Positions 1 to 64,000 of a stretch of DNA of 64,000 nt are shown in pieces. The translations under genes were made by a program, and so were the position numbers. Each line of letters opens with the position of its first letter. Positions within the stretch are counted from its first letter, which is position 1. The notes under the pieces were generated by a model. The model had not been told where the DNA came from, ran no database searches, and saw only the letters and a list, made by a program, of their open reading frames with translations. The DNA comes from Asanoa ferruginea (GTDB lineage Bacteria; Actinomycetota; Actinomycetes; Mycobacteriales; Micromonosporaceae), in NCBI RefSeq assembly GCF_003387075.1, contig NZ_QUMQ01000001.1, positions 434,001 to 498,000 of the forward strand, given 5' to 3'.

Positions 1-112
1 GCGTTTCCAGACGGGCATTTCCATATTTGTCTAGGTGACAACGGTGCATTTCTTTCTGTAAGTTTCTCGATTGTTACATCGTCGTGCCTTCCACGATCTG
101 GACGGACCTCCG

Positions 113-126
113 TGCAAGCGCTTGCA
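113..126. promoter_or_regulatory. LacI-family operator upstream of the alpha-glucoside transport genes
   Basis: TGCAAGCGCTTGCA is a perfect 14-bp palindrome with the central CG step typical of LacI-family operators. It lies 74 bp before the start of the binding-protein gene, and a LacI-type regulator is encoded at 3711-4733 in the same cluster. I infer that this regulator represses the cluster from here. I saw no second copy of the site in front of the permease or glucosidase genes. Confidence 0.7.
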
Positions 127-199
127 TGTGAACACGCCCACATTCGACACCGGCACCGGGCAAGCGCGCCCGTGATCGTCGGCAAGGAAGGAGGACGGC

Positions 200-1549
200 A
201 TGGCGGTCTCCACCAGACCTCGCCAAGCCCTCGTGCTGGCCACCACTCTGGCGCTGGCCCTCAGCGCCGCCGCTTGCAGCGGCGACAGTGGTGACGGCGA
301 CAGCACCGCAGGCAGCTCACCCGAGTGCGCTGCCTTCGACAAATACAGTGGCAGTGACGGCACCACCGTTTCGATCTACTCGTCCATTCGTGACGCCGAG
401 GCTGACCTCCTCGAGGAGTCCTGGAAGTCGTTCGAGGACTGCACCGGCATCACCATCGAATATGAGGGCAGCGGCGAGTTCGAGGCGCAGCTGCCGGTGA
501 AGGTCGACGGCGGCAACGCCCCCGACATCGCCTTTGTCCCGCAGCCGGGCCTGCTCAAGCGCTTCGCCGATGCCGGCAAGCTCAAGGAGGCCTCGGCCGA
601 CACCAAGGCGATGGCCGAGGCCAACTACCCGAAGGAATGGCTCGACTACGCGACCGTCGGCGGCAAGTTCTACGGCGCGCCGTTCGGCTCCAACGTCAAG
701 TCCTTCGTCTGGTACTCGCCGAAGCTGTTCGCCGAGAAGGGCTGGAAGGTCCCGACCACCTGGGACGAGATGACCGCGCTCAGCGACACCATCGCTGCCG
801 CCGGCATCAAGCCGTGGTGCGCGGGCATCGAGTCCGGTGACGCGACCGGTTGGCCGGCCACCGACTGGATCGAAGACGTCATGCTCCGCGACGCCGGCGC
901 CGACGTCTACGACCAGTGGGTCAACCACACCATCCCGTTCAACGACCCCAAGGTCGCCTCGGCGGTCGACCGGGTGGGCAAGATCCTGAAGGACCCGAAG
1001 TACGTCAACGGCGGCTTCGGTGACGTCAAGAGCATCGCGACCACCTCCTTCCAGGAGGGTGGCACGCCGATCCTCGAGAACAAGTGCACGATGTACCGGA
1101 TGGCGTCGTTCTACGCCAACCAGTGGCCCGAGGGCACCAAGGTCGCCGAAGACGGCGACGTGTTCGCCTTCTACCTGCCGGCCGTCGACCCGGCCAAGGG
1201 CAAGCCGGTCCTCGGCGGTGGCGAGTTCACCGTCGCGTTCGCCGACCGTCCCGAGGTCCAGAAGGTGCAGACCTACCTGGCTTCCGGCGAGGCCGCCAAC
1301 ACCCGCGCCAAGCTCGGCAACTGGGTGTCGGCCAACAACAAGCTGGAGATCGCCAACGTCGGCAACCCGATCGACAAGCTGGCCGTCGAGATCCTCCAGG
1401 ACAAGAGCGCCGTCTTCCGGTTCGACGGTTCCGACCTGATGCCCGCCGCCGTCGGCGCCGGGACGTTCTGGAAGGGCATGGTCGACTGGATCAACGGCAA
1501 GAGCACCACTGAGGTGCTCAACCAGATCGAGAACTCCTGGCCCAAGTAA
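200..1549 (+). CDS. Sugar ABC transporter substrate-binding lipoprotein (alpha-glucoside type)
   Basis: A 449-residue extracellular solute-binding protein of the carbohydrate family (SBP type 1, AglE-like). The N-terminus is a lipoprotein signal: basic start, hydrophobic stretch, lipobox SAAAC with the lipidated cysteine at about residue 26, then a Ser/Gly/Asp linker. The mature protein should sit on the outer face of the membrane and deliver alpha-glucosides to the two permeases downstream. The start is ATG 200 with a GGAAGGAGG ribosome site about 5 nt upstream. Substrate is inferred from the neighbouring GH13 glucosidase. No ATPase gene lies in the cluster, as in other actinobacterial sugar systems that share one MsiK-type ATPase. 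Confidence 0.85.
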   Translation: MAVSTRPRQALVLATTLALALSAAACSGDSGDGDSTAGSSPECAAFDKYSGSDGTTVSIYSSIRDAEADLLEESWKSFEDCTGITIEYEGSGEFEAQLPVKVDGGNAPDIAFVPQPGLLKRFADAGKLKEASADTKAMAEANYPKEWLDYATVGGKFYGAPFGSNVKSFVWYSPKLFAEKGWKVPTTWDEMTALSDTIAAAGIKPWCAGIESGDATGWPATDWIEDVMLRDAGADVYDQWVNHTIPFNDPKVASAVDRVGKILKDPKYVNGGFGDVKSIATTSFQEGGTPILENKCTMYRMASFYANQWPEGTKVAEDGDVFAFYLPAVDPAKGKPVLGGGEFTVAFADRPEVQKVQTYLASGEAANTRAKLGNWVSANNKLEIANVGNPIDKLAVEILQDKSAVFRFDGSDLMPAAVGAGTFWKGMVDWINGKSTTEVLNQIENSWPK

Positions 1550-1555
1550 GGCCTT

Positions 1556-1593
1556 GAAACGGTGGCCGGCCCCGCGGGGCCGGCCACCGTTTC
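1556..1593. terminator. Perfect hairpin between binding-protein and permease genes
   Basis: GAAACGGTGGCCGGCCCCG at 1556-1574 is followed at once by its exact reverse complement at 1575-1593, giving a 19-bp stem. It begins 6 nt after the stop codon of the binding-protein gene and ends about 40 nt before the first permease gene. I infer partial termination or 3'-end mRNA stabilisation, which would give more binding protein than membrane subunits. Confidence 0.75.
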
Positions 1594-1635
1594 ACTCAAA
1601 CCACCTTGTCACAAGCTCACATCCCTGGAGGGCGG

Positions 1636-2700
1636 ATGGAGTTCCAAGACTTCGCGCCGAAGCTGACGATGTTGCTGTACGGCGTAATCGCGTTCGTGGT
1701 GGTGGTCGGTGGACTGCTGCTCCTGCTCGACGTCGTGCCCAACTTCTTCGCCCGGCGCCGCGAGGCCGCCCTCATCGCCGCCGCCGAGGCGCCGGCCGAC
1801 GGAGCCGCCCCCGGTGCGCCGCCCCGGCGCGGGCTGCGTAGGAAGCGCGAAGGCCTGCTGGGCCTCGCATTCATGATCCCCGCCCTGTTGCTGCTGCTGA
1901 TCGGCCTGGTCATCCCGGCGATCCGGACCATCATCCTGTCGCTCTTCAACGGCAACGGTGAGAAGTTCGTCGGCCTGCGCAACTACGGATGGATCTTCCA
2001 AGAGAACGACATCATCCGGGTCCTGATCAACACCCTGGCCTGGGTCATCCTGGTGCCGCTGCTGGCCACGTCGGTCGGCCTGCTCTACGCGGTGATGATC
2101 GACCGGGCCCGGTTCGAGTCGGTGGCCAAATCGCTGATCTTCCTGCCGATGGCCATCTCGTTCGTCGGCGCCGGCATCATCTGGAAGTTCGTCTACGCCT
2201 ACCGCGGCGAGGGCGACCAGATCGGCCTGCTCAACTGGCTCTGGGTGACCGTGGGCGGCACGCCGCAGCAGTGGCTGCTCGACCCGCCGCTCAACACGCT
2301 GCTGCTGATCGTCGTCATGGTGTGGATCCAGGCCGGCTTCTCGATGGTCATCCTGTCGGCGGCCATCAAGGCGATCCCGGCCGACATCGTCGAAGCCGCC
2401 CGGCTCGACGGCGTCACGCCCTGGCAGATGTTCTGGCGGGTCACGCTGCCGAGCATCCGGCCCTCGCTGATCGTCGTGGTCGTCACCATCACGATCGCCA
2501 CGCTCAAGGTCTTCGACATCGTCCGGACGATGACCAACGGCAACTACGACACCAACGTCGTCGCGCTCGAGATGTATAACCAGGCCTTCCGTTACCAGGA
2601 GAACGGCCAGGGCTCCGCGCTCGCCGTCTTCCTGTTCATCCTGGTCATCCCGATCGTCATCTTCCAGATCCGCAACCTGCGCCGCCAGCGGGAGGTTTGA
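1636..2700 (+). CDS. Sugar ABC transporter permease, AglF-like
   Basis: Inner-membrane subunit of the alpha-glucoside importer, 354 residues from ATG 1636, which has GGAGGG just upstream; an in-frame TTG at 1606 would add 10 residues. An N-terminal transmembrane helix (about residues 10-35), a charged Ala/Pro/Arg-rich linker and then about six more helices are visible. The EAA loop that docks the ATPase reads EAARLDGVTPWQMFWRVTLP near residues 254-273. The long N-terminal extension before the core is usual for MalF/AglF-type permeases. The stop codon is 2 nt from the next start, so the two permeases are translationally coupled. Confidence 0.88.
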   Translation: MEFQDFAPKLTMLLYGVIAFVVVVGGLLLLLDVVPNFFARRREAALIAAAEAPADGAAPGAPPRRGLRRKREGLLGLAFMIPALLLLLIGLVIPAIRTIILSLFNGNGEKFVGLRNYGWIFQENDIIRVLINTLAWVILVPLLATSVGLLYAVMIDRARFESVAKSLIFLPMAISFVGAGIIWKFVYAYRGEGDQIGLLNWLWVTVGGTPQQWLLDPPLNTLLLIVVMVWIQAGFSMVILSAAIKAIPADIVEAARLDGVTPWQMFWRVTLPSIRPSLIVVVVTITIATLKVFDIVRTMTNGNYDTNVVALEMYNQAFRYQENGQGSALAVFLFILVIPIVIFQIRNLRRQREV

Positions 2701-2702
2701 GA

Positions 2703-3668
2703 ATGACTACCACGACCCCCGTCCTCGCCGGCGAGACCGTCGACGAAGCACCACCGCGCACCGCGGTCGGCCGGGTGCGCAAGAAGCTCACCAGCCGCAC
2801 CGCGACGACCGTGTCGATCGTCATCGCGCTGCTCTGGACGGTGCCGACGTTCGGCCTGCTGCTGTCGTCGTTCCGGCCCGAAGACGAGATCAAGACGACC
2901 GGCTGGTGGACGTTCTTCACCAGCCCGCACCTGACCTTGCAGAACTACGACGATGTCCTCTTCGGACGGTCGTCGTCCTCCGGCCAGCTGGCCCTCTACT
3001 TCATCAACTCGCTGGTCATCACGATCCCGTCGGTGCTGTTCCCGATCGCGTTCGCCGCCCTGGCCGCCTACGCGCTGTCGTGGATCAACTTCCGCGGTCG
3101 CGACTGGCTCTACATCGTCGTCTTCGCGCTCCAGATCGTGCCGTTGCAGATGGCGCTCGTACCCCTGCTGAGCTTCTTCTCCCGTGGTGTCTCCCTCGGT
3201 GGCGTCACGCTGATGCCGGCGTGGGATCTCGACCAGGAGCAGAAGTTCATCCAGGTCTGGTTCGCGCACACCTGTTTCGCGCTGCCGTTCGCGATCTTCC
3301 TGCTGCACAACTTCATCTCGCAGCTACCAGGCGAGCTGATGGAGGCGGCCCGGGTCGACGGCGCGGGGCACTCGAAGATCTTCCGGAGCATCGTGCTGCC
3401 GCTGATCACCCCCGCACTCGCGTCGCTGGCGATCTTCCAGTTCCTCTGGGTCTGGAACGACCTGCTGGTCGCGTTGATCTTCTCGGGTGGCGGTCGACAA
3501 ACGGCTCCGCTGACCGTGCGACTGGCCGACCTCGCCGGCACGAGAGGCGGCGAGTGGCAACGCCTGACGGCTGGCGCGTTCGTGTCGATCGTCATACCGC
3601 TGATCGTCTTCCTGTCCCTACAGCGTTATTTCGTACGGGGACTGTTGACCGGCAGCGTCAAGGGCTGA
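2703..3668 (+). CDS. Sugar ABC transporter permease, AglG-like
   Basis: Second permease of the alpha-glucoside importer, 321 residues, of the MalG/CUT1 type. ATG 2703 follows GGGAGG and lies 2 nt after the preceding stop. Six hydrophobic segments are visible, with the EAA motif MEAARVDGAGHSKIFRSIVL near residues 213-232. The C-terminus ends in LTGSVKG, the usual tail of this family. It should pair with the preceding permease and use an ATPase encoded elsewhere. The regulator gene follows after 42 nt. Confidence 0.88.
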   Translation: MTTTTPVLAGETVDEAPPRTAVGRVRKKLTSRTATTVSIVIALLWTVPTFGLLLSSFRPEDEIKTTGWWTFFTSPHLTLQNYDDVLFGRSSSSGQLALYFINSLVITIPSVLFPIAFAALAAYALSWINFRGRDWLYIVVFALQIVPLQMALVPLLSFFSRGVSLGGVTLMPAWDLDQEQKFIQVWFAHTCFALPFAIFLLHNFISQLPGELMEAARVDGAGHSKIFRSIVLPLITPALASLAIFQFLWVWNDLLVALIFSGGGRQTAPLTVRLADLAGTRGGEWQRLTAGAFVSIVIPLIVFLSLQRYFVRGLLTGSVKG

Positions 3669-3710
3669 TTCCCGCCAGTGACCGTCCTTCCGCACGTGAG
3701 GTGACGGACC

Positions 3711-4733
3711 ATGACGAGGATCGACGACGTAGCCCGGCTGGCGGGCGTCTCCACCGCCACCGTGTCCCGGGCATTGCGCGGCCTGCCAACGGTCTCGCAA
3801 TCGACCCGGGAGCGGGTGCTGGAGGCGGCCTCCCAGCTGGGCTACATCGCCTCGCCCAGCGCCTCCCGGCTCGCCGGGGGCAAGACCCGGGCGGTCGCGG
3901 TGGTCGTCCCACGGATCACGCCATGGTTCTTCAGCACCGTCGTCGAGGCCGCCGAAGAGCGGCTGCACCGGGCCGGCTACGACCTGTTGCTCTTCAACCT
4001 CGGCGGCAGCGAGCACGCCCGGCAGCGCCTGCTCTACACCAGCACGCTGCACAAACGGGTCGACGCGCTGATGCTGGTGGCGACACCACTGGCCGAAAAC
4101 GACTTCGCCGCGGTCACCGGCCTCGCGCTGCCCGGCGTGACGGTCAGTGCCGGCACGCCGGTGCCGGGCTGGCCGAGCGTGCGGATCGACGACATCGCGA
4201 CCGCGCGCACGGCCACCGACCATCTCCTCTCGCTCGGCCACCGGCGGATCGCGCACATCTCCGGTGACTCGACCGACGAACTCGCCATCTCCACCCACCT
4301 CGACCGCCGGCACGGCTTCCAGCAACGGATGCGCTCCCGGGGCATCGAGCCCGACCCGGCGCTCGACGTCGAGGCCACGTTCACCATCGCCGGCGGCAGC
4401 AAGGCCACCGCGGAACTGCTCCGCCGGGGCGACCCGCCGACCGCGATCTTCGCCGCCTCCGACGAGATGGCGATGGGCGCGATCGCCACGCTGCGCTCGG
4501 CCGGCCTGCGGGTCCCCGACGATGTCAGCGTGATCGGCGTCGACGACCACGACGTCGCCGGTGTGGTCGGGCTCACGACGGTCGCCCAACCGGCCGCCGC
4601 GCAGGGCCGGATCGCGGCAGAAACCCTGCTCGGCCCGCTGCGCGGCAACGTCGACGAGTACGGTGACCGGTCCGTGGTGCTGCCCACCCAACTGGTCGTC
4701 CGCGACTCGACGGCGCCGCCGCGGGAATCCTAG
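3711..4733 (+). CDS. LacI-family transcriptional regulator of alpha-glucoside genes
   Basis: 340 residues. The N-terminal helix-turn-helix and hinge read IDDVARLAGVSTATVSRAL (residues 4-22), followed by a periplasmic-binding-protein-like ligand domain. The C-terminal region has the expected SVIGVDDHDVAG and TTVAQP segments. It lies inside the transport/hydrolase cluster, between the permeases and the glucosidase, so it probably senses an alpha-glucoside and acts at the palindrome at 113-126. Family membership is certain; effector and target are inferred from position. Confidence 0.88.
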   Translation: MTRIDDVARLAGVSTATVSRALRGLPTVSQSTRERVLEAASQLGYIASPSASRLAGGKTRAVAVVVPRITPWFFSTVVEAAEERLHRAGYDLLLFNLGGSEHARQRLLYTSTLHKRVDALMLVATPLAENDFAAVTGLALPGVTVSAGTPVPGWPSVRIDDIATARTATDHLLSLGHRRIAHISGDSTDELAISTHLDRRHGFQQRMRSRGIEPDPALDVEATFTIAGGSKATAELLRRGDPPTAIFAASDEMAMGAIATLRSAGLRVPDDVSVIGVDDHDVAGVVGLTTVAQPAAAQGRIAAETLLGPLRGNVDEYGDRSVVLPTQLVVRDSTAPPRES

Positions 4734-4756
4734 AAATCTATTGCTTGGAGTACACC

Positions 4757-6373
4757 GTGAAGTGGTGGCGCGACGCCGTCATCTACCAGGTTTACCCGCG
4801 CTCGTTCGCCGACTCCGACGGCGACGGCATCGGCGACCTGCCCGGCATCATCAGCCGGCTCGACCACCTGGCCGACCTCGGCGTCGACGCCGTGTGGCTG
4901 TCGCCGTTCTACCCGTCGCCGCAGGCCGACGCGGGCTACGACGTGGCCGACTACCGCGACGTCGACCCGATCTTCGGCCGCCTCGACGACGCCGACAAGC
5001 TGATCACCGAGGCACACGCCCGGCGGATCCGGGTGATCGTCGACCTGGTGCCCAACCACACCTCGTCGCGACACGTCTGGTTCCAGGCGGCCCTCGCGGC
5101 CGCACCCGGCAGCCCCGAACGCGACCGCTACGTCTTCCGCGACGGCCGCGGCCCTTCCGGTGACGAGCCGCCGAACAGCTGGCAGAGCGTCTTCGGCGGC
5201 GGCGCCTGGACCCGGGTCCCCGACGGCCAGTGGTATCTGCACCTCTTCGACGTGGCGCAGCCCGACCTCAACTGGGACAACCCGGAGGTCCGCGCCGAGT
5301 TCGAAGACATCCTGCGCTTCTGGCTCGACCGCGGCGTCGACGGCTTCCGGGTCGACGTCGCGCACGGCCTGGTCAAGCAGGCCGACCTGGCCGACTGGCA
5401 CCTGCCGATGGTCCCGCTGACCGGCGAGGGCACCGAGGGCGGCGCCCGGCCGCCGATGTGGGACCAGGACGGCGTACACGAGATCTACCGCCGCTGGCGC
5501 AAAATCCTCGACAGCTACCCGGGCGACCGCATCCTGGTCGCCGAGGCGTGGGTGCAGCCGGCCGAGCGGCTCGCGGCCTACGTCCGCCCCGACGAGATGC
5601 ACCAGGCGTTCAACTTCGAATACCTGGAGGCTTCCTGGACGGCGGCCGCCCAGCGCTCGGTGATCACGCGTTCGCTGGCCGCGAGCGCCGCGGTCGGTGC
5701 GCCGACCACCTGGGTCCTCTCCAACCACGACGTGCTCCGGCACGCCTCCCGGCTCGGGCTGCCGGTGGGCGAGGTCCGCCCCAACGGCATCGGGGCGGGC
5801 GACCCGCAGCCCGATGCCGCCCTTGGCCTGCGCCGCGCCCGTGCGGCGACGCTGCTGATGCTCGGGCTGCCGGGGTCGGCCTACCTCTACCAGGGCGAGG
5901 AGCTCGGTCTCCCGGAGCACACCACGCTGCCCGACGAGGTCCGCCAAGACCCGACGTTCTTCCGCACCGGGGGCTCGTCGGTCGGGCGCGACGGCTGCCG
6001 GGTGCCGATCCCGTGGTCGGGTTCTGCGCCGTCATTCGGCTTTGGCCCGACCGACAAGACCTGGCTGCCACAGCCGGCGGTGTTCGGCGAGCTCGCCCTG
6101 GACCGGCAGCAGGGGGTGCCGGGTTCGACGTACGAGATGTATGTGGCAGCGCTCCGGTTGCGCCGCGCACACGAACTCGGGGACGGCGCACTGACGTGGG
6201 TGGCCGGGGCGGACGAGGTGGTCGCCTTCCACAACGGCACCGTGCTGGTCCTGACCAACTTCGGCTCAGCACCGGCACCCCTGCCGGAGGGGGCTGAGGT
6301 CCTGCTGTCCAGCGAGCCGTTGGCCGGCCGCGAGGTCCCGACCGACGTCACCGTCTGGGCCAAGCTGGCCTAG
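4757..6373 (+). CDS. GH13 alpha-glucosidase (oligo-1,6-/alpha-glucosidase type)
   Basis: A 538-residue cytoplasmic glycoside hydrolase that should split imported alpha-glucosides to glucose. GTG 4757 has GGAG 6 nt upstream; an in-frame TTG at 4745 is less likely. The N-terminus KWWRDAVIYQVYPRSFADS and all four GH13 regions are present: DLVPNH, GFRVDVAHG (nucleophile about D200), VAEAWV (acid/base about E263) and LSNHD (about D325). The C-terminal beta domain is complete. The stop codon TAG at 6371-6373 lies inside the target duplication of the insertion sequence that follows, so the gene is intact even though an IS abuts it. Confidence 0.9.
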   Translation: MKWWRDAVIYQVYPRSFADSDGDGIGDLPGIISRLDHLADLGVDAVWLSPFYPSPQADAGYDVADYRDVDPIFGRLDDADKLITEAHARRIRVIVDLVPNHTSSRHVWFQAALAAAPGSPERDRYVFRDGRGPSGDEPPNSWQSVFGGGAWTRVPDGQWYLHLFDVAQPDLNWDNPEVRAEFEDILRFWLDRGVDGFRVDVAHGLVKQADLADWHLPMVPLTGEGTEGGARPPMWDQDGVHEIYRRWRKILDSYPGDRILVAEAWVQPAERLAAYVRPDEMHQAFNFEYLEASWTAAAQRSVITRSLAASAAVGAPTTWVLSNHDVLRHASRLGLPVGEVRPNGIGAGDPQPDAALGLRRARAATLLMLGLPGSAYLYQGEELGLPEHTTLPDEVRQDPTFFRTGGSSVGRDGCRVPIPWSGSAPSFGFGPTDKTWLPQPAVFGELALDRQQGVPGSTYEMYVAALRLRRAHELGDGALTWVAGADEVVAFHNGTVLVLTNFGSAPAPLPEGAEVLLSSEPLAGREVPTDVTVWAKLA

Positions 6374-6374
6374 C
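6369..6374. repeat. Left 6-bp target-site duplication (CCTAGC)
   Basis: CCTAGC at 6369-6374 directly precedes the left end of the insertion sequence and recurs at 7481-7486 directly after its right end. It matches NCTAGN, the target I recall for IS481 itself. The TAG stop codon of the glucosidase lies inside it. Confidence 0.9.
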
Positions 6375-7359
6375 TGTGCTGTCCAGCCAGGTTGGTAAGG
6401 CGGGTGATGGGTGGCTGGCCGCCGATCGCGGTGTGGGGTCGGTGGTGATTGTAGAAGTGCAGCCATCGGGGTAGGGCCGCGCGGCGGTGGTGTTCGGTGG
6501 GGTAGAACCGATCGATCGCCCAGGCGTTAAGGGTGCGGTGGAACCGTTCGATCTTGCCGTTGGTCTGGGGCCGGTAGGGGCGGGTCTTCTTGACGGTGAT
6601 GCCGAGCTGGGTGCAGGTCTCGCGCCAGAGGCGGGAGCGGTAGGCCGAGCCGTTGTCGGACAGCACCCTTTGCACTCGGACGCCGCGGGCGGCGAACCAA
6701 GCCACTGCGCGGGTCAAGACTGCAGCTGCGGTTATGGCGGTCTCGTCGTTGTGGATTTCGGCGTAGGCGACGCGGGAGTGGTCGTCGATGACGGTGTGGA
6801 CGTGGGCGGTGCCCATCTTCGGGTTGCGGTAGGCGCTGCGGGGCTTGCCGGTGGTCGCGGCGCGGTGTCGCTTGCCTTGGACGCGGCCGACGTATCGCCA
6901 GCCGCCGCCGTCGGGGATGTTGCCGAGTTTCTTGACGTCGACGTGGATCAGGGCGCCCGCGGTGTCGTGTTCGTAGCGGCGGATCGGTTCACCGGTGCGT
7001 CGATCGATGTGGGAGAGCCGGTTGATCCGGGCACGGACCAGGACCGCGTGCACGGTGGAGGCGGCCATCCCGAGACGGGCGGCGATCGCGACAGGGCCGA
7101 GTCGGTGCCGCCACCGCAAGTACACGATCTTGCGGACCAGGTCGCGGCGGGTGCGGGTCGGGGTGTGGAGTGGGCGGCTGGACCGGTCCTGCATACCCGC
7201 GGCTCCCATCGCGAGATACCGGTCGACCCACCGTTTCGCGGTGCGGTAGGAGACATCGAATCGGCGGGAGGCCGCGGAGACCGTCCAGCGCTCATCGACG
7301 ACCAGGCGGGCGAGTTTGAGGCGTGCTTTCGGGGTCAGGGCTGCGTTAGCGTGTGCCAC
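6370..7359 (-). CDS. IS481-family DDE transposase
   Basis: 329 residues with an N-terminal helix-turn-helix (WTVSAASRRFDVSYRTAKRW, about residues 30-49) and an rve integrase core. The catalytic triad is visible as HVDVKKLG, LSDNGSAYRS and NGKIERFHRTL. The start is GTG 7359 with GGAGG 4 nt upstream. The last sense codon uses one base of the element and two of the target, and the stop codon TAG (6370-6372) is wholly target DNA, so the transposase frame is closed only by insertion into a CTAG site. The C-terminal HFYNHHRPHTAIGG is typical of the family. Confidence 0.93.
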   Translation of the reverse strand: MAHANAALTPKARLKLARLVVDERWTVSAASRRFDVSYRTAKRWVDRYLAMGAAGMQDRSSRPLHTPTRTRRDLVRKIVYLRWRHRLGPVAIAARLGMAASTVHAVLVRARINRLSHIDRRTGEPIRRYEHDTAGALIHVDVKKLGNIPDGGGWRYVGRVQGKRHRAATTGKPRSAYRNPKMGTAHVHTVIDDHSRVAYAEIHNDETAITAAAVLTRAVAWFAARGVRVQRVLSDNGSAYRSRLWRETCTQLGITVKKTRPYRPQTNGKIERFHRTLNAWAIDRFYPTEHHRRAALPRWLHFYNHHRPHTAIGGQPPITRLTNLAGQHS

Positions 7360-7480
7360 GAGGCCTCCAGGTCAGGTGAAGCGGTTCTTCGACAGCTCCA
7401 CTTCACGACCGGAGGCCTCACCCTTTCAAGACCTAGATCGTCTCGTCACACAACCTTGACCAACCTCCCTGGACAGCACA
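6375..7480. mobile_element. Complete IS481-family insertion sequence (1106 bp)
   Basis: The element has terminal inverted repeats beginning TGTGCTGTCCAG at 6375 and, on the other strand, at 7480. The ends match over about 22 bp with two mismatches. It is flanked by the duplication CCTAGC and carries one full-length transposase gene on the minus strand. Nothing in it looks degenerate, so it may be active. It inserted between the glucosidase stop codon and that gene's terminator at 7505-7538. Confidence 0.93.
7360..7419. repeat. Internal inverted repeat covering the transposase ribosome-binding site
   Basis: GAGGCCTCC at 7360-7368 and GGAGGCCTC at 7411-7419 are exact complements, and the pairing extends inward (GGTGAAG with CTTCAC) with small bulges. 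The minus-strand copy at 7360-7368 contains the GGAGG that precedes the GTG start. A transcript entering from outside would fold this stem and hide the site, the usual way IS elements damp transposase expression from read-through. Function is inferred. Confidence 0.5.
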
Positions 7481-7486
7481 CCTAGC
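7481..7486. repeat. Right 6-bp target-site duplication (CCTAGC)
   Basis: Second copy of CCTAGC, directly after the right inverted repeat. Removing the element and one copy restores a continuous glucosidase 3' end leading into the terminator. Confidence 0.9.
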
Positions 7487-7504
7487 CCGTCGCCGCCGTA
7501 GCCA

Positions 7505-7538
7505 AGCGGAGGCCAGCGCACCTATTGGCCTCCGCTTC
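7505..7538. terminator. Hairpin that originally terminated the glucosidase operon
   Basis: AAGCGGAGGCCA (7505-7516) pairs perfectly with TGGCCTCCGCTT (7527-7538) across a 10-nt loop. Without the IS it would lie about 24 nt after the glucosidase stop codon. It is now separated from its gene by 1.1 kb, so read-through into the transposase antisense strand is expected. Confidence 0.7.
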
Positions 7539-7559
7539 GCGGGTAACACTCGGCTCAGC

Positions 7560-7798
7560 CGCAACGACACCGGGCGTCAATCTCCGCTTGCCCCGGGACC
7601 CTCGGCCCGCGGTAGCGAAACCCCCGGCGCTGACCCCGTTCGGGCAACGCCCTTTCCGCGGCGCCAGACCCGGGGCGCTCGCCCATCCTTCGCGACGGCG
7701 GCACCCCCGCCCGCGACGGCGGCACCGCCGCCCGCGACGCTGGACCAAGGGCGCGTGCACAGTTCCCGAGGGCGGCGCCGACATCGGAATCCGCCCGT
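7560..7798. other. Intergenic stretch without a supported gene (start of the repeat region)
   Basis: GC-rich sequence between the terminator and the regular tandem array. It holds an early degenerate copy of the recurring core (CGGGCGTCAATCTCCGC near 7567) and a short run of near-identical gcgacggcggcaccgcc units around 7692-7738. Reading frames here on both strands have no ribosome site and no recognisable domain. Confidence 0.5.
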
Positions 7799-7799
7799 T

Positions 7800-8170
7800 G
7801 ACCGTCGCTCTCCACACCCAGCCGACCGGTGGCAGCGGACCCGGGCCTTGACCGTCGGTCTCCCCCCACCAGCCGACCGGTCGCAGCGAACCCGGGCCTT
7901 GACCGTCGCTCTCCCCCCACCCACCCGACCAGTGGCAGCGAACCCGGCCTTGACCGTCGCTCTCCCCCCACCCACCCGACCGGTCGCAGCGGACCCGGGC
8001 CTGGACCGTCGCTCTCCCCGCATCCACCCGACCGGTGACAGCGGACCCAGGCCTGGACCGTCGCTCTCCCCGCATCCACCCGACCGGTGACAGCGGACCC
8101 AGGCCTGGACCGTCGCTCTCCCCGCACCCAGGCGACCAGTGCCAGCGGACCCGGGCCTTGACCTCCGTTC
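7800..8170. repeat. 51-52 bp tandem repeat array, about seven copies
   Basis: The anchor GACCGGT (or GACCAGT) falls at 7824, 7875, 7927, 7978, 8030, 8082 and 8134, steps of 51 or 52 bp. Each unit also contains GCAGCGGACCCGGGCC (or close), TGGACCGTCGCTCT and a C-run. Copies at 8030 and 8082 are identical. Because the steps mix 51 and 52, no reading frame persists through the array, so it is best seen as non-coding. There are no unique spacers, so it is not a CRISPR array. Confidence 0.85.
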
Positions 8171-8184
8171 TCGCGAACGTGACC

Positions 8185-8245
8185 GATCTGGGGCGGCGGA
8201 TGTGGGAGTTTGATCTCCGATTGCCCACATCCGCCACCCCAGATC
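8185..8245. repeat. Long inverted repeat (22-bp arms, 17-nt loop)
   Basis: The arms at 8185-8206 and 8224-8245 are complementary with a single mismatch. The loop carries TTGATCTCCG, the core that recurs through the region. This is the first and most symmetrical member of a hairpin family also seen near 8460, 8615 and 8776. Confidence 0.8.
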
Positions 8246-8250
8246 GATCC

Positions 8251-8440
8251 GGGAACCGACGACGCCGGGCGTTGATCTCCGTGGTCCCGCGCCAGCCCGT
8301 CAGCGGCACCGGACACGGGCGTTGATCTCCGCTCTCCGGCATCAACCGATTCTGCGACTGCGGCCTCGGCGGGCGTTGCCCTCGATCTCCGGCACCAACC
8401 GATCTGCGGCAGCGGCCTCGGCGTGCGTTGATCTCCGCTT
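8251..8440. repeat. Degenerate 50-52 bp repeats with a GGGCGTTGATCTCCG core
   Basis: The core GGGCGTTGATCTCCG or a close variant occurs near 8268, 8318, 8370 and 8421, steps of about 50, 52 and 51 bp, continuing the period of the array at 7800-8170 with diverged sequence. CACCAACCGATCTGCGGC-like segments alternate with it. No gene is supported here. Confidence 0.6.
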
Positions 8441-8450
8441 TCCCGGGCAC

Positions 8451-8850
8451 GGCCGAACCGGGGCGGCGGATCTGTAAGTTCGATCTCCGACTCAACAGAT
8501 CCCCACCCCAGATCGGATCCGGGAACCCAACCCGGGCGCGGACCCCCGCGGCCCCCGCCAACCAGTCCGCGGCAACAACCGCAGCCGTGGACCTCCGCCC
8601 CCGCACGGCCGAACTAGGGCGGCGGATATGTAAATCCGATCACCCATTCAACAGATCCCCCGCCCCAGATCGGATCCGGGAACCCAACTCGGGCGCGGAC
8701 CTGCCGCAGCTCACCCCAACGAGTCCGCAGCACCGAACACAGCAGCGGACTTCCCCTCTCCCGCGCATGGCCGAACCGGGGCGGCGGACCTGTAAGTTCG
8801 ATCGCCCACTCAACAGATCCCCCACCCAGATCGGGTCCAGGACCGGCGCT
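8451..8850. repeat. Higher-order hairpin repeat, three copies spaced about 155-160 bp
   Basis: Three copies share CGGCCGAAC, then GGGCGGCGGAT-TGTAA, then GATC, then CAACAGATCCCC and CCCAGATCGGATCCGGGA. They start near 8451, 8604 and 8764. In each, GGGGCGGCGGATCTGT can pair with ACAGATCCCCACCCC downstream, so each forms a hairpin. The spacing is close to three 52-bp units. Function unknown; no gene in it is supported. Confidence 0.7.
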
Positions 8851-9057
8851 TGGTGCGTGTTGCACGACCACGCCGGCCAGGCCGGGCAAGAGCCGGGCCA
8901 ACGGGCCCCCACCAGTGTCCGGCGCGGGGCTTGATCGAGGTTTGGGGGCGACCGGGTGCGGACCTGGCAAGCGAAGCGTCAGCGAGCGGGCCCTCGCGGG
9001 AGGAACGGTCGCGCCCACCGCGGACCCGAGTCAGCCTTGTTCCGGACCAATGATTGA
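8851..9057. other. Intergenic, no supported gene
   Basis: Between the last hairpin repeat and the stop codon of the MFS gene. A short palindrome, GCGAGCGGGCCCTCGC, lies near 8980 and may terminate the minus-strand MFS transcript. Nothing else is recognisable. Confidence 0.4.
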
Positions 9058-10500
9058 TCAGCGAGGCGTGTGATGCTGCGCGTCGTCGTCGATCGGAGTG
9101 TGGGCCGTGACCTCGGCGCGCTCTTCCAGCAGCCGGTGCAGGCCCTTGATGTCGCGGGGCGAACTGCGGGAGGCGAGCCAATACATGATGCCGGTCGGGA
9201 TGAAGAAGAGTTGGAACGCGGCGAGGCCGACCGAATAGTTCAGCGGCGACGCGTAATGCGACGCGAGCACCGCGAACGCCACCGGGATCAGGCCGTTGCC
9301 GATTGCGCGGCCAACGCCGTTGGTCAGGTTGCCCAGGCTGTAGACCGTGCCCCGGTATTCCGGTGGGTTGATGTCGGCGATCAACGCGAACCAGTTCGGC
9401 GAGTTTGCCGAGGTCAGCGCCAGCGCGACGATCGCGATCAGGAACGTGATGCCGACCGACGGCACGGTGACGACGCTCTTCAGGGCGGCCACCACGATCG
9501 CGCCGGAGCCGGCGTCGGCCGGGACTTCGATTTTGAAGGGCAGGAAGAACAGGACCAGATAGAGGGGTACGGCGGCCAGAATGCCGACTGCCGACACCAG
9601 TGCGCGGCCGCGCAGTGTGCGCCGTTGTAGTTTGTCGCCCACCAGGCCGCCGACGATCGACAGGGCGCCGCCTAGCTGGAACATGGTGGCGAAGATGCTG
9701 CCGACGACGATCGCCGTGTGTTCCGGATAGCCCTGGTCGATCGCTCTTTCGCGGAAGAGGACCGGCAGCCAGACCAGCGAGCCGAACGCGATCTGGGCGG
9801 GTAGGCCCTGCAGGATCAACCAGACGTTGGTACGCCGTTGGACGATCGAGGGCAGGCTCTTGCGGCTGATCCGGTAGTCGTAGTCGTGTCCCTCGGCGAT
9901 CGCGCCGGCGAGTTCTGTGTCGCTCTGGCCTCGGCGGATGTCGTAGGTGAAGAAATAGGCGACCGTGGCTACCAGGCCGACGACGCTCAGCACGAAGAAG
10001 GGGCGGCGCCAGTCGGAGGCGCCGAGTACCCCGCCGATCAGCGTGCCGAAGAACGTGCCGGCGCCCTGGGAGAGTCCCCAGAAGCTCATCACCAGACCGC
10101 GCCGCTTCGGTTTGATCAGGTCGCTGACGACCGAGAAGCCGACGGAGCTGACCGCGCCGAGGCCGACCGCGGCGGCTACCTGGGAGACGAAGAACAGCAG
10201 GTAGGTGCCGGCCAGGCCGCTGCCGGTCATGCCGGCCGCCCACAGCACCGTGCCGATCATCAGCAGCGGCTTGCGGTTGCCCCGGTCGCCGTAATAGGCC
10301 CAGGCGACCGAGGCTACGGCGCTCACCAGGAACGACACCGCGGTGACGGTGCCGACCAGGCCCTGCGGCACGTCGAACGAGTCAGCGATCGAGCCGTAGA
10401 GCGGCGGGATCAGGCCTACCGCGACGTTGTCGAGGGACGCCAGCACGATGAACACCACGACGCTGTAGATCCGGTGCGTGCGGCCCCCGGTCGTGGTCAT
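9058..10500 (-). CDS. Major facilitator superfamily transporter
   Basis: 480 residues with about 12 hydrophobic helices. The N-terminal half has the MFS loop 2-3 signature in the form YYGDRGNRKPLL (about residues 69-80) and a helix-5 region rich in Gly and Ser. Overall it resembles the Spinster/sugar-phosphate branch. The substrate cannot be read from the sequence. It lies 36 nt downstream of the LysR-type gene on the same strand, so the two are probably one unit and the regulator a likely controller. The C-terminus is hydrophilic with acidic and His residues. Confidence 0.85.
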   Translation of the reverse strand: MTTTGGRTHRIYSVVVFIVLASLDNVAVGLIPPLYGSIADSFDVPQGLVGTVTAVSFLVSAVASVAWAYYGDRGNRKPLLMIGTVLWAAGMTGSGLAGTYLLFFVSQVAAAVGLGAVSSVGFSVVSDLIKPKRRGLVMSFWGLSQGAGTFFGTLIGGVLGASDWRRPFFVLSVVGLVATVAYFFTYDIRRGQSDTELAGAIAEGHDYDYRISRKSLPSIVQRRTNVWLILQGLPAQIAFGSLVWLPVLFRERAIDQGYPEHTAIVVGSIFATMFQLGGALSIVGGLVGDKLQRRTLRGRALVSAVGILAAVPLYLVLFFLPFKIEVPADAGSGAIVVAALKSVVTVPSVGITFLIAIVALALTSANSPNWFALIADINPPEYRGTVYSLGNLTNGVGRAIGNGLIPVAFAVLASHYASPLNYSVGLAAFQLFFIPTGIMYWLASRSSPRDIKGLHRLLEERAEVTAHTPIDDDAQHHTPR

Positions 10501-10536
10501 TCCGGGAGGCTACATCGGGCGGGACCCCCTGGAGAT

Positions 10537-11598
10537 CTAGGTGCGTTGCGACGGGATGGGTGTGGCGAAAGTGAGCGGCGCGCCGGATATCCCCTGCGGG
10601 CCCAGGTCGAGGTGGTGGACACCGGCCCGGAGGGCGTCGATCACCGGGCGCAGCGCGGTCTGGTGTGCGTCGCGGATCGTCACGCAGGTCTCCATCCGCA
10701 GCGTCGCGCCGCCGTCGTGGATCGGCACCCACTTGAACCGGTCGGCTTCGCGGCCGCCGAAGACCATGCCGACCTTGTAGGGCAGCGCCACGTCGGACGG
10801 GACGACCAGGATCCGGCCCCGGCCGTGGCCCGGGCGGCGGCGTTCGCTCTGGAGCCGGATCACGCTCGTCGCGGTCTCGTAGGTCTCCATCGCCACCCGG
10901 CCCGCCGGATCGGGGTCGGGGATGCCGGCGGCGGCGATCGCGTCTTCGAGCACCCGCCGGGCCCGCACGTCGCGCGGCTGGAGGAACGCCTCGTAGTCGC
11001 GGACCAGGTCGGCGAGGGCCAGCCGGTCGCCCGGGTAGTCGCGGTCGATCATCGCCTCGAGGCGGGCCTCGTAGAGCGGGGTCGAGCGCAGGCCGGGCCG
11101 GCGCACCGCCGGGCCGATGATCAGGTGGAACTCGTTGCGCAGCAGCCGGTCGACCGGGTCGCCGAAGAACTGGTGCTCGGCCCGGTTGGGCTGGGAGAGG
11201 TATTCGACCCGGAGCTTGTCGCCCTCGGCGGTGCGCAGCCGGTCTTCGGCGAGCGCGACGAACTGGGTGTGGTGTGGGCCGCAGGCCAGCGTCCAGACGG
11301 TCGGTTGGGCCGCGGCGGAGCCGATCCGCTCGTGCAGGGCGACGACCTGGCGGGCGATCTGGAGTACCCGCTCGCCGGCCGGGGTCAGCAGGTAGCGGCG
11401 GTCGACGTTGCGCCGGACCAGCGGCTCGCCGACATAGTTTTCGATCTTGCCGATCCGGTGTTGCACGGATTGGCGGCTGTAACCGCCGTGCAGCCCGGCC
11501 ATGCGGCGCGCCGCGTCCTCATAGGAACGCTCTTCGGCGAGCGCGATGAACGCCCGGAAGTCCCACTCGTCCAGTGGTTTCGGGCGCTGTTTTGTCAC
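10537..11598 (-). CDS. LysR-type transcriptional regulator
   Basis: 353 residues from GTG 11598; an upstream in-frame GTG at 11640 would add 14. The start at 11598 has no ribosome site but has TACGTT, a possible -10, about 7 nt upstream, which suggests a leaderless mRNA. The N-terminus is a LysR winged helix (WDFRAFIALAEERSYEDAAR, then QHRIGKIENYVGEPLVRR and LTPAGERVL). The rest has the length of a LysR ligand domain but little recognisable sequence, and it has two extra residue patches around the recognition helix. Ligand unknown; adjacent MFS gene is the likely target. Confidence 0.75.
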   Translation of the reverse strand: MTKQRPKPLDEWDFRAFIALAEERSYEDAARRMAGLHGGYSRQSVQHRIGKIENYVGEPLVRRNVDRRYLLTPAGERVLQIARQVVALHERIGSAAAQPTVWTLACGPHHTQFVALAEDRLRTAEGDKLRVEYLSQPNRAEHQFFGDPVDRLLRNEFHLIIGPAVRRPGLRSTPLYEARLEAMIDRDYPGDRLALADLVRDYEAFLQPRDVRARRVLEDAIAAAGIPDPDPAGRVAMETYETATSVIRLQSERRRPGHGRGRILVVPSDVALPYKVGMVFGGREADRFKWVPIHDGGATLRMETCVTIRDAHQTALRPVIDALRAGVHHLDLGPQGISGAPLTFATPIPSQRT

Positions 11599-11640
11599 GC
11601 GTTCAACGTAACGTGGCCGGCTAAGCACCAAAAGTGTCAC

Positions 11641-11954
11641 ATTGACGATACCGACTGGGCCGGGCGCGGCGGGTCGGCGGTGACGCTGAGAAATCGCTCT
11701 CCGCTAAACTGTGATCCGCGTCACTGGCGCGGAAACGACTGGCACCGATTTATCGTCATTTACTGCCCGGGCCCCCACGTTACGTTCTGTCGAACGTCAC
11801 CCAGAGCGAGCCTCCCGCAAACGCGGTTTGCGGTTGCCCGGACACCTGCCGGTCGGCCTCACCTTCCGACCGTCCGAAGAGGAGTAGAAAGGCAAGGCGG
11901 CTGCTCCGCTGGCTTCGGGGCAGCCGCCACATGTCCGACCGCTGAGGAGCAGAC
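11641..11954. other. Divergent intergenic region with two strong hairpins
   Basis: A 314-bp gap between the regulator (minus) and a small plus-strand gene. CCGCAAAC at 11815-11822 pairs with GTTTGCGG at 11826-11833 across a 3-nt loop. GGCGGCTGC at 11895-11903 pairs with GCAGCCGCC at 11919-11927. The second stem ends about 27 nt before the start of the next gene. I do not recognise a known riboswitch; they could be a terminator/leader pair. Confidence 0.5.
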
Positions 11955-12326
11955 ATGTCCTATCGACAGACGGTGCGCGAAAGCGTTCGAAAATATCCAC
12001 CTCTTCTCCGACGCTGGCGCCGCGCTCTCGGCGCTCCCTCCTCCGGAGCCTCACACAAGACCGACCAGGCCGACGCACATCGGGTACGTCGAACGTTGGC
12101 GCCCGCCGCCCACCTCGACAGCGCCGCGTCGGAGGTACACGCGGCCCGGGTCGCGATGCGCAACGCCCTGCTCGCCCTGGACGAGGCGATCAGCCACGGC
12201 GAGGCCCTCGATCCGGCTTTCCGCCGCCTCATCCACACCGAGATCACCGGCACCCGCGAAGAGGCCGCCCTGCTCACCGCCCGACTCACGAACACCCGCG
12301 CCGTCGACCGGCAGGGCGCCGTTTAG
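11955..12326 (+). CDS. Small hypothetical protein
   Basis: 123 residues, starting at ATG 11955 with GAGGAG 5 nt upstream, which is the main support for a real gene. The product is Arg- and Ala-rich, starts very basic and has a likely helical middle (residues about 55-110), with no signal peptide or membrane segment. I recognise no family. It is followed by the 19-bp tandem array, and the convergent helicase gene lies beyond that. Confidence 0.5.
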   Translation: MSYRQTVRESVRKYPPLLRRWRRALGAPSSGASHKTDQADAHRVRRTLAPAAHLDSAASEVHAARVAMRNALLALDEAISHGEALDPAFRRLIHTEITGTREEAALLTARLTNTRAVDRQGAV

Positions 12327-12389
12327 ACCATGCCCTACCGGCCCACGTCGGCTGGGCCCAGCCGTAGCCCGCGGCACCGCGCCGGGCCT

Positions 12390-12726
12390 GTGGCCCGCGG
12401 CCCAGCCTGTGGCCCGAGGCCCAGCCTGTGGCCCGCAGACCGGCCCGTGGTCCGCGGCCCAGCCCGTGGCCCGCGGCCCAGCCCGTGGCCCGCAGCCCAG
12501 CCCGTGGCCCGCAGACCGGCCCGTGGCCCGCAGACCGGCCCGTGGCCCGCAGCCCAGCCCGTGGCCCGCAGCCCAGCCCGTGGCCCGCAGCCCAGCCTGT
12601 GGCCCGCAGCCCAGCCTGTGGCCCGCAGCCCAGCCGGTGGCCCGCAGCCCGGCCCGCCCAGCCTGTGGCCCGCAGCCCGGCCCGTGGCCCGGGCCCGGCC
12701 CGCGGCCCAGCCCGTGGCCCGCGGCT
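12390..12726. repeat. 19-bp tandem repeat array, about 16 copies
   Basis: The unit GTGGCCCGCAGCCCAGCCC repeats head to tail with small variants (AGACCGG for AGCCCAG; GGCCC for AGCCC) and two irregular units near the right end. A 19-bp period cycles through all three frames every 57 bp, which is why long proline/alanine-rich frames run through it on both strands without being genes. It lies in the convergent gap between the hypothetical gene and the helicase gene. A length-variable (VNTR) locus is likely. Confidence 0.9.
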
Positions 12727-12791
12727 TCGCGCCAGGCAAGCAATGGTCGCCGCAGGCGCGGCCCGGCTCGCGAGGACCGGTAGGACGCGGC

Positions 12792-15700
12792 CTAAACCGG
12801 CCGGACTGGTGCCAGGCCGAGTTCCTCGGCGCGGGTCCAGACCGGCTCCATGGCCTGGTCCGGGTCGCGGTGGAAGAGGCTGGCCCGCAACCTGACGAAG
12901 ACGCAGTTGCCGACCCGCTCCAGCACCGCCTGGCGGCGTAGCTCCGCCGCGAAGGCGGCCGCCCCCCGGTAGCGGTCGTCGCAGGCGATCGCCAGCCGCC
13001 GGCCGTCGGGCGCGTTGACCACGAAGTCGATCCGATAGTTGCCGAGCCGGAACCGCGGCACCGGCCGCAGCCCAGCCGCCGTCAGCCGCCGCCAGACCTC
13101 GCGGGTGAACCCGCTCTCCAGCGCCGGGTCGTAAGGGGTGTCGGCCACCGCGCCGGCCGGGCGGGTCGCATACCTGAGCAGCAGCGCCCGGGCGTCGTCC
13201 GGGTTGAGCTCGCCGGCGCTCACCGAGTGGAAGACGAAGAGCTGGTCGCGGGCCCGGGACGCGGCGACGTTGACCCGGCGGTGATAGTCGCGCTTGGTGA
13301 ACGCGCCGATCGTGCCGTCGGCGCTGGCCACCACCGTGGACAGCAGCACCACGTCGCGCTCGTCGCCCTGGAACGTGTAGGCGTCGCCGACCCGCAGCGC
13401 GCGCCGTTCGAGCTCGTCGGTGCCCAACTCTTCCCGGAGCCGGTGTTGCAGATAGTCGGCCTGCCCGCTGGTCGACAGCAGGCTGACCACGCCGATCGTC
13501 TTTCCGCGGTAGGCCGGGTCGGCCACGATCGCGGTCACCCGCGCCACCAGCGCCTCGGCCTCCGCGACGTTGACCTCGCCATACTCGGGGACGCTGACCC
13601 GGCGCCCGTCGGGCACGTGCACGGCGGTCACGGCGACGCCAAGCCCGGCCGGCCGGTCGGCGCGCAGCGGCTGGATCTTGCCGTCGTAGTAGGTGTCGCT
13701 GGAGAAACCGATGATCGCCGGCACGCTGCGGAAGTGTTCGGTGAGCAGGATCCGTTGCGGCGAGCGGCGCACGGCGTGGTCGTAGAGGCTGCTCTCGGTG
13801 TCGAAATGCACCGCCGAGGGCACACCGGCCGGCGCCAGGTGGGTGGCGATCAGCCCGTTGACCCGCTCGGCGGGCAGGCCGACGAGCTGCGGGCCGATCT
13901 GCTGGTCATCGCCGACCACGACGGCGCGGTGCGCCAGCCCGAGCACCGGCAGCGCGAAGATGTCGGCCTGGGACGCCTCGTCGATCACCACGACGTCGAA
14001 GATCGGGCCGGCTCCGGGAAACTGCTCAAGAGCACGGTCAACCGACATGATCCACACGGGTACGGCAGTCGCCGCCTCAGCCATCGCCCGTTGCGCGGCC
14101 GCCTGCCAGTGCGCCGCGGTCTTGCCGGTGCCCTTGCCGATCTTGCGCAGCGCGGCCGTCCAGTCGGCGAGGGCGGCCTTGCGGCGGTCGTCGAGGGTAC
14201 GCGCGACCTCCAGCCACGCCGACCCCACGACGAGCTCGCCGGTGAGCCGCCGCTCCTGGTCTCGGGCCCGCTCCAGCCTCCGGCCCAGCTCGTCGTCGCC
14301 GACCCCGTGGGTGCCGGCCACCTCGTCGAACCAGGTCTGCGCCTGCCGCCAGGCCCAGGCCCGCAGCGCCGCATCGCCGCCGGCCGGCGCCACACCCCGG
14401 TCGTAGCCCGCGGCCCACTGCGGCGCGACCGCGGCGAGCCGGGCATGCAGCGCGGCGAACCGGGTCGCGTCGGGCTTGATGCTCCACAACCGACGGATCT
14501 CGGCGAGGGCGGCGTTCCACCCGACCGCGTCGTCGGTGGACCAGGCGGCGGCCAGCCCGCGCAACACCGGCGGCGCACCCGGCCCGGCGGTGACCCGGGC
14601 CAGCCAGGCACCCATCGCCCGCTGCTCGGCCTCGATCCGGTCGACGGTGAACACCGCCAGCGTCGCCTCGGTCAGGTCGGCGAGGTCGGCCAGAGCGGCC
14701 GCGTCGACCACACGGGGGCAGGCCGGGACCAGCACGGCGAGGTTCTCCCGGAGGGAAGGCCAGCGCCGGCTCTCCCAGTCGAGCGCATCGAGCGCCTCGG
14801 CAAGCAAGCGGCCGGCCCAGATCTCAGGCTCACCGGAAGCGCCGCCGGCGCCGGGCGACACCCGCCTGGCCGGGTCGGCGCCCGACGGCTCGTCAGTGCG
14901 CGGTGGCGCGGCGCCGGTGGGTAGCGGCGCGCCCAGGCGGTCGGCCCATTCCGCCCAGCGTGCGGCGAGCTGGGCCCGGAGCTGGAGCCGCTCCACGGTC
15001 GCCACCAGCAGGTCGATGTCGGCGGCCGTGCGGGGCTGCTCGCCGTCGACGCGGCAGTCGGCGACCACCTTGGCCAGGTCACCGTGGGTCAGCCGGCGGA
15101 CCGGCTTGCCGGCGGCGAACCGCTCGCGGATCTGGCCGAGCTGGGTGAGCAGCCGGCGGGGCTGGGCGGCGTGTTCCTCGGCGATCTCCACCCGGTGGCC
15201 GGACAGGGCCGCCGTGCGCCGACCCAGTTCGCCGAGCATCCGCTGGCTGGCCGCCACCTGCTCGTCCCAGACCGCCTGCCAGCTCGGCTCGCGGATGAGC
15301 GAGCCCAGCCGGTCGGTCCAGCTTCCGGCCCGGCGGGCCAGCGCGTCGGCCGCTGTGCGCAGCGCGCCGGCCAGCTCGTCGACCGCTTCGGGGCCGAGCC
15401 GGCGCGCGCCGTCGGCGTCGACACCGCGGTCGCGGGCCTGCTCGGCCACCTTGGCCGCGTCGGCCAGCGTGGCCCGCTGTGCGGCGACCGCCTCGCCGGT
15501 CGGCAGCTCGCCCTCGGCCGGCAGGGTGGCGAGGGCGCTGGCCCGGTCGGCCGCTGGGATCGCCCGCGCCAGGTCGCCGAGCAGCCCGAACTCGCCCGCG
15601 GTCAGCGGCGCCGGCGTGCCCGGCGGCACCGGGTCGGGCACGATGCCGTCGGCCTCGGTGCGGCGCAGCCACTCGCCGACCTCGGCCGGCGAGGAGGCCA

Positions 15701-17141
15701 CCCCGCCTACCGGGTAGGTCGTCGCCTCGCGTTCGGCCACTGCGAGCAACTCGTCGCGGGCCCGGGCGAAGCGGTCGTGTGCGGCGTCGATGTCGGCGGT
15801 GATCCGGTCGACCTCGTCGGCCGCGGCCGTGCGGTCGAGGGTGGCGGCCCGGTCGGACAGCTCGCGGGCGGCGATCTGGAGTTGCACGAGTTGGTCGGCC
15901 GAGCGGCCGAGCACGGCCAGGCAGAGCGGTTGGATCTCGGCGGGCAGGCCGTCGCGGAGCACCCGCAGCGGGTCTTCCTTCTGGGCCAGCACCAACACGC
16001 GCTTGCCGTGTGCGACCAGGTGACAGATCAGGTTGCGGATCGTGTGCGTCTTGCCGGTGCCGGGTGGGCCCTGCACCGCGACCGTGCGGTGTGCGGCCAG
16101 GCGGGCGGCGATCGACTCCTGGGCGTCGTTGGTCGCCATCGGCATCAGCAGCCGCTCGGCGGTGCGTACCCAGGCGTCGGGGTCGTCGTCGGGCATCCGC
16201 AGTGCGCTCGGTTCGTGCGCGAGGATGCCGGCCAGGGCGCCGACCCCGCTGTCGCCGGGCGCGGCCAGCCGGTCGCGTTCGGCCTCCAGGAACCGGCGCA
16301 CCATCCGCTGCCGCGGGCGCAGGAAGAGCACGCCGGTGTCGTGCACGTGCGGGTCGGCGACCGGGTCGAGGCCGAACCGCAGAAGCGGTTCGTAGCCGAG
16401 ACGGCGCAGCGCGCGGCCGGCGAACTCCTGGCGCTCGGCGGCGTCCCAGGGGTCGACGTCGACGAGGCCGCCCGGGCCGGCCAGGTCGAGCAGGTCGCCG
16501 ACCCGGCGGTTGTCGAGCCCGCCGAGCGCGTCGACCTGTAGCCGGGCCGGGCCCTGCGGGTGGACGGTGACGGTGCTGGTCTCCGGGTCGTAGTCGATCG
16601 CGACCGGGGTCGCCAGCAGCGGGTAGCGGACCGGCTCACCGCCGACCGGCGCGTCGAGGATCGCGTGGCCCCAGACGAGTTCGACCCGCGCGGAGTCGAC
16701 GTCGACCCGGTAGCGCAGGTCGTAGAGGCGGTCGTGCAGCGCCCGGACGGCGGCGGTGCGGCGGTGGGCGGTCGCCCACGGTCGCCACTCCTCCTCCATC
16801 CACCGGCTGAACTCGGCCGCGCGTATCTCATCCTGATTTTGAAGGGTTGGCGGGTTTTCTGCCGTCAGGTCCCAGACGAGGTGGCGCAGCAGCGGGGTCG
16901 GGATCGACGGCGGTTCCGGCGCGCCCGGGCGGCCGACCCGCAGCCAGCCGGCGCCGGGTTGCCGCGGGCCGAGCTCGACGGCCGGGTGGATGGGCAGGTC
17001 GTCGTGCCAGTAGGCGTCGCCCGGCGGGATCGTGCGGACCGGTTTGTCGAGCAGCGCGCGCACGGCGAGCAGGTATTCCGCGAGCGCTCCGGCGCGCTCG
17101 CGGATCTCATGTGGCGTGTCGGCGCCGTCCTGCTGCTCCAT
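12792..17141 (-). CDS. Large SF1 (UPF1/Dna2-like) helicase with C-terminal nuclease-like domain
   Basis: 1449 residues. Walker A is GPPGTGKT at 358-365; Walker B is VVIDEAS with D1054/E1055. Late helicase motifs are TFQGDERDVVLLS and VNVAASRARDQLFVF. About 690 residues, mostly predicted helical, separate the two ATPase halves. The last 110 residues resemble a PD-(D/E)XK (REase MTES_1575-like) domain: GNYRIDFVV keeps the Asp, but where the family usually has an ExCDG-type strand this has LAIACDD, so the catalytic Glu appears lost. The gene lies 42 nt downstream of xylB on the same strand. Role unknown; nucleic-acid repair or defence are both possible. Confidence 0.8.
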   Translation of the reverse strand: MEQQDGADTPHEIRERAGALAEYLLAVRALLDKPVRTIPPGDAYWHDDLPIHPAVELGPRQPGAGWLRVGRPGAPEPPSIPTPLLRHLVWDLTAENPPTLQNQDEIRAAEFSRWMEEEWRPWATAHRRTAAVRALHDRLYDLRYRVDVDSARVELVWGHAILDAPVGGEPVRYPLLATPVAIDYDPETSTVTVHPQGPARLQVDALGGLDNRRVGDLLDLAGPGGLVDVDPWDAAERQEFAGRALRRLGYEPLLRFGLDPVADPHVHDTGVLFLRPRQRMVRRFLEAERDRLAAPGDSGVGALAGILAHEPSALRMPDDDPDAWVRTAERLLMPMATNDAQESIAARLAAHRTVAVQGPPGTGKTHTIRNLICHLVAHGKRVLVLAQKEDPLRVLRDGLPAEIQPLCLAVLGRSADQLVQLQIAARELSDRAATLDRTAAADEVDRITADIDAAHDRFARARDELLAVAEREATTYPVGGVASSPAEVGEWLRRTEADGIVPDPVPPGTPAPLTAGEFGLLGDLARAIPAADRASALATLPAEGELPTGEAVAAQRATLADAAKVAEQARDRGVDADGARRLGPEAVDELAGALRTAADALARRAGSWTDRLGSLIREPSWQAVWDEQVAASQRMLGELGRRTAALSGHRVEIAEEHAAQPRRLLTQLGQIRERFAAGKPVRRLTHGDLAKVVADCRVDGEQPRTAADIDLLVATVERLQLRAQLAARWAEWADRLGAPLPTGAAPPRTDEPSGADPARRVSPGAGGASGEPEIWAGRLLAEALDALDWESRRWPSLRENLAVLVPACPRVVDAAALADLADLTEATLAVFTVDRIEAEQRAMGAWLARVTAGPGAPPVLRGLAAAWSTDDAVGWNAALAEIRRLWSIKPDATRFAALHARLAAVAPQWAAGYDRGVAPAGGDAALRAWAWRQAQTWFDEVAGTHGVGDDELGRRLERARDQERRLTGELVVGSAWLEVARTLDDRRKAALADWTAALRKIGKGTGKTAAHWQAAAQRAMAEAATAVPVWIMSVDRALEQFPGAGPIFDVVVIDEASQADIFALPVLGLAHRAVVVGDDQQIGPQLVGLPAERVNGLIATHLAPAGVPSAVHFDTESSLYDHAVRRSPQRILLTEHFRSVPAIIGFSSDTYYDGKIQPLRADRPAGLGVAVTAVHVPDGRRVSVPEYGEVNVAEAEALVARVTAIVADPAYRGKTIGVVSLLSTSGQADYLQHRLREELGTDELERRALRVGDAYTFQGDERDVVLLSTVVASADGTIGAFTKRDYHRRVNVAASRARDQLFVFHSVSAGELNPDDARALLLRYATRPAGAVADTPYDPALESGFTREVWRRLTAAGLRPVPRFRLGNYRIDFVVNAPDGRRLAIACDDRYRGAAAFAAELRRQAVLERVGNCVFVRLRASLFHRDPDQAMEPVWTRAEELGLAPVRPV

Positions 17142-17182
17142 CGCTGTCCGACGGTAACGCGGTCGGGCCAGTCACACGAGTT

Positions 17183-18583
17183 TCACGCCGGTCGGTCGTG
17201 CACCAGTTCGCGGACGGCGGCGTATTGGTCGCGGATGGCCGGCACCGGACGGGCGTCGTAGGTCTCGACGCGGCCGGTCGCCCACGCGGGCGGCGCCGGC
17301 TGGTCGGAGACGACCCACGCGGCCTGGCGGGCGGCGCCGTCGGCGACATATTCGCCGGGCTCGGGGACCACGACGCCGCAGCCGAAGATCTCCGGCGCGA
17401 TCCGCCGGACCGCCTCGCTGCGTGCCCCGCCACCGATCAGGATCACCCGGTTGACCGCGGCGCCCTCGGCGATCAGCGCGTCGAGGCCGTCGGCGAGCGC
17501 GCAGAGCATGCCCTCGACCGCGGCCCGGGCGAAGTGTGCCGGGGTCGAATTGCGCAGGGTCAGGCCGTGCACCGCGCCGGTCGACAGTGGGCGGTTGGGG
17601 GTCCGCTCCCCCTCCAGGTAGGGGACCATCACCAGGCCGTCGGAGCCGGAGGGTGCCTCGGCCGCCAGCTCGGCAAGCCGGCTGTGGCTGACGCCGAGCA
17701 GCGCGGCCGCCGCGTCGAGCACCCGAGCGGCGTTGAGCGTGCAGACCAGCGGCAGGAACCGGCCCGTCGCGTCGGCGAAGCCCGCGACGATGCCGCTGGC
17801 GTCGGCCGCGGGCAGGTCGGCCACGCTGAACACGGTGCCGGAGGTGCCGATCGAGACGATCACGTCGCCGGGCCGGGCTCCGACCCCGAGCGCGGCCGCC
17901 GCGTTGTCGCCGGTGCCCGGGCCGAGCGCGGCGCCGCTTGGCAGCCGGCCGGCGATGCCGGTCGGTGCGAGCACGGTCGGCACCCGCGGCTCCCGGCCGA
18001 ACGCCAGCTCCAGCAGGTCGGGCCGGTAGACGCCGGTCGCCGGCGACCAGTAGCCGGTGCCGCTCGCGTCGCCCCGGTCGGTGCGCAGGTCGGCGAGGTC
18101 GCCGGTGCCGCCGAGCCGCCAGGTCAGCCAGTCGTGCGGCAGGCAGACCGCGGCGGTGCGGGCGGCGTTGTCGGGCTCGTGCTCGGCCAGCCAGCGCAGC
18201 TTGGTGACGGTGAAGCTGGCCACCGGCACCGAGCCGACGGCGTCGGCCCAGGCCTTCGGGCCGCCCAGCTCGGCGGTCAGGTCGGAAGCGGCCTGGGCCG
18301 AGCGGGTGTCGTTCCAGAGCAGAGCCGGGCGAACGACCTCGCCCGACTCGTCGAGACAGACCATGCCGTGCTGCTGGCCGCCGACGGCGACCGCGGCCAC
18401 GTCATCCAGCCCGCCGGCCTGGCGCGTGGCCTCGGTCAGGGCGCGCCACCACGCGTCCGGATGCACCTCGGTGCCCTCCGGATGCGTGGCGCGCCCCTCG
18501 CGGACCAGCGCGCCGGTCTCGGCGTCGCGGACCACCACCTTGCACGACTGCGTGGACGTGTCGACGCCGGCGACCAGCGGCAT
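17183..18583 (-). CDS. xylB: Xylulokinase
   Basis: 466-residue FGGY-family kinase phosphorylating D-xylulose to xylulose 5-phosphate. The N-terminal phosphate loop [10 protein letters not shown] and the substrate loop GGQQHGMV are visible, with the second-domain IGTSGTVF and [10 protein letters not shown] motifs. ATG 18583 follows GGGAG at 8 nt. The gene starts 13 nt after the xylA stop codon, so xylAB form an operon read leftward from the divergent promoter at about 19800. Confidence 0.95.
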
Positions 18584-18596
18584 GGTCGTTACTCCC

Positions 18597-19787
18597 TTAG
18601 CCCCGTGCGCCGAGCAGGTGCTCGAGCGCCAACTGGTTGAGGCGGACGAAGCCGAAGCCGCGCTCGGCGACCGTGTCGGCGTCGAAATCCTCGTAGGCGG
18701 ACCGGTCGGCGAGCAGGTCGGTGTAGCTCTCGCCGGTGCCCACGGTCGGCTCGCGCAGCTCGCCCACCTTGGAAACCGCCAGCGCCTCCTGCACCTCCGG
18801 GTCGGCCCGGAACGCCTGTGCCCGCTCCTTGAGCAGCAGGTACATCCGCATGTTGGCGGCCGCCGAGGCCCACACGCCGTCGAAGTCCTCGGTGCGCGAG
18901 GGCTTGTAGTCGAAGTGCCGCGGGCCCTCGTAGGCCGGGCCGCCGCCGGGCGCGCCGTGCTCGATCAGGTCGACCAGGGCGAACGCGTTGGCCAGGTCGC
19001 CGTGGCCGAAGACCAGGTCCTGGTCGTATTTGATGCCGCGCTGGCCGTTGAGGTCGAGGTGGAAGAGCTTGCCGTGCCAGAGCGCCTGGGCGATGCCGTG
19101 CGCGTAGTTGAGGCCGGCCATCTGCTCGTGCCCGACCTCGGGGTTGAGGCCGACCAGGTCGCCGTGCTCAAGGCTGTTGATGAACGCGATCGCGTGGCCG
19201 ACGGTCGGCAGCAGGATGTCGCCGCGCGGCTCGTTGGGCTTGGGCTCGATGGCGAAGCGCAGGCCGAAGCCGCGGTCGATCGAGTATTGCGCCAGGAAGT
19301 CGACGCCCTCGCGGTAGCGGTCGAGAGCCGCCTGCACGTCTTTGGCCGAGTCGTATTCGGAGCCCTCGCGGCCGCCCCACATCACGTAGGTCTGCGCGCC
19401 GAGCTCGGCGGCCAGCTCCATGTTGCGCATCACCTTGCGCAGCGCGAACCGGCGGATGGACCGGTCGTTGCTGGTGAAGCCGCCGTCCTTGAACACCGGG
19501 TGGGTGAACAGGTTGGTGGTCACCATCGGCACGACGATGCCGGTCTCGTCGAGCGCCTTGCGGAACCGGGCGATGTGCTCGGCCCGGGTCGCGTCGTCGG
19601 AGCCGAACGGGATCACGTCGTCGTCGTGGAACGTCACGCCGTAGGCGCCCAGCTCGGAGAGCCGGTGCACCGACTCCACCGGGTCGAGCGGCGGCCGGGT
19701 GGCGTCGCCGAACGGGTCGCGGGCCTGCCAGCCCACGGTCCACAGGCCGAACGAGAACTTGTCGGCACGGGTGGGATCGGCTGCCAT
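18597..19787 (-). CDS. xylA: Xylose isomerase
   Basis: 396 residues, the size of the class I actinobacterial enzymes, converting D-xylose to D-xylulose. Key segments are visible: FHDDD with the catalytic His and Asp, [14 protein letters not shown] with a metal-binding Glu, VGHEQMAG, and [12 protein letters not shown] with metal ligands. ATG 19787 has GGAGGAGG 5 nt upstream; a longer frame upstream in the same phase is antisense to xylR and is not used. It is divergent from the ROK regulator across an 87-bp AT-rich gap. Confidence 0.97.
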
Positions 19788-19821
19788 CGGGGCCTCCTCC
19801 GAGAAGTATGGTTTCGAGCGC

Positions 19822-19849
19822 GTTAATTTGTTTAGCGGTTGAATTATTT
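19822..19849. promoter_or_regulatory. Direct repeats in the xylA-xylR divergent promoter
   Basis: GTTAATTTGTTT at 19822-19833 is repeated as GTTGAATTATTT at 19838-19849, 16 bp apart, in the only clearly AT-rich patch of the region. The site lies between the xylA and xylR starts. I infer binding sites for the ROK repressor overlapping the xylA promoter. Confidence 0.5.
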
Positions 19850-19874
19850 GACCGCGACGTGGCAGTGTCAAGGC

Positions 19875-21047
19875 GTGAACGGCGAATTTCCGGTGCGGCA
19901 GGCCAGTGTGCGTGCCCACAACCTGGCACTCGTGCTCCGCCAGGTGGCCGGTGCGCCCCGCCCGCCGTCCCGCGCCGACCTCGCCGGCAGCACCGGGCTG
20001 ACCCGGGCCACCGTCTCCGCGCTCGTCGACGACCTGGTCGGCGGCGGCCTGATCACCGAGGTGGGTCCGGCGCCGCGGACCGGCGCCGGCCGGCCGGCGG
20101 TCGGGCTCGTCCTTAACGGGTACGGACCGGCCGGGCTCGGACTGGAGATCAACGTCGACTACCTGGCCGGCTGCGTCGTCGACCTGACCGGCACCGTCAT
20201 CCACCGTCTGGTGCTGCACGGCGACCAGCGGATCCTGGGCCCCCGCGCGGTGCTCGACGCCGTCGCCGACCTCGGCGCGCGGCTGCGTTCCGAGGCCGCC
20301 GCGGCCGGGCGGGTCGTCGCCGGCGCCGCCCTCGCCGTTCCGGGGCTGGTCTCGGGGGCCGGCCTGGTGCACCGGGCGCCCAACCTGGCCTGGCACGACG
20401 TCGACGCGGCCGGCGCGCTGGCCGGCGGGCCGCTCGGCGACCTGCCGCTGACCATCGACAACGAGGCCAACCTGGCCGCGCTGGCCGAGTTGCACGCCGA
20501 CGGCGACGGGCTGGACAGCTTCGTCTACGTGTCCGGTGAGATCGGCATCGGCGCCGGCATCGTGCTGCACCGCACCCTGTTCCGCGGCGCCCGCGGCTGG
20601 AGCGGCGAACTCGGCCACGTCTGCGTCCGGCCCGACGGCCCGCTCTGCCGGTGCGGTGCGCTCGGCTGCCTCGAGCAATACGCGGGCCAGGAGGCGCTGC
20701 TGCGCGACCTGCCGGCGGGCGAGACCGGCCTGGCCCGGCTGCGCGACGACACCGCACTGGCCGACAGCCGGCTGCCGGCCGCGGGCACGTCGCTGGGTGT
20801 GGCGCTGGCCGGCGTGGTCAACATGCTCGACGTCGACACTGTGGTGCTCGGCGGCATCTTCGGGCCGCTGACACCCTGGCTGGCACCCGCGGTCGAGGCC
20901 GAACTGGCCCGGCGGGTGCTGACCTCGGCGTGGTCGCCGATGACCGTGCGGGCCTCGGCGTTGGGGGCGGCCGCGGCGGCGGTCGGTGCGGCCGGCGCGG
21001 TGATCCGCGACATCCTGGCCGAACCGGCGGAGTGGCTCAGGCCGTGA
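19875..21047 (+). CDS. xylR: ROK-family repressor of xylose genes (XylR-like)
   Basis: 390 residues from GTG 19875. An N-terminal winged helix ([19 protein letters not shown], about residues 36-54) precedes a ROK sugar-binding fold with the zinc motif [10 protein letters not shown] and the ROK signature [11 protein letters not shown]. Start choice: GTG 19875 places [10 protein letters not shown], the usual family opening, near the N-terminus; an upstream TTG at 19839 would overlap the probable operator. Divergence from xylAB supports xylose-responsive repression. Its 3' end overlaps the convergent MarR gene by 11 bp. Confidence 0.88.
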
Positions 21048-21507
21048 GCGCGTCGGAGTCGGGCTTGCCCATCGCGTCGCCGAACTCGCTCAGGCCGCGC
21101 AGCAGGGACTGCCGGGCGGCCGGGCTCATCTGCGCCAGCACCTCGCGCAGCCGGCGCTGACGCTCGGCCCGCAGCTCGTCCAGCAACCGGCGACCGGTCT
21201 GGGTCAGATGCAGCGAGATCTCGCGGCGGTCGGTGCGGCCCGGGAAGCGCTCGATCATGCCGGCCGCGACCAGCCGGTCGCAGAGCCGGCTGGCCGACGA
21301 GAGGATCATGCCGAGGCTGCCGGCCAGGCCGCGCAGGTTGATCCCGTCGCACTCCTCGACCACCAGCATCGCCCGCAACTGTGACCCCGAGACTCGATCG
21401 GCGGCACCTTCGCGAGCCGCGTCCCACACGCGCAGCAACGCCTCGGCCGCACTGTCGAGTGCAGCGGCCTGGGCGGCTACGTCGTCGGACGCATGGTGAT
21501 CGGCCAT
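21037..21507 (-). CDS. MarR-family transcriptional regulator
   Basis: 156 residues with the MarR winged helix: [20 protein letters not shown] as the recognition region and [12 protein letters not shown] as the wing. Acidic/His N-terminus MADHHASDD. It is divergent from the phosphatase gene with a 56-bp gap and may control it. Ligand unknown. Confidence 0.88.
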
Positions 21508-21563
21508 GGTGGGAAAACCCTACCCCGGCGGCGTTGGTCGCCACCTCGGCGAGGGGACCACCG

Positions 21564-22703
21564 ATGAACGAACGGTTAGTCGATGTCGAACGCGCGCTGT
21601 CGCACGCGGAGGCCGACCTGCTCGTGGAACGGCTCGGGGAAGAGGTCGAGAAGCACTACGGGATCACGGACGCGGAGCTGTTCCTGGTCGACTACCGGCT
21701 CGCCGCGCTGCTGCCACTGGGCGGCGGTGAGCCGTTGACCCATCCCGGCCACCCGGCCTGGCGGAGCTTCGACCATCAGTCCGAGGTTTTCGACGGCGAC
21801 GTCCTGTTCCTCCCGGTCACCATGCGTGGTGACCGGATCGGTGTGCTCCGGCTGGCCCCGGTGCCCGGCGACGACGAGGCCGCACACGGCGACCTGGCCC
21901 GGCTGGCCGTCTACCTCGCGCACGAGGTGGCCGCGGTACGCGACAGCACCGACGCATACCTGGTCGCCGCGCGGGCCCGCCGGTTGACGCTGGCCGCCGA
22001 GATGCAGTGGGAGTTGCTGCCGGGGCGCAGCCGGACCCGGCCCTCCTTCTCGCTGGCCGGTCAGCTCGAACCGGCGTACGCCGTGCGGGGTGACAGCTTC
22101 GACTGGGCCGACGACGGGCACCGGCTCTGGATGTCGGCGGTGAACGGCTCCGGCGAGGGCGTCGCGGCGGCGACGCTCACCAGCCTCGCCACGTTCGCCC
22201 TGCGCAACGCCCGCCGGGGCGGGCTCGACCTGGCTGACCAGGTGGCATTGGCCGACCAGGCGATCTACTCGCACTATCGGGGCGAGCAGCACCTGGCCGC
22301 CCTTCTGCTCTCGGTCGACCTGGCCAGCGGCGTGGTCACCGCGGTCGACGCCGGCTCACCGCGGCTGCTGTTGCTGCGCGGCGAGGAGGCGTCCGATGTG
22401 GAGCTTGAGGCGCAGTTGCCGCTGGGCATGTTCGACGGCACCATCTACCGGCCGCAGACCTTCGAGCTGGAGGTCGGCGACCGGCTGTTCGTGATCAGCG
22501 ACGGCGTCTTCGACGCGGTCAACGAGGCCGGCGGGCGTTATGGCGAGACCGCGCTGACCCGGTTTGTCCGGCGCAGCCGGCGGCAGTCGCCGCTCGACGC
22601 GGTGCGCGCGCTGCTCGGTGAGCTGCGCGCGCACGTCGCCGCTGATCTGGTCGACGACGCGGTGGTCGTCTGCCTCGACTGGAACGGGCCGAAGTCTCAG
22701 TAG
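21564..22703 (+). CDS. PP2C/SpoIIE-type phosphatase-like protein
   Basis: 379 residues from ATG 21564 (GAGGGG upstream). Residues about 1-130 resemble a GAF-type sensor domain; about 150-379 is a SpoIIE catalytic fold. RGDSFDW, FVISDGVFDA and DLVDDAVVVCLD preserve three metal-binding Asp positions. In the segment that usually reads D-x-x-GHG the protein has VNGSGEG, so one metal Asp is replaced by Asn and the His by Glu. Activity may be altered. Such proteins usually act on anti-sigma-factor antagonists. The last codons overlap the convergent glycosyltransferase gene by 7 bp. Confidence 0.85.
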   Translation: MNERLVDVERALSHAEADLLVERLGEEVEKHYGITDAELFLVDYRLAALLPLGGGEPLTHPGHPAWRSFDHQSEVFDGDVLFLPVTMRGDRIGVLRLAPVPGDDEAAHGDLARLAVYLAHEVAAVRDSTDAYLVAARARRLTLAAEMQWELLPGRSRTRPSFSLAGQLEPAYAVRGDSFDWADDGHRLWMSAVNGSGEGVAAATLTSLATFALRNARRGGLDLADQVALADQAIYSHYRGEQHLAALLLSVDLASGVVTAVDAGSPRLLLLRGEEASDVELEAQLPLGMFDGTIYRPQTFELEVGDRLFVISDGVFDAVNEAGGRYGETALTRFVRRSRRQSPLDAVRALLGELRAHVAADLVDDAVVVCLDWNGPKSQ

Positions 22704-24202
22704 GCGCCGCGGCTGGCGACCACCGCGCCGAGGGTTTTCCACAGGATCGCCAGGTCGGCGGTCAGGCTCCAGTTCTCCACGTAGTAGAGGTCGAGCCGGA
22801 TGCCGTCTTCCCAGCTCAGGTCGGAGCGGCCGCTGACCTGCCAGAGCCCGGTGATGCCGGGCTTGACGAGCAGCCGGCGGGCCACGTCGCCGTCGTAACG
22901 GGCCACCTCGCGGGGCAGCGGCGGGCGCGGACCGACCAGGCTCATCTGCCCGAGCAGCACGTTGACCAGTTGCGGCAACTCGTCGAGCGAGTAGCGGCGC
23001 AGGAACCGGCCGACCCGGGTGACCCGCGGGTCGTCGCGCATCTTGAACATCAGCCCGTCGGTCTCGTTGCGCGCCTTGAGCTGCGCGAGGACCTCTTCGG
23101 CGTTGACCACCATGGTGCGGAACTTGAAGACCCCGAACTCCTTGCCGGACATGCCCACCCGGGTCTGCCGGAAGAACACCGGCCCGCGACCGTCGAGCTT
23201 GATCGCGATGGCGATGACCAACAGGACCGGGAACGCCAGCGTCAACGCGATCAGCGCCGCGGCCCGGTCGAAGAAGCCCTTGACCAGCTTGCGGCCACCG
23301 CGGAACTCGGGCGCCTCGACGTGGATCAGCGGCAGCCCGGCGACCGGCCGGGTATGGATGCGCGGACCGGCCACATCGGTCAGTGCCGGCGCCAGCACCA
23401 TGTCGACGCCGGTGCCCTCGAGCTGCCAGCCGAGCCGGCGCAACCGGATCGCGGTCAGCTCGCCCGAGGTGGTGACCGCGACCGTGTCGACCCCGGTCGA
23501 CTCGACGGCCTCCAGGACGGTGCGGAACGAGCCGACCACCGGCACGTCGCCGAGGCGCTGCGGCACCGGCGCGATCAGCGCGTCGGGGATGCAGGCGCCG
23601 ACCACGTGGTAGCCGGCGTAGGGCTCGCGGCGCAGCGTCGCGACCAGTTCGTTGATGTGCACCGCGTCGCCGACCACCAGCACCTGGCGCGACCAGGAGC
23701 CGTCTCGCTTGCGGGCGTGGTGCAGCCACTTGCGGGCGCCGTAGCGGCCGATCACCAGGCCGACCAGGCCGAGCGCGAAGCTCAGCACCAGGAACCAGCG
23801 GGCGACGCCGAGGTCGACGACGTAGCCCACGATCGCGATCGCACCGGCCAGCCGGATCGTCGCCGCCGAGACCCGCCGGTATTCGTCGACGCCGTAGCCC
23901 ATCAGCCCGATGTCGTAGCTGCGCATCAGCTTGAGCGACAGGAGCCAGACCAGGCCGAGGCCGACCATGATGAGGGCGTAGGGCGTCGAGTCGCGCGGCG
24001 CGCCACCCCCGAACCGGTCGGAGAGCGCGCCGAAGCGCACGGCATAACCGCCGAGCACCGCGAGCGTGACCATCGCGACGTCGACCAGAAAAACGGCGCG
24101 CACATATGTGCGTTGTCGGGCCCTCACCAATGCCGCGTTAACGGCGTGACGCCCGCTTTCCGGGCGTGCGGCAGCAGGGTTAACCAGCGTCGCCGACGTC
24201 AC
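22697..24202 (-). CDS. Polyprenyl glycosylphosphotransferase for exopolysaccharide
   Basis: 501 residues from GTG 24202, which has GGAGGG 4 nt upstream; an upstream ATG at 24256 is possible. Four N-terminal transmembrane helices, a CoA-binding-like middle domain (VLVVGDAVHINELV onward) and a fifth helix precede the PF02397 catalytic domain: KFRTM, RVGRFLRRYSLDELPQL, SLVGPRP, KPGITGLWQVSGRSD. It should transfer a sugar-1-phosphate to undecaprenyl phosphate to start an exopolysaccharide repeat unit. No other polysaccharide genes lie nearby, so it is a stand-alone initiator here. Confidence 0.92.
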   Translation of the reverse strand: MTSATLVNPAAARPESGRHAVNAALVRARQRTYVRAVFLVDVAMVTLAVLGGYAVRFGALSDRFGGGAPRDSTPYALIMVGLGLVWLLSLKLMRSYDIGLMGYGVDEYRRVSAATIRLAGAIAIVGYVVDLGVARWFLVLSFALGLVGLVIGRYGARKWLHHARKRDGSWSRQVLVVGDAVHINELVATLRREPYAGYHVVGACIPDALIAPVPQRLGDVPVVGSFRTVLEAVESTGVDTVAVTTSGELTAIRLRRLGWQLEGTGVDMVLAPALTDVAGPRIHTRPVAGLPLIHVEAPEFRGGRKLVKGFFDRAAALIALTLAFPVLLVIAIAIKLDGRGPVFFRQTRVGMSGKEFGVFKFRTMVVNAEEVLAQLKARNETDGLMFKMRDDPRVTRVGRFLRRYSLDELPQLVNVLLGQMSLVGPRPPLPREVARYDGDVARRLLVKPGITGLWQVSGRSDLSWEDGIRLDLYYVENWSLTADLAILWKTLGAVVASRGAY

Positions 24203-24350
24203 AAAGCCCTCCCCAGCTCGTGGGTGTCGACGCACCGGAGTGCGGTGCCTGGACATCTTCGCCCATCCAACGTCACCCGGTGGAGCTGCGACGGAAAACC
24301 GTCACTTACTTGACGGCAAGCCGTTAGCTAGGCAAACGACAAGGGTCGGT

Positions 24351-26150
24351 CTACTTCGGCGTGGTGGGCCGAAGCGAGATCGCCTTGAGGAAGATGTCGC
24401 CGATCGCGGTCGGGTCGTTCGCGACGAACACCTGGCCACCGGTGACCTTGGTGATCTGGTCGAGCGGACCGCGGTTGACCTCGTCGCCGAGCCCAATGAT
24501 GATCAGCTGAACCGGCCTCTTGTCGTCCTTGATCCGCTTCAGCTCGTTGAGCAGAGCCGGGTGGGTGATGCCGCCGTCCGGGTCGTCGTTGCCGATGCCG
24601 TCGGTCAGCAGCACGATCGAGTTGACCCGGCCGCTCTGCCAGTCGTTCTGCACGTTCTTGTAGGCCGCGAGGATCGTGTCGTAGAGACCGGTGTCGCCGC
24701 CCTTCTTGGGCTTGACCGCACCGAGTTGGGCGGCCAGCTTCGACCGACCGCTGGAGACCGGCTGGATCGGCACCAGTTCCTTGTAGTCCTTGCCGCCACC
24801 GAGGTTGCTGGAGAACACCCAGAGCCCGACCGCCCAGTCGTCGCTGAACAGACCGAGGCCCTTGCTCGCGGCCTGCTGGGTGATCTGCATACGGGTCAGG
24901 TTGCCGGCGCTGGCCACCTTGCCGCCCATCGTGCCCGAGATGTCGATGACCGCGAGCAGCCGGCCGGGCAGTGTGACCGCGGTCCAGGTGGCGAGCACGG
25001 TGTCGATGATCTTCGGGTCGGCGTTGCCGGCGGCGCTCCCGCCGGGGTTGGCCGACGAGGTCACCTGCGGCGTGCCGGCCGGGCTGGGCGCGCCGGCCGG
25101 CGCCTCGAAGCCGTCGCCCCAGGTGCCGTCGGCGGCACGCAGGTGCGCCGCACCGAGTTGGTTCTTGAAGTCTTTGGTGCTCAGCACCCGGAACAGGCCC
25201 GCAGCCGCCTTCGCCTTCACCGGGTCGGTGCCCGGCATGACCGCGTAGGGGTAGTCGAGCGAGGTCGGCGCCGGTTCGAGATAGAGCGCGGCCAGCGGGA
25301 TCGGCGGCTTGGCCGCGTTGTATCGCACGACGTCTTCCTCGGACAGCGGCGCCGCGGAGAGCGCCTGCGCGATGCTGGCCGGGTCGGTCGAGTTCGGGAA
25401 CTTGGCGAGCAGGTCCTCGCGCAGCGCCGACTTGCCGGACGCCAGCGCGCGCAGCACCGAGGTCTGCGCCTCCTGCGCCTTGGCGCCGAGCTTCCCGGCC
25501 TGCTCACCGAGGGCGAGCAGACCGGCGAGACCGGCGGCGTCGCGGGTCGGCTCGACGATGCCGGGCTTGATCGAGTTGCTGGTGGTGAGCTGGGTGAGCA
25601 GGTCCTGCCAGCCGAGCTTCTTCTGCGGCCAGCCGATGGCGGCGGCGACGGGCTCGGGCATGGCGATGACGATCGGGCTGCGTGCGATCGACTGGCCGTT
25701 GGTCGGCGCGAAGCCCGACGCCTGGCCCTGTAGCCGCAGCAACCAGGTCGACGAGTCCGGCACCCAGACGTCGGGCATCGTCGCGTCGCCGTTGGCCTGG
25801 CCAACACCGGAAAGCGCTACGCCGTGCTTGCCGGCCACAACTGCGGCGACCTCGACCGGGTCCTGCGCGATGACGTCGACCGCGACGCAGACACCGTCGG
25901 CCTCCGCACCGCCGTCGACCCACGACTTGGCGGCATCCTTGATCGCGGGCGCTATCTCCGACGCCGCCGAGACCGTCAACTTCGCCGAGCCCGAGCAACC
26001 GGGCTGACTTACCTGTCGGTAACCGAAGTAGACGCCAACGGAAACGAGGACAAGCGCCATCGCGGCGGCGATGACGCCAGCCCCGCGGAGCTTCATATGC
26101 ATGCGATGCCGGCCAGACACCCGACCATCTTGCGTAGCCAGGGCCCGCAT
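24351..26150 (-). CDS. Membrane-anchored solute-binding/VWA fusion protein
   Basis: 599 residues. One transmembrane segment (about 24-44) is followed by an extracellular solute-binding-like domain (about 55-320: LTVSAASEIAPAIKDAAKSW, MPDVWVPDSSTWL). The C-terminal third is a von Willebrand A domain (about 395-590) with a metal site in the variant form DISGT instead of DxSxS, plus VLLTDG. A Cys (QPGCSG) just after the helix could act as an anchor. The start may instead be one of the ATGs at 26102 or 26096. It follows the lactonase gene on the same strand after 100 bp. Binding partner unknown. Confidence 0.8.
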   Translation of the reverse strand: MRALATQDGRVSGRHRMHMKLRGAGVIAAAMALVLVSVGVYFGYRQVSQPGCSGSAKLTVSAASEIAPAIKDAAKSWVDGGAEADGVCVAVDVIAQDPVEVAAVVAGKHGVALSGVGQANGDATMPDVWVPDSSTWLLRLQGQASGFAPTNGQSIARSPIVIAMPEPVAAAIGWPQKKLGWQDLLTQLTTSNSIKPGIVEPTRDAAGLAGLLALGEQAGKLGAKAQEAQTSVLRALASGKSALREDLLAKFPNSTDPASIAQALSAAPLSEEDVVRYNAAKPPIPLAALYLEPAPTSLDYPYAVMPGTDPVKAKAAAGLFRVLSTKDFKNQLGAAHLRAADGTWGDGFEAPAGAPSPAGTPQVTSSANPGGSAAGNADPKIIDTVLATWTAVTLPGRLLAVIDISGTMGGKVASAGNLTRMQITQQAASKGLGLFSDDWAVGLWVFSSNLGGGKDYKELVPIQPVSSGRSKLAAQLGAVKPKKGGDTGLYDTILAAYKNVQNDWQSGRVNSIVLLTDGIGNDDPDGGITHPALLNELKRIKDDKRPVQLIIIGLGDEVNRGPLDQITKVTGGQVFVANDPTAIGDIFLKAISLRPTTPK

Positions 26151-26249
26151 TGCCAGGTACGTTCGGCTTAAAGTTACGCAGGAGCAACGAAGCGATCGGT
26201 TTTCGTCACTTCCTGTGACTGCGGGGCTCCAACGAGTCCCTGAAATCGC

Positions 26250-27332
26250 TTACGCAGCAACCTTTTCCGCGGATCCCGAAATGACGGTCTCGCGCGGAGC
26301 TAACACACAAGTCGGACTTGCCACCGCCACCGGATCGGCAACCATCGTCGGCACGCCCGTCCGCGGATCGATCGCGAACGTCGAAACCGAGTTGCCGAGC
26401 TGGTTGGCGACGTAGAGGTGGTCGCCGGCCAGCGCCAGGTGCCGCGGCCAACGACCGCCGCAGTCGACCTCGGTGACCAGGCGCGGCGCGGCACCGTCCA
26501 ACGCGAACACCGACAGCGTGTCGACACCGCGGGTGGCCAGGTAGAGATAGCGCCCGTCGGCCCGGCAGGCGATCTCCGACGGGAACTTCTCCCCGGGCCG
26601 GGTGCTCGCCTCGAGCCGGTTCCGCTCGCGCCAGCCCTCCCCGCCGATATCGAAGCTGGTGACCATCGCGTCGAGCTCGTCGACCAGGTAGGCGCGGTGC
26701 CCGTCGGGATGCCGGGCGATGTGCCGCGGCCCGGCGCCCGCCGTCACCCGCAGCGGGTCGCCGGCCGGCACCAGCCGGTCGTCGACGACCCGGTAGGGAT
26801 AAAGACCGTCGGTGCCGAGGTCGACGGCGACCAGCGGGCCGCCGGCCGGGTCGATGGAGATCATGTGCAGGTGCGGCCCGGCCTGCCGGTCGCGGTCGGG
26901 GCCGTGCCCGTCGTGCACGACCAGGTCGCTGCGGTCGCCCACCGCGCCGGTCGCCGGATCCAGCGGGTGTACGGAGATCGAGCCGCTCGCATAGTTGGCG
27001 GCCAGCAGGTGCCGGCCGTCGGCGGTGACCGCGACGTGGCACGGTTCGGTGCCACCGGTGCCGGCCCGCCCGCGCGGTTGCAGCGGACCCGCGCCGTCCA
27101 CCGCGTTATCCACTGCCCAGCCGCTGACCTCACCCTCGGCCAGCTCGTTGGCGGCGTAGAGCACCGGCAGCGTGGGGTGCCAGGTCAGGAACGACGGCGA
27201 CGGCGTACGCGCGACCACCGGTCCCGGGCTCAGGCGACCGGTCAGGGGGTCGCGGGTGGCGGCGACGATGCCTTCCCCCGTACCGCCGGATTCGCTGGTG
27301 TAGCAGCCGAGGTAAAGGAGTTCGTCGGTCAC
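26250..27332 (-). CDS. Beta-propeller lactonase (6-phosphogluconolactonase family)
   Basis: 360 residues with the seven-bladed lactonase fold: YLGCYTSESG, LTWHPTLPVLYAANEL, CHVAVTADGRHLLAANYASG, GPRHIARHPDG and RWPRHLALAGDHLYVANQ mark successive blades. The family includes Pgl, which hydrolyses 6-phosphogluconolactone, but many members act on other lactones, so the substrate is open. Start GTG 27332. It is divergent from the GntR-lut operon, with 68 bp between starts, and may share that operator. Confidence 0.88.
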   Translation of the reverse strand: MTDELLYLGCYTSESGGTGEGIVAATRDPLTGRLSPGPVVARTPSPSFLTWHPTLPVLYAANELAEGEVSGWAVDNAVDGAGPLQPRGRAGTGGTEPCHVAVTADGRHLLAANYASGSISVHPLDPATGAVGDRSDLVVHDGHGPDRDRQAGPHLHMISIDPAGGPLVAVDLGTDGLYPYRVVDDRLVPAGDPLRVTAGAGPRHIARHPDGHRAYLVDELDAMVTSFDIGGEGWRERNRLEASTRPGEKFPSEIACRADGRYLYLATRGVDTLSVFALDGAAPRLVTEVDCGGRWPRHLALAGDHLYVANQLGNSVSTFAIDPRTGVPTMVADPVAVASPTCVLAPRETVISGSAEKVAA

Positions 27333-27379
27333 GCGGTTGATCAGATCATTCCCCGCACCACCCTGCCGGCCGGCCGCTG

Positions 27380-27393
27380 GATCCTATAGGATC
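27380..27393. promoter_or_regulatory. GntR-type operator overlapping the lutR -10 region
   Basis: GATCCTATAGGATC is a perfect 14-bp palindrome. It contains TATAGG, a possible -10 element, 10 nt before the GTG of the GntR gene, so that mRNA would be almost leaderless and the regulator would block its own promoter. The divergent lactonase starts 47 bp away. Assignment to the adjacent GntR protein is inferred. Confidence 0.65.
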
Positions 27394-27400
27394 TTTGATC

Positions 27401-28060
27401 GTGCAGCCCGCCCGACGGATCACCCTGACCGACGACGTCTACGCCGCCGTGCAGGCCCTGATCATGGATCACGAGGTGCAGCCCGGCGCCCGCATCAACA
27501 TCGACGCGCTGGCCCGCCGGCTCGCGGTCTCCCCGACCCCGGTCCGCGAGGCGCTGGCCCGGCTCGAGTCCGACGGCCTGGTCAGCAAGACCCCGCTGGT
27601 CGGCTACGCGGCGACGCCGTTGCTGACCCGGGCGCAGTTCGAGGAACTGGTCGAGATGCGGCTGATCCTCGAGCCGGTCGCCGCCGCCCGGGCCGCCGGC
27701 GCGGGTCTGGACGCGACCGACCTGACCGGCCTGCGCGCGGCGGCTGACCTGCCCGGCCCGGCTGGCGCCGACGGGTTCGCGGCGATCGCGGCGTTCACCA
27801 CGCAGGACGCCCGTTTCCACCACACCCTGGCCGGGCTGTCCGGCAACCGGATGCTGCACGACGCGGTCGTCCGGCTGCGCGCCCACCTGCACCTGTTCCG
27901 GCTGCACTTCCCGGCCGCGCACTACGGCGTCAGCGCGCGCGAGCACCACCGGGTTGTCGACGCGGTCAGCACCGGCGACGCCGACGCGGCCGCCACGGCG
28001 ATGCGCGACCACCTCACGGCGGCGCGCGACCGCCACCTGCCCTACTTCGAGACGCGGTGA
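27401..28060 (+). CDS. GntR-family (FCD) regulator of lactate utilization
   Basis: 219 residues from GTG 27401. The winged helix reads INIDALARRLAVSPTPVREALARLESDGLV; the C-terminal FCD domain has the expected metal-site residues in EMRLILEPVAA, DARFHHTLAGLSGNRML and EHHRVVDAV. The lutA start lies 4 nt after its stop, so it heads the lutABC operon and probably responds to lactate, as LldR/LutR proteins do. Confidence 0.88.
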   Translation: MQPARRITLTDDVYAAVQALIMDHEVQPGARINIDALARRLAVSPTPVREALARLESDGLVSKTPLVGYAATPLLTRAQFEELVEMRLILEPVAAARAAGAGLDATDLTGLRAAADLPGPAGADGFAAIAAFTTQDARFHHTLAGLSGNRMLHDAVVRLRAHLHLFRLHFPAAHYGVSAREHHRVVDAVSTGDADAAATAMRDHLTAARDRHLPYFETR

Positions 28061-28064
28061 GCCG

Positions 28065-28769
28065 ATGCGGATAGCCCTGTTTGTCACGTGCGTCAACGAC
28101 CTGATGTTCCCCGACACCGGCAAGGCGGTCGTGACCGTCCTCGAGCGGTTGGGGCACGAGGTCGAGTTCCCGCTCGACCAGACCTGCTGCGGGCAGATGC
28201 ACGCCAACAGCGGATACCGCGAAGAGGCGCTGCCGCTGGTGGCCAACTTCGTCAAGACCTTCTCCGAGTACGACGCGATCGTGGCACCGTCGGCCTCCTG
28301 CGTGGCGATGGTCCGGGAGAGCTACCCACGGCTCGCGCCGTCGGCTGAGCTGTCGTCGGTCGCCGGTCGCACGTACGAGCTGTCCGAGTTTCTGGTCGAC
28401 GAACTGGGGGTGACCGACGTGGGCGCGCGCTTTCCGCATACGGTGACCTACCACCCGACCTGTCACGGGTTGCGCATGCTGCGCCTCGGCGACCGGCCGC
28501 GGCGGTTGCTGGAGGCGGTCGAGGGCCTAACCCTGACGCCGCTGGAAGGCGCCGAGGAGTGTTGCGGCTTCGGCGGCACATTCGCGCTGAAGAACCCCGG
28601 CGTCTCGGGCGCGATGCTGGCCGACAAGTGCACGGCGATCCGCACCACGGGTGCTGAGTTTCTGGCCGCCGCCGACAACTCCTGCCTGACCCACATCGGC
28701 GGCGGCCTGTCCCGCGGCGACGCCCCGGTCACCCCCATCCACTACGCCCAGATCCTGGCCGCCCAATGA
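28065..28769 (+). CDS. lutA: L-lactate utilization protein LutA (cysteine-rich Fe-S protein)
   Basis: 234 residues with two CCG domains: QTCCGQMHANSGY (about residues 39-51) and EECCGFGGTF (about 164-173), each followed by the conserved partner region (SASCVAMVR; THIGGGL). These bind Fe-S centres in the LutABC complex that oxidises L-lactate to pyruvate in the cytoplasm. ATG 28065 comes 4 nt after the regulator. Its end overlaps lutB by 4 nt (ATGA). Confidence 0.93.
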   Translation: MRIALFVTCVNDLMFPDTGKAVVTVLERLGHEVEFPLDQTCCGQMHANSGYREEALPLVANFVKTFSEYDAIVAPSASCVAMVRESYPRLAPSAELSSVAGRTYELSEFLVDELGVTDVGARFPHTVTYHPTCHGLRMLRLGDRPRRLLEAVEGLTLTPLEGAEECCGFGGTFALKNPGVSGAMLADKCTAIRTTGAEFLAAADNSCLTHIGGGLSRGDAPVTPIHYAQILAAQ

Positions 28770-30208
28770 GCGGGACGGGAAACATCGTCACCCGGTTGCC
28801 GTTCCCCACCGCCGCGCGGCGTGAGTTGGGCGACGAGCAACTGCGCCGCAACCTGCGCAAGGCGACCCACACCATCCGCGACAAGCGGCTGCGGGTGGTC
28901 GGCGAGGTGCCCGACTGGGAACCGCTGCGGTTCGCCGGCGCCGCGATCAAGGACGACGTTCTCGCCCGGCTGCCTTTCTTACTGGAGCAGTTCGAGGCCG
29001 CGGCCACCGCGGCCGGCGCGACGGTGCACTGGGCCCGCGACGCCGAGGAGGCGTGCGCGGTCGTCGCCGACCTGGTGCGCGCCACCGGCACCGCCGAGGT
29101 GGTCAAGGTCAAGTCGATGGCGACCCAGGAGATCGGCCTCAACGAGGCCCTCGCCGCCGTAGGGATCAACGCGGTCGAGACCGACCTCGCCGAGCTGATC
29201 GTCCAACTCGCCGACGACACCCCGTCGCACATCCTGGTGCCGGCGATCCACTACAACCGCACCCAGATCCGCGACATCTTCGCCCGCCGGATGCCGGGCG
29301 TCGACGTCGACGCGCTGACCGACGACCCGCCGGCCCTGGCCGAGGCCGCCCGCCGCCACCTGCGGGCCCGCTTCCTGTCGACGAAGGTCGGCATCTCCGG
29401 CGCCAACTTCGCGATCGCCGACAGCGGCACACTGGCGGTCGTCGAGTCCGAGGGCAACGGCCGGATGTGCCTGACCCTGCCGGAAACACTGATCTCCGTG
29501 GTGGGCATCGAGAAGCTGCTGCCGACGTTCCGCGACCTGGAGGTGTTCCTCCAGCTCCTGCCGCGTTCGTCGACCGGCGAGCGGATGAACCCCTACACGT
29601 CGCTGTGGACCGGCGTCACCCCTGGCGACGGCCCGCAGACGGTGCACATCGTGCTGGTCGACAACGGCCGCACCGACACCCTCGCGGACCCGGTCGGCCG
29701 CCAGGCGCTGCGCTGCATCCGCTGCTCGGCGTGCCTCAACGTGTGCCCCGTCTACGAGCGGGTCGGCGGCCACGCCTACGGCTCGGTCTACCCGGGCCCG
29801 ATCGGCGCGATCCTGTCACCCCAGATGAGCGGCGAGGGCGCCAACCGCACCCTCCCCTACGCGTCGACCCTGTGCGGCGCCTGCTTCGACGCCTGCCCGG
29901 TCCGGATCGACATCCCGCAGGTGCTGGTCCACCTACGACAGTCCGGCGTGGACGCGGCCCGCGGCCGCCCCTCCGCCGAACGCACGGCGATGCGCACCAT
30001 GTCCTTCGTGATGCGCGACCGCCGCCGCTACGCGGCCGCCCTCCGCGCCGCCCGCCGCGGCGCTGCCCCGCTCCGAATGGTGGCCGGCCGCCGCGGCGCG
30101 ATCCGCCACCTGCCGTGGCCGTTGTCGGCCTGGACCTCGTCCCGCGACGCCCCACTCCCGGCCAAGCAGACCTTCCGCGAATGGTGGACCCGTGAGCACT
30201 CCTCCTGA
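28766..30208 (+). CDS. lutB: L-lactate utilization iron-sulfur protein LutB
   Basis: 480 residues. The N-terminal LUD domain (VKVKSMATQEIGLNEAL, GISGANFAIADSGTL) is followed by two 4Fe-4S motifs, CIRCSACLNVCPVY and CGACFDACPVRIDIP. This is the full-length arrangement of LutB. The start codon overlaps the lutA stop (ATGA) and the end overlaps lutC by 17 nt, which supports one translationally coupled operon. Confidence 0.95.
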   Translation: MSGTGNIVTRLPFPTAARRELGDEQLRRNLRKATHTIRDKRLRVVGEVPDWEPLRFAGAAIKDDVLARLPFLLEQFEAAATAAGATVHWARDAEEACAVVADLVRATGTAEVVKVKSMATQEIGLNEALAAVGINAVETDLAELIVQLADDTPSHILVPAIHYNRTQIRDIFARRMPGVDVDALTDDPPALAEAARRHLRARFLSTKVGISGANFAIADSGTLAVVESEGNGRMCLTLPETLISVVGIEKLLPTFRDLEVFLQLLPRSSTGERMNPYTSLWTGVTPGDGPQTVHIVLVDNGRTDTLADPVGRQALRCIRCSACLNVCPVYERVGGHAYGSVYPGPIGAILSPQMSGEGANRTLPYASTLCGACFDACPVRIDIPQVLVHLRQSGVDAARGRPSAERTAMRTMSFVMRDRRRYAAALRAARRGAAPLRMVAGRRGAIRHLPWPLSAWTSSRDAPLPAKQTFREWWTREHSS

Positions 30209-31118
30209 CCCGGCCGCGGCCCCGCGCTCCGGTGGGTCCGCCCGCGCCGAGATCCTCCGCCGCGTCGAGGCCGCCCGCCCCACGTCGCCGGTGGCGGTCT
30301 CTCGTGACTACGACGAGGCCGACGGCCCAGCCGGCGCCGACCTGATCGACCTGCTGGTCGACCGTCTCGAGGACTACCGCGCCACGGTCCGCCGTTGTGC
30401 GCCCGCCGACCTGCCCGCGGCCCTGGCCACCGTCCTCGCTGGCGCCTCCACCGTGGTGCTGCCACCCGGGGTCCCGGCGTCATGGCTGTCGCCCGCCGCC
30501 CACGGCGCCGGCTCGGCCAACGAAGCCGGCTCGGCCAACGAAGGCGGCTCGGCCAACAAAGGCGGCTCGGCCAACGACATCGGCACAGCCAACGACATCG
30601 GCACAGCCAACGAAGCCGGCACGGCCGATGACATCGGCCCACCCAACGAAGCCGGCACGGCCGATGACATCGGCCCACCCAACGAAGCCGGCGCGACCAA
30701 CGAAGCCGGCGCGACCAACGAAGCCGGCACGGCCGATGACGTCGGCTCGGCCAATGACGGCGGGCCCGCCTTTGTCCGGGATGGCGACCCCGCGCTGCTC
30801 ACGGTGACCGACCTGGACGCCCCAGGGGTCGCGGTGGTGACCGGGTGCGCGGTGGCGGTCGCCGAGACCGGCACGCTGATCCTCGACGCCGCCCCGGACC
30901 AGGGCCGCCGTCTGCTGACGTTGGTGCCCGACCACCACATCTGTGTGGTCCGCGCGGACCAGATCGTCGCCCGCCTACCGGCCGCGCTGCGCCGGCTGGC
31001 CGACCCGACCCGCCCGCTCACCATGATCTCCGGCCCGTCGGCGACCAGCGACATCGAGCTCAACCGCGTCGAAGGCGTGCACGGCCCCCGACACCTCAAC
31101 GTCGTCATCGTCGGCTAG
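30192..31118 (+). CDS. lutC: L-lactate utilization protein LutC with an internal hexapeptide repeat
   Basis: 308 residues; LutC is usually about 200-240. The LUD-domain ends are normal: residues 1-100 match the N-terminal half and VTGCAVAVAETGTLILD, LVPDHHICVV and SDIELNRVEGVHGPR the C-terminal half. Between them residues 107-190 are fourteen hexapeptides of the type G-S/T-A-N-E-A. The block falls between the first Rossmann half and the DGDPALLTVTDLD strand, a loop position, so the fold may survive. GTG 30192 lies inside the end of lutB. Confidence 0.9.
   Translation: MSTPPDPAAAPRSGGSARAEILRRVEAARPTSPVAVSRDYDEADGPAGADLIDLLVDRLEDYRATVRRCAPADLPAALATVLAGASTVVLPPGVPASWLSPAAHGAGSANEAGSANEGGSANKGGSANDIGTANDIGTANEAGTADDIGPPNEAGTADDIGPPNEAGATNEAGATNEAGTADDVGSANDGGPAFVRDGDPALLTVTDLDAPGVAVVTGCAVAVAETGTLILDAAPDQGRRLLTLVPDHHICVVRADQIVARLPAALRRLADPTRPLTMISGPSATSDIELNRVEGVHGPRHLNVVIVG
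30510..30761 (+). repeat. 18-bp coding minisatellite inside lutC, 14 units
   Basis: The unit GGCTCGGCCAACGAAGCC and its variants repeat fourteen times in frame. They encode GSANEA, GTADDI, GPPNEA, GATNEA and similar. The block GTADDI-GPPNEA occurs twice in a row and GATNEA twice in a row, which points to recent slippage or unequal crossing-over. Confidence 0.92.
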
Positions 31119-31136
31119 CGCCCGGCGGCGACGCCG

Positions 31137-31856
31137 TCAGGTGAGGGCGACCAGGCGGGCGCCGCCGTCGGACTCGATGACCGTGCCGGTGAGGTTGGGG
31201 TTGGTCGCCGCCAGGACCACGGCCTCCGCCACGTCGTCGGCGGTCGCGACCCGGCCGGTCGGCAGCGCCGCGGCCGCCTGCGCGAAGTAGGCCGACCGGG
31301 CGTCGGCGGGCAGCGCGCTCCACCATGGAGTGTCGACCAGACCCGGCGACACGCCGTTGACCCGGATCGGCGCCAGCTCGGCCGCCAGTGGCCGCACGAC
31401 GGCCTCGACGGCGGCGTTGATGGCGGCGATCCCCGCGGTGCCCGGCATCGCCGTGCGTGCGGTGATCGCGCCCAGCAGGGTGATCGAGCCGTCCGGCGCC
31501 AGGTGGGGCAGGGCCGCCTGGATCGTGGTGAGGTGGCCCCAGAACTTCGCGTCGAACGCTCGCCGGAGCATTGCCAGGTCGAGGGTGGCGATCGGGCCCG
31601 GGCCCTCGCTGCCGCTGAGCGTGATGATCAGCCAGTCGATCGTGCCGATCGCCTGGGCCACGGCGGTGATCGCCGCGGCGTCGGCGCCGTCGGCGCGGTG
31701 GCCGATCAGTGCCGGGTCGGTGCTCGCCAGCGCGTCGAGGCGGGTCTGGTCGCGGCCCACCACGTGCACCGACGTGCCGCGATCCAGCAGCCGGCGGGCG
31801 GTGGCCAGGCCGATGCCGGAGGTTCCGCCGACCACTAGGGCAGTGCGTTCAGCCAT
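31137..31856 (-). CDS. Short-chain dehydrogenase/reductase
   Basis: 239 residues with the classical SDR cofactor motif GGTSGIG (about residues 10-16) and NGVSPGLVDTPWW near the C-terminus. The usual catalytic YxxxK is not clear: the aligned segment reads GTAGIAAINAAVEA, so the Tyr and Lys appear replaced. This occurs in a subgroup of small SDRs with uncertain activity. ATG 31856 follows AGAGAG. It is divergent from the TetR gene, which probably controls it. Confidence 0.85.
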   Translation of the reverse strand: MAERTALVVGGTSGIGLATARRLLDRGTSVHVVGRDQTRLDALASTDPALIGHRADGADAAAITAVAQAIGTIDWLIITLSGSEGPGPIATLDLAMLRRAFDAKFWGHLTTIQAALPHLAPDGSITLLGAITARTAMPGTAGIAAINAAVEAVVRPLAAELAPIRVNGVSPGLVDTPWWSALPADARSAYFAQAAAALPTGRVATADDVAEAVVLAATNPNLTGTVIESDGGARLVALT

Positions 31857-31881
31857 GTCGAACTCTCTCTCTAAAACGAAC

Positions 31882-31898
31882 CGAACCGTCCCGGTTCG
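31882..31898. promoter_or_regulatory. TetR-type operator between SDR and tetR genes
   Basis: CGAACCGTCCCGGTTCG: perfect 7-bp arms (CGAACCG / CGGTTCG) around 3 nt, in the 54-bp gap between the two divergent starts. CGAACCG-like half sites extend further left. Position and symmetry suggest binding by the adjacent TetR protein. Confidence 0.65.
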
Positions 31899-31910
31899 AT
31901 TTAAGCTAGC

Positions 31911-32507
31911 ATGGACTCCATGGCCGACCAACCGACCCGGGCCCGCCCGGGGCGCAAGCGCAGCGAGGAGAGCCGGCAGGCGATCCTCGCCGCCGCGGCT
32001 GACCTCGTGGTCGAGGTCGGCTATGCCGGCCTCTCGATCGAGGGCATCGCGACCCGGTCGGGTGCGGGCAAGCAGACGATCTACAGGTGGTGGCCGACCA
32101 AGGCCGACGTGCTGCTCGACGCCCTGGCAACGAAGGCCGACCTGCACATCCCCGTGCCCGACGAGGGCAGCTATGCCGCCGACCTGCGGGCTTTTCTGGT
32201 CGCCAGCTTCGCGCTGGGTCGCAACCCGCACGTCGTCGCCGTGCTCCGGGCGCTGATGGCCGAGGCCCAGATCAACGCCGACTTCGGCGACCGCTTTCGG
32301 GCGTCGTTCATCCGCCGCCGCCGCGACGCGCTGGCCGTGATCCTCGACCGGGCGAGCGCGCGCGGCGACCTCCCGCCGACGCCGCGGCCCGGCACGGTGG
32401 CCGACATCATCTTCGGCGTGATCTGGTATCGCCTGCTTACCACCCCCGATCCCGTCGACCGGCGACTGGCCGACGAACTGGTCGCGACCCTCGCCGGGGC
32501 GCGCTAG
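31911..32507 (+). CDS. TetR-family transcriptional regulator
   Basis: 198 residues; the HTH reads LSIEGIATRSGAGKQTIYRWW (about residues 42-62), with C-terminal TetR_C-type helices ending RRLADELVATLAGAR. ATG 31911 has no ribosome site and may be leaderless; ATG 31920 is an alternative. It is divergent from the SDR and overlaps the convergent VOC gene by 4 bp at the stop codons. Confidence 0.88.
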   Translation: MDSMADQPTRARPGRKRSEESRQAILAAAADLVVEVGYAGLSIEGIATRSGAGKQTIYRWWPTKADVLLDALATKADLHIPVPDEGSYAADLRAFLVASFALGRNPHVVAVLRALMAEAQINADFGDRFRASFIRRRRDALAVILDRASARGDLPPTPRPGTVADIIFGVIWYRLLTTPDPVDRRLADELVATLAGAR

Positions 32508-32953
32508 CAGACGCAGAACTCGTTGCCCTCGGGGTCTTGCAGCACCACCGCGAAATAGTCGTTGGCCGGGTCGTCGTGGATCCGGAACACGTGGGCGCCG
32601 GCCGCCCCCAGGCGGTGCACCTCGGCTTCGATCACCGCGCGCCGCTCGGCCAGCGGCTGGGCCCGGCCGCCGCTCACCGCCAGGTCGAGATGCAGTCTGT
32701 TCTTCACCGTCTTGGGCTCGGGCACCTGCTGGAACCAGAACTTCGGACCCACTCCCGCCGGGTCGACGATGCGGTCGGGCCCGTCAGGCCCGGTCAGCTC
32801 CTCCTCGGGAACCCCGACGCTGCGGTACCACGCGTGCCAGCTGGCGAACCCTTCCGGCGGCGGCGCCGGGTCGTAGTGCAACGCGGTCGCCCAGAAGGCG
32901 GCGAGGTCGACCGGCGAAGCACAATCGACGGTGATCTGGAGTGTTGTCGTCAT
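32504..32953 (-). CDS. VOC/glyoxalase-like domain protein
   Basis: 149 residues. One beta-alpha-beta-beta-beta module at each end: QITVDCASPVDLAAFWATAL and HVFRIHDDPANDYFAVVLQDPEGNEFCVC. The ending DPEGNEFCVC is the standard close of the actinobacterial glyoxalase-like group. Metal-binding or catalytic activity is unproven. ATG 32953; a longer in-frame extension upstream has no support. Confidence 0.85.
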   Translation of the reverse strand: MTTTLQITVDCASPVDLAAFWATALHYDPAPPPEGFASWHAWYRSVGVPEEELTGPDGPDRIVDPAGVGPKFWFQQVPEPKTVKNRLHLDLAVSGGRAQPLAERRAVIEAEVHRLGAAGAHVFRIHDDPANDYFAVVLQDPEGNEFCVC

Positions 32954-32994
32954 AAAGCCATCCTGGACCCCACGTACGACAGAAACGCTTGTGA

Positions 32995-33008
32995 TGGAAG
33001 CGCTCCCA
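32995..33008. promoter_or_regulatory. CebR-like operator upstream of the cellulase gene
   Basis: TGGAAGCGCTCCCA matches the CebR box TGGGAGCGCTCCCA of Streptomyces at 13 of 14 positions. It lies 197 bp before the cellulase start. CebR is a LacI-family sensor of cello-oligosaccharides; no cebR gene is in this window, so the regulator would act in trans. Confidence 0.72.
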
Positions 33009-33204
33009 TGGAAGAATCCCCATCGAGCCGCATCTACGCGGGTCGCACGCAGACGCCGAGGGCACCGCAGGTCGACACAGACCGCGGACGGCGCGATGTG
33101 ACCCCGCGCGCTTTCGCCTGACCGGGCCGGGCAGCCATCGCTAACCCAACCCCCACCCCCATTCCCGGGTACGGACCCGGTCTGGTCAAGGAGAAGACAC
33201 GGCA

Positions 33205-35478
33205 ATGACTCTGTCGACAAGACGGCGACTGCTCGCCGTCGCCGGGGCCGGCCTGCTCGCCGCCGCGGGCATCGTCGCGCCCTCATCCGCGGCCCAGGCG
33301 GCCGTTGCCTGCGACGTCACCTACGCCACCAACGACTGGCCCGGCGGGTTCACCGCCAACGTCACGCTGAAGAACACCGGTGACGCGCTGACCAGCTGGA
33401 CGCTCGGCTTCACCTTCCCCAACGCCAGCCAGCGCGTGCAGCAGGGCTGGTCGGCCACCTGGACCCAGTCGGGCCAGAACGTGACCGCGCAGAGCATGTC
33501 CTACAACGGCGCCCTGGCCAACGGCGCGTCCACGTCGATCGGCTTCAACGGTGCGTGGAGCGGCAGCAACCCCAAGCCGACCGCGTTCACCGTCAACGGC
33601 GTCGCCTGTGGCGGCACCACACCGACCAACACCGCGCCCACCGTGACGCTGACCAGCCCGACCAGCGGCGCCACCTTCGCCGCCGGTGCGGCCGTGCCGC
33701 TCGCCGCGACCGCCAGCGACGTCGAGGGCCCGATCAGCCGGGTCGAGTTCCTGATCGACGGCACGGTGGTCAACAGCGACACGAGCGCGCCCTACGCCTA
33801 CAGCGCCACCTCGGTCGCCTCCGGCAGCCACACCGCGGCGGCCCGGGCGTACGACAGCGCCGGGCTCTCGACCACCACCAGCGCCGTGCCGTTCACCGTC
33901 GGCGGCAGCTCGACCACCCCGACGCTGCAGGCCAGCACCGGTGCGGTCAGCGTTCCCGAAGGTGGCTCCGCCACGGTCACCTACCGGCTCAGCGCCGCGC
34001 CGACCAGCTCGGTCGCCGTGTCGCTGGCCAAGTCCGGTGACAGCGACATCACCATCTCGCCGACCAGCCTGACGCTGACCAGCTCAAACTGGAGCAGCGG
34101 CGTCCCGGTCACGGTGAGCGCCGCCGAGGACAGCGACACCGCCAGCGGCACCGCGACGATCACCGCCACCAGTTCGGCCGGCAACGTGACCGTCACCGCC
34201 ACCGAGTCCGACAACGACGTGCCCAGCGGCGGCGCGCGGGTGGACAACCCGTACGCGGGTGCCCGCGGCTACGTCAACCCGGAGTGGTCGGCCAAGGCCG
34301 CCGCCGAGCCGGGTGGCTCCCGCGTTTCCAACCAGCCGACCGCCGTCTGGCTCGACCGGATCGCGGCGATCGCGGGCACCCCGGACAGCCAGTCCAACGG
34401 CCCGATGGGCCTGCGTGCCCACCTCGACGCCGCGCTCGCACAGGGTGCCGGCTACGCCCAGTTCGTCATCTACGACCTGCCCGGCCGCGACTGCGCCGCC
34501 CTGGCGTCCAACGGCGAGCTCGGCACCGAGGAACTGCCCCGCTACAAGACCGAATACATCGACCCGATCGCGGCGATCATGGGTGATACGAAGTACCGCA
34601 GCCTGCGGATCATCGCGATCATCGAGATCGACTCGCTGCCCAACCTGGTCACCAACCTCAACATCGCCAAGTGCGCGACGATGAACTCCAACGGTGGCTA
34701 CGTCAACGGCGTCGGCTACGCGCTCGACAAGCTCGGCGCGATCCCCAACGTCTACAACTACATCGACGCCGCGCACCACGGCTGGATCGGCTGGGACAGC
34801 AACTTCAACCCGACCGCCCAGAAGCTCAAGCAGGCCGCGACCGCGTCCGGCGCGACCGTCGACGACGTGCACGGCTTCATCGTCAACACGGCCAACTACT
34901 CGGCCCTGCGCGAGCCGTTCTTCAACATCAACACGACCGTCAACGGCCAGCAGATCCGGCAGTCCAAGTGGGTCGACTGGAACTTCTACGTCGACGAGCT
35001 GACGTTCGCCCAGGCGTTCCGCAACCAGTTGGTCAGCCAGGGCTTCAGCTCCAGCATCGGCATGCTGATCGACACGTCGCGCAACGGCTGGGGCGGCTCG
35101 GCCCGGCCCACGGCGGCGAGCACCTCGACCGACCTCAACACGTTCGTCGACCAGTCCCGCATCGACCGGCGGATCCACGCCGGCAACTGGTGCAACCAGA
35201 GCGGCGCGGGTCTCGGCGAGCGGCCGACCGCGGCGCCCGCCTCTGGCATCGACGCCTACGTGTGGGTCAAGCCGCCGGGTGAGTCCGACGGCTCGAGCAC
35301 CGAGATCCCCAACAACGACGGCAAGGGCTTCGACCGGATGTGCGATCCGACGTACGGCGGTAACGGGCTCAACGGCAACAACCCGACCGGCGCCCTGGCC
35401 AACGCACCGATCTCCGGCGCGTGGTTCTCGGCCCAGTTCCGCCAGCTCATGGCGAACGCGTACCCGCCGCTCTCCTAA
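33205..35478 (+). CDS. Secreted GH6 cellulase (exoglucanase type) with CBM2 and two beta domains
   Basis: 757 residues. A Sec or Tat signal (STRRRLLAVAGAG, cleavage near AQA-AV at about 33) is followed by a CBM2 cellulose-binding module (about 34-137), an Ig-like Big_9-type domain (about 145-232), a Calx-beta-like domain (about 238-340) and the GH6 catalytic domain (about 345-757). The GH6 signature YDLPGRDCAALASNGE carries the proton-donor Asp. The long insert around GFDRMCDPTYGG suggests a tunnel-forming exoglucanase. ATG 33205 has AAGGAG about 9-10 nt upstream. Domain order with CBM2 at the N-terminus is common in actinobacteria. Confidence 0.93.
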   Translation: MTLSTRRRLLAVAGAGLLAAAGIVAPSSAAQAAVACDVTYATNDWPGGFTANVTLKNTGDALTSWTLGFTFPNASQRVQQGWSATWTQSGQNVTAQSMSYNGALANGASTSIGFNGAWSGSNPKPTAFTVNGVACGGTTPTNTAPTVTLTSPTSGATFAAGAAVPLAATASDVEGPISRVEFLIDGTVVNSDTSAPYAYSATSVASGSHTAAARAYDSAGLSTTTSAVPFTVGGSSTTPTLQASTGAVSVPEGGSATVTYRLSAAPTSSVAVSLAKSGDSDITISPTSLTLTSSNWSSGVPVTVSAAEDSDTASGTATITATSSAGNVTVTATESDNDVPSGGARVDNPYAGARGYVNPEWSAKAAAEPGGSRVSNQPTAVWLDRIAAIAGTPDSQSNGPMGLRAHLDAALAQGAGYAQFVIYDLPGRDCAALASNGELGTEELPRYKTEYIDPIAAIMGDTKYRSLRIIAIIEIDSLPNLVTNLNIAKCATMNSNGGYVNGVGYALDKLGAIPNVYNYIDAAHHGWIGWDSNFNPTAQKLKQAATASGATVDDVHGFIVNTANYSALREPFFNINTTVNGQQIRQSKWVDWNFYVDELTFAQAFRNQLVSQGFSSSIGMLIDTSRNGWGGSARPTAASTSTDLNTFVDQSRIDRRIHAGNWCNQSGAGLGERPTAAPASGIDAYVWVKPPGESDGSSTEIPNNDGKGFDRMCDPTYGGNGLNGNNPTGALANAPISGAWFSAQFRQLMANAYPPLS

Positions 35479-35489
35479 TTAAATAGGCC

Positions 35490-35532
35490 ACGGGTCCCCG
35501 TTCCGGTCACGACAGCCGGTGCGGGGACCCGT
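35490..35532. terminator. Bidirectional terminator after the cellulase gene
   Basis: ACGGGTCCCCG (35490-35500) pairs exactly with CGGGGACCCGT (35522-35532), followed by TTTCC. It sits between the convergent cellulase and small membrane-protein genes. Confidence 0.8.
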
Positions 35533-35539
35533 TTCCATT

Positions 35540-35839
35540 TCACTCCGCGGGAGGCGCCTGGTCCGCCGGCTCCGGTGCTTCGGCCGGTGACAGCCACTGC
35601 CAGAGCAGGAAGAGCAGCCCGACGGCCAGCATCGCCAGCCCGGCCCAGAGGTTGATCCGCACGCCCTGGGCCTTGTCGATCGCCGCCGAACCGTCGAAGA
35701 CACCGGCGAGGCCGACGATCAGGCCATAGACCACGAACAGACCACCGATCACCCGGCGTACGTCGAACCGCCGCGCGGCCGACCGGCGCTGGTCCTCTTC
35801 GGTCTCGTTCAGCAGTTCGTTGTCGTCGTCGTCGCTCAT
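35540..35839 (-). CDS. Small two-helix membrane protein linked to the symporter
   Basis: 99 residues: an acidic N-terminus (MSDDDDNELLNETEED), two hydrophobic segments (about 31-48 and 64-83) and a Pro/Ala/acidic tail. It starts 13 nt after the symporter gene ends, on the same strand, so the two are co-transcribed. No family is recognised; an accessory subunit of the transporter is a plausible guess only. Confidence 0.7.
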   Translation of the reverse strand: MSDDDDNELLNETEEDQRRSAARRFDVRRVIGGLFVVYGLIVGLAGVFDGSAAIDKAQGVRINLWAGLAMLAVGLLFLLWQWLSPAEAPEPADQAPPAE

Positions 35840-35852
35840 CGCGCGGCTCCTC

Positions 35853-37508
35853 TCACCAGACCGGGATGTAGAACAGCAGGGAAAGTGCCAGCGCGACGCC
35901 GCCGAGCAGCAACGGCGACCGGTACCAGACCGCGTCGCCGGCGAGCACGTCGCCCTTCAGGTCGACGCCGCCCACCCCGTTGACCAGACCGCGCAACTCG
36001 CTCTCCGGCTTGGGCGCGGTGAACTTGCTGATCGCGAAGGCCGCGACGAGGACGGTCACGAACGCCAGGCCGGCACCCCAGAAGCTCTCCTCCAGGTCGG
36101 TGTCGAACGGCAATGCCCCGCCCAGATAGAGGAAGTACGTCGCCAGCGCCACGACCGTGCCCGACAGCAGCGACCAGAAGCCCGCGACGGCGGTCATCCG
36201 CTTCCAGAACATGCCGACGATGAACGTGGCGAACAGCGGGGCGTTGAACACCGAGAACAGCGCCTGGATGTAGTTCATGATGTTGCTGAACCCGGCCGCG
36301 ATGAACGCCGTGCCGATGCCGACCACCACACCACCGAGGGTCGCTGTCCGACCGACCCGGATGTAGTAGTCGTCGGAGCGCTCCTTCCGCACGTACGTCT
36401 GCCAGATGTCGTAGGTGAAGACGGTGTTGAAGCCGCTGACGTTGGCCGCCATGCCGGCCATGAACGAGGCCATCAGGCCGGTGACCGCGATGCCGAGCAC
36501 GCCGTTGGGCAGCAGGTCGTTCATCAGCAGCGGGATCGCGTTGTTGTAGACCAGGTCGCCGTCGTCGGCGCCGAGGCCCTTCACCGTGACGACCGCGATC
36601 AGGCCGGGAATCACCGTGATGATCGGGATCAAGAGCTTCGGGAAGGCGGCGATCAGCGGCGTACGCCGGGCGGCGCTCATGTTGCGGGCCGACAGCGCCC
36701 GCTGCACCTCGGCGAAGTTGGTGGTCCAGTAGCCGAACGAGAGCACGAACCCGAGCCCGAAGACGATGCCGAGCCAGTGCGCGCCGAGCGGGTTGTCGGA
36801 CGAGCCGGTGTCGGCCCAGGCGTGCAGGCCGGCCTCGCCCAGGTCGGTGTTCCGGACCTTGTCGAACAGACCGTCGATGCCGCCGACCTTGACCAGGCCG
36901 ATCACGGTGATCGGGATGAGCCCGGCCAGGATCACGAAGAACTGGAGCACCTCGTTGTAGATCGCCGAGGTCAGCCCACCGATGCTGATGTAGGTCAGCA
37001 CGATCGCCGCGCCCGCGATGATGGAGATCCACAGCGGCCAGCCGAGCAGCGCGTCGAGCACGAGGGCGAGCGCGTAGAGGTTGACGCCGGCGATCAGCAT
37101 CTGGGCGACCGCGAAGCTGAGCGCGTTGAACACGTGGGTCGGCCGGTTGAACCGCCGGCGCAGGTATTCCGGCACCGAGCGGACCTTGGAGCCGTAGTAG
37201 AACGGCATCATCACGATGCCCAGGAAGACCATCGCCGGCACGGCGCCGATCCAGTAGTAGTGCACGGTCATGATGCCGTACTGGGCGCCGTTGGCGGCCA
37301 TGCCGATGATTTCCAGCGCGCCGAGGTTGGCCGAGACGAACGCGAGCCCGGTCACCCACGCCGGCAGCGAACGCCCGGAGAGGAAGAAGTCGACGCTCGT
37401 CTTGATGGCCCGCCGGGCGGCGAAGCCGACCCCGAGCACGGTCGCGAAGTAGAGCGCGAGCAGCACGTAGTCCAAGACGTTGAGGTTGAGTCGCAGCCCA
37501 CCGTCCAC
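35853..37508 (-). CDS. Sodium/solute symporter (SSS family)
   Basis: 551 residues with about 14 hydrophobic helices. SSS hallmarks include FFLSGRSLPAWVTGLAFVSANLGALEIIGMA near the N-terminus, ISIGGLTSAIYNEVLQFF, and GFNTVFTYDIWQ. The pattern is closest to the vSGLT/Na+-galactose branch, so a sugar or similar organic solute is likely but not fixed. GTG 37508 with AAAGGGG upstream. Divergent from the anchored secreted-protein gene. Confidence 0.87.
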   Translation of the reverse strand: MDGGLRLNLNVLDYVLLALYFATVLGVGFAARRAIKTSVDFFLSGRSLPAWVTGLAFVSANLGALEIIGMAANGAQYGIMTVHYYWIGAVPAMVFLGIVMMPFYYGSKVRSVPEYLRRRFNRPTHVFNALSFAVAQMLIAGVNLYALALVLDALLGWPLWISIIAGAAIVLTYISIGGLTSAIYNEVLQFFVILAGLIPITVIGLVKVGGIDGLFDKVRNTDLGEAGLHAWADTGSSDNPLGAHWLGIVFGLGFVLSFGYWTTNFAEVQRALSARNMSAARRTPLIAAFPKLLIPIITVIPGLIAVVTVKGLGADDGDLVYNNAIPLLMNDLLPNGVLGIAVTGLMASFMAGMAANVSGFNTVFTYDIWQTYVRKERSDDYYIRVGRTATLGGVVVGIGTAFIAAGFSNIMNYIQALFSVFNAPLFATFIVGMFWKRMTAVAGFWSLLSGTVVALATYFLYLGGALPFDTDLEESFWGAGLAFVTVLVAAFAISKFTAPKPESELRGLVNGVGGVDLKGDVLAGDAVWYRSPLLLGGVALALSLLFYIPVW

Positions 37509-37647
37509 ACCGTCCCCTTTCGCCCGCCGGTCCGAACGGCTCGGATCGATCGCGGGCGGAACTACCCGGGTCGGTGTTCGCGAAAACTCTTCAGATCGGC
37601 GGCGTTGCCGCTGTCGGCTTTCCGCTCTGGGTCGTTGGCCGTGGAAG

Positions 37648-37669
37648 GGACATCATGGACACGATGTCC
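37648..37669. promoter_or_regulatory. Inverted repeat upstream of the secreted-protein gene
   Basis: GGACATC and GATGTCC form 7-bp arms around 8 nt, 30 bp before ATG 37699, in the divergent gap with the symporter gene. Could be an operator or a small leader hairpin; no regulator gene is adjacent. Confidence 0.35.
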
Positions 37670-37698
37670 TGGACGCAACGACGCCCGCGGGAGTGGTC

Positions 37699-38370
37699 AT
37701 GAAGCGCTTGGGAACGATCGTCGTCCTGGTGGTCGGGCTGGCGGCCGGCGCCGGGCTCTACTTCGCCAACGAGTCGCTGACGGTGGCGCCGAAACCGGTG
37801 TCGGCGCCGGCCCGGGCCGAGCCGCCGGCCGCGACGCCTGCACCGACCTCCTCCCCCACCAACCCGCCCGCCGATCGGGCGGTGACGCCGCCGCCGGTCA
37901 AGGGCCAGGCACAGGAGAAGGTCACCGTGACCTGGGCCGGTTCGGTGCGCGGCGGCCGGGCCAGCATCGCGATCGCGGTCAAGGACGGCGCGGCGATCGC
38001 CTACCTCTGCGACGGCAACCGGGTCGAGGCGTGGTTCCAGGGCACCGCGGTCGACGAACGGCTCGCCCTGGTCGGCGAAGAGGGCCGGGTCAGTGGATCG
38101 TTCGACGCCAAGCGGGCCAAGGGCACGGTCACCGTCGGCCGCGCTACCTACGCGTTCGACGTCGCCGCGGTGCGCAAGCCGTCCGGGCTCTACCGCGCGA
38201 CGGCCGAGGTGCGCAACGCCAAGGTCCGCGGCGGGTGGATCGTGGTCGACGGGCAGCAGGTCGGCATCCTCGAGGTCAACGGCGAGCCGCAGCCGGCGCC
38301 GCCGCTGGAGCTGCCGGCCGGTTCCGTGACCGTCAACGGCGAACGCGTCGAGGCCACGCCGCTCGGCTGA
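37699..38370 (+). CDS. Membrane-anchored secreted protein of unknown function
   Basis: 223 residues from ATG 37699 (GGGAG 5 nt upstream). An N-terminal helix (about 4-22), a Pro/Ala/Thr linker (about 30-70), and a compact domain of about 130 residues with WAGSVRGGRASIAIAVKDGAAIAYLCDG and a C-terminal beta segment. The C-terminal domain looks beta-rich and extracellular. I recognise no family with confidence. The stop is 27 bp from the convergent acidic-protein gene. Confidence 0.72.
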   Translation: MKRLGTIVVLVVGLAAGAGLYFANESLTVAPKPVSAPARAEPPAATPAPTSSPTNPPADRAVTPPPVKGQAQEKVTVTWAGSVRGGRASIAIAVKDGAAIAYLCDGNRVEAWFQGTAVDERLALVGEEGRVSGSFDAKRAKGTVTVGRATYAFDVAAVRKPSGLYRATAEVRNAKVRGGWIVVDGQQVGILEVNGEPQPAPPLELPAGSVTVNGERVEATPLG

Positions 38371-38397
38371 GCGGCATGGCCTCGGGGCGATCGGGTG

Positions 38398-39387
38398 TCA
38401 GCTCTGCAACATCCGGTCCAGGAAGTCGCGGTAGCGGCGGACCACCACTCGCAACTGCTCGGTGTCGGCACCCTCGGTGGCCTCCCAGCCGCCGAGGCCG
38501 GTGCGCATCGCGGCGACCGCCTCGACCAACGCGTCGGCTGCCTCTTCGGCCAGGCCCTGCGCCTCGCCGGCCGCGCCGCGCGGGTCGTCGACGAAGCGGA
38601 GTTGCACCTCGCGCCAGCGGTCCCGGAAGCCCTGGGCGGCCTCGACCGCGACCAGGGCGGTGACCGGCTCGGCGTCGACCTCGCCGGGCATCAGCTCGGT
38701 GTGCTCGTCGGCCACGTGGTCGCTGTCGGTGTCGGTCGTCGCCTCGGCCACGGCCAGGTCGTCCTCGACCGGTGCGTCGTCGACCCGGTCCTCGTGAACC
38801 CGGTCCTCGTCAAAGCGGTCCTCGTCGACCCGGTCTTCGACCGCCTCGGCGTCGGTCCGGGTGTCAGTGCGGTTGTTCGCCATCGCCGCCGCCGCGGCGG
38901 TGCCACCGGCCGTGGCCGCGCCGAACGCGACCGGAGTCAGAGCCGAGTCGGAGAACACCGGCCCGTCGTAGCCGTCGCGGTCGGTCTCGTCGCGGTCGGT
39001 CTCCTCGTTTCGCTCCCGGTCCAGCTCGGAGCTGTCGACCCCGGCCCGGTCGGCGTCGGTGTCGACGGGGGTGGCGAGCACCGGCTCGTCGTACCCGGTG
39101 CGCTCCTCGTCTTCGGTTTCCTCATCGCGGTCTTCCTCGTCGACGGTCGCGTCGACGTCTTCGACCCGGTCGTCGTCCTCGTCAGCCGTCACCACGTTGT
39201 CGTGGTAACCGGCCTCCGCGACGCTGTTCTCGTGGTGGCCCGCGTCGGCTTCGACCGCGTCGTCGACGCCGTCGCCGTCGGTGTCCCGCTCGTCGATCTC
39301 GTCGTCGGGCGCGGTGCGCTGCACCGGCACCGGGTCGGAGCGCACCGCTTCGGGGTATTCGTCGTTGCGCTGGTCCTGGTAGGTCAT
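38398..39387 (-). CDS. Highly acidic protein with a C-terminal module shared with its neighbour
   Basis: 329 residues from ATG 39387 (GAGGAG 7 nt upstream). Residues about 1-220 are low-complexity and very rich in Asp and Glu, with repeats such as DRVDEDRFDEDRVHEDRVDD, interrupted by a short Ala/Gly hydrophobic run (FGAATAGGTAAAAAMA). The last 100 residues are helical and include RWREVQLRFVDDPRGAAGEA and TEQLRVVVRRYRDFL. The same module ends the next gene downstream of 39404. Function unknown. Confidence 0.75.
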   Translation of the reverse strand: MTYQDQRNDEYPEAVRSDPVPVQRTAPDDEIDERDTDGDGVDDAVEADAGHHENSVAEAGYHDNVVTADEDDDRVEDVDATVDEEDRDEETEDEERTGYDEPVLATPVDTDADRAGVDSSELDRERNEETDRDETDRDGYDGPVFSDSALTPVAFGAATAGGTAAAAAMANNRTDTRTDAEAVEDRVDEDRFDEDRVHEDRVDDAPVEDDLAVAEATTDTDSDHVADEHTELMPGEVDAEPVTALVAVEAAQGFRDRWREVQLRFVDDPRGAAGEAQGLAEEAADALVEAVAAMRTGLGGWEATEGADTEQLRVVVRRYRDFLDRMLQS

Positions 39388-39403
39388 GGGGGATCTCCTC
39401 GAG

Positions 39404-39982
39404 TTAGCGGGCGTCGTCGGTAACGGGACCGTCGGTGCTGTGGGTGGGTACGGGCTCGTCACCGAGCAGCTCAGCGACGAGAGAGCGGTAGTGGACGACG
39501 GCCTGGCGGAGCTGCTCGGTGCTCGCCTCGCCGCGCTCGTTGGCGAGATGGATCTCGTGCGCCTCGCGATAGTTACCGAGCGTGCGGGCATGCTCGACGG
39601 AGAGGTGGGCGAGCTGGTCGTCGTAGTCCTCGGTCGGGTAGCCGCGCTCGGCGACCAGGCGGGTCACCAGCTCGTCGGCGGAGCCGACCGCGCGGGCGGG
39701 GTCGTCGACGAAGAGCACCTGGAGCTCTTCCCATGCCTGTGCGTAGCGGTCGCGCGACTCCGCGCTCAACGGGGTGAGCGTCAGCTCGGCGTGCCGGCGC
39801 TCGCGTTCGCGCAGCTCACGCTCGGCGGACGACCGGCTGTCCTGTTCTTCGACGACCCGGTCGTATTCCGGGCCGAACCGCTCGCGCAGGGCCCGGCGGC
39901 GCATCGCGTTCCACGCGAAGATGCCGAGCGCGACGAGCACCACGATGACGATGACGAGAACGACAATCTGGGTGGGCGACAT
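39404..39982 (-). CDS. Membrane-anchored protein with the same C-terminal module
   Basis: 192 residues: one N-terminal transmembrane helix (about 6-25), a charged helical region, then AWEELQVLFVDDPARAVGSA and STEQLRQAVVHYRSLVAELL, which align with the C-terminal module of the acidic protein encoded immediately downstream (16 nt gap). The pair forms one transcription unit, divergent from the conservon. ATG 39982 with GGAGG about 5-6 nt upstream. Function unknown. Confidence 0.78.
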   Translation of the reverse strand: MSPTQIVVLVIVIVVLVALGIFAWNAMRRRALRERFGPEYDRVVEEQDSRSSAERELRERERRHAELTLTPLSAESRDRYAQAWEELQVLFVDDPARAVGSADELVTRLVAERGYPTEDYDDQLAHLSVEHARTLGNYREAHEIHLANERGEASTEQLRQAVVHYRSLVAELLGDEPVPTHSTDGPVTDDAR

Positions 39983-40209
39983 GGCGTTCCTCCTTCGCCA
40001 GGGTTATTTCCCAGATGGCAACGGTCGCCAATCGCGTATCGCGGGACTAGTTCGGAAATCTCAAACGGACATCGACGTCCGGCTGTAGTGCCAACGGGCG
40101 CATTTGCGTATCCTGCCCAAGGCGCATGCGGTTCGGCGGTGTCGGCTTTCTGGCGGGAGCGGGCAGGTCGCGTGTCGTCGCTCCTGCCAAACCCCTCGGG
40201 CGAGGACTG

Positions 40210-43200
40210 ATGAATTCGCGCAGCTGGTCGATCCGTTCGAAGATCATTTCCCTGGTCGCCGTGCCGATCGCCGCGCTCACCGCATTGTGGATCTTCGCGA
40301 CCACGTTGACGCTGGGTCCGGCGCTCAGCCTGCTGTCCGCGCAAGGTTTGCTCGACGACATCGGCAAGCCCGGTGAAAACGTCGTGTCCGCCTTGCAGCA
40401 GGAACGCCGACTGTCGCTTATCTACCTGGCCGGAAAGAGCAGCCCGGAACGGCTCGCCACCCAGCGCGCGGTGACCGACGACGCGATCGGCGAGTTCCGC
40501 CGCAGGTCCTCCGGTGCCAACACCAGTGACCTGCTGTCCACCCGGCTGGCGCAGCTCGACCAGGCGTTCGCGGTGCTGCCCTCGGGCCGCAACTTCATCG
40601 ACCGTCGCGACATGGACAAGGCCGGCGCGCTCGGCCTCTACAACGGCGTGATCGACTCGGCGTTCCGGGCGTTCTCCGTGCTGGTCGCGCTGCCCGACGA
40701 GCAACTCGGCCGCGAGGGTCGGGCGGTCACCTCGCTCGGCCGCGCCCGCGAGGTGCTGGCCCGCGCCGACGCGCTGCTGGGCGGCGTGTTCGCCGGCGGC
40801 CGGTTCGGCGAAGACGAGCACGGCCAGCTCGTGCAGATCATCGGCACCGAGCGCTACCTCTACGAGTCGGCGATCGCTGACCTGCCCGACGACGACCGCG
40901 GCCAATACAACCAGCTCACCGAGGGTGCCGCGTTCAGCCAGCTCAACGGCATGCTCGACACGCTGGTGAGCAAGGGCCGCGACAAGGCGGAGCCACCGGT
41001 GACGGCGACCGAGTGGCAGTCGTCCTACGACACGGTGCAACACGCCCTGCGCGACTTCGAGCTCGACGCGTCCGACCGGCTCGCCGACCGTGCCGTCCCG
41101 GTCGCGACCGGCATCCTGATCCGGCTCGCGCTGGCCGGCGTCCTCGGCCTGATCGCCGTCGGCATCGCGCTCTACGTCTCGATCCGGGTCGGCCGCGGCC
41201 TGATCCGTCGCCTGGTCGGGCTGCGGGCCACCGCGCTCGAGCTGGCCGACGACCGGCTGCCCGCCCTGATCGGCCGGCTGCGCCGCGGGCAGGAGGTCGA
41301 CGTCGACGCGGAGTCGCCGCCACTCGAATACGGCAGCGACGAGCTGGGCCAGGTGGGGCACGCGTTTGCCGCGGTCCAGCGCACGGCGGTCCGGTCGGCG
41401 GTCGACGAGGCGGCGCTGCGGCGGGGCCTCAGCGAGGTCTTCCTCAACATCGCCCGGCGCAGCCAGACGCTGCTGCACCGCCAGCTCGCCCTGCTCGACA
41501 AGATGGAACGGCGCACCACCGACCCCGACGAGCTGGGCGACCTGTTCCGCGTCGACCACCTGGCCACCCGCATGCGCCGACACGCCGAAGACCTCGTCGT
41601 GCTGGCCGGCGCCGCACCGGGCCGCGGCTGGCGGGTCCCGGTCCCGATGATCGACGTCATCCGCGGCGCGGTGTCCGAGGTGGAGGATTATCCGCGGGTC
41701 AACATCGTGGCCGTCGAGCCCGCCGCGGTCGCCGGCCGCGCGGTCGCCGACGTCATCCACCTGCTGGCCGAGCTGATCGAAAACGCCACCTCCTTCTCGC
41801 CGCCGCACACCAAGGTGCACGTGGCCGGCCAGGCGGTGCCCAACGGCTACGCGATCGAGATCGAAGACCGCGGCCTCGGCATGCCGCCGGAAGCGATCGC
41901 CGAGGCCAACCAGCGGCTCTCCGAGCCGCCCGAGTTCGACCCGGCCAACTCCGCGCGCCTGGGCCTGTTCGTGGTGGCCCAGCTCGGTGCCCGCCATGGC
42001 GTCCGCGTGCAGCTCCGCCCCTCCCCCTACGGCGGCGTGACCGCGGTCGCGCTGCTGCCGACGGCGCTGATCGGCGCCGGCTCGGGAGCGCTGGCCCTGC
42101 CCGGCCGGGCCTCCGGTGACCAGTCCGACCGCGCCCTGCCGGCCGGCGACACCGACGCGGTCCTGGTGCCCGGCGAGACCGCCGACGACGCACCGGTGTG
42201 GACGGTTCCCGACGGCGCCTTGACCGCGCCCGGCGACGGCGGCGCGTTGAGCTCCGCACCGCGGGCCAACTGGCCGACCGCACTGTCCGGCGGCCTGACC
42301 CGCCGCAAGCCGGACGCCGCGCCCACGTCGTCGATCCCCGCCTCGACGGTCCCGACCTCGAGCTTCTCCACGCCGCCCAGATCCGGCGGATCGACGCCGC
42401 CCGCGTCGCCGTGGGCCGGGTCCAACTCGGCGGAACGGACGTGGGGTGGATCCCCTTCTGCGGGATCGACCCCCGGCGGACCGACCTGGGCCGGGGCAAC
42501 CGCGGGCGGATCGACCCCAGGCGGGCCGACCGCCGGCGGATCGAACTCGGCCGGATCGACCCCAGGCGGGCCGACCGCTGGCGGATCGAACTCGGCCGGC
42601 TCGGTCCCGAGCGGGTCGTCGGCGGCTGACGTCGCCGCGCAGCCCACGCCGGCGATGGGCCTGCCGGTGCAGCGCCGCCGGCGCCCGACGGAGGAGGCGA
42701 CCACGGAACTCGTCGTCGGCGAAGACGGGCTGCCCCGGCGCAACCGTCAGCGCCACCTCGCGCCGCAGCTCCGCCGCCCGACCGACGATCCGAGCGGCGA
42801 GATCTCCGGTGGCTTCGCGGCCGGCTTCGGCGGCCCGACCATGCCGACCTCGGCGCCGCCCGCCCCGCGTGATCCGGAAGAGGTGCGGGCCCGCATGTCG
42901 GCCCTCCAGGCCGGCACCAGCCGCGGCCGCCAGGAGAGCGCCGCCGCGGCCGCACCGATGTGGACACCGCCCGCACCGGGCAGGGCAAAGGAACTCGACG
43001 ACTCCACCCGGGCGGTGCGGATCCGCACAGGCCCGGGCGGGGCTCCGGACGCGTCTGGCACGCCAGTCGCCGGAAACGGTGCGTCGGGTGAACTTCCCGA
43101 CCAGACGGAGGGGAACGGCGCCACGACGCCGCCCGTACCCTCTGATCAGAGATCGTCACCGCGCGACGAGAACGACCGGTCGCAGCTCAATGATCCATCC

Positions 43201-43215
43201 GGAAAGGACGCGTAA
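40210..43215 (+). CDS. cvnA: Conservon sensor histidine-kinase-like protein (CvnA) with NIT domain
   Basis: 1001 residues from ATG 40210 (GCGAGG upstream). A first helix (about 13-35), a nitrate/nitrite-sensing-type extracellular domain (about 45-295), a second helix (about 298-322), a HAMP-like region, and an HATPase_c domain (about 515-640: ELIENATSFSPPHT, EDRGLGMPP, LGLFVVAQLGARHGV). The phosphoacceptor His region is poorly conserved, as is usual in this class. The last 350 residues are Pro/Gly/Ser-rich and disordered and include a 45-bp coding repeat. It is the first gene of a four-gene conservon. Confidence 0.9.
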   Translation: MNSRSWSIRSKIISLVAVPIAALTALWIFATTLTLGPALSLLSAQGLLDDIGKPGENVVSALQQERRLSLIYLAGKSSPERLATQRAVTDDAIGEFRRRSSGANTSDLLSTRLAQLDQAFAVLPSGRNFIDRRDMDKAGALGLYNGVIDSAFRAFSVLVALPDEQLGREGRAVTSLGRAREVLARADALLGGVFAGGRFGEDEHGQLVQIIGTERYLYESAIADLPDDDRGQYNQLTEGAAFSQLNGMLDTLVSKGRDKAEPPVTATEWQSSYDTVQHALRDFELDASDRLADRAVPVATGILIRLALAGVLGLIAVGIALYVSIRVGRGLIRRLVGLRATALELADDRLPALIGRLRRGQEVDVDAESPPLEYGSDELGQVGHAFAAVQRTAVRSAVDEAALRRGLSEVFLNIARRSQTLLHRQLALLDKMERRTTDPDELGDLFRVDHLATRMRRHAEDLVVLAGAAPGRGWRVPVPMIDVIRGAVSEVEDYPRVNIVAVEPAAVAGRAVADVIHLLAELIENATSFSPPHTKVHVAGQAVPNGYAIEIEDRGLGMPPEAIAEANQRLSEPPEFDPANSARLGLFVVAQLGARHGVRVQLRPSPYGGVTAVALLPTALIGAGSGALALPGRASGDQSDRALPAGDTDAVLVPGETADDAPVWTVPDGALTAPGDGGALSSAPRANWPTALSGGLTRRKPDAAPTSSIPASTVPTSSFSTPPRSGGSTPPASPWAGSNSAERTWGGSPSAGSTPGGPTWAGATAGGSTPGGPTAGGSNSAGSTPGGPTAGGSNSAGSVPSGSSAADVAAQPTPAMGLPVQRRRRPTEEATTELVVGEDGLPRRNRQRHLAPQLRRPTDDPSGEISGGFAAGFGGPTMPTSAPPAPRDPEEVRARMSALQAGTSRGRQESAAAAAPMWTPPAPGRAKELDDSTRAVRIRTGPGGAPDASGTPVAGNGASGELPDQTEGNGATTPPVPSDQRSSPRDENDRSQLNDPSGKDA
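42508..42597 (+). repeat. 45-bp coding repeat in cvnA (two near-identical copies)
   Basis: The 45-bp segments at 42508-42552 and 42553-42597 differ by one base and encode the 15-residue unit GSTPGGPTAGGSNSA. Weaker copies flank them. They lie in the disordered C-terminal tail of the kinase. Confidence 0.85.
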
Positions 43216-43650
43216 GTGACGCAGACGACCAGGCCGCAGTCCAACCTCGACTGGCTGCTCGAAGACCTTGTCGCCCGCGTGCCCGGGGCGCAGCAGGCGA
43301 TCGTGCTCTCCGCCGACGGGCTGCTGATGGGGTCGACCAGCGGGCTCGAGCGCGACGACGCCGAGCACCTGGCCGCGATGGCGGCCGGCTTCCAGAGCCT
43401 CGCCAAGGGCGCCAGCCGGCACTTCGACGCCGGCCCCGTGCGGCAGACGATGGTCGAGATGGAGCAGGCCTACCTGTTCGTGACCGCCGCCGGCTCGGGC
43501 GCCTGCCTGGCGCTGCTGGCGACGGCGGAGACCGACATCGGCCTGGTCGCCTACGAGATGGCCATGCTGGTCACCCGGGTCGGCCAGAACCTGACCGCGC
43601 CGGCCCGGATCCCGCCGATCCCGCCGCCAGGGAGTCCCGATGGCGGCTGA
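43216..43650 (+). CDS. cvnB: Roadblock/LC7 domain protein (CvnB)
   Basis: 144 residues of the MglB/roadblock family, including LDWLLEDLVARVPGAQQAIVLSADGLLM and ACLALLATAETDIGLVAYEM. In the related MglA/MglB pair this fold acts on a small GTPase; here the partner is the GTPase two genes on. GTG 43216 follows the cvnA stop directly, and its end overlaps cvnC by 11 nt. Confidence 0.93.
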   Translation: MTQTTRPQSNLDWLLEDLVARVPGAQQAIVLSADGLLMGSTSGLERDDAEHLAAMAAGFQSLAKGASRHFDAGPVRQTMVEMEQAYLFVTAAGSGACLALLATAETDIGLVAYEMAMLVTRVGQNLTAPARIPPIPPPGSPDGG

Positions 43651-44023
43651 TTCCCGGCCTCCCGGCCCCGACTGGCTCGACGTGGACGCCGGGCCGGTCG
43701 TCCGCCCCTACACGGTGACGGGTGGCCGGGTCCGACCGGAACGCGGCTTCGACCTGGTGGCGTTCGTGGTCGCGGCGCCGCTCGACCGGGTCGACCTGGC
43801 GCCGTTACAGCCCGAACACCGCCTCATCATCGAGGTCGCACAGCGTCCGGTGGCGGTGGCCGAGTTGGCCGCCCGCGTCGACCTGGCGCTGGGCGTCGTC
43901 CGGATCCTGCTCAGTGATTTGCTCAGCGCGGGTCTGGTGGTCTCCTACGAGCCCCAGCCCGCGGCTGCCCTTCCCAACCACGACATCCTCCAGGCGGTGG
44001 TCAATGGACTCCGTGCGCTCTGA
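43640..44023 (+). CDS. cvnC: DUF742 protein (CvnC)
   Basis: 127 residues; RPYTVTGGRVRP (about residues 16-27) opens the DUF742 domain and AELAARVDLALGVVRILLSDLLSAGLV forms a winged-helix-like core. It is the third conservon component. It overlaps cvnB at its start and cvnD at its end (20 nt), so the whole operon is tightly coupled. Confidence 0.92.
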   Translation: MAADSRPPGPDWLDVDAGPVVRPYTVTGGRVRPERGFDLVAFVVAAPLDRVDLAPLQPEHRLIIEVAQRPVAVAELAARVDLALGVVRILLSDLLSAGLVVSYEPQPAAALPNHDILQAVVNGLRAL

Positions 44024-44603
44024 CCGCACAGGCGAGGGGCAGCACATCCCGATCGCCCTGAAAATCCTGATCGCGGGCGGCTTCGGCGTGGGCAAAACCA
44101 CGCTGGTCGGCGCCGTGAGCGAAATCCGGCCGCTGCAGACCGAAGAGGTGCTCAGCTCGGTCAGCGAGGGCACCGACGACGTCTCCGGCGTGGAGAGCAA
44201 GACCACCACGACGGTGGCGATGGATTTCGGCCGGATCACGATCAACGAAGACCTACAGGTCTACCTGTTCGGCACGCCCGGCCAGGACCGCTTCTGGTTC
44301 CTCTGGGACGAGCTGGCCTTCGGCGCGCTGGGCGCGGTCGTGCTGGCCGACACCCGCCGGCTGGCCGACTGCTTCCCGTCGGTCGACTACTTCGAGACCC
44401 GCAACACCCCGTTCGTCGTGGGCGTCAACTGTTTCGACGGCCTGCAACGGCACAGCCCCGACTCGGTCCGCAACGCCCTCGACCTTGATCCAGACGTCCC
44501 GGTCCTGCTCTGCGACGCCCGCGAGCGCCAGTCGGGCAAAGACCTGCTGATCGCCCTGGTCGAACACGTCGCCACCCGCCGCGACCGGGTGGCTGCCCGG
44601 TAG
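44004..44603 (+). CDS. cvnD: Conservon small GTPase (CvnD)
   Basis: 199 residues. G1 is GGFGVGKTT (about residues 27-35), G3 is FGTPGQDRFW and G4 appears as VGVNCFD (NCFD in place of NKxD). This is the usual form for the ATP/GTP-binding protein of conservons. ATG 44004 lies inside the end of cvnC; GTG 44013 is a possible alternative. It probably cycles on and off the membrane complex with CvnA and CvnB. Confidence 0.92.
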   Translation: MDSVRSDRTGEGQHIPIALKILIAGGFGVGKTTLVGAVSEIRPLQTEEVLSSVSEGTDDVSGVESKTTTTVAMDFGRITINEDLQVYLFGTPGQDRFWFLWDELAFGALGAVVLADTRRLADCFPSVDYFETRNTPFVVGVNCFDGLQRHSPDSVRNALDLDPDVPVLLCDARERQSGKDLLIALVEHVATRRDRVAAR

Positions 44604-44733
44604 CCCGAAACACCCCATTCAGGCACGAACGACGCCCACCCCTACCCCGGTTCGATCGCGATCGGTGGTGGGGCTGGGCGCGGCGTGTCAGTCTTAGGTG
44701 CGGGTCGACCCGGCCTCTGACGGGGGTGGATCA

Positions 44734-46299
44734 ATGTCAGACGGAACCTCTAACGGGCCACGGAGCGGCACCGAGACCGTCGAGGTGCTCGGTGGCCGGC
44801 TGATGATCAACGATGGTCCGGGGATCATCGCCGCGGCGCGGGAAGATCGGGTGCGGTTGCTCGGCGGTGGATATTTCCCGGCGCCGGTGCAAGACGTGCG
44901 CTACTGGCTCGACACCGCGACCGTCGACGGTGCCGCCGTGCACCAGATGTCGGCCGATGTCAGCGTCCGCGGTGGGCCGACCGCCCGCACGATGTTCGAC
45001 GCCGCCATGCTCGGGGCCGCCGCGCCGCTCGGTGCGATGCTGGCCCGGCGCTTCGGCAACGACGGGCCCGTCGCCAGCAGGATCGCCCAGGGCGCCGAGG
45101 TGATCGCGACCGTGCCGAGCCGGCTGGTCCGCACGATCTGGCCGCCCGACGACTACGGCGAGAAGGTCGATCCGCTCGCCGCCGCCAACGCCGCGGGGCT
45201 CAAGGCAACCATCACCTACCCAGGCCCGACGGCCGCCGCCAAGAACAACGGCAGCAACCCGTTCTCCGCCGACGGGCCGCTGCGCAGCGGGCCGCGGACG
45301 ATCTCGATCCGGGCCAACGTGCCGAGCCCGGAGATGACCACCGACCTGCTTCGCGAGATGACGCTGCTGGTGCTGCGCGTCGTCGGCGAGTTCGTCGGCG
45401 GTGAGGCGCCGTTGCGCGGGCGCACCTACGTGATCGGCCGGCGCGAGACCCAGCCGCCGCCGGCCACGCCGACGGCCGCCGCGCCGGGGCCGACCCGCAC
45501 CGAGAACGTCACCCTCGACCAGGTCGGCGGGCTGGAGAGCATCGTCGGCCAGTTCCGGGAGATCGCCGTCAGCTTCCGGCACCCCGACATCATGGCCCGC
45601 TGGGGCGCTCGCCGGCCGCAGGGCATCCTGCTCTACGGGCCGCCCGGCACCGGCAAGACCATGCTGGCCCGGGCGCTGGCCAACGAGATCGGCGCGACGT
45701 TCCGGGAGATCCGCACGCCGGAGATCCTCGACAAGTGGCTCGGCGGCTCCGAGCGCAACATCAAGGCGATCTTCCAGGAGGCCCGCCGCTACCGGCACCC
45801 GACGGTGATGCTCTTCGACGAGTTCGACAGCATCATCAGCTACGCCGGTGCGGGCGGCGACGCGGCCAGCCAGGCCGTCAACGCCGTCGCGGGCATCTTC
45901 AAGCAGGAGATGAACAACCTCATCGAAGACAACCAGAACGTGGTGGTCGTGGCGACGACCAACTTCCCGCACCGGGTCGACGACTCGCTGATCCGCTCGG
46001 GTCGGTTCGACGTCAAGCTCTCGATCCCGCTGCCCGACGAGGCCGGCCGGGCCGAGATCTTCAAGATGAAGATCCGCGACCTGAGCGAGCGCCACGAATA
46101 CGCCGGCTTCACCATGTTCGCCGACGACGTCGACCCGGCCGCGCTGGCCTCGGTCAGCCACGGCTTCAGCGGCGCCGACATCGGCGAGGTGCTGCGCCGG
46201 GCCCAACTCGCCAAGGCGATGCAGGAAGCGCGCGGCGGCAAGGGCAGCCCGATCACCCACGACGAGCTGATGCGGATCACCACGGGTTTGCGGCATTAA
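44734..46299 (+). CDS. Single-domain AAA ATPase (Cdc48/spastin-like) with unfamiliar N-domain
   Basis: 521 residues from ATG 44734. Residues about 1-240 match nothing I recognise: a short disordered head, a segment with GGGYFPAPVQDVRYWLDTA, and a PPDDYGEK region. A Pro/Ala/Thr linker leads to one AAA module: Walker A GPPGTGKT (302-309), Walker B VMLFDEFDS, sensor/SRH VVATTNFPHRVDDSLIRSGRFD, and a C-terminal GADIGEVLRRAQ small domain. The SRH layout puts it in the classical AAA clade. It lies 130 bp after the conservon on the same strand. Confidence 0.87.
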   Translation: MSDGTSNGPRSGTETVEVLGGRLMINDGPGIIAAAREDRVRLLGGGYFPAPVQDVRYWLDTATVDGAAVHQMSADVSVRGGPTARTMFDAAMLGAAAPLGAMLARRFGNDGPVASRIAQGAEVIATVPSRLVRTIWPPDDYGEKVDPLAAANAAGLKATITYPGPTAAAKNNGSNPFSADGPLRSGPRTISIRANVPSPEMTTDLLREMTLLVLRVVGEFVGGEAPLRGRTYVIGRRETQPPPATPTAAAPGPTRTENVTLDQVGGLESIVGQFREIAVSFRHPDIMARWGARRPQGILLYGPPGTGKTMLARALANEIGATFREIRTPEILDKWLGGSERNIKAIFQEARRYRHPTVMLFDEFDSIISYAGAGGDAASQAVNAVAGIFKQEMNNLIEDNQNVVVVATTNFPHRVDDSLIRSGRFDVKLSIPLPDEAGRAEIFKMKIRDLSERHEYAGFTMFADDVDPAALASVSHGFSGADIGEVLRRAQLAKAMQEARGGKGSPITHDELMRITTGLRH

Positions 46300-46322
46300 C
46301 CGGCCAACACCAGAATCAACCC

Positions 46323-47093
46323 ATGATCAGCGGTACGGCGCTCGTCCGCGCCCCGAGTTCGAAGCTGGCCGACGGCATCGTCACGCACATCGCGCGTACC
46401 CCCGTCGATGTCGATCTGGCCCGGCGGCAACATGACGCCTACCGCGCGGCCCTGGCCGGCGCGGGCTGGTCCGTGGTCGACGTGGCCCCCGCCGACGAGT
46501 GCCCGGACAGCGTGTTCATCGAGGACACGGTCGTGGTCTGCGGTGACCTCGCCATCCTGACCCGGCCCGGCGCGGAAGAGCGGCGGCCAGAAGTCGCGGG
46601 TGCCCGGGCCGCCGCCGAGGCGCTGCTGCTCGACGTGGTCGAGATCGAGGCGCCCGGCACGCTCGACGGCGGCGACGTGCTCCAGGTCGGCGACCGGGTC
46701 TACGTCGGCGTCGGCGGCCGCACCAACGAGGCCGGCTTCGGCCAACTCCGCGACCACCTGGCCACCCGTGGCAAGACGGCGACGCCCGTCACGCTGCACG
46801 GCGTACTCCATCTGAAGTCCGCTGTCACCGCTCTGCCCGACGGCACCCTGGTCGCGCTGCCGCACCTGCTCGACACGCACGCGTTGCCGCCGGTGCTTCC
46901 GGTCGAGGAGGAAGCGGGCTGCCACCTGGTGCCGCTCGGCGACGAACGGGTGCTGATCGCGGCCTCCGCACCGCACACCACGGCATTGATCCACCAGCTG
47001 GGTTTCGCGCCGATCGTCGTCGACATCAGCGAGTTCGAGAAGCTCGAAGGCTGCGTAACCTGCCTCACCGTGCTGGTCCCGCCCGTACGCTGA
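46323..47093 (+). CDS. Dimethylarginine dimethylaminohydrolase (DDAH)
   Basis: 256 residues of the amidinotransferase fold. The active-site set is visible: SVFIEDT (Glu/Asp), LHLKSAVT with the catalytic His, and EGCVTCLTV with the nucleophilic Cys near the C-terminus. The usual substrate is Nw-methylarginine, hydrolysed to citrulline and methylamines. Members of the family vary, so the exact substrate is inferred. It starts 23 nt after the AAA gene. Confidence 0.88.
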   Translation: MISGTALVRAPSSKLADGIVTHIARTPVDVDLARRQHDAYRAALAGAGWSVVDVAPADECPDSVFIEDTVVVCGDLAILTRPGAEERRPEVAGARAAAEALLLDVVEIEAPGTLDGGDVLQVGDRVYVGVGGRTNEAGFGQLRDHLATRGKTATPVTLHGVLHLKSAVTALPDGTLVALPHLLDTHALPPVLPVEEEAGCHLVPLGDERVLIAASAPHTTALIHQLGFAPIVVDISEFEKLEGCVTCLTVLVPPVR

Positions 47094-47120
47094 AGATCCG
47101 GCGGGCGTACGGGGGTGCGC

Positions 47121-49175
47121 GTGGCAGTGGATACAGCAGTGGCTCCGGACGGCGACGTCCGCCCACCGGCACTGTCGCGCCGCCAGATGAACGTCATCTA
47201 CGGCACCGTCGTGCTCGGCCTGCTGCTCGCCGCGATGGACCAGACCGTGGTCGCCACCGCGCTGCCGACGATCGTCGGTGACCTGGGCGGCGCCAGCCAT
47301 CTGTCCTGGGTGGTCACCGCCTACCTGCTGGCGCAGACCATCGCCGCGGCCCTCGCCGGCAAGTTCGGCGACCAGTTCGGCCGCAAGCGGATCTTCCAGG
47401 TCAGCGCGATGGTCTTCATCCTCGGCTCGGTGCTGTGCGGCGCCGCGCAGAGCCTGCTCTGGCTGGTCTTCTCCCGCGCGGTGCAGGGCATCGGCGCCGG
47501 CGGCCTGCTGGTCACCGCCACCGCCCTGATCGGCGACGTGATCCCGCTGCGCGACCGGGGCCGCTACCAGGGCGGGCTGGGCGCGGTCTTCGGGCTCGCG
47601 ACCGTGATCGGCCCGTTGATCGGCGGGCTGTTCACCGACAGCAGCCTCGGCTGGCGCTGGGTGTTCTACATCAACGTGCCGCTGGCCGTCGTGGTCATCC
47701 TGGTCGCCGCCCGCACCATCCCGGCGATCGAGAGCCGCGGCAGACCGGTGATCGACTATCTCGGCATCGTGCTGATCGGCACCGGCGCTGCCGGCCTGAC
47801 CCTGGCGACAAGCTGGGGCGGCACCGAGTACGCGTGGTCCTCCCCCGTGATCATCGCGCTGTTCGCGGTATCCGTGCTGCTGCTGATCGCCTTCGGCTTC
47901 GCCGAGCGCCGGGCCCGCGAGCCGGTGCTGCCGATCCGCCTGTTCCAGTCGCGGGTGTTCGTGGTCTCGGCGGCGCTCAGCTTCGTCGTCGGCTTCACGC
48001 TGCTCGGCGCGCTCACCTTCCTGCCCACCTACCTCCAGTGGGTGCAGGGCGTGTCGGCGACCGTCTCCGGCGTACGCACGCTGCCCCTTGTCGTCGGTCT
48101 GCTGGTCACGGCCGTGCTGGCCGGCAACACGGTGAGCCGGACGGGCCGCTACAAGGTATTCCCGATCGTCGGCGGCCTGATCATGGCCCTCGGCCTCTAC
48201 CTGCTGTCCAGGATGGGCTCCGGCACGTCGACGCTGAACACGTCGCTCTACATGTTTGTCTTCGGCGTCGGCATCGGCCTGTCGATGCAGATCCTGATCA
48301 TCATCGTGCAGAACACGGTCGCCTACCGCGATCTCGGCGTGGCCACCTCAGGCGTGACCTTCCTGCGCACGCTGGGCAGCTCGTTCGGCGCGGCGGTGTT
48401 CGGCACGATCTTCGCCAACCAGCTCAACCACCACCTGACCGACGCGCTCCGGCAGACGGGCGTCCTCCCGCCGGGGGTGCTGGGCCTGCCGACCGCGGTG
48501 CACAACCTGCCACCCGCACAATCAGGACCGATCATCGAGGCGTACGCCCAATCGGTGCACGCTCTGTTCCTCTACGCGGTGCCGGTCCCGCTGGTCGCGT
48601 TCGCGCTGGCCTGGTTTCTCAAGGAGGTGCCGCTGCGGGACATGGCCCGGGCCGCGGCGCCCGACCTGGGCGAGGGCTTCGGCATGCCAGACGGGCAGGG
48701 CTCCGACGGCGAGCTCGAGCGGGCGGTCTCCCGGGTGATCCGCACCGAGGGGCCGGCCGCCGCCCCGGCGGTGCTGGCCGCGTCGGGCACGAAGCTGGCC
48801 GCCTCCGACGCGTGGTGCCTGACCCAGATCCACCTGCGTACCCGCTATGCCGGGCCGGTCGACGTGGCCGGGGTGGGGCGGGCCTACAAGCTGCCGGGTG
48901 CGGTGCTGCGACCCGCCTTCGCCGCCGCGGCCTGGCGGGGGTTGGTCACGATCGACGACGACGAGTGTCTCGGGCTGACACAGCAGGGCGAGGAGTCCTA
49001 CCGCAAGCTGGCCGAGGCGTGGAAGACGTGGTTGTTGACGAAGCTGCCGGATCGCGACGGGCAGCGGCCGACCGGGCCCGCGTTGGACGCCGCATTGAGC
49101 AAGATCGCGACGCGGATCGCCGACACCGGCGGCGGCCACCCGGAGCCGGACAGCGTCGACGCGCCCGGTCGGTGA
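47121..49175 (+). CDS. DHA2-type MFS drug transporter with C-terminal winged-helix-like tail
   Basis: 684 residues. The 14-helix EmrB/QacA core includes MDQTVVATALPTIVGDLGG (motif D1), GKFGDQFGRKRIFQ (motif A) and RAVQGIGAGGLLVTATALIGDV (motif C). After the last helix (about 500) comes a cytoplasmic tail of about 170 residues that is longer than usual and looks like a helical winged-helix fold (LTQIHLRTRYAGPVDVAGVG, GLTQQGEESYRKLAEAWKTW). Start GTG 47121 with GGGGG upstream; GTG 47115 is possible. Substrate unknown. Confidence 0.87.
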   Translation: MAVDTAVAPDGDVRPPALSRRQMNVIYGTVVLGLLLAAMDQTVVATALPTIVGDLGGASHLSWVVTAYLLAQTIAAALAGKFGDQFGRKRIFQVSAMVFILGSVLCGAAQSLLWLVFSRAVQGIGAGGLLVTATALIGDVIPLRDRGRYQGGLGAVFGLATVIGPLIGGLFTDSSLGWRWVFYINVPLAVVVILVAARTIPAIESRGRPVIDYLGIVLIGTGAAGLTLATSWGGTEYAWSSPVIIALFAVSVLLLIAFGFAERRAREPVLPIRLFQSRVFVVSAALSFVVGFTLLGALTFLPTYLQWVQGVSATVSGVRTLPLVVGLLVTAVLAGNTVSRTGRYKVFPIVGGLIMALGLYLLSRMGSGTSTLNTSLYMFVFGVGIGLSMQILIIIVQNTVAYRDLGVATSGVTFLRTLGSSFGAAVFGTIFANQLNHHLTDALRQTGVLPPGVLGLPTAVHNLPPAQSGPIIEAYAQSVHALFLYAVPVPLVAFALAWFLKEVPLRDMARAAAPDLGEGFGMPDGQGSDGELERAVSRVIRTEGPAAAPAVLAASGTKLAASDAWCLTQIHLRTRYAGPVDVAGVGRAYKLPGAVLRPAFAAAAWRGLVTIDDDECLGLTQQGEESYRKLAEAWKTWLLTKLPDRDGQRPTGPALDAALSKIATRIADTGGGHPEPDSVDAPGR

Positions 49176-49219
49176 TTCGCGGACCGGGGATTGTCCTACC
49201 CCCTCGTTAGGTTGCGGGC

Positions 49220-49756
49220 ATGAATCGTGACGAGTTGCAGCGGCGGTCGCTGGAGGCTGCGTTGGGCGACGTCGCCAATGCCCGGGTCGAATATGACGAC
49301 GTCGCGGCCTGGGCGGCTGCCGCTGGTGCCAGTCCGGTCGATCCGCTGGGGGCCGAGGTCTGGGTGTTCGACGCCGAGCTGTCCCAGGTTCTGCTGGTGA
49401 GTCATCCGTGGCGGGGTTGGGTTCCGCCCGGCGGCCAGGTCGAGCCCGGCGAGACACCCCGGGAAGCAGCGCGTCGCGAGCTGCGTGAAGAGACCGGCGT
49501 GGATGTCGAGCTCCTCGCCCGGCCAGCGGGTGCTTGCGTCCGGTCATTCCATCCCGACAAGCCGACGACCCTGAGCCTGTCCTACGCCGCGTTCGCCGAC
49601 CCCGCGGCCCCGCTCGAGGCCGAGCCCGGTCAGCCCGCCGCCTGGATGCCCCTGGGCCAGTCGTGGGAGACCGGCTTCCCCGACGACCCGGCGCGCATCC
49701 GCGAGCATGCGCAGTGGCTGGCCGGCCTCGCGGCGGCCCGTCCGCGCAACGGTTAG
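49220..49756 (+). CDS. NUDIX hydrolase
   Basis: 178 residues with a complete Nudix box, GGQVEPGETPREAARRELREETG in 49431-49497, with the expected Gly, Glu, Arg and Glu-Glu spacing. Such enzymes hydrolyse nucleoside diphosphate linked to another moiety. The substrate cannot be told from the sequence. ATG 49220. It stands alone, with the dehydrogenase gene following after about 65 nt. Confidence 0.92.
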   Translation: MNRDELQRRSLEAALGDVANARVEYDDVAAWAAAAGASPVDPLGAEVWVFDAELSQVLLVSHPWRGWVPPGGQVEPGETPREAARRELREETGVDVELLARPAGACVRSFHPDKPTTLSLSYAAFADPAAPLEAEPGQPAAWMPLGQSWETGFPDDPARIREHAQWLAGLAAARPRNG

Positions 49757-49820
49757 GTGGCGGCGATCGGGAGTTGTGGTCTGCTGCCGGGCCGGCCCGG
49801 CGCGGTGTAAGGATGGTGGG

Positions 49821-50723
49821 ATGAGCGACAAGCCGAGGCTGGCCATCATCGGCACCGGAAACATGGGCGGCGCGATGGTCGGGCGGCTGCGTGCGGCCGG
49901 CTATCCGGTCTCCGTCTGGAACCGCACCCGGGAGCGGGCCGAGCAGGTCGCCGCCCGCACCGGCGCGACCGTCGCAGGCACCGCGCGCGAGGCCGCCGGC
50001 ACCTCCGACGTCGTGATCGTCGCGCTCGCCAACGACGCCGCCGACCTGGCCGCGCACGAGGGCCGCGACGGGATCGTCGCCGGGCTGCGCTTGGGCACCC
50101 CCGTCGTCGACACCAGCACCATCGACCCGCGCACCACGCTGCGGTTGGCCGAGATGGTCCGCGGCGCCGGTGGCGTGCACGTCGACTGCCCGGTCTCCGG
50201 CAGCGTGTCGAGCGTCGAGGGTGGCACGCTGACCGCGTTGGCCGCCGGCGAGGCGGTCGACGTCGACCGGGTGCGGCCGATCCTCGAGTCGATGAGCGGC
50301 AAGGTGTTCCACATCGGACCGACCGGCACCGGCGCGACCATGAAGGTGGCCATCAACACGCTGCTGCTCGCGATCAACCAGGGGCTCAGCGAGGCCTACG
50401 TGCTCGCCGAGGCCGCCGGCATCGATCGCGACACCGCCTACGACGTGTTCCTCTCCGGCGCCACCGGCGCGCCGTTCCTGAAATACAAGCGGGCGATCTT
50501 CGAGCACCCCGACGACAACCCGGTCGCGTTCTCGCTCGACCTCGTGAGCAAAGACGCCGACCTGGTGCTGGCGCTGGCCGAGCGGGTCGGCGTGCCGGTC
50601 GCCCAGGCCCAGGCCAACAAGGCCGCGGTCGAGTCGGCGATCGCCGACGGCTACGGGCAACAGGACATCAGCACGATCGCCAAGCACCTGCGCGAGCTGC
50701 GGAGCCGGTCCAGTCGCGGTTAG
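49821..50723 (+). CDS. NAD(P)-dependent beta-hydroxyacid dehydrogenase family oxidoreductase
   Basis: 300 residues. The N-terminal Rossmann motif is GTGNMGGAMVGRL, the substrate motif is DCPVSGSVSSVEGGTL, and the catalytic Lys region is GPTGTGATMKVAIN, all typical of the 3-hydroxyisobutyrate dehydrogenase family. The substrate is not fixed by the sequence. ATG 49821; an ATG at 49812 is blocked by an immediate stop. Confidence 0.93.
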   Translation: MSDKPRLAIIGTGNMGGAMVGRLRAAGYPVSVWNRTRERAEQVAARTGATVAGTAREAAGTSDVVIVALANDAADLAAHEGRDGIVAGLRLGTPVVDTSTIDPRTTLRLAEMVRGAGGVHVDCPVSGSVSSVEGGTLTALAAGEAVDVDRVRPILESMSGKVFHIGPTGTGATMKVAINTLLLAINQGLSEAYVLAEAAGIDRDTAYDVFLSGATGAPFLKYKRAIFEHPDDNPVAFSLDLVSKDADLVLALAERVGVPVAQAQANKAAVESAIADGYGQQDISTIAKHLRELRSRSSRG

Positions 50724-50733
50724 CCTGACGCTC

Positions 50734-51168
50734 ATGGCACAGGTCAGGCAGATGCGGTTGGTGGTTCAGGTCGACGACTACGACGCCGCGGTGGCGTTCT
50801 TCCGCGACGCGCTCGGGCTCACCGAGGAGGCGGCGTTCAGCGGTGGCGGCGACGAGCGGGTGATGATCCTCGAGGCCGGCCGGGCCACGTTGGAGATCGC
50901 CAACACCGCACACCACCGCTTCATCGACGAGGTCGAGGTCGGGCGCCCGGTCGCGCCGCGGTTCCGGATCGCGTTCGAGGTCGACGACACCGCCGCGGGC
51001 ACGACCGCGCTCGTCGACGCGGGCGCCGAGCAGGTGGCGGCGCCGACGGAGACGCCCTGGCGGTCGCTCAACTCGCGGCTCGACGCTCCCGGCGACCTGC
51101 ACATCACGCTCTTCCAGGAGTTGGATGCACAGCCGCCGCACAGCATGCCGAAAGCCGCGCCGCAGTAA
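50734..51168 (+). CDS. VOC-family protein (glyoxalase/bleomycin resistance fold)
   Basis: 144 residues; the metal-site side chains usual in VOC enzymes are only partly present (QMRLVVQVDDYDAAVAFFRD at the start, HITLFQELDA at the end). The unit starts 10 nt after the dehydrogenase gene, so both are likely co-transcribed. Function unknown beyond the fold. Confidence 0.85.
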   Translation: MAQVRQMRLVVQVDDYDAAVAFFRDALGLTEEAAFSGGGDERVMILEAGRATLEIANTAHHRFIDEVEVGRPVAPRFRIAFEVDDTAAGTTALVDAGAEQVAAPTETPWRSLNSRLDAPGDLHITLFQELDAQPPHSMPKAAPQ

Positions 51169-51208
51169 CTGGACGAATGGTTGGGACTACCGACAAAGGA
51201 GGCCAACC

Positions 51209-52036
51209 ATGCACCAGCACGACCAGGGACTCTCGCTCGACCTCCCGACGCTCCTCAACCGCCGCCGCGTGCTGGGACTGCTCGGCATCGCCGGCGCGGC
51301 CACCCTGGCCGGCTGCTCGGGAGCGGCGACGGAGACGGCGGCGAGCCCGGCAAACGCGACGAGCGACTCACCAACGGGGCCCGGCCAGGCTCAGACCACG
51401 ACCGCCGACGGCGAGATACCGGAGGAAACGGCCGGCCCCTTCCCCGGCGACGGCTCCAACGGCGTCAACGTGCTCACCGAGAGCGGCATCGTGCGCAGCG
51501 ACCTCACCCGCAGCTTCGGCACCGGCTCGGCCACCGCCACCGGCGTACCCCTGAAAATCGCCCTGACCGTTCTCGACGTGGCCGGCAGCGGCACCGGCCA
51601 GCCGCTCGCCGGCGCGGCCGTCTATCTCTGGCACTGCGACCAGCAGGGCCGCTACTCCCTGTATTCGCAGGGCGTGGAACAGGAGAACTACCTGCGGGGC
51701 GTCCAGGTCGCCGACGCCGCCGGGAAGGTCACTTTCACCAGCATCTACCCCGCGGCGTACGACGGCCGATGGCCGCACATCCACTTCGAGGTCTATGCCA
51801 CGCTGGAGAAGGCGACCACGGCGAGTGACAAGCTGCGCACCAGCCAACTCGCGCTCCCCAAGGACGCCAGCGCCGCTGTCTACGCGACCAGCGGCTACGA
51901 GCAGAGCGTGCGCAACCTGGCCAACACCTCGCTCGACAGCGACATGGTGTTCAGCGACGGCTACTCGCTGCAACTGGGCACCGTCACCGGTGCGGTGGCG
52001 AGCGGCCTGACCGTCACTCTTTCGGTACCCGTCTAA
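51209..52036 (+). CDS. Exported intradiol-dioxygenase-like lipoprotein
   Basis: 275 residues. A twin-arginine lipoprotein signal (NRRRVLGLLGIAGAATLAGC, cysteine at about 36) is followed by a Ser/Thr-rich linker and an intradiol ring-cleavage dioxygenase fold (about 75-275). The candidate Fe(III) ligands in the segments YLWHCDQQGRYS, YLRG and YDGRWPHIHFEVY include two Tyr and two His, so the iron site looks complete. ATG 51209 has AAAGGAGG 7 nt upstream. It would act outside the membrane on an aromatic diol; the substrate is unknown. Confidence 0.87.
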   Translation: MHQHDQGLSLDLPTLLNRRRVLGLLGIAGAATLAGCSGAATETAASPANATSDSPTGPGQAQTTTADGEIPEETAGPFPGDGSNGVNVLTESGIVRSDLTRSFGTGSATATGVPLKIALTVLDVAGSGTGQPLAGAAVYLWHCDQQGRYSLYSQGVEQENYLRGVQVADAAGKVTFTSIYPAAYDGRWPHIHFEVYATLEKATTASDKLRTSQLALPKDASAAVYATSGYEQSVRNLANTSLDSDMVFSDGYSLQLGTVTGAVASGLTVTLSVPV

Positions 52037-52052
52037 AAAATCCCGGACCCGA

Positions 52053-52078
52053 TGTCGATTGCGGCGGAGTCGTTCGTC
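52053..52078 (+). promoter_or_regulatory. Putative ECF42-type promoter
   Basis: TGTCGA (52053-52058) and CGTC (52075-52078), spaced 16 nt, match the TGTCGA / CG(A/T)C elements I recall for ECF42 sigma factors. Transcription would start about 45 nt before the DGPF gene, directly upstream of a DGPF-ECF42 operon, so the sigma factor probably drives its own operon. Confidence 0.55.
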
Positions 52079-52128
52079 GACAGGATGAGAGGTGGTCACC
52101 GACCACTGCATGCCCGAGGGAGAAACCC

Positions 52129-52479
52129 ATGCGCTACCTGTTGCTGATCTACAGCGAGGAGAACCGGGGCACGCCCGACCCGGCCGAGGCGGAGAAGGTG
52201 ATGAACGAATACTGGGCCTACTCCGAGGCGATCGAGAAGGCCGGCATCGGCAAGGGCGGCGACGCGCTCCAGGAGTCGACGACCGCGACCACCGTGCGGG
52301 TCCAGGACGGGCAGCGGACGGTCACCGACGGCCCGTTCGCCGAGACCCGTGAGGTGCTCGGCGGCTACTACCTGATCGACGTGCCCGACCTGGACGCCGC
52401 GATCGAGTGGGCCGAGCGCTGCCCCGGTTCGAAATACGGTTCCGTCGAGGTCCGGCCGATCATGGAGTTCGGAGAATAA
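52129..52479 (+). CDS. DGPF (YCII-related) protein
   Basis: 116 residues with the name-giving motif VTDGPFAETREVLGGYYLIDVPDLDAA. Proteins of this kind are encoded next to ECF42 sigma factors and are their usual regulon members. Their biochemical role is not established. ATG 52129 with GAGGGAG upstream; the sigma gene begins 9 nt after its stop. Confidence 0.92.
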   Translation: MRYLLLIYSEENRGTPDPAEAEKVMNEYWAYSEAIEKAGIGKGGDALQESTTATTVRVQDGQRTVTDGPFAETREVLGGYYLIDVPDLDAAIEWAERCPGSKYGSVEVRPIMEFGE

Positions 52480-52488
52480 AGACCCGCC

Positions 52489-53736
52489 ATGGGTACGGGC
52501 GCCGCATCCGTCGAGGCCGTCTTCCGCGAGGAGTGGGGCCGGCTGCTGGCGACGCTCGTCCGTACCCTGGGCGATCTTGATCTGGCCGAAGAGGTCGCAG
52601 CCGACGCGGTCGCGTCCGCCGTGGCCCGCTGGCCCAACGACGGTGTCCCCGACCGCCCGGGGGCGTGGCTGCTCACCGTGGCCCGCCACCGGGCGGTCGA
52701 CGTGCTCCGCCGCGACAAGGTCTTCGCCGCGAAGCTGGCCCTGCTCCAGGTCGAAGCCGACCGGCGGGACAGCCCGCCGCCGATCGATCCGGTGTGGAGC
52801 GACGACGCGCCCGACGAGCGGCTGCGGCTGTTCTTCACCTGCTGCCACCCGTCGCTCGGGCTCGACGCCCAACTCGCGCTCACCCTCACCTGCCTGGCCG
52901 GCCTGACCACACCCGAGGCGGCGCGGGCGTTCCTGGTGCCGCCGGCGACGATGGCGCAGCGGGTGGTCCGAGCCAAACGCAAGATCCGCGAGGCCCGGAT
53001 CCCGTTCCGGGTGCCATCGGCGGCGGAACTGCCCGACCGGCTCCCGGCGGTGCTCCGGGTGGTCTACCTGATCTTCACCGAGGGGTACGCCGCGACCGGC
53101 GGCAGCCAACTCGTCCGCGCCGACCTGGCCGACGAGGCGATCCGGCTGGCCCGCATCCTGCACCGGCTGCTGCCGGCCGAGCGCGAGGTGACCGGGCTGC
53201 TCGCGTTGATGCTGCTGGTCGACGCCCGCCGCCCGGCCCGGGTCGACGCCCGCGGCGACGTGGTGCTGCTCGACGAGCAGGACCGCTCGCTGTGGTCCCT
53301 CGACAAGATCACGGAGGGCCGCCGGCTGGTGGTCGAGGCGTTGACCGGCGGGCCGCCCGGCCCCTACGCGCTCCAGGCCGCGATCGCCGCCGTGCACGAC
53401 GACGCCGCATCGGTCGCGACGACCGACTGGCCGCAGGTGGTCGCCCTCTACGACGTGCTCCGCACGGTGGCACCCTCGCCGCTGGTCGACCTCAACCGCG
53501 CGGTGGCGGTGGCCATGGTGGACGGTCCGGCCGCCGGTCTGGAGTTGCTCGACGAGTTGGTCGCCGACCGGCACCTGGCCGCCTACCACCTGCTGCCGGC
53601 CGCCCGCGCCGACCTGCTGCGCCGGCTGGGCCGCACCGCCGAAGCCGCCGAGGCCTACCGCGCCGCGCTCGCGCTGGTCGGCAACGAACCGGAGCGCGCT
53701 TACCTCGCGCGCCGCCTAGAGTCGTTGGATGTTTGA
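52489..53736 (+). CDS. ECF42-type RNA polymerase sigma factor
   Basis: 415 residues, about twice a normal ECF sigma. Region 2 reads [43 protein letters not shown]; region 4 reads [42 protein letters not shown] is the linker typical of the group. The C-terminal half is a TPR-like helical extension (DUF6596 type) that replaces an anti-sigma factor. It follows the DGPF gene and overlaps trmO by 8 nt. Confidence 0.93.
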
Positions 53737-54133
53737 GATCTCGCCGGTCGGGGTGGTCTCCTCGCCGCTCACCGACGCCGCGGCCGCGCCGAAGCAGGGC
53801 GACGAGGGCGGCCCCGACGCCTGGCTCGAGTTCGACCCGTCGGTCGCCGCCGCGCTGGCCGACCTCGCGCCGGGCCAGGAGGTGCTGGTGCTCACCTGGT
53901 TCGACCGAGCGGCCCGCGACGTGCTCGCGGTGCGCCCGCGCGGCGCCGCTGACCGGCCGCTGACCGGCGTCTTCAGCACCCGCTCGCCGGACCGGCCCAA
54001 CCCGATCGGCCTGCACCGGGTCACCGTGCTCGAGGTCGACGGCCCGCGGGTCAAGGTCAACAATCTGGAAGCCCTCGACCGTACGCCGATCGTCGACGTC
54101 AAGCCCGTACTCGGTGGGGTGTCCGAACGTTGA
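53729..54133 (+). CDS. TrmO-like tRNA methyltransferase domain protein
   Basis: 134 residues of the TsaA/TrmO (YaeB) N-terminal domain: IGVVSSP-type opening ([10 protein letters not shown]), and [15 protein letters not shown], the signature of the SAM-binding core. In E. coli TrmO this domain methylates N6-threonylcarbamoyladenosine 37 in tRNA; E. coli TrmO has a further C-terminal domain that is missing here, as in many actinobacterial forms. Start ATG 53729 lies inside the end of the sigma gene. Confidence 0.85.
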
Positions 54134-54152
54134 CCTCAACCTCGGTTGAGGT
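54133..54152. promoter_or_regulatory. SoxR/MerR-like operator at the quinone oxidoreductase promoter
   Basis: ACCTCAACCTCGGTTGAGGT: an inverted repeat with 9-bp arms, broken only at the central two bases. It lies between TTGACC (54130-54135) and GATCCT (54155-54160), a 19-nt spacer, the over-long spacing typical of MerR-family promoters. The arms match the CCTCAA..TTGAGG core of SoxR boxes. The ATG of the gene follows within 8 nt of the likely -10. Confidence 0.68.
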
Positions 54153-54167
54153 GTGATCCTTCGTCGT

Positions 54168-55160
54168 ATGCGAGTCGTGTGGTTGACCCGGTTCGGTGAC
54201 CCGTCGGTGCTGGTGCCCGGCGAGGCGCCGGATCCGGCCCCCGGTCCGGGCCAGGCCCTGGTCGACGTGGCCTACGCCAACATCACCTTCATCGAGACGA
54301 TGTTCCGGGCGCGCGGGTTCGGCCCGTTCAAGGGCGAGTTCCCGATGGTGCCCGGCAACGGCGTCGGCGGCGTGGTGAGCGCGGTGGGCGACGGCGTCGA
54401 TCCCGAGCTGGTCGGCACCCGGGTGGTGACCTCGACCGGCGGTTCGGGCGGCTACGCGTCGCGGGTCGCGGTCGACGCGGCCGGCCTGGTGCCGGTGCCC
54501 GACGGCCTCGACCTCGACGTCGCGGTGGCGCTGCTCGCCGACGGCCGCACCGCGCTGCTGCTGATCCGCGCGGCGGCGCCGAAGCCCGGCGAGCGGGTCC
54601 TGGTCGAAGCGGCCGCCGGCGGCGTCGGCACGCTGCTGGTCCAACTCGCGAAGGCGGCCGGCGCGACGGTGACCGGCGCGGCCGGCGCCGCCAAGCTCGA
54701 GCTGGTCCGCTCGCTGGGCGCGGATCGGGTCGTCGACTACACCGCCGACGGCTGGTCGGCCGCGGTCGGCCCGGTCGACGTGGTGTTCGACGGCGTCGGC
54801 GGCACCGTCGCCCGGGCGGCGTTCGACCTGCTCGACCGCGGCGGCCGGATGATCAGCTACGGGCTGTCCAGCGGCGCCTGGTCAGACGTCACCGACGAGC
54901 AGGCCGCCGCCCGTGGCGTGACCCTGCTGCGCGGCGCCAACGGCACGCCCGAGGAGTTGCGTGCGCTGACCGCCGAAGCGCTCCGCCTCGCCGCCGACGG
55001 GCGGTTGACACCGGTGATCGGCCAGCGCTTCCCCTTGGAGCGTGCCGCCGACGCACACGCGGCCATCGAAGCACGCTCCACGGTGGGCAAGACGCTCCTA
55101 CTGGTCGGCGAGCCAGTCGGCGAAGGTCGGGCCGCGCAGGACGGCACCGGGCCCCGGTAG
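54168..55160 (+). CDS. Zinc-type alcohol dehydrogenase family quinone oxidoreductase
   Basis: 330 residues of the MDR superfamily, quinone-reductase branch. N-terminal GroES-like fold (GQALVDVAYANITFIETMFR), the Rossmann motif AAAGGVGTLLVQLAKAAGA and FDGVGGTVARAAFDLL are clear; no structural or catalytic zinc ligands are present. ATG 54168 is probably leaderless behind the SoxR-like promoter. The last 63 nt overlap the convergent NmrA-like gene. Redox-cycling compounds are the likely inducers. Confidence 0.9.
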   Translation: MRVVWLTRFGDPSVLVPGEAPDPAPGPGQALVDVAYANITFIETMFRARGFGPFKGEFPMVPGNGVGGVVSAVGDGVDPELVGTRVVTSTGGSGGYASRVAVDAAGLVPVPDGLDLDVAVALLADGRTALLLIRAAAPKPGERVLVEAAAGGVGTLLVQLAKAAGATVTGAAGAAKLELVRSLGADRVVDYTADGWSAAVGPVDVVFDGVGGTVARAAFDLLDRGGRMISYGLSSGAWSDVTDEQAAARGVTLLRGANGTPEELRALTAEALRLAADGRLTPVIGQRFPLERAADAHAAIEARSTVGKTLLLVGEPVGEGRAAQDGTGPR

Positions 55161-55868
55161 CTGGTCGGGGCCGTTCATCCCGCGGCCGGCCTTGCCCGGC
55201 AGCTTGACCGCGATCACGGTCTTCCGCTCGCCGCGGTGCCGCACGAACTGGCGGGCCAGGTCGGGCAGGTATTCGACGCGCGGGCCACCGATGTCGGGCA
55301 CCCGGCCGCGCGGACCGTCGTCGACGACCTCGGCGAGCGCGAGGCCCACCTCGCTCGCCGCGATCGGCTGGGTCACCGCCTTCGGCACGATCGCGAACCG
55401 GCCGAAGCTCGACTGCGCCATGATCTGGCCGGCGAACTCGTGGAACTGGGTGACCCGCAGGATCGTGCTCGGCACCGGGCCGTCGAGCACCGCCTTCTCC
55501 TGGGCCAGCTTGGCGACGTAGTAACCGTAGGGGATCTTGTCGATGCCCACGATGCTCAGCACCACGTGATGCTTGACCCCGGCCGCCTCCGCGAGCCGCC
55601 CGAGCCGCGTGGTGGTGTCGGTGAAATAGCGGACCGCCGTGGCCTTCGAGAGGGTCGTGACGTTGGCGCAGTCGACCACGCAGTCCACCCCCGCGAGCGC
55701 CATTTCGAGGCCGGCCCCGGTGGTGAGGTCACCCCGGAGCGCCTCGGTGCCGGCCGGCCCGGCGGTGCCGCTGCGGGTGAGGATCGCGACCTGGTGGCCG
55801 CGCTGGACAAGAGCGTTCGCGGTGGGTCGCCCGACCACACCCGAACCGCCGATAACGAGTACGCGCAT
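55098..55868 (-). CDS. NAD(P)-binding NmrA-like/atypical SDR reductase
   Basis: 256 residues. The N-terminal glycine motif is GGSGVVGRP (about residues 7-15) and the domain ends GPTFADWLADQ. No classical YxxxK is evident, as in atypical SDR and NmrA-like proteins. Start ATG 55868. It converges on the quinone oxidoreductase with a 63-bp tail-to-tail overlap in which both strands code. Substrate unknown. Confidence 0.87.
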   Translation of the reverse strand: MRVLVIGGSGVVGRPTANALVQRGHQVAILTRSGTAGPAGTEALRGDLTTGAGLEMALAGVDCVVDCANVTTLSKATAVRYFTDTTTRLGRLAEAAGVKHHVVLSIVGIDKIPYGYYVAKLAQEKAVLDGPVPSTILRVTQFHEFAGQIMAQSSFGRFAIVPKAVTQPIAASEVGLALAEVVDDGPRGRVPDIGGPRVEYLPDLARQFVRHRGERKTVIAVKLPGKAGRGMNGPDQLPGPGAVLRGPTFADWLADQ

Positions 55869-55914
55869 GCTCTGACGACGAGACAGCCCCGGTGGAACGT
55901 GACAGTGTCGGCCG

Positions 55915-56772
55915 TCACCCCAGCAACCGGCCGGCGGCGGCGAGGCGGTCGACGGCCGCCGGGGTCCACGGCCCGCGAAAGATCACGACGAGGTGGCCGA
56001 TCCCGAGCCCGGCCAGCGCGGTCGCGCGCTCCGAGAACTGCTCCGGCGTCTCGTCGGCGCCGAGGCGGGTGCTGACGGTCTTCTCGATCGCGGCGAAGTC
56101 GGTGCCCTCGGCCGCGCAGTGCTCGGCCAGCACTTCCAGCTTGTGCCGGATGGTCCCGCCGCCGTCGGGGATGTCGGGCAGGTTGCACGCCTGGGCGTAG
56201 CGCGCCACCAGCCGCAAGGTCTTCTTCTCGCCCATCCCGCCGACCAGGATCGGCGGGTGCGGCCGGGTCAGCGGGCCCGGGCTGCCGATCGGCCGGTCCA
56301 GGTGCGTCCGGGCACCGTCGAACGTGGACTGGTCGCCCGCCCACATCCGCAACGCGAGCCGCAGGGTGTCGTCGAGCAGCGCGAACCGTTCCGCGGCGGG
56401 CGGCAGCGGAAGGCCCATCATCGCCGCCTCGGCCTCGTGGTAGCCGGCGCCGACGCCGAACCAGGCCCGCCCGCCGCTCAGCACGTCGAGCGTGGTCACG
56501 GCCTTGACCAGCAGTGCGGGCGGGCGGAAGGTGACCGCCGAGACCATCGTGCCGAGCCGCAGCCGCGAGGTGGTCGCGGCCAGGAAACCCAGCGTCGTGT
56601 AAGCCTCGACGGCCGGCTCCTCGAGGTCGAGGCCCGGCTCGGCCTGGATCAGGTGGTCGCCGACCCAGAGCGTGTCGAGCCCGCCCTGGTCGGCGGCGCG
56701 GGCGACGTCGGCGAGGTCCCGGGCCAGCGGGCCGGGGAAGGCGGCGTTGGTCATGTTGATGCTGAGGCGCAT
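55915..56772 (-). CDS. LLM-class (F420-dependent type) oxidoreductase
   Basis: 285 residues with the TIM-barrel pattern of the LLM superfamily: LDTLWVGDHL, TSRLRLGTMVSAVTFRPPALLVKAVTTLDVLSGGRAWFGVG, HPPILVGGMG. The length and the actinobacterial setting fit an F420-dependent enzyme, though flavin is possible. ATG 56772 has only a weak ribosome site; GTG 56784 is an alternative. It is divergent from the TetR gene. Confidence 0.88.
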   Translation of the reverse strand: MRLSINMTNAAFPGPLARDLADVARAADQGGLDTLWVGDHLIQAEPGLDLEEPAVEAYTTLGFLAATTSRLRLGTMVSAVTFRPPALLVKAVTTLDVLSGGRAWFGVGAGYHEAEAAMMGLPLPPAAERFALLDDTLRLALRMWAGDQSTFDGARTHLDRPIGSPGPLTRPHPPILVGGMGEKKTLRLVARYAQACNLPDIPDGGGTIRHKLEVLAEHCAAEGTDFAAIEKTVSTRLGADETPEQFSERATALAGLGIGHLVVIFRGPWTPAAVDRLAAAGRLLG

Positions 56773-56795
56773 GGGGCTCGTCACTCCCTCGTTCT

Positions 56796-56810
56796 GGAGA
56801 AAATTCCTCC
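56796..56810. promoter_or_regulatory. TetR-type operator, copy 1 (LLM side)
   Basis: GGAGAAAATTCCTCC, preceded by CT, a semi-palindrome 24 bp upstream of the LLM gene. It repeats with few changes at 56837-56851 in the same orientation, 41 bp on. Confidence 0.55.
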
Positions 56811-56836
56811 GCTTCGTCGACCGTACCACCATTTCT

Positions 56837-56851
56837 GGAGGATCTTTCTCC
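56837..56851. promoter_or_regulatory. TetR-type operator, copy 2 (TetR side)
   Basis: GGAGGATCTTTCTCC, preceded by CT like the first copy. It ends directly before TATAGT (56853-56858), a probable -10 for the leaderless TetR gene, so a bound repressor would block the promoter. Confidence 0.55.
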
Positions 56852-56865
56852 GTATAGTGGGTCGC

Positions 56866-57486
56866 GTGACGCGCAAGGACGCCCTCGCCAACCGGGAGCG
56901 GATCCTCGTCGCCGCGCGCGAGGTGTTCGTCGAGCGCGGGCCGAACGCCCCGCTCGACGAGATCGCCCGCCGCGCCGGCACGGGGATCGCCACGCTCTAC
57001 CGGCACTTCCCCGACCGGTCCGCGCTCGCGCTGGCGGTGGTCGAGGCGGCGGTGCGCGCGGCCGCCGGCGCCGTCCGCGCCGCGATCGCCGCCGAGCCCG
57101 ATCCGTTCGCGGCGCTGCGCCGCTACGTGCACGAGGCGCTCGACCTGGGCGTCGCCGCGGTCATCCCCACGCTGCTGGCTTTTGTGCCGCACGCCGACCC
57201 GGCGCTCACCGCCGAGGGCGGCGCCCTCCTCGACCGGCTGGTCCGCTCGGCCCAGTCGGCCGGCCTGCTCCGCCCGGACGTGACCGTCGGCGACCTCGGC
57301 ACGCTGGTCGTGCGGCTGTCCCGGCCACTGCCCGGCGGGCTGCCGGCGGGCGTCGAGACGGAGCTCGCGCACCGGCACGCCGACATCGTGCTCGACGGCC
57401 TGCGGGCGGCGGCCGCGACGACCGTCCTACCGGGACCGGCGCTGAGCTTCGACGCCCTGCGCGCCCAGTCGACGGGAACCGGCTGA
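56866..57486 (+). CDS. TetR-family transcriptional regulator
   Basis: 206 residues from GTG 56866, which lies 7 nt after TATAGT and is likely leaderless; GTG 56857 is also in frame. HTH: APLDEIARRAGTGIATLYRHFPDR (about residues 27-50). The C-terminal half is an ordinary TetR ligand domain. It probably represses itself and the divergent LLM oxidoreductase through the paired sites between them. Confidence 0.9.
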   Translation: MTRKDALANRERILVAAREVFVERGPNAPLDEIARRAGTGIATLYRHFPDRSALALAVVEAAVRAAAGAVRAAIAAEPDPFAALRRYVHEALDLGVAAVIPTLLAFVPHADPALTAEGGALLDRLVRSAQSAGLLRPDVTVGDLGTLVVRLSRPLPGGLPAGVETELAHRHADIVLDGLRAAAATTVLPGPALSFDALRAQSTGTG

Positions 57487-57522
57487 CCCGCGGGCGGCTC
57501 GTCACCAGCGGAGGTGGCGAAT

Positions 57523-58227
57523 ATGTCCGACACACTGCGCCGAACCCTGGCGGCCGCGGCGGCCGCTCTGCTCGCGACGGTCGTCGGCGCGATCGCGGCG
57601 CCCGGCCCGGCCCACGCCGGCGGCTGGGCGGCGACCGTCCTGGAGCCGATGCCCGCGCAGCTCACGGTCAACCAGACCTACACGGTCGGGATGTGGGTGC
57701 TCCAGCACGGGTTCCATCCCTATGAGGGCACGCTCGACCAGGTCGGGTTGCGGCTCGTCGACAAGGGTGGCAAGGAGAGTCGCTTCGCTGCGGTCAAGCT
57801 GACGGATCCCGCGCACTACGCGGTGTCGGTCGTGCTCCCGAATGAGGGGCCGTTCACGGTCATCGGCGACCAGGGCTGGTTCGCGCCCTACCGGGTCGGC
57901 ACGATCAGCGCGAAGGGCGGCCTCCGGCAGTTGCCGACGGTCACCCCGCTGACGGCCGAGCACCTCGCGCAATACTGGCCCGGCGCGGTCAAGCCACCGG
58001 TGCTGCCGGTCGACGAGACGCGGGACCCGTTCGTGACCACCGATTCCGGCGCGCTGCCGGCGGCGCCGGTCGCAGCCGCTGTTGAGCCGGTCGCGGTCGA
58101 GCCCGTCGCGTCGTCGACGCCGTCCGGACCCGGACCGTCGCCCCGGCTCGCCGTGCTGGCCGCCGTGGCCGCGCTGGTCGTGGCCGGGACCGTCCTGATC
58201 GGACGCCGCCGACGTCGCGCCGCGTAG
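57523..58227 (+). CDS. Secreted, C-terminally anchored surface protein
   Basis: 234 residues from ATG 57523, with GGAGG 8 nt upstream. A signal peptide (about 1-31, cleavage near AHA-GG), a beta-rich domain of about 130 residues (VLEPMPAQLTVNQTYTVGMWVLQHGFHPY), a Pro/Ala/Val linker, then one transmembrane helix (about 206-226) and an RRRRRR-type stop-transfer tail. There is no LPXTG. This layout resembles copper- or cell-envelope-associated actinobacterial proteins, but I cannot assign a function. Confidence 0.75.
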   Translation: MSDTLRRTLAAAAAALLATVVGAIAAPGPAHAGGWAATVLEPMPAQLTVNQTYTVGMWVLQHGFHPYEGTLDQVGLRLVDKGGKESRFAAVKLTDPAHYAVSVVLPNEGPFTVIGDQGWFAPYRVGTISAKGGLRQLPTVTPLTAEHLAQYWPGAVKPPVLPVDETRDPFVTTDSGALPAAPVAAAVEPVAVEPVASSTPSGPGPSPRLAVLAAVAALVVAGTVLIGRRRRRAA

Positions 58228-58297
58228 CCGGGTCGCGCCCGGCCGCTTCCGTGGGAGATCATGGCTTTTCCGATCCCCCACGGAAGGAGCCGGCGCC

Positions 58298-58906
58298 GTG
58301 ATCCTCGACTGGCCGGACTGCACCAACGTGCGCGACCTCGGTGGCCTGACCACCACCGACGGCCGGCGGATCCGGCCCGACGCGCTGCTCCGCTCCGACA
58401 ACCACCACCGGCTGACCGCCGAGACGATCGCGGCGATCCGGGCGGGCGGCGTCCGCCGGATCGTCGACCTGCGCTGGGCCCGCGAGTGCACCGCGCACCC
58501 GAGCCCGTTCGCCGCGGACCCGCTCTACGCGCACGTGCCCCTCCTCGGCGACAACGACTACGAGATCCTGCCGCACACCTACGCCCCGCTGCTCGACCAC
58601 AGCCGCCCGGGCATCGGCGCCGCGTTCCGCGCGGTGGCCGAGGCACCGCCGGGCGGCGTGGTCGTGCACTGCCACGAGGGCAAAGACCGCACGGGCGTGC
58701 TGGTCGCCCTGCTCCTGCTGGTCGCCGGCGTGCCGGAAGACGAGGTCGCCGACGACTACGCCCTGACCGAGGGCGTGCAACGAATCGTCATGGTCAACAC
58801 CATCGAACACCTACACCAGGCATACGGCGGCGTCGCCAAATACCTGGCCGACTGCGGCGTCGACGCCCAGGTGCTGGAGGCGGCCCGCGCCCGCCTGGTC
58901 GACTAG
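58298..58906 (+). CDS. Tyrosine/dual-specificity protein phosphatase
   Basis: 202 residues with the CX5R phosphatase loop HCHEGKDRTG (Cys about 127, Arg about 133) and the opening NVRDLGGL of the Y_phosphatase3 family (MptpB/lipid-phosphatase-like). Cytoplasmic; substrates could be phosphotyrosine proteins or phosphoinositides. GTG 58298 with AAGGAG upstream. Confidence 0.9.
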   Translation: MILDWPDCTNVRDLGGLTTTDGRRIRPDALLRSDNHHRLTAETIAAIRAGGVRRIVDLRWARECTAHPSPFAADPLYAHVPLLGDNDYEILPHTYAPLLDHSRPGIGAAFRAVAEAPPGGVVVHCHEGKDRTGVLVALLLLVAGVPEDEVADDYALTEGVQRIVMVNTIEHLHQAYGGVAKYLADCGVDAQVLEAARARLVD

Positions 58907-58943
58907 CCCCTTTGCCCAGCCGCCTTTCGGTAGCGTGACCACC

Positions 58944-59426
58944 ATGGAGTCGACTGCGCTGACCGGCGCCTTCCTCGTCGGCGTCGCGACCGGCGGCCGC
59001 AGCCTGACCGGTCTCGCGACGATCGCCCTGACCACCCACCCGACGAGGGAAGACCGCCTGCTCGACCGCGCGGCAACCACCCGCGGCCGGGTCCTGCTGA
59101 CGGCCGGCGCCACCGCGGAGTTGGTCGGCGACAAACTCCCCAACATCCCGAGCCGCCTGTCGAGGCAGGGCCTGACCGGCCGCATCGCCACGGGCCTGCT
59201 GGCCGGCGCGGCCCTGGCCCGGCGCTCCGGCGCCAACGTGGGCCTGGGCGCCCTGTGCGGCGCGGCGGGCTCGATAGCGGGCAGCTACGCGGGCGCGGCC
59301 TGGCGCCGCTGGGCCGGAACCGAGAAGGTCACCGCCTTCACCGCCGCGATCACCGAAGACCTGCTGACGGTCGCCACCGCCGTGATCGCCAGCGGCCTGG
59401 CCCCCCAACGCACCACCAAGCCCTAG
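58944..59426 (+). CDS. DUF4126-type membrane protein
   Basis: 160 residues from ATG 58944 (GTG 58935 would add 3). Three or four hydrophobic Gly/Ala-rich segments alternate with DKLPNIPSRLSRQGLTGRIATG, the part that recalls DUF4126. Predicted inner-membrane protein of unknown role. Confidence 0.72.
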   Translation: MESTALTGAFLVGVATGGRSLTGLATIALTTHPTREDRLLDRAATTRGRVLLTAGATAELVGDKLPNIPSRLSRQGLTGRIATGLLAGAALARRSGANVGLGALCGAAGSIAGSYAGAAWRRWAGTEKVTAFTAAITEDLLTVATAVIASGLAPQRTTKP

Positions 59427-59456
59427 CCCTAGCCCCAATAGATCTCGGCCGGGGCG

Positions 59457-59478
59457 GCGTGTCGCGGCCGCGACACGC
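59457..59478. terminator. 22-bp perfect palindrome between convergent genes
   Basis: The sequence at 59457-59478 (centre GGCC, arms GCGTGTCGCGG and its complement) is fully self-complementary and lies 3 nt from the stop codon of the monooxygenase gene. A bidirectional terminator is the simplest reading; there is no T-run. Confidence 0.6.
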
Positions 59479-59480
59479 GG

Positions 59481-61022
59481 CTAGCTCTTCAGCGTCGGCA
59501 CTGGTTCGTAGTCGTAAAGCCACCCGGTGGCGCGCTCGTAAAAGCGTTCGAAGAAGAGCGACATCCCAATCTCGGTGAGCCGCCGGCGGACCGGCCCGGC
59601 TTGCTTGGCCTCACGGTTGTCGTCGGCGGCCCGCAGCACCCGGGTAACCCGCTCCCGCCGGGCCGCCTCATACCGGGCAAGCCCGTCGTGGACGGTCCCG
59701 GCGGCACCGATCATCGCCCCGAGAACGACCCCGTCCTCGATCGCCATCGAGGCCCCCTGCCCGGCCCCGACCGGGTGCGCGGCGTCGCCGACCAACACGA
59801 TGCGCGCGTCGTGCCAGACCCGCACCAAGTCGAGCACCTGGTTGACGCTGTGCCGGTGCAGTTGGGTGGTGGCCGCGATAATCCGCCGCGGCACCGGCTC
59901 CGCGGCGAAGAGCCCGTCAAGCCACAGCAGCCATTCCCCACCGCGCTCGCCGGGTGGGTTAGGGCTGTTCACCTGGGCCTGCCACCAGACCTCACCACCG
60001 CTGGGTGGGACAACGTGGACAAACGCGCCGTGCGCCCCGACGGTCATGTTGAACGTGCCCTCGCCAGGCGACGCGCCGCTCACTTCATCGACCGCCCGCC
60101 GCGACGCAACACCGGGGACCGGTGCTGCCGACGCACCCACCTCGCCCACCGACCACCCGGACCCATCACCCGCGACCGGAACCACCGGCACGCCGAAATC
60201 GCCCACCGACCGCCCGGCCACGCCCGGGACCGGCACCACCGACGCACCCACCTCGCCCACCGACCGTCCGGACCCATCACCCCCGACCGGCACCACCGAC
60301 GCACCCACCTCGCCCACCGACCGTCCGGACCCATCACCCCCGACCGGCACCACCGACGCACCCACCTCGCCCACCGACCGTCCGGACCCATCACCCGGGA
60401 CCGGCACCACCGACGCACCCACCTCGCCCACCGACCGCGGGGACGAATCACGCGCGGAAGGACCAGCCACCGCACCCGGTGAGCGGCCGGAGATCACCCA
60501 GACGCCCGCGTAGCGCGGGGTCGGTGCATCCGGGTCGAGGGCGCCGCGCACCACTGAGCGGATTCCGTCGGCGCCGACCAGCAGGTCGCCGGTCGCGGTC
60601 AGGCCGCTTGCGAAGCGCGCCGTGCCGTCCGGGTCGACGGCGACCAGCCGCTCGCCGGTCACCAGCCGGACGCCGGCCTCTTCGGCCGCCGCGCGTAGCT
60701 CGGCCACCAGGTGGCCGCGCATCAGGGTGATGCTGCGCATCGGGTCGGTGGTGCGGCGGCCGCGGGGTACGTCGGCGATCAGTTGTCCCTTCGCTGACCA
60801 CATGCGCATCCGGGCGATCGGCATGCCGCGGGACTGGACCCGCTCCAGGCAGTCGATCGCGGCCAGGCCGCGCAATCCGTTGACCGCCAGGCTGACGAAG
60901 GAGCCGACCTCGCCGCCCGGGTCGGGATGGGCTTCGAACAGCGTCACCTCGGCGCCCTGGCGGCGCAGGGCGATGGCGCTGACGGTTCCGGCCACTCCGC
61001 CGCCGATCACGATCGCGTGCAT
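59481..61022 (-). CDS. FAD-dependent monooxygenase with an internal 19-residue repeat block
   Basis: 513 residues, about 130 more than usual for this class. The FAD motifs are present: GGGVAG (about 7-12), GADGIRS (about 150-156) and LVGDAAHPVGAGQGASMAIEDG. Between GVWVISGRSPG and GTFNMTVGAHGAFVHVVPP, residues about 191-316 consist of six copies of RSVGEVGASVVPVGGDGSG-type repeats. The block sits in the substrate-domain loop and keeps frame. The gene is divergent from an MFS pump, which suggests modification and export of a small molecule. Confidence 0.88.
   Translation of the reverse strand: MHAIVIGGGVAGTVSAIALRRQGAEVTLFEAHPDPGGEVGSFVSLAVNGLRGLAAIDCLERVQSRGMPIARMRMWSAKGQLIADVPRGRRTTDPMRSITLMRGHLVAELRAAAEEAGVRLVTGERLVAVDPDGTARFASGLTATGDLLVGADGIRSVVRGALDPDAPTPRYAGVWVISGRSPGAVAGPSARDSSPRSVGEVGASVVPVPGDGSGRSVGEVGASVVPVGGDGSGRSVGEVGASVVPVGGDGSGRSVGEVGASVVPVPGVAGRSVGDFGVPVVPVAGDGSGWSVGEVGASAAPVPGVASRRAVDEVSGASPGEGTFNMTVGAHGAFVHVVPPSGGEVWWQAQVNSPNPPGERGGEWLLWLDGLFAAEPVPRRIIAATTQLHRHSVNQVLDLVRVWHDARIVLVGDAAHPVGAGQGASMAIEDGVVLGAMIGAAGTVHDGLARYEAARRERVTRVLRAADDNREAKQAGPVRRRLTEIGMSLFFERFYERATGWLYDYEPVPTLKS
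60075..60452 (-). repeat. 57-bp coding tandem repeat in the monooxygenase, about six units
   Basis: Three central units are almost identical over 57 bp (about 60240-60420) and the outer ones diverged, as expected of recent expansion from the middle. 57 bp is 19 codons, so the reading frame is kept. The opposite strand is also open but has no ribosome site and is a shadow. Confidence 0.92.
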
Positions 61023-61035
61023 CAGGCGTACCCCC

Positions 61036-61064
61036 TGAATCTTGATTCACTGAATTTTGATTCA
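61036..61064. promoter_or_regulatory. Paired operator between monooxygenase and MFS genes
   Basis: TGAATCTTGATTCA (61036-61049) and TGAATTTTGATTCA (61051-61064): two near-palindromes 15 bp apart with the shared half-site TGAAT/GATTCA. They lie 14 bp upstream of the monooxygenase start, in the 86-bp divergent gap. The cognate regulator is not identified. Confidence 0.62.
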
Positions 61065-61108
61065 GCATAGCGGCCCCGCAGCGCTCGCGGAACTGGAATA
61101 GTCGGCGG

Positions 61109-62380
61109 GTGGACCTCGGCCCGCTTCGCCAGCGCGACTTCGCCCTGCTGTTCTTCGCCGGACTGATCTCGTTGACCGGCAACTGGGTGCTCGGCATCGC
61201 CCTGCCGGTCGCGGTGCTCGGGCTGACCGGCTCACCCGCCGCCGTCGCGACCGTGGTGGCCGCGTCGCTGCTCGGCACGATCGCCGCCGGTACGGTCGCC
61301 GGCGTCTACGTCGACCGCTGGGACCGGCGCCGGGTCGTGGTCGTCGTCAACGTCCTCCAGGTCTTCGCGCTGCTGCCGCTCCTGCTCGTCGACGACGCGG
61401 ACCGGGTCTGGATCGTGGTGGCCGTCGCGTTCACTTCGCAGGCGCTCGCGCAGTTCTTCCAGCCCGCCGAGAACGCGCTGCTGCCCCGCCTGGTCGACGC
61501 CGACCGGCTGCCGGCCGCCAACGCGCTCAACACCCTCAACAACAACCTGGCCCGCCTGGTCGGCCCGGCGCTCGGCGGGGTTATCGCGGTGACCAGCGGG
61601 CTGGCCGGCGCCGCGCTGGTCGACGCGGGCACGTTCGCGATCGCGGCCGTGCTGTGTGGACTGATCCGCGGCAGCCATCGTGCGGTCCAGGAGACCGGAT
61701 CCGAACCGGAACGGCATCTGCTGCGTGAGTTGGCCGAGGGCCTTCGCGCCGTCGGCCGCAACCGGATCGTCCGCGCGATCTTCGTCATCATCGCCGTCTC
61801 GTCGGTGGGAGAGGGCATGATGGGCACGCTGTTCGCGGTCTACGTCACGAAGGCCCTCCACGCCGGCGGCCGCGAACTCGGTTGGCTGATGTCGGCCCAG
61901 GCGGTCGGCGGCATCATCGGCAGCCTGGCCGCGACCCGGGTCACCGCGCGGTTCCGCCCGGTTCCGCTGATCGCCACGTGCTGGACCTTCTTCGGCGTGG
62001 TCGACGTGGTGATCTTCAACTATCCGCGGTGGGACGGTGCGTTCTGGCCCGTACTCGCGCTGTTCGTGATCGTCGGTCTTCCGGTCGGTATCCATCTCGG
62101 AGCGATCTGGACGCTGTTCCAGATCGAGACCCCGGACCGGCTGCGCGGCCGCGCGTTCTCGGCGATCTGGATGGGCGCGTCGATCGCGTCGGTGATCGGC
62201 GCGGCGGTGGCCGGGGCGTTGGGCGACAAGGTCGACGTGATCACCCTGCTGACCGTGCAAGGGGTGGGCTGCATCGTGGCCGGGCTGACGTTCCGGTGGC
62301 TGGCCGGCCCGGGTCCGGCGTCGCTGGTCCGGGCCGAAGCGCGGCCGGTTCCGGAGCCGGCTCCTGCGGCCAGTGCGTGA
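61109..62380 (+). CDS. MFS transporter (exporter type)
   Basis: 423 residues with about 12 helices. Motif A-like VDRWDRRRVVVVVNVLQ (about residues 70-86), QALAQFFQPAENALLPRLV and ARLVGPALGGVIAVTSG are typical of the MFS_3/enterobactin-exporter-like group. Start GTG 61109. Divergent from the monooxygenase and sharing its control region, so a linked efflux role is likely. Confidence 0.88.
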   Translation: MDLGPLRQRDFALLFFAGLISLTGNWVLGIALPVAVLGLTGSPAAVATVVAASLLGTIAAGTVAGVYVDRWDRRRVVVVVNVLQVFALLPLLLVDDADRVWIVVAVAFTSQALAQFFQPAENALLPRLVDADRLPAANALNTLNNNLARLVGPALGGVIAVTSGLAGAALVDAGTFAIAAVLCGLIRGSHRAVQETGSEPERHLLRELAEGLRAVGRNRIVRAIFVIIAVSSVGEGMMGTLFAVYVTKALHAGGRELGWLMSAQAVGGIIGSLAATRVTARFRPVPLIATCWTFFGVVDVVIFNYPRWDGAFWPVLALFVIVGLPVGIHLGAIWTLFQIETPDRLRGRAFSAIWMGASIASVIGAAVAGALGDKVDVITLLTVQGVGCIVAGLTFRWLAGPGPASLVRAEARPVPEPAPAASA

Positions 62381-62383
62381 GTC

Positions 62384-62451
62384 CTTTGCTCTGCTGCCAA
62401 ATAGGCAGCGGGCACCGCCGCTGGTGCTGCCTATGTGGCAGCAGAGCAAGA
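62384..62451. terminator. Long hairpin between convergent MFS and TetR genes
   Basis: 62386-62409 pairs with 62426-62449: a 24-bp stem with one mismatch and a 16-nt loop. The arms contain TTGCTCTGCTGCCA and its complement. It fills the 80-bp convergent gap. It is longer and less GC-rich than the other terminators here. Confidence 0.65.
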
Positions 62452-62460
62452 GGAGATCAA

Positions 62461-63024
62461 CTAAGCCGGCGGGAGGTCGCGCCGGGCCAGCTCGCCGTAG
62501 AGGGTCATCGCCGCGTCGACCTCGGCCCGCTCCCCCGTCATCAGCAGGTCGAGCCCCAACCCGCGGGTGACGGCGAGCCCCAGCCGCGCGTGCGCCCGCG
62601 CCCGGTCGCCGGCGATACCGACCCGGGAGAACAGCTCCACGAGCGGACCCTCCCACGCCCGGATCACCGACTCGCGGAACGTGGTCGTCCACTCTCGACC
62701 GTAGAGCGCCTGCACATAGATCTCGAAGAACAACCGCTGCGCGGCGAGCAGGTCCGGGGTAGTTAGGTGCGCCCAGAAGGCGGCCGACACGGCGAAGATG
62801 TCGGCCTCCTCGGTGACCAGGTCGGCCAGCAGCGCCCGCTGCGCCGCCTCCATCCGGCCGACCACCTCGGCGAGCAGGCCGTCGCGGGAGCCGAAGTGGT
62901 AGATCAGCATCCGGTGGCTGGTGCCCGCCTCGGCGGCGATCTCGCGCAGGCTCAGGTCGCTGAACCCGCGCCGCCGGACGACCTCGAAGCAGCGGTCGAG
63001 CAGGGCTTCGCGGGCGGCGCTCAC
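62461..63024 (-). CDS. TetR-family transcriptional regulator
   Basis: 187 residues from GTG 63024. HTH: LSLREIAAEAGTSHRMLIYHFGSRD (about residues 23-47); the remainder is an ordinary TetR ligand domain. Its start overlaps the stop codon of the SRPBCC gene by 4 nt (GTGA), so the two are one operon, probably controlled by the palindrome at 63451-63468. Confidence 0.88.
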   Translation of the reverse strand: MSAAREALLDRCFEVVRRRGFSDLSLREIAAEAGTSHRMLIYHFGSRDGLLAEVVGRMEAAQRALLADLVTEEADIFAVSAAFWAHLTTPDLLAAQRLFFEIYVQALYGREWTTTFRESVIRAWEGPLVELFSRVGIAGDRARAHARLGLAVTRGLGLDLLMTGERAEVDAAMTLYGELARRDLPPA

Positions 63025-63452
63025 CCCTGGTCGGCGGCTTCGCTCGCGGCCTTCAGCCCCGCCACCTCCAGCTCCAGGTAGCGCCGGTTGCGCCGGCCGG
63101 ACATCAGGTTGAGCAAGCCGGCGATCGGGCCGGTCTGGTGCAGCTCGAGGGTGATCCGGGTGGAGCCGTCGGCGTTGCGGTGCAGCAGGTGCCGGCCGAC
63201 CGTGCGTACCCCCGGTGAGCGGTTGGTCCAGGAGAACTCGGCCTCGTCTTCGAACGTGGTGACCTCCCAGACCAGCGCCGGCATGCCGGGCTGCTTGATC
63301 CGGGCCTGGCTGCCCAACCGCAACGGCCCGTCGTCGAGCCGCTCGACCGTCGTCATCGAGGCCGTCCACCGCGGCCAGTCCGTCACGTCGCGCAGCACCG
63401 CCCAGGCGGCACCCAGGTCGGCCCGGGCGACAGCGCTCGTCGTCAGCATCAT
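63021..63452 (-). CDS. SRPBCC-family (polyketide cyclase/START-like) protein
   Basis: 143 residues from ATG 63452 (ATG 63449 also possible). SRPBCC features: VLRDVTDWPRWTASMTTVERLDD near the start, WEVTTFEDEAEFSWTN in the middle and a long C-terminal helix LNLMSGRRNRRYLELEVAGLKAA. It binds or handles a hydrophobic ligand; the ligand is unknown. Coupled to the TetR gene by overlap. Confidence 0.87.
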   Translation of the reverse strand: MMLTTSAVARADLGAAWAVLRDVTDWPRWTASMTTVERLDDGPLRLGSQARIKQPGMPALVWEVTTFEDEAEFSWTNRSPGVRTVGRHLLHRNADGSTRITLELHQTGPIAGLLNLMSGRRNRRYLELEVAGLKAASEAADQG

Positions 63453-63468
63453 GTACCAGATGGTACAT
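63451..63468. promoter_or_regulatory. TetR-type operator over the SRPBCC start
   Basis: ATGTACCAGATGGTACAT has perfect 8-bp arms around 2 nt. It covers the first base of the likely start codon and lies 51 bp from the divergent RNase HI start. A repressor bound here would block the SRPBCC-tetR operon; autoregulation is inferred. Confidence 0.68.
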
Positions 63469-63518
63469 GCGGGCGAGCCGCGCGGCACCCGGCCATCTGC
63501 CGTCGGTAGGGTGCCGGC

Positions 63519-63971
63519 ATGACCGTGGACATCTGGACAGACGGCGCGTGCAGCGGCAACCCGGGGCCGGGCGGCTGGGGCGCGGTGCTGCGCTTCGGGA
63601 CGGTCGAGAAGGAGTTGTGCGGCGGCGAGGCGACCTCGACCACCAACAACCGGATGGAACTGATGGCGCCGATCAGCGCGCTGGAGAGCCTGACCCGGCC
63701 GGTGACGGTTCGGCTGCACACCGACAGCGTGTATGTCCGCGACGGCATCACCAAGTGGCTACAGCGCTGGAAGGCCAACGGTTGGCAGACCGCCGCGAAG
63801 ACCCCGGTGAAGAACGTCGACCTGTGGCAGCGGCTCGAAGCCGCGCTCGCGCCGCACGAGGTGAGCTGGTTCTGGGTCAAGGGCCACTCGGGCCACCCGG
63901 AGAACGAGCGCGCCGACCGGCTGGCCAACCGCGGCCTCAACGAAGCCCGCGAGGGCGCGCCCAGCCGATAG
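63519..63971 (+). CDS. rnhA: Ribonuclease HI
   Basis: 150 residues, a stand-alone bacterial RNase HI that cuts the RNA strand of RNA-DNA hybrids. The catalytic carboxylates appear in [37 protein letters not shown] and NERADRLAN, and the basic loop region [24 protein letters not shown] is intact. ATG 63519. Confidence 0.96.
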
Positions 63972-64000
63972 CCGGGCACGCCCCACGCGCTCCGGTCAGG

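Follow-up and report, generated by a model that had tools for sequence, protein, structure and literature searches.

An in-frame array of 18-bp units within LutC of Asanoa ferruginea, and similar arrays inside other enzymes of the same genome

Rickettsia palindromic elements are interspersed repeats that insert into coding genes. Satellites in coding genes of bacteria and in-frame structural variants of the pe/ppe genes of M. tuberculosis are also known, as described in the available parts of PMC6749651 and PMC12817950, respectively. Repeats are found, as a general trend reported in the available part of PMC5120217, in proteins under strongly relaxed purifying or positive selection. A search of the open-access literature found nothing on inserts like the one described here in enzymes of actinomycetes.

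The lut operon and the array in lutC

The window, i.e. the whole stretch of 64,000 nucleotides analysed, is part of a genome (denoted G000) assembled in one contig of 9.07 Mb. It hosts a lut operon, putatively for L-lactate oxidation, in which the third gene carries an insert made of tandem repeats.

27395-28060, plus strand: GntR/FCD regulator, upstream of the lut operon (Pfam GntR and FCD)
28065-28769, plus strand: lutA, cysteine-rich CCG domains (Pfam CCG, two stretches; start at the ATG of MRIALFVT)
28766-30208, plus strand: lutB, LUD plus 4Fe-4S, overlapping lutA and lutC (TIGR00273 LutB/LldF above cut-off; Pfam)
30192-31118, plus strand: lutC, 308 amino acids, GTG start, insert-bearing (Pfam LUD_dom at 216-307; PDB 2G40 on both sides)
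30510-30761, plus strand: array of fourteen 18-bp units, residues 107-190, predicted disordered (unit count, TRF, pLDDT)
30607-30692, plus strand: longest exact internal duplication, a 50-base run at lag 36 (30607-30656 repeated at 30643-30692)

The lutA and lutB genes adjoin lutC, the genes overlap and lutABC is intact; lutC is interrupted by neither stop codons nor frameshifts. PF02589 matches LutC (E 1.3e-22) at residues 216-307 only, i.e. after the insert. The N-terminal half is recognised only through the alignment to 2G40, the LutC protein of Deinococcus radiodurans, and none of the NCBIfam models matched LutC. Among the best 80 of 555 matches, the best named one is from Asanoa iriomotensis. 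The residues Y55, H201 and R204, named putative active-site residues of 2G40 in the available part of PMC3924224, correspond in the sequence alignment to Y62, H297 and R300 of LutC, once the 12-residue difference between the numbering of the entry and that of the chain, deduced from the alignments, is taken into account. In 43 aligned sequences H297 and R300 are invariant, and Y62 is conserved in at least 90%.

The initial annotation had described fourteen 18-bp units at 30510-30761, adding 84 residues in frame, and this holds to the base, the units being in codon phase 0. Units are constant and arranged head-to-tail, and their length is a multiple of three, as in coding minisatellites. TRF places the array at 30507-30754, with a score of 216 (period 18) or 251 (period 36). 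The unit pattern, with up to three mismatches, matches the window 13 times, 10 of these inside the array, against a mean of 1.10 and a maximum of 4 in 100 shuffles; the array is far beyond chance. The near-identical blocks noticed at the outset are borne out by the 50-base run listed above and by a 32-base exact run at lag 18 (30679-30710). Exact runs at lags 36 and 18 show stepwise plus block copying, and block identity suggests that expansion may be ongoing. The array is open in other reading frames too, hence an open frame alone says little. Its codon usage departs from that of the operon: GC3 is 0.81 in the units vs 0.93 in the rest of the operon, and the GAA to GAG ratio is 7 : 0 vs 8 : 42, so that the array uses codons that the operon avoids. 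A perfect short palindrome, GCCGAT GAC ATCGGC, is found at 30624-30638 (units 7-8) and 30660-30674 (units 9-10), and could give a hairpin on single-stranded DNA.

Each unit encodes a peptide fitting the consensus G-[STPA]-[APT]-[ND]-[EDK]-[AGIV]. The net charge of the insert is -15 over 84 residues and that of the host protein, which the earlier description had called basic or neutral, is -6 over 224; the host is not basic. The AlphaFold2 model of LutC, obtained with 43 sequences, has a mean pLDDT of 72.2 and a pTM of 0.62. Over residues 101-190 the ten-residue blocks score 37-55, and apart from the last part of a helix (96-103) this segment is coil. This helix and a strand (193-196) bound the insert, and the flanking blocks score 89-90; the insert is thus predicted to be disordered, between two confident elements, and would occupy a surface position of the LUD domain. 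The top structural match of the model is 2G40 (Foldseek E 2.1e-16; VIA-align Z 22.3, rmsd 2.1, 161 residues). LutC resembles 2G40 in that both halves (residues 17-100 and 196-308) align and the putative active-site residues correspond, and differs in that 95 residues separate the aligned halves, vs 6 in 2G40. The earlier claim of an in-frame repeat expansion splitting a conserved LUD protein is supported. The disordered loop near the active site of 2G40 (S187-G199, according to the available part of PMC3924224) falls on LutC residues 283-295, also of low confidence in the model, and differs from the insert.

Comparison with relatives and selection

The insert was searched for in the congeners G001-G005, which are five species, not strains; G015, from another genus, served as outgroup. 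The comparison of insert length across the genus, suggested by the initial annotation, gave a uniform result: all five congeners lack the insert, each featuring one continuous match to LutC stripped of the array (two add the usual weak LutB match). In the codon alignment congener loops are short at the insert site and no unit is left there. Copy number thus differs between relatives, as in coding minisatellites, being 14 units vs none in 5/5 congener species. Within 110 loci examined, the LutC halves are set far apart only at the locus of G000 itself; some matches are partial, as that of L021, located at a contig end.

A family survey covered 150 genomes, 127 of which have a LutC match at E 1e-15 or better. 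In these 127, only the G000 protein was seen split into N- and C-terminal matches by a large insert. The same conserved insert in distant relatives, which would mark an ordinary domain, was sought in vain, and an insert of such size was not observed in any other LutC of the survey. Excess length was computed for those 39 rows, of about 143 in the table, that by eye looked longest or unusual, and among these the largest other values are +22 (G125) and +12 (G129) residues over the query. Incomplete matches, such as the second gene in G152, and those in G166, G119 (contig end) and G089 (fragments), could not all be judged. The G152 second gene has 31 residues between halves, vs 8 in the query; in G166 the N-terminal half matches weakly (E 0.001), and either the alignment is off or some 25 additional residues lie at another place. 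Two Catellatospora species (L048, L050) have a LutC with additional residues near the insert site, which in L050 partly repeat the host's own segment. Apparent extra residues are located at a second, more N-terminal place in G143 and G104 (weak matches, E 0.004-0.005). Shorter extra stretches at or near the loop in some other lineages indicate that the region tolerates insertion, but no second case with such a length and repeat organisation was encountered. The array is genuine and exact, and within the reach of the searches it is private. A large insert in LutC of Catellatospora tritici, apparent from the length of match L047, was discarded as a joined LutB match. The LutC of the outgroup (L007) contains a short repeat within a low-complexity stretch, at another site closer to the N-terminus.

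Outside the array, dN/dS between G000 and the five congeners is about 0.22-0.36, and 0.21-0.48 in the ten congener pairs (G015 left out); this part of LutC is under purifying selection, like the congener proteins. Protein distances of the LutC host halves are 0.205-0.265 for G000 vs 0.14-0.23 among congeners; LutB has no such shift (0.051-0.071 vs 0.036-0.075). Since the LutC distance is slightly raised, some relaxation is possible. Between array units pN/pS is 1.32 (0.42 to 3.1 in the five other frames), a descriptive figure because units are not independent, and gives no sign of purifying selection between units.

Arrays inside other enzymes

Arrays with a TRF score of at least 140 were surveyed in 1,264 kb of G000 (the window plus 1,200 kb elsewhere, i.e. 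1.26 Mb of 9.07 Mb), in 571 kb of congeners and in 819 kb from seven other genera. They number 62 in G000 (6 in the window and 56 outside), 24 in the congeners and 16 in the other genera. Taken singly, other genera feature 0 to 5 arrays per 100 kb, and G006 (80 kb) is as high as G000. An enrichment unique to G000 is therefore unsupported. Arrays with a period divisible by three were scanned against Pfam (26/38 in G000, 9/13 in congeners, 10/11 in other genera); many frames had no family match, and their intradomain status could not be judged. Five in-frame intradomain arrays were found in the G000 sample, those of LutC and of a FAD-binding monooxygenase in the window, and three outside. One more was found in the other genera.

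59481-61022, minus strand: FAD-binding monooxygenase, with a 57-bp in-frame array at 60128-60437, about 100 extra residues
L197:5684-6844: zinc dehydrogenase, 39-bp array inside the N-terminal domain, no insert in 5/5 congeners
L136:16748-18820: translation-factor GTPase (EF-G-like), in-frame 30-bp array, no insert in 5/5 congeners
L145:10981-11730: ThiE, thiamine phosphate synthase, in-frame 24-bp array, no insert in 5/5 congeners
L226:4077-5276: D-Ala-D-Ala ligase of G024, from another genus, 39-bp in-frame array inside the N-terminal domain

LutC is no special target of arrays, as four other enzymes of the same genome are hit. The monooxygenase insert is absent in 2/2 congeners with a close ortholog (G002 and G004); the G004 ortholog has a longer linker, of about 26 residues, without such an array. 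The zinc dehydrogenase array consists of the host's own 39 bp, present in four exact copies plus a fifth with one base changed, and its peptide resembles a single segment in congeners. The intradomain rate was taken from the evenly spaced 1,200 kb alone, because the choice of the window was not random: three arrays correspond to about 23 per genome (Poisson 95% 5-66). The G024 ligase is the single case in the 819 kb of seven other genera, and none was seen in the 571 kb of congeners, which at such counts is no clear difference from G000. An in-frame array in an NRPS AMP-binding domain of G006 (L213) was left uncounted, because the domain match shows no net expansion.

Further arrays are scattered in the window. 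Arrays of 52 bp, a period that is no multiple of three, are located at 7798-8163 and 8316-8437, amid many TTGATCTCCG-like segments. A 19-bp GC-rich array (12366-12722) is flanked by a LysR-type gene and a large gene of helicase/nuclease type, and a sensor kinase with a NIT domain has a 15/45-bp array (42463-42618) in its C-terminal tail.

Origin of the insert and known systems

The insert is probably an in-frame coding minisatellite of little or no function, which arose from a local duplication and was lengthened through slippage or unequal exchange at a loop of LutC that tolerates it. The starting event would have been a tandem duplication of a short DNA segment, at the surface linker of the LUD domain that lies between the invariant W98 and the strand 193-196; slippage during replication, or unequal exchange, may then have added 18 or 36 bases at a time. 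As 18 bp correspond to six codons, gain or loss of any unit keeps the frame. The product would be a flexible, acidic and hydrophilic loop, tolerated because it spares the fold and the putative active site; LutC probably still works, and the insert itself most likely has little or no function. In the codon alignment, the LutC unit shows no visible match to the host segment of congeners, so that a founder is no longer recognisable there. The zinc dehydrogenase array, derived from its own 39 bp and encoding a peptide like the congener segment, points to local self-duplication; by analogy, it could represent an early stage, and the LutC array fits the same path at an older one. Loss of mismatch correction was rejected as a cause, as NucS (PF01939) is present in 21/21 genomes searched, G000 included. 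DNA hairpins are a weak cause at best. Compared with dinucleotide shuffles, the lutC array has a stronger fold (z -6.1), but when the columns of all units are permuted in the same way, a fairer control, its folding is equalled by 9 of 200 permuted arrays. The corresponding figures for the FAD, ADH, EF-G-like and ThiE arrays are 20, 99, 66 and 51 of 200, and strong folding is largely a property of any such repeat.

The insert is unlikely to be a selected functional element, such as an acidic flexible linker tuning LutC assembly, partner contact or turnover. The frame and the hydrophilic, acidic make-up are kept over 14 units, and second codon positions are invariant among units, the last codon excepted; low variation at second positions can however stem from recent copying, pN/pS between units exceeds one, and the insert was found in one genome only, congeners and family survey considered. 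It is very improbable that the array broke the protein and that lutC is decaying into a pseudogene. The slightly raised distance of the host halves would agree with decay, but the gene is free of stops and frameshifts in an intact overlapping operon, its dN/dS is inside the congener range, and Y62, H297 and R300 are kept.

Many arrays are found in G000, and 39 of the 47 matches to the unit pattern in its own genome (up to two mismatches; reversed control 15) lie outside lutC, 8 being in the array. A mobile or dispersed family, inserted into lutC from elsewhere, is nevertheless hardly credible: the excess over the control is put down to codon bias, the 39 matches are single sites with one or two mismatches, no two within 1 kb, and other arrays have different units, that of the dehydrogenase being the host's own sequence. 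A pattern search of G000 detected the LutC unit as an array nowhere else, so that related copies at several loci are missing. Repeats are generally prone to misassembly, but an assembly artefact is just as hard to believe, since G000 is a single contig, the array is short (252 bp) and its units are diverged; absence from congeners is unlike a repeat collapse, because no unit is left there. Beyond the local minisatellite favoured here, there is a small chance that in this lineage conserved, folded enzymes are enlarged again and again by private in-frame arrays derived from the coding sequence of the enzymes themselves, with dozens of arrays in a genome acting as a permanent supply of new loops, and that the LutC array, old enough to diverge, might by now modulate the protein.

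More interesting than LutC alone is the broader occurrence of private in-frame arrays in enzymes. It provides a natural series of insertions in conserved enzyme cores, from the near-exact fresh copies of the zinc dehydrogenase to the diverged array of LutC, with empty sites in congeners, and makes it possible to study how folded proteins cope with a newly gained disordered loop and whether they put it to use. It is also a warning that domain models can miss half of insert-split proteins, as the Pfam LUD match covers the post-insert part only. As with Rickettsia palindromic elements, an in-frame extra peptide is tolerated inside housekeeping proteins; unlike those elements, which are dispersed and related, each array here has its own local unit. 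In line with the repeats treated in the available part of PMC5120217, LutC units diverge without sign of purifying selection, but the case differs from that general trend in being one insert in an enzyme core. The closest parallel is with bacterial coding minisatellites and intragenic VNTRs, as presented in the available parts of PMC6749651 and PMC12817950: units are divisible by three in the coding frame, and growth is likely due to slippage or recombination. Unlike those known in repetitive or surface proteins, the lutC array lies within a metabolic enzyme, whose conserved folded domain it interrupts; the type of repeat expansion is known, and its location is unusual.
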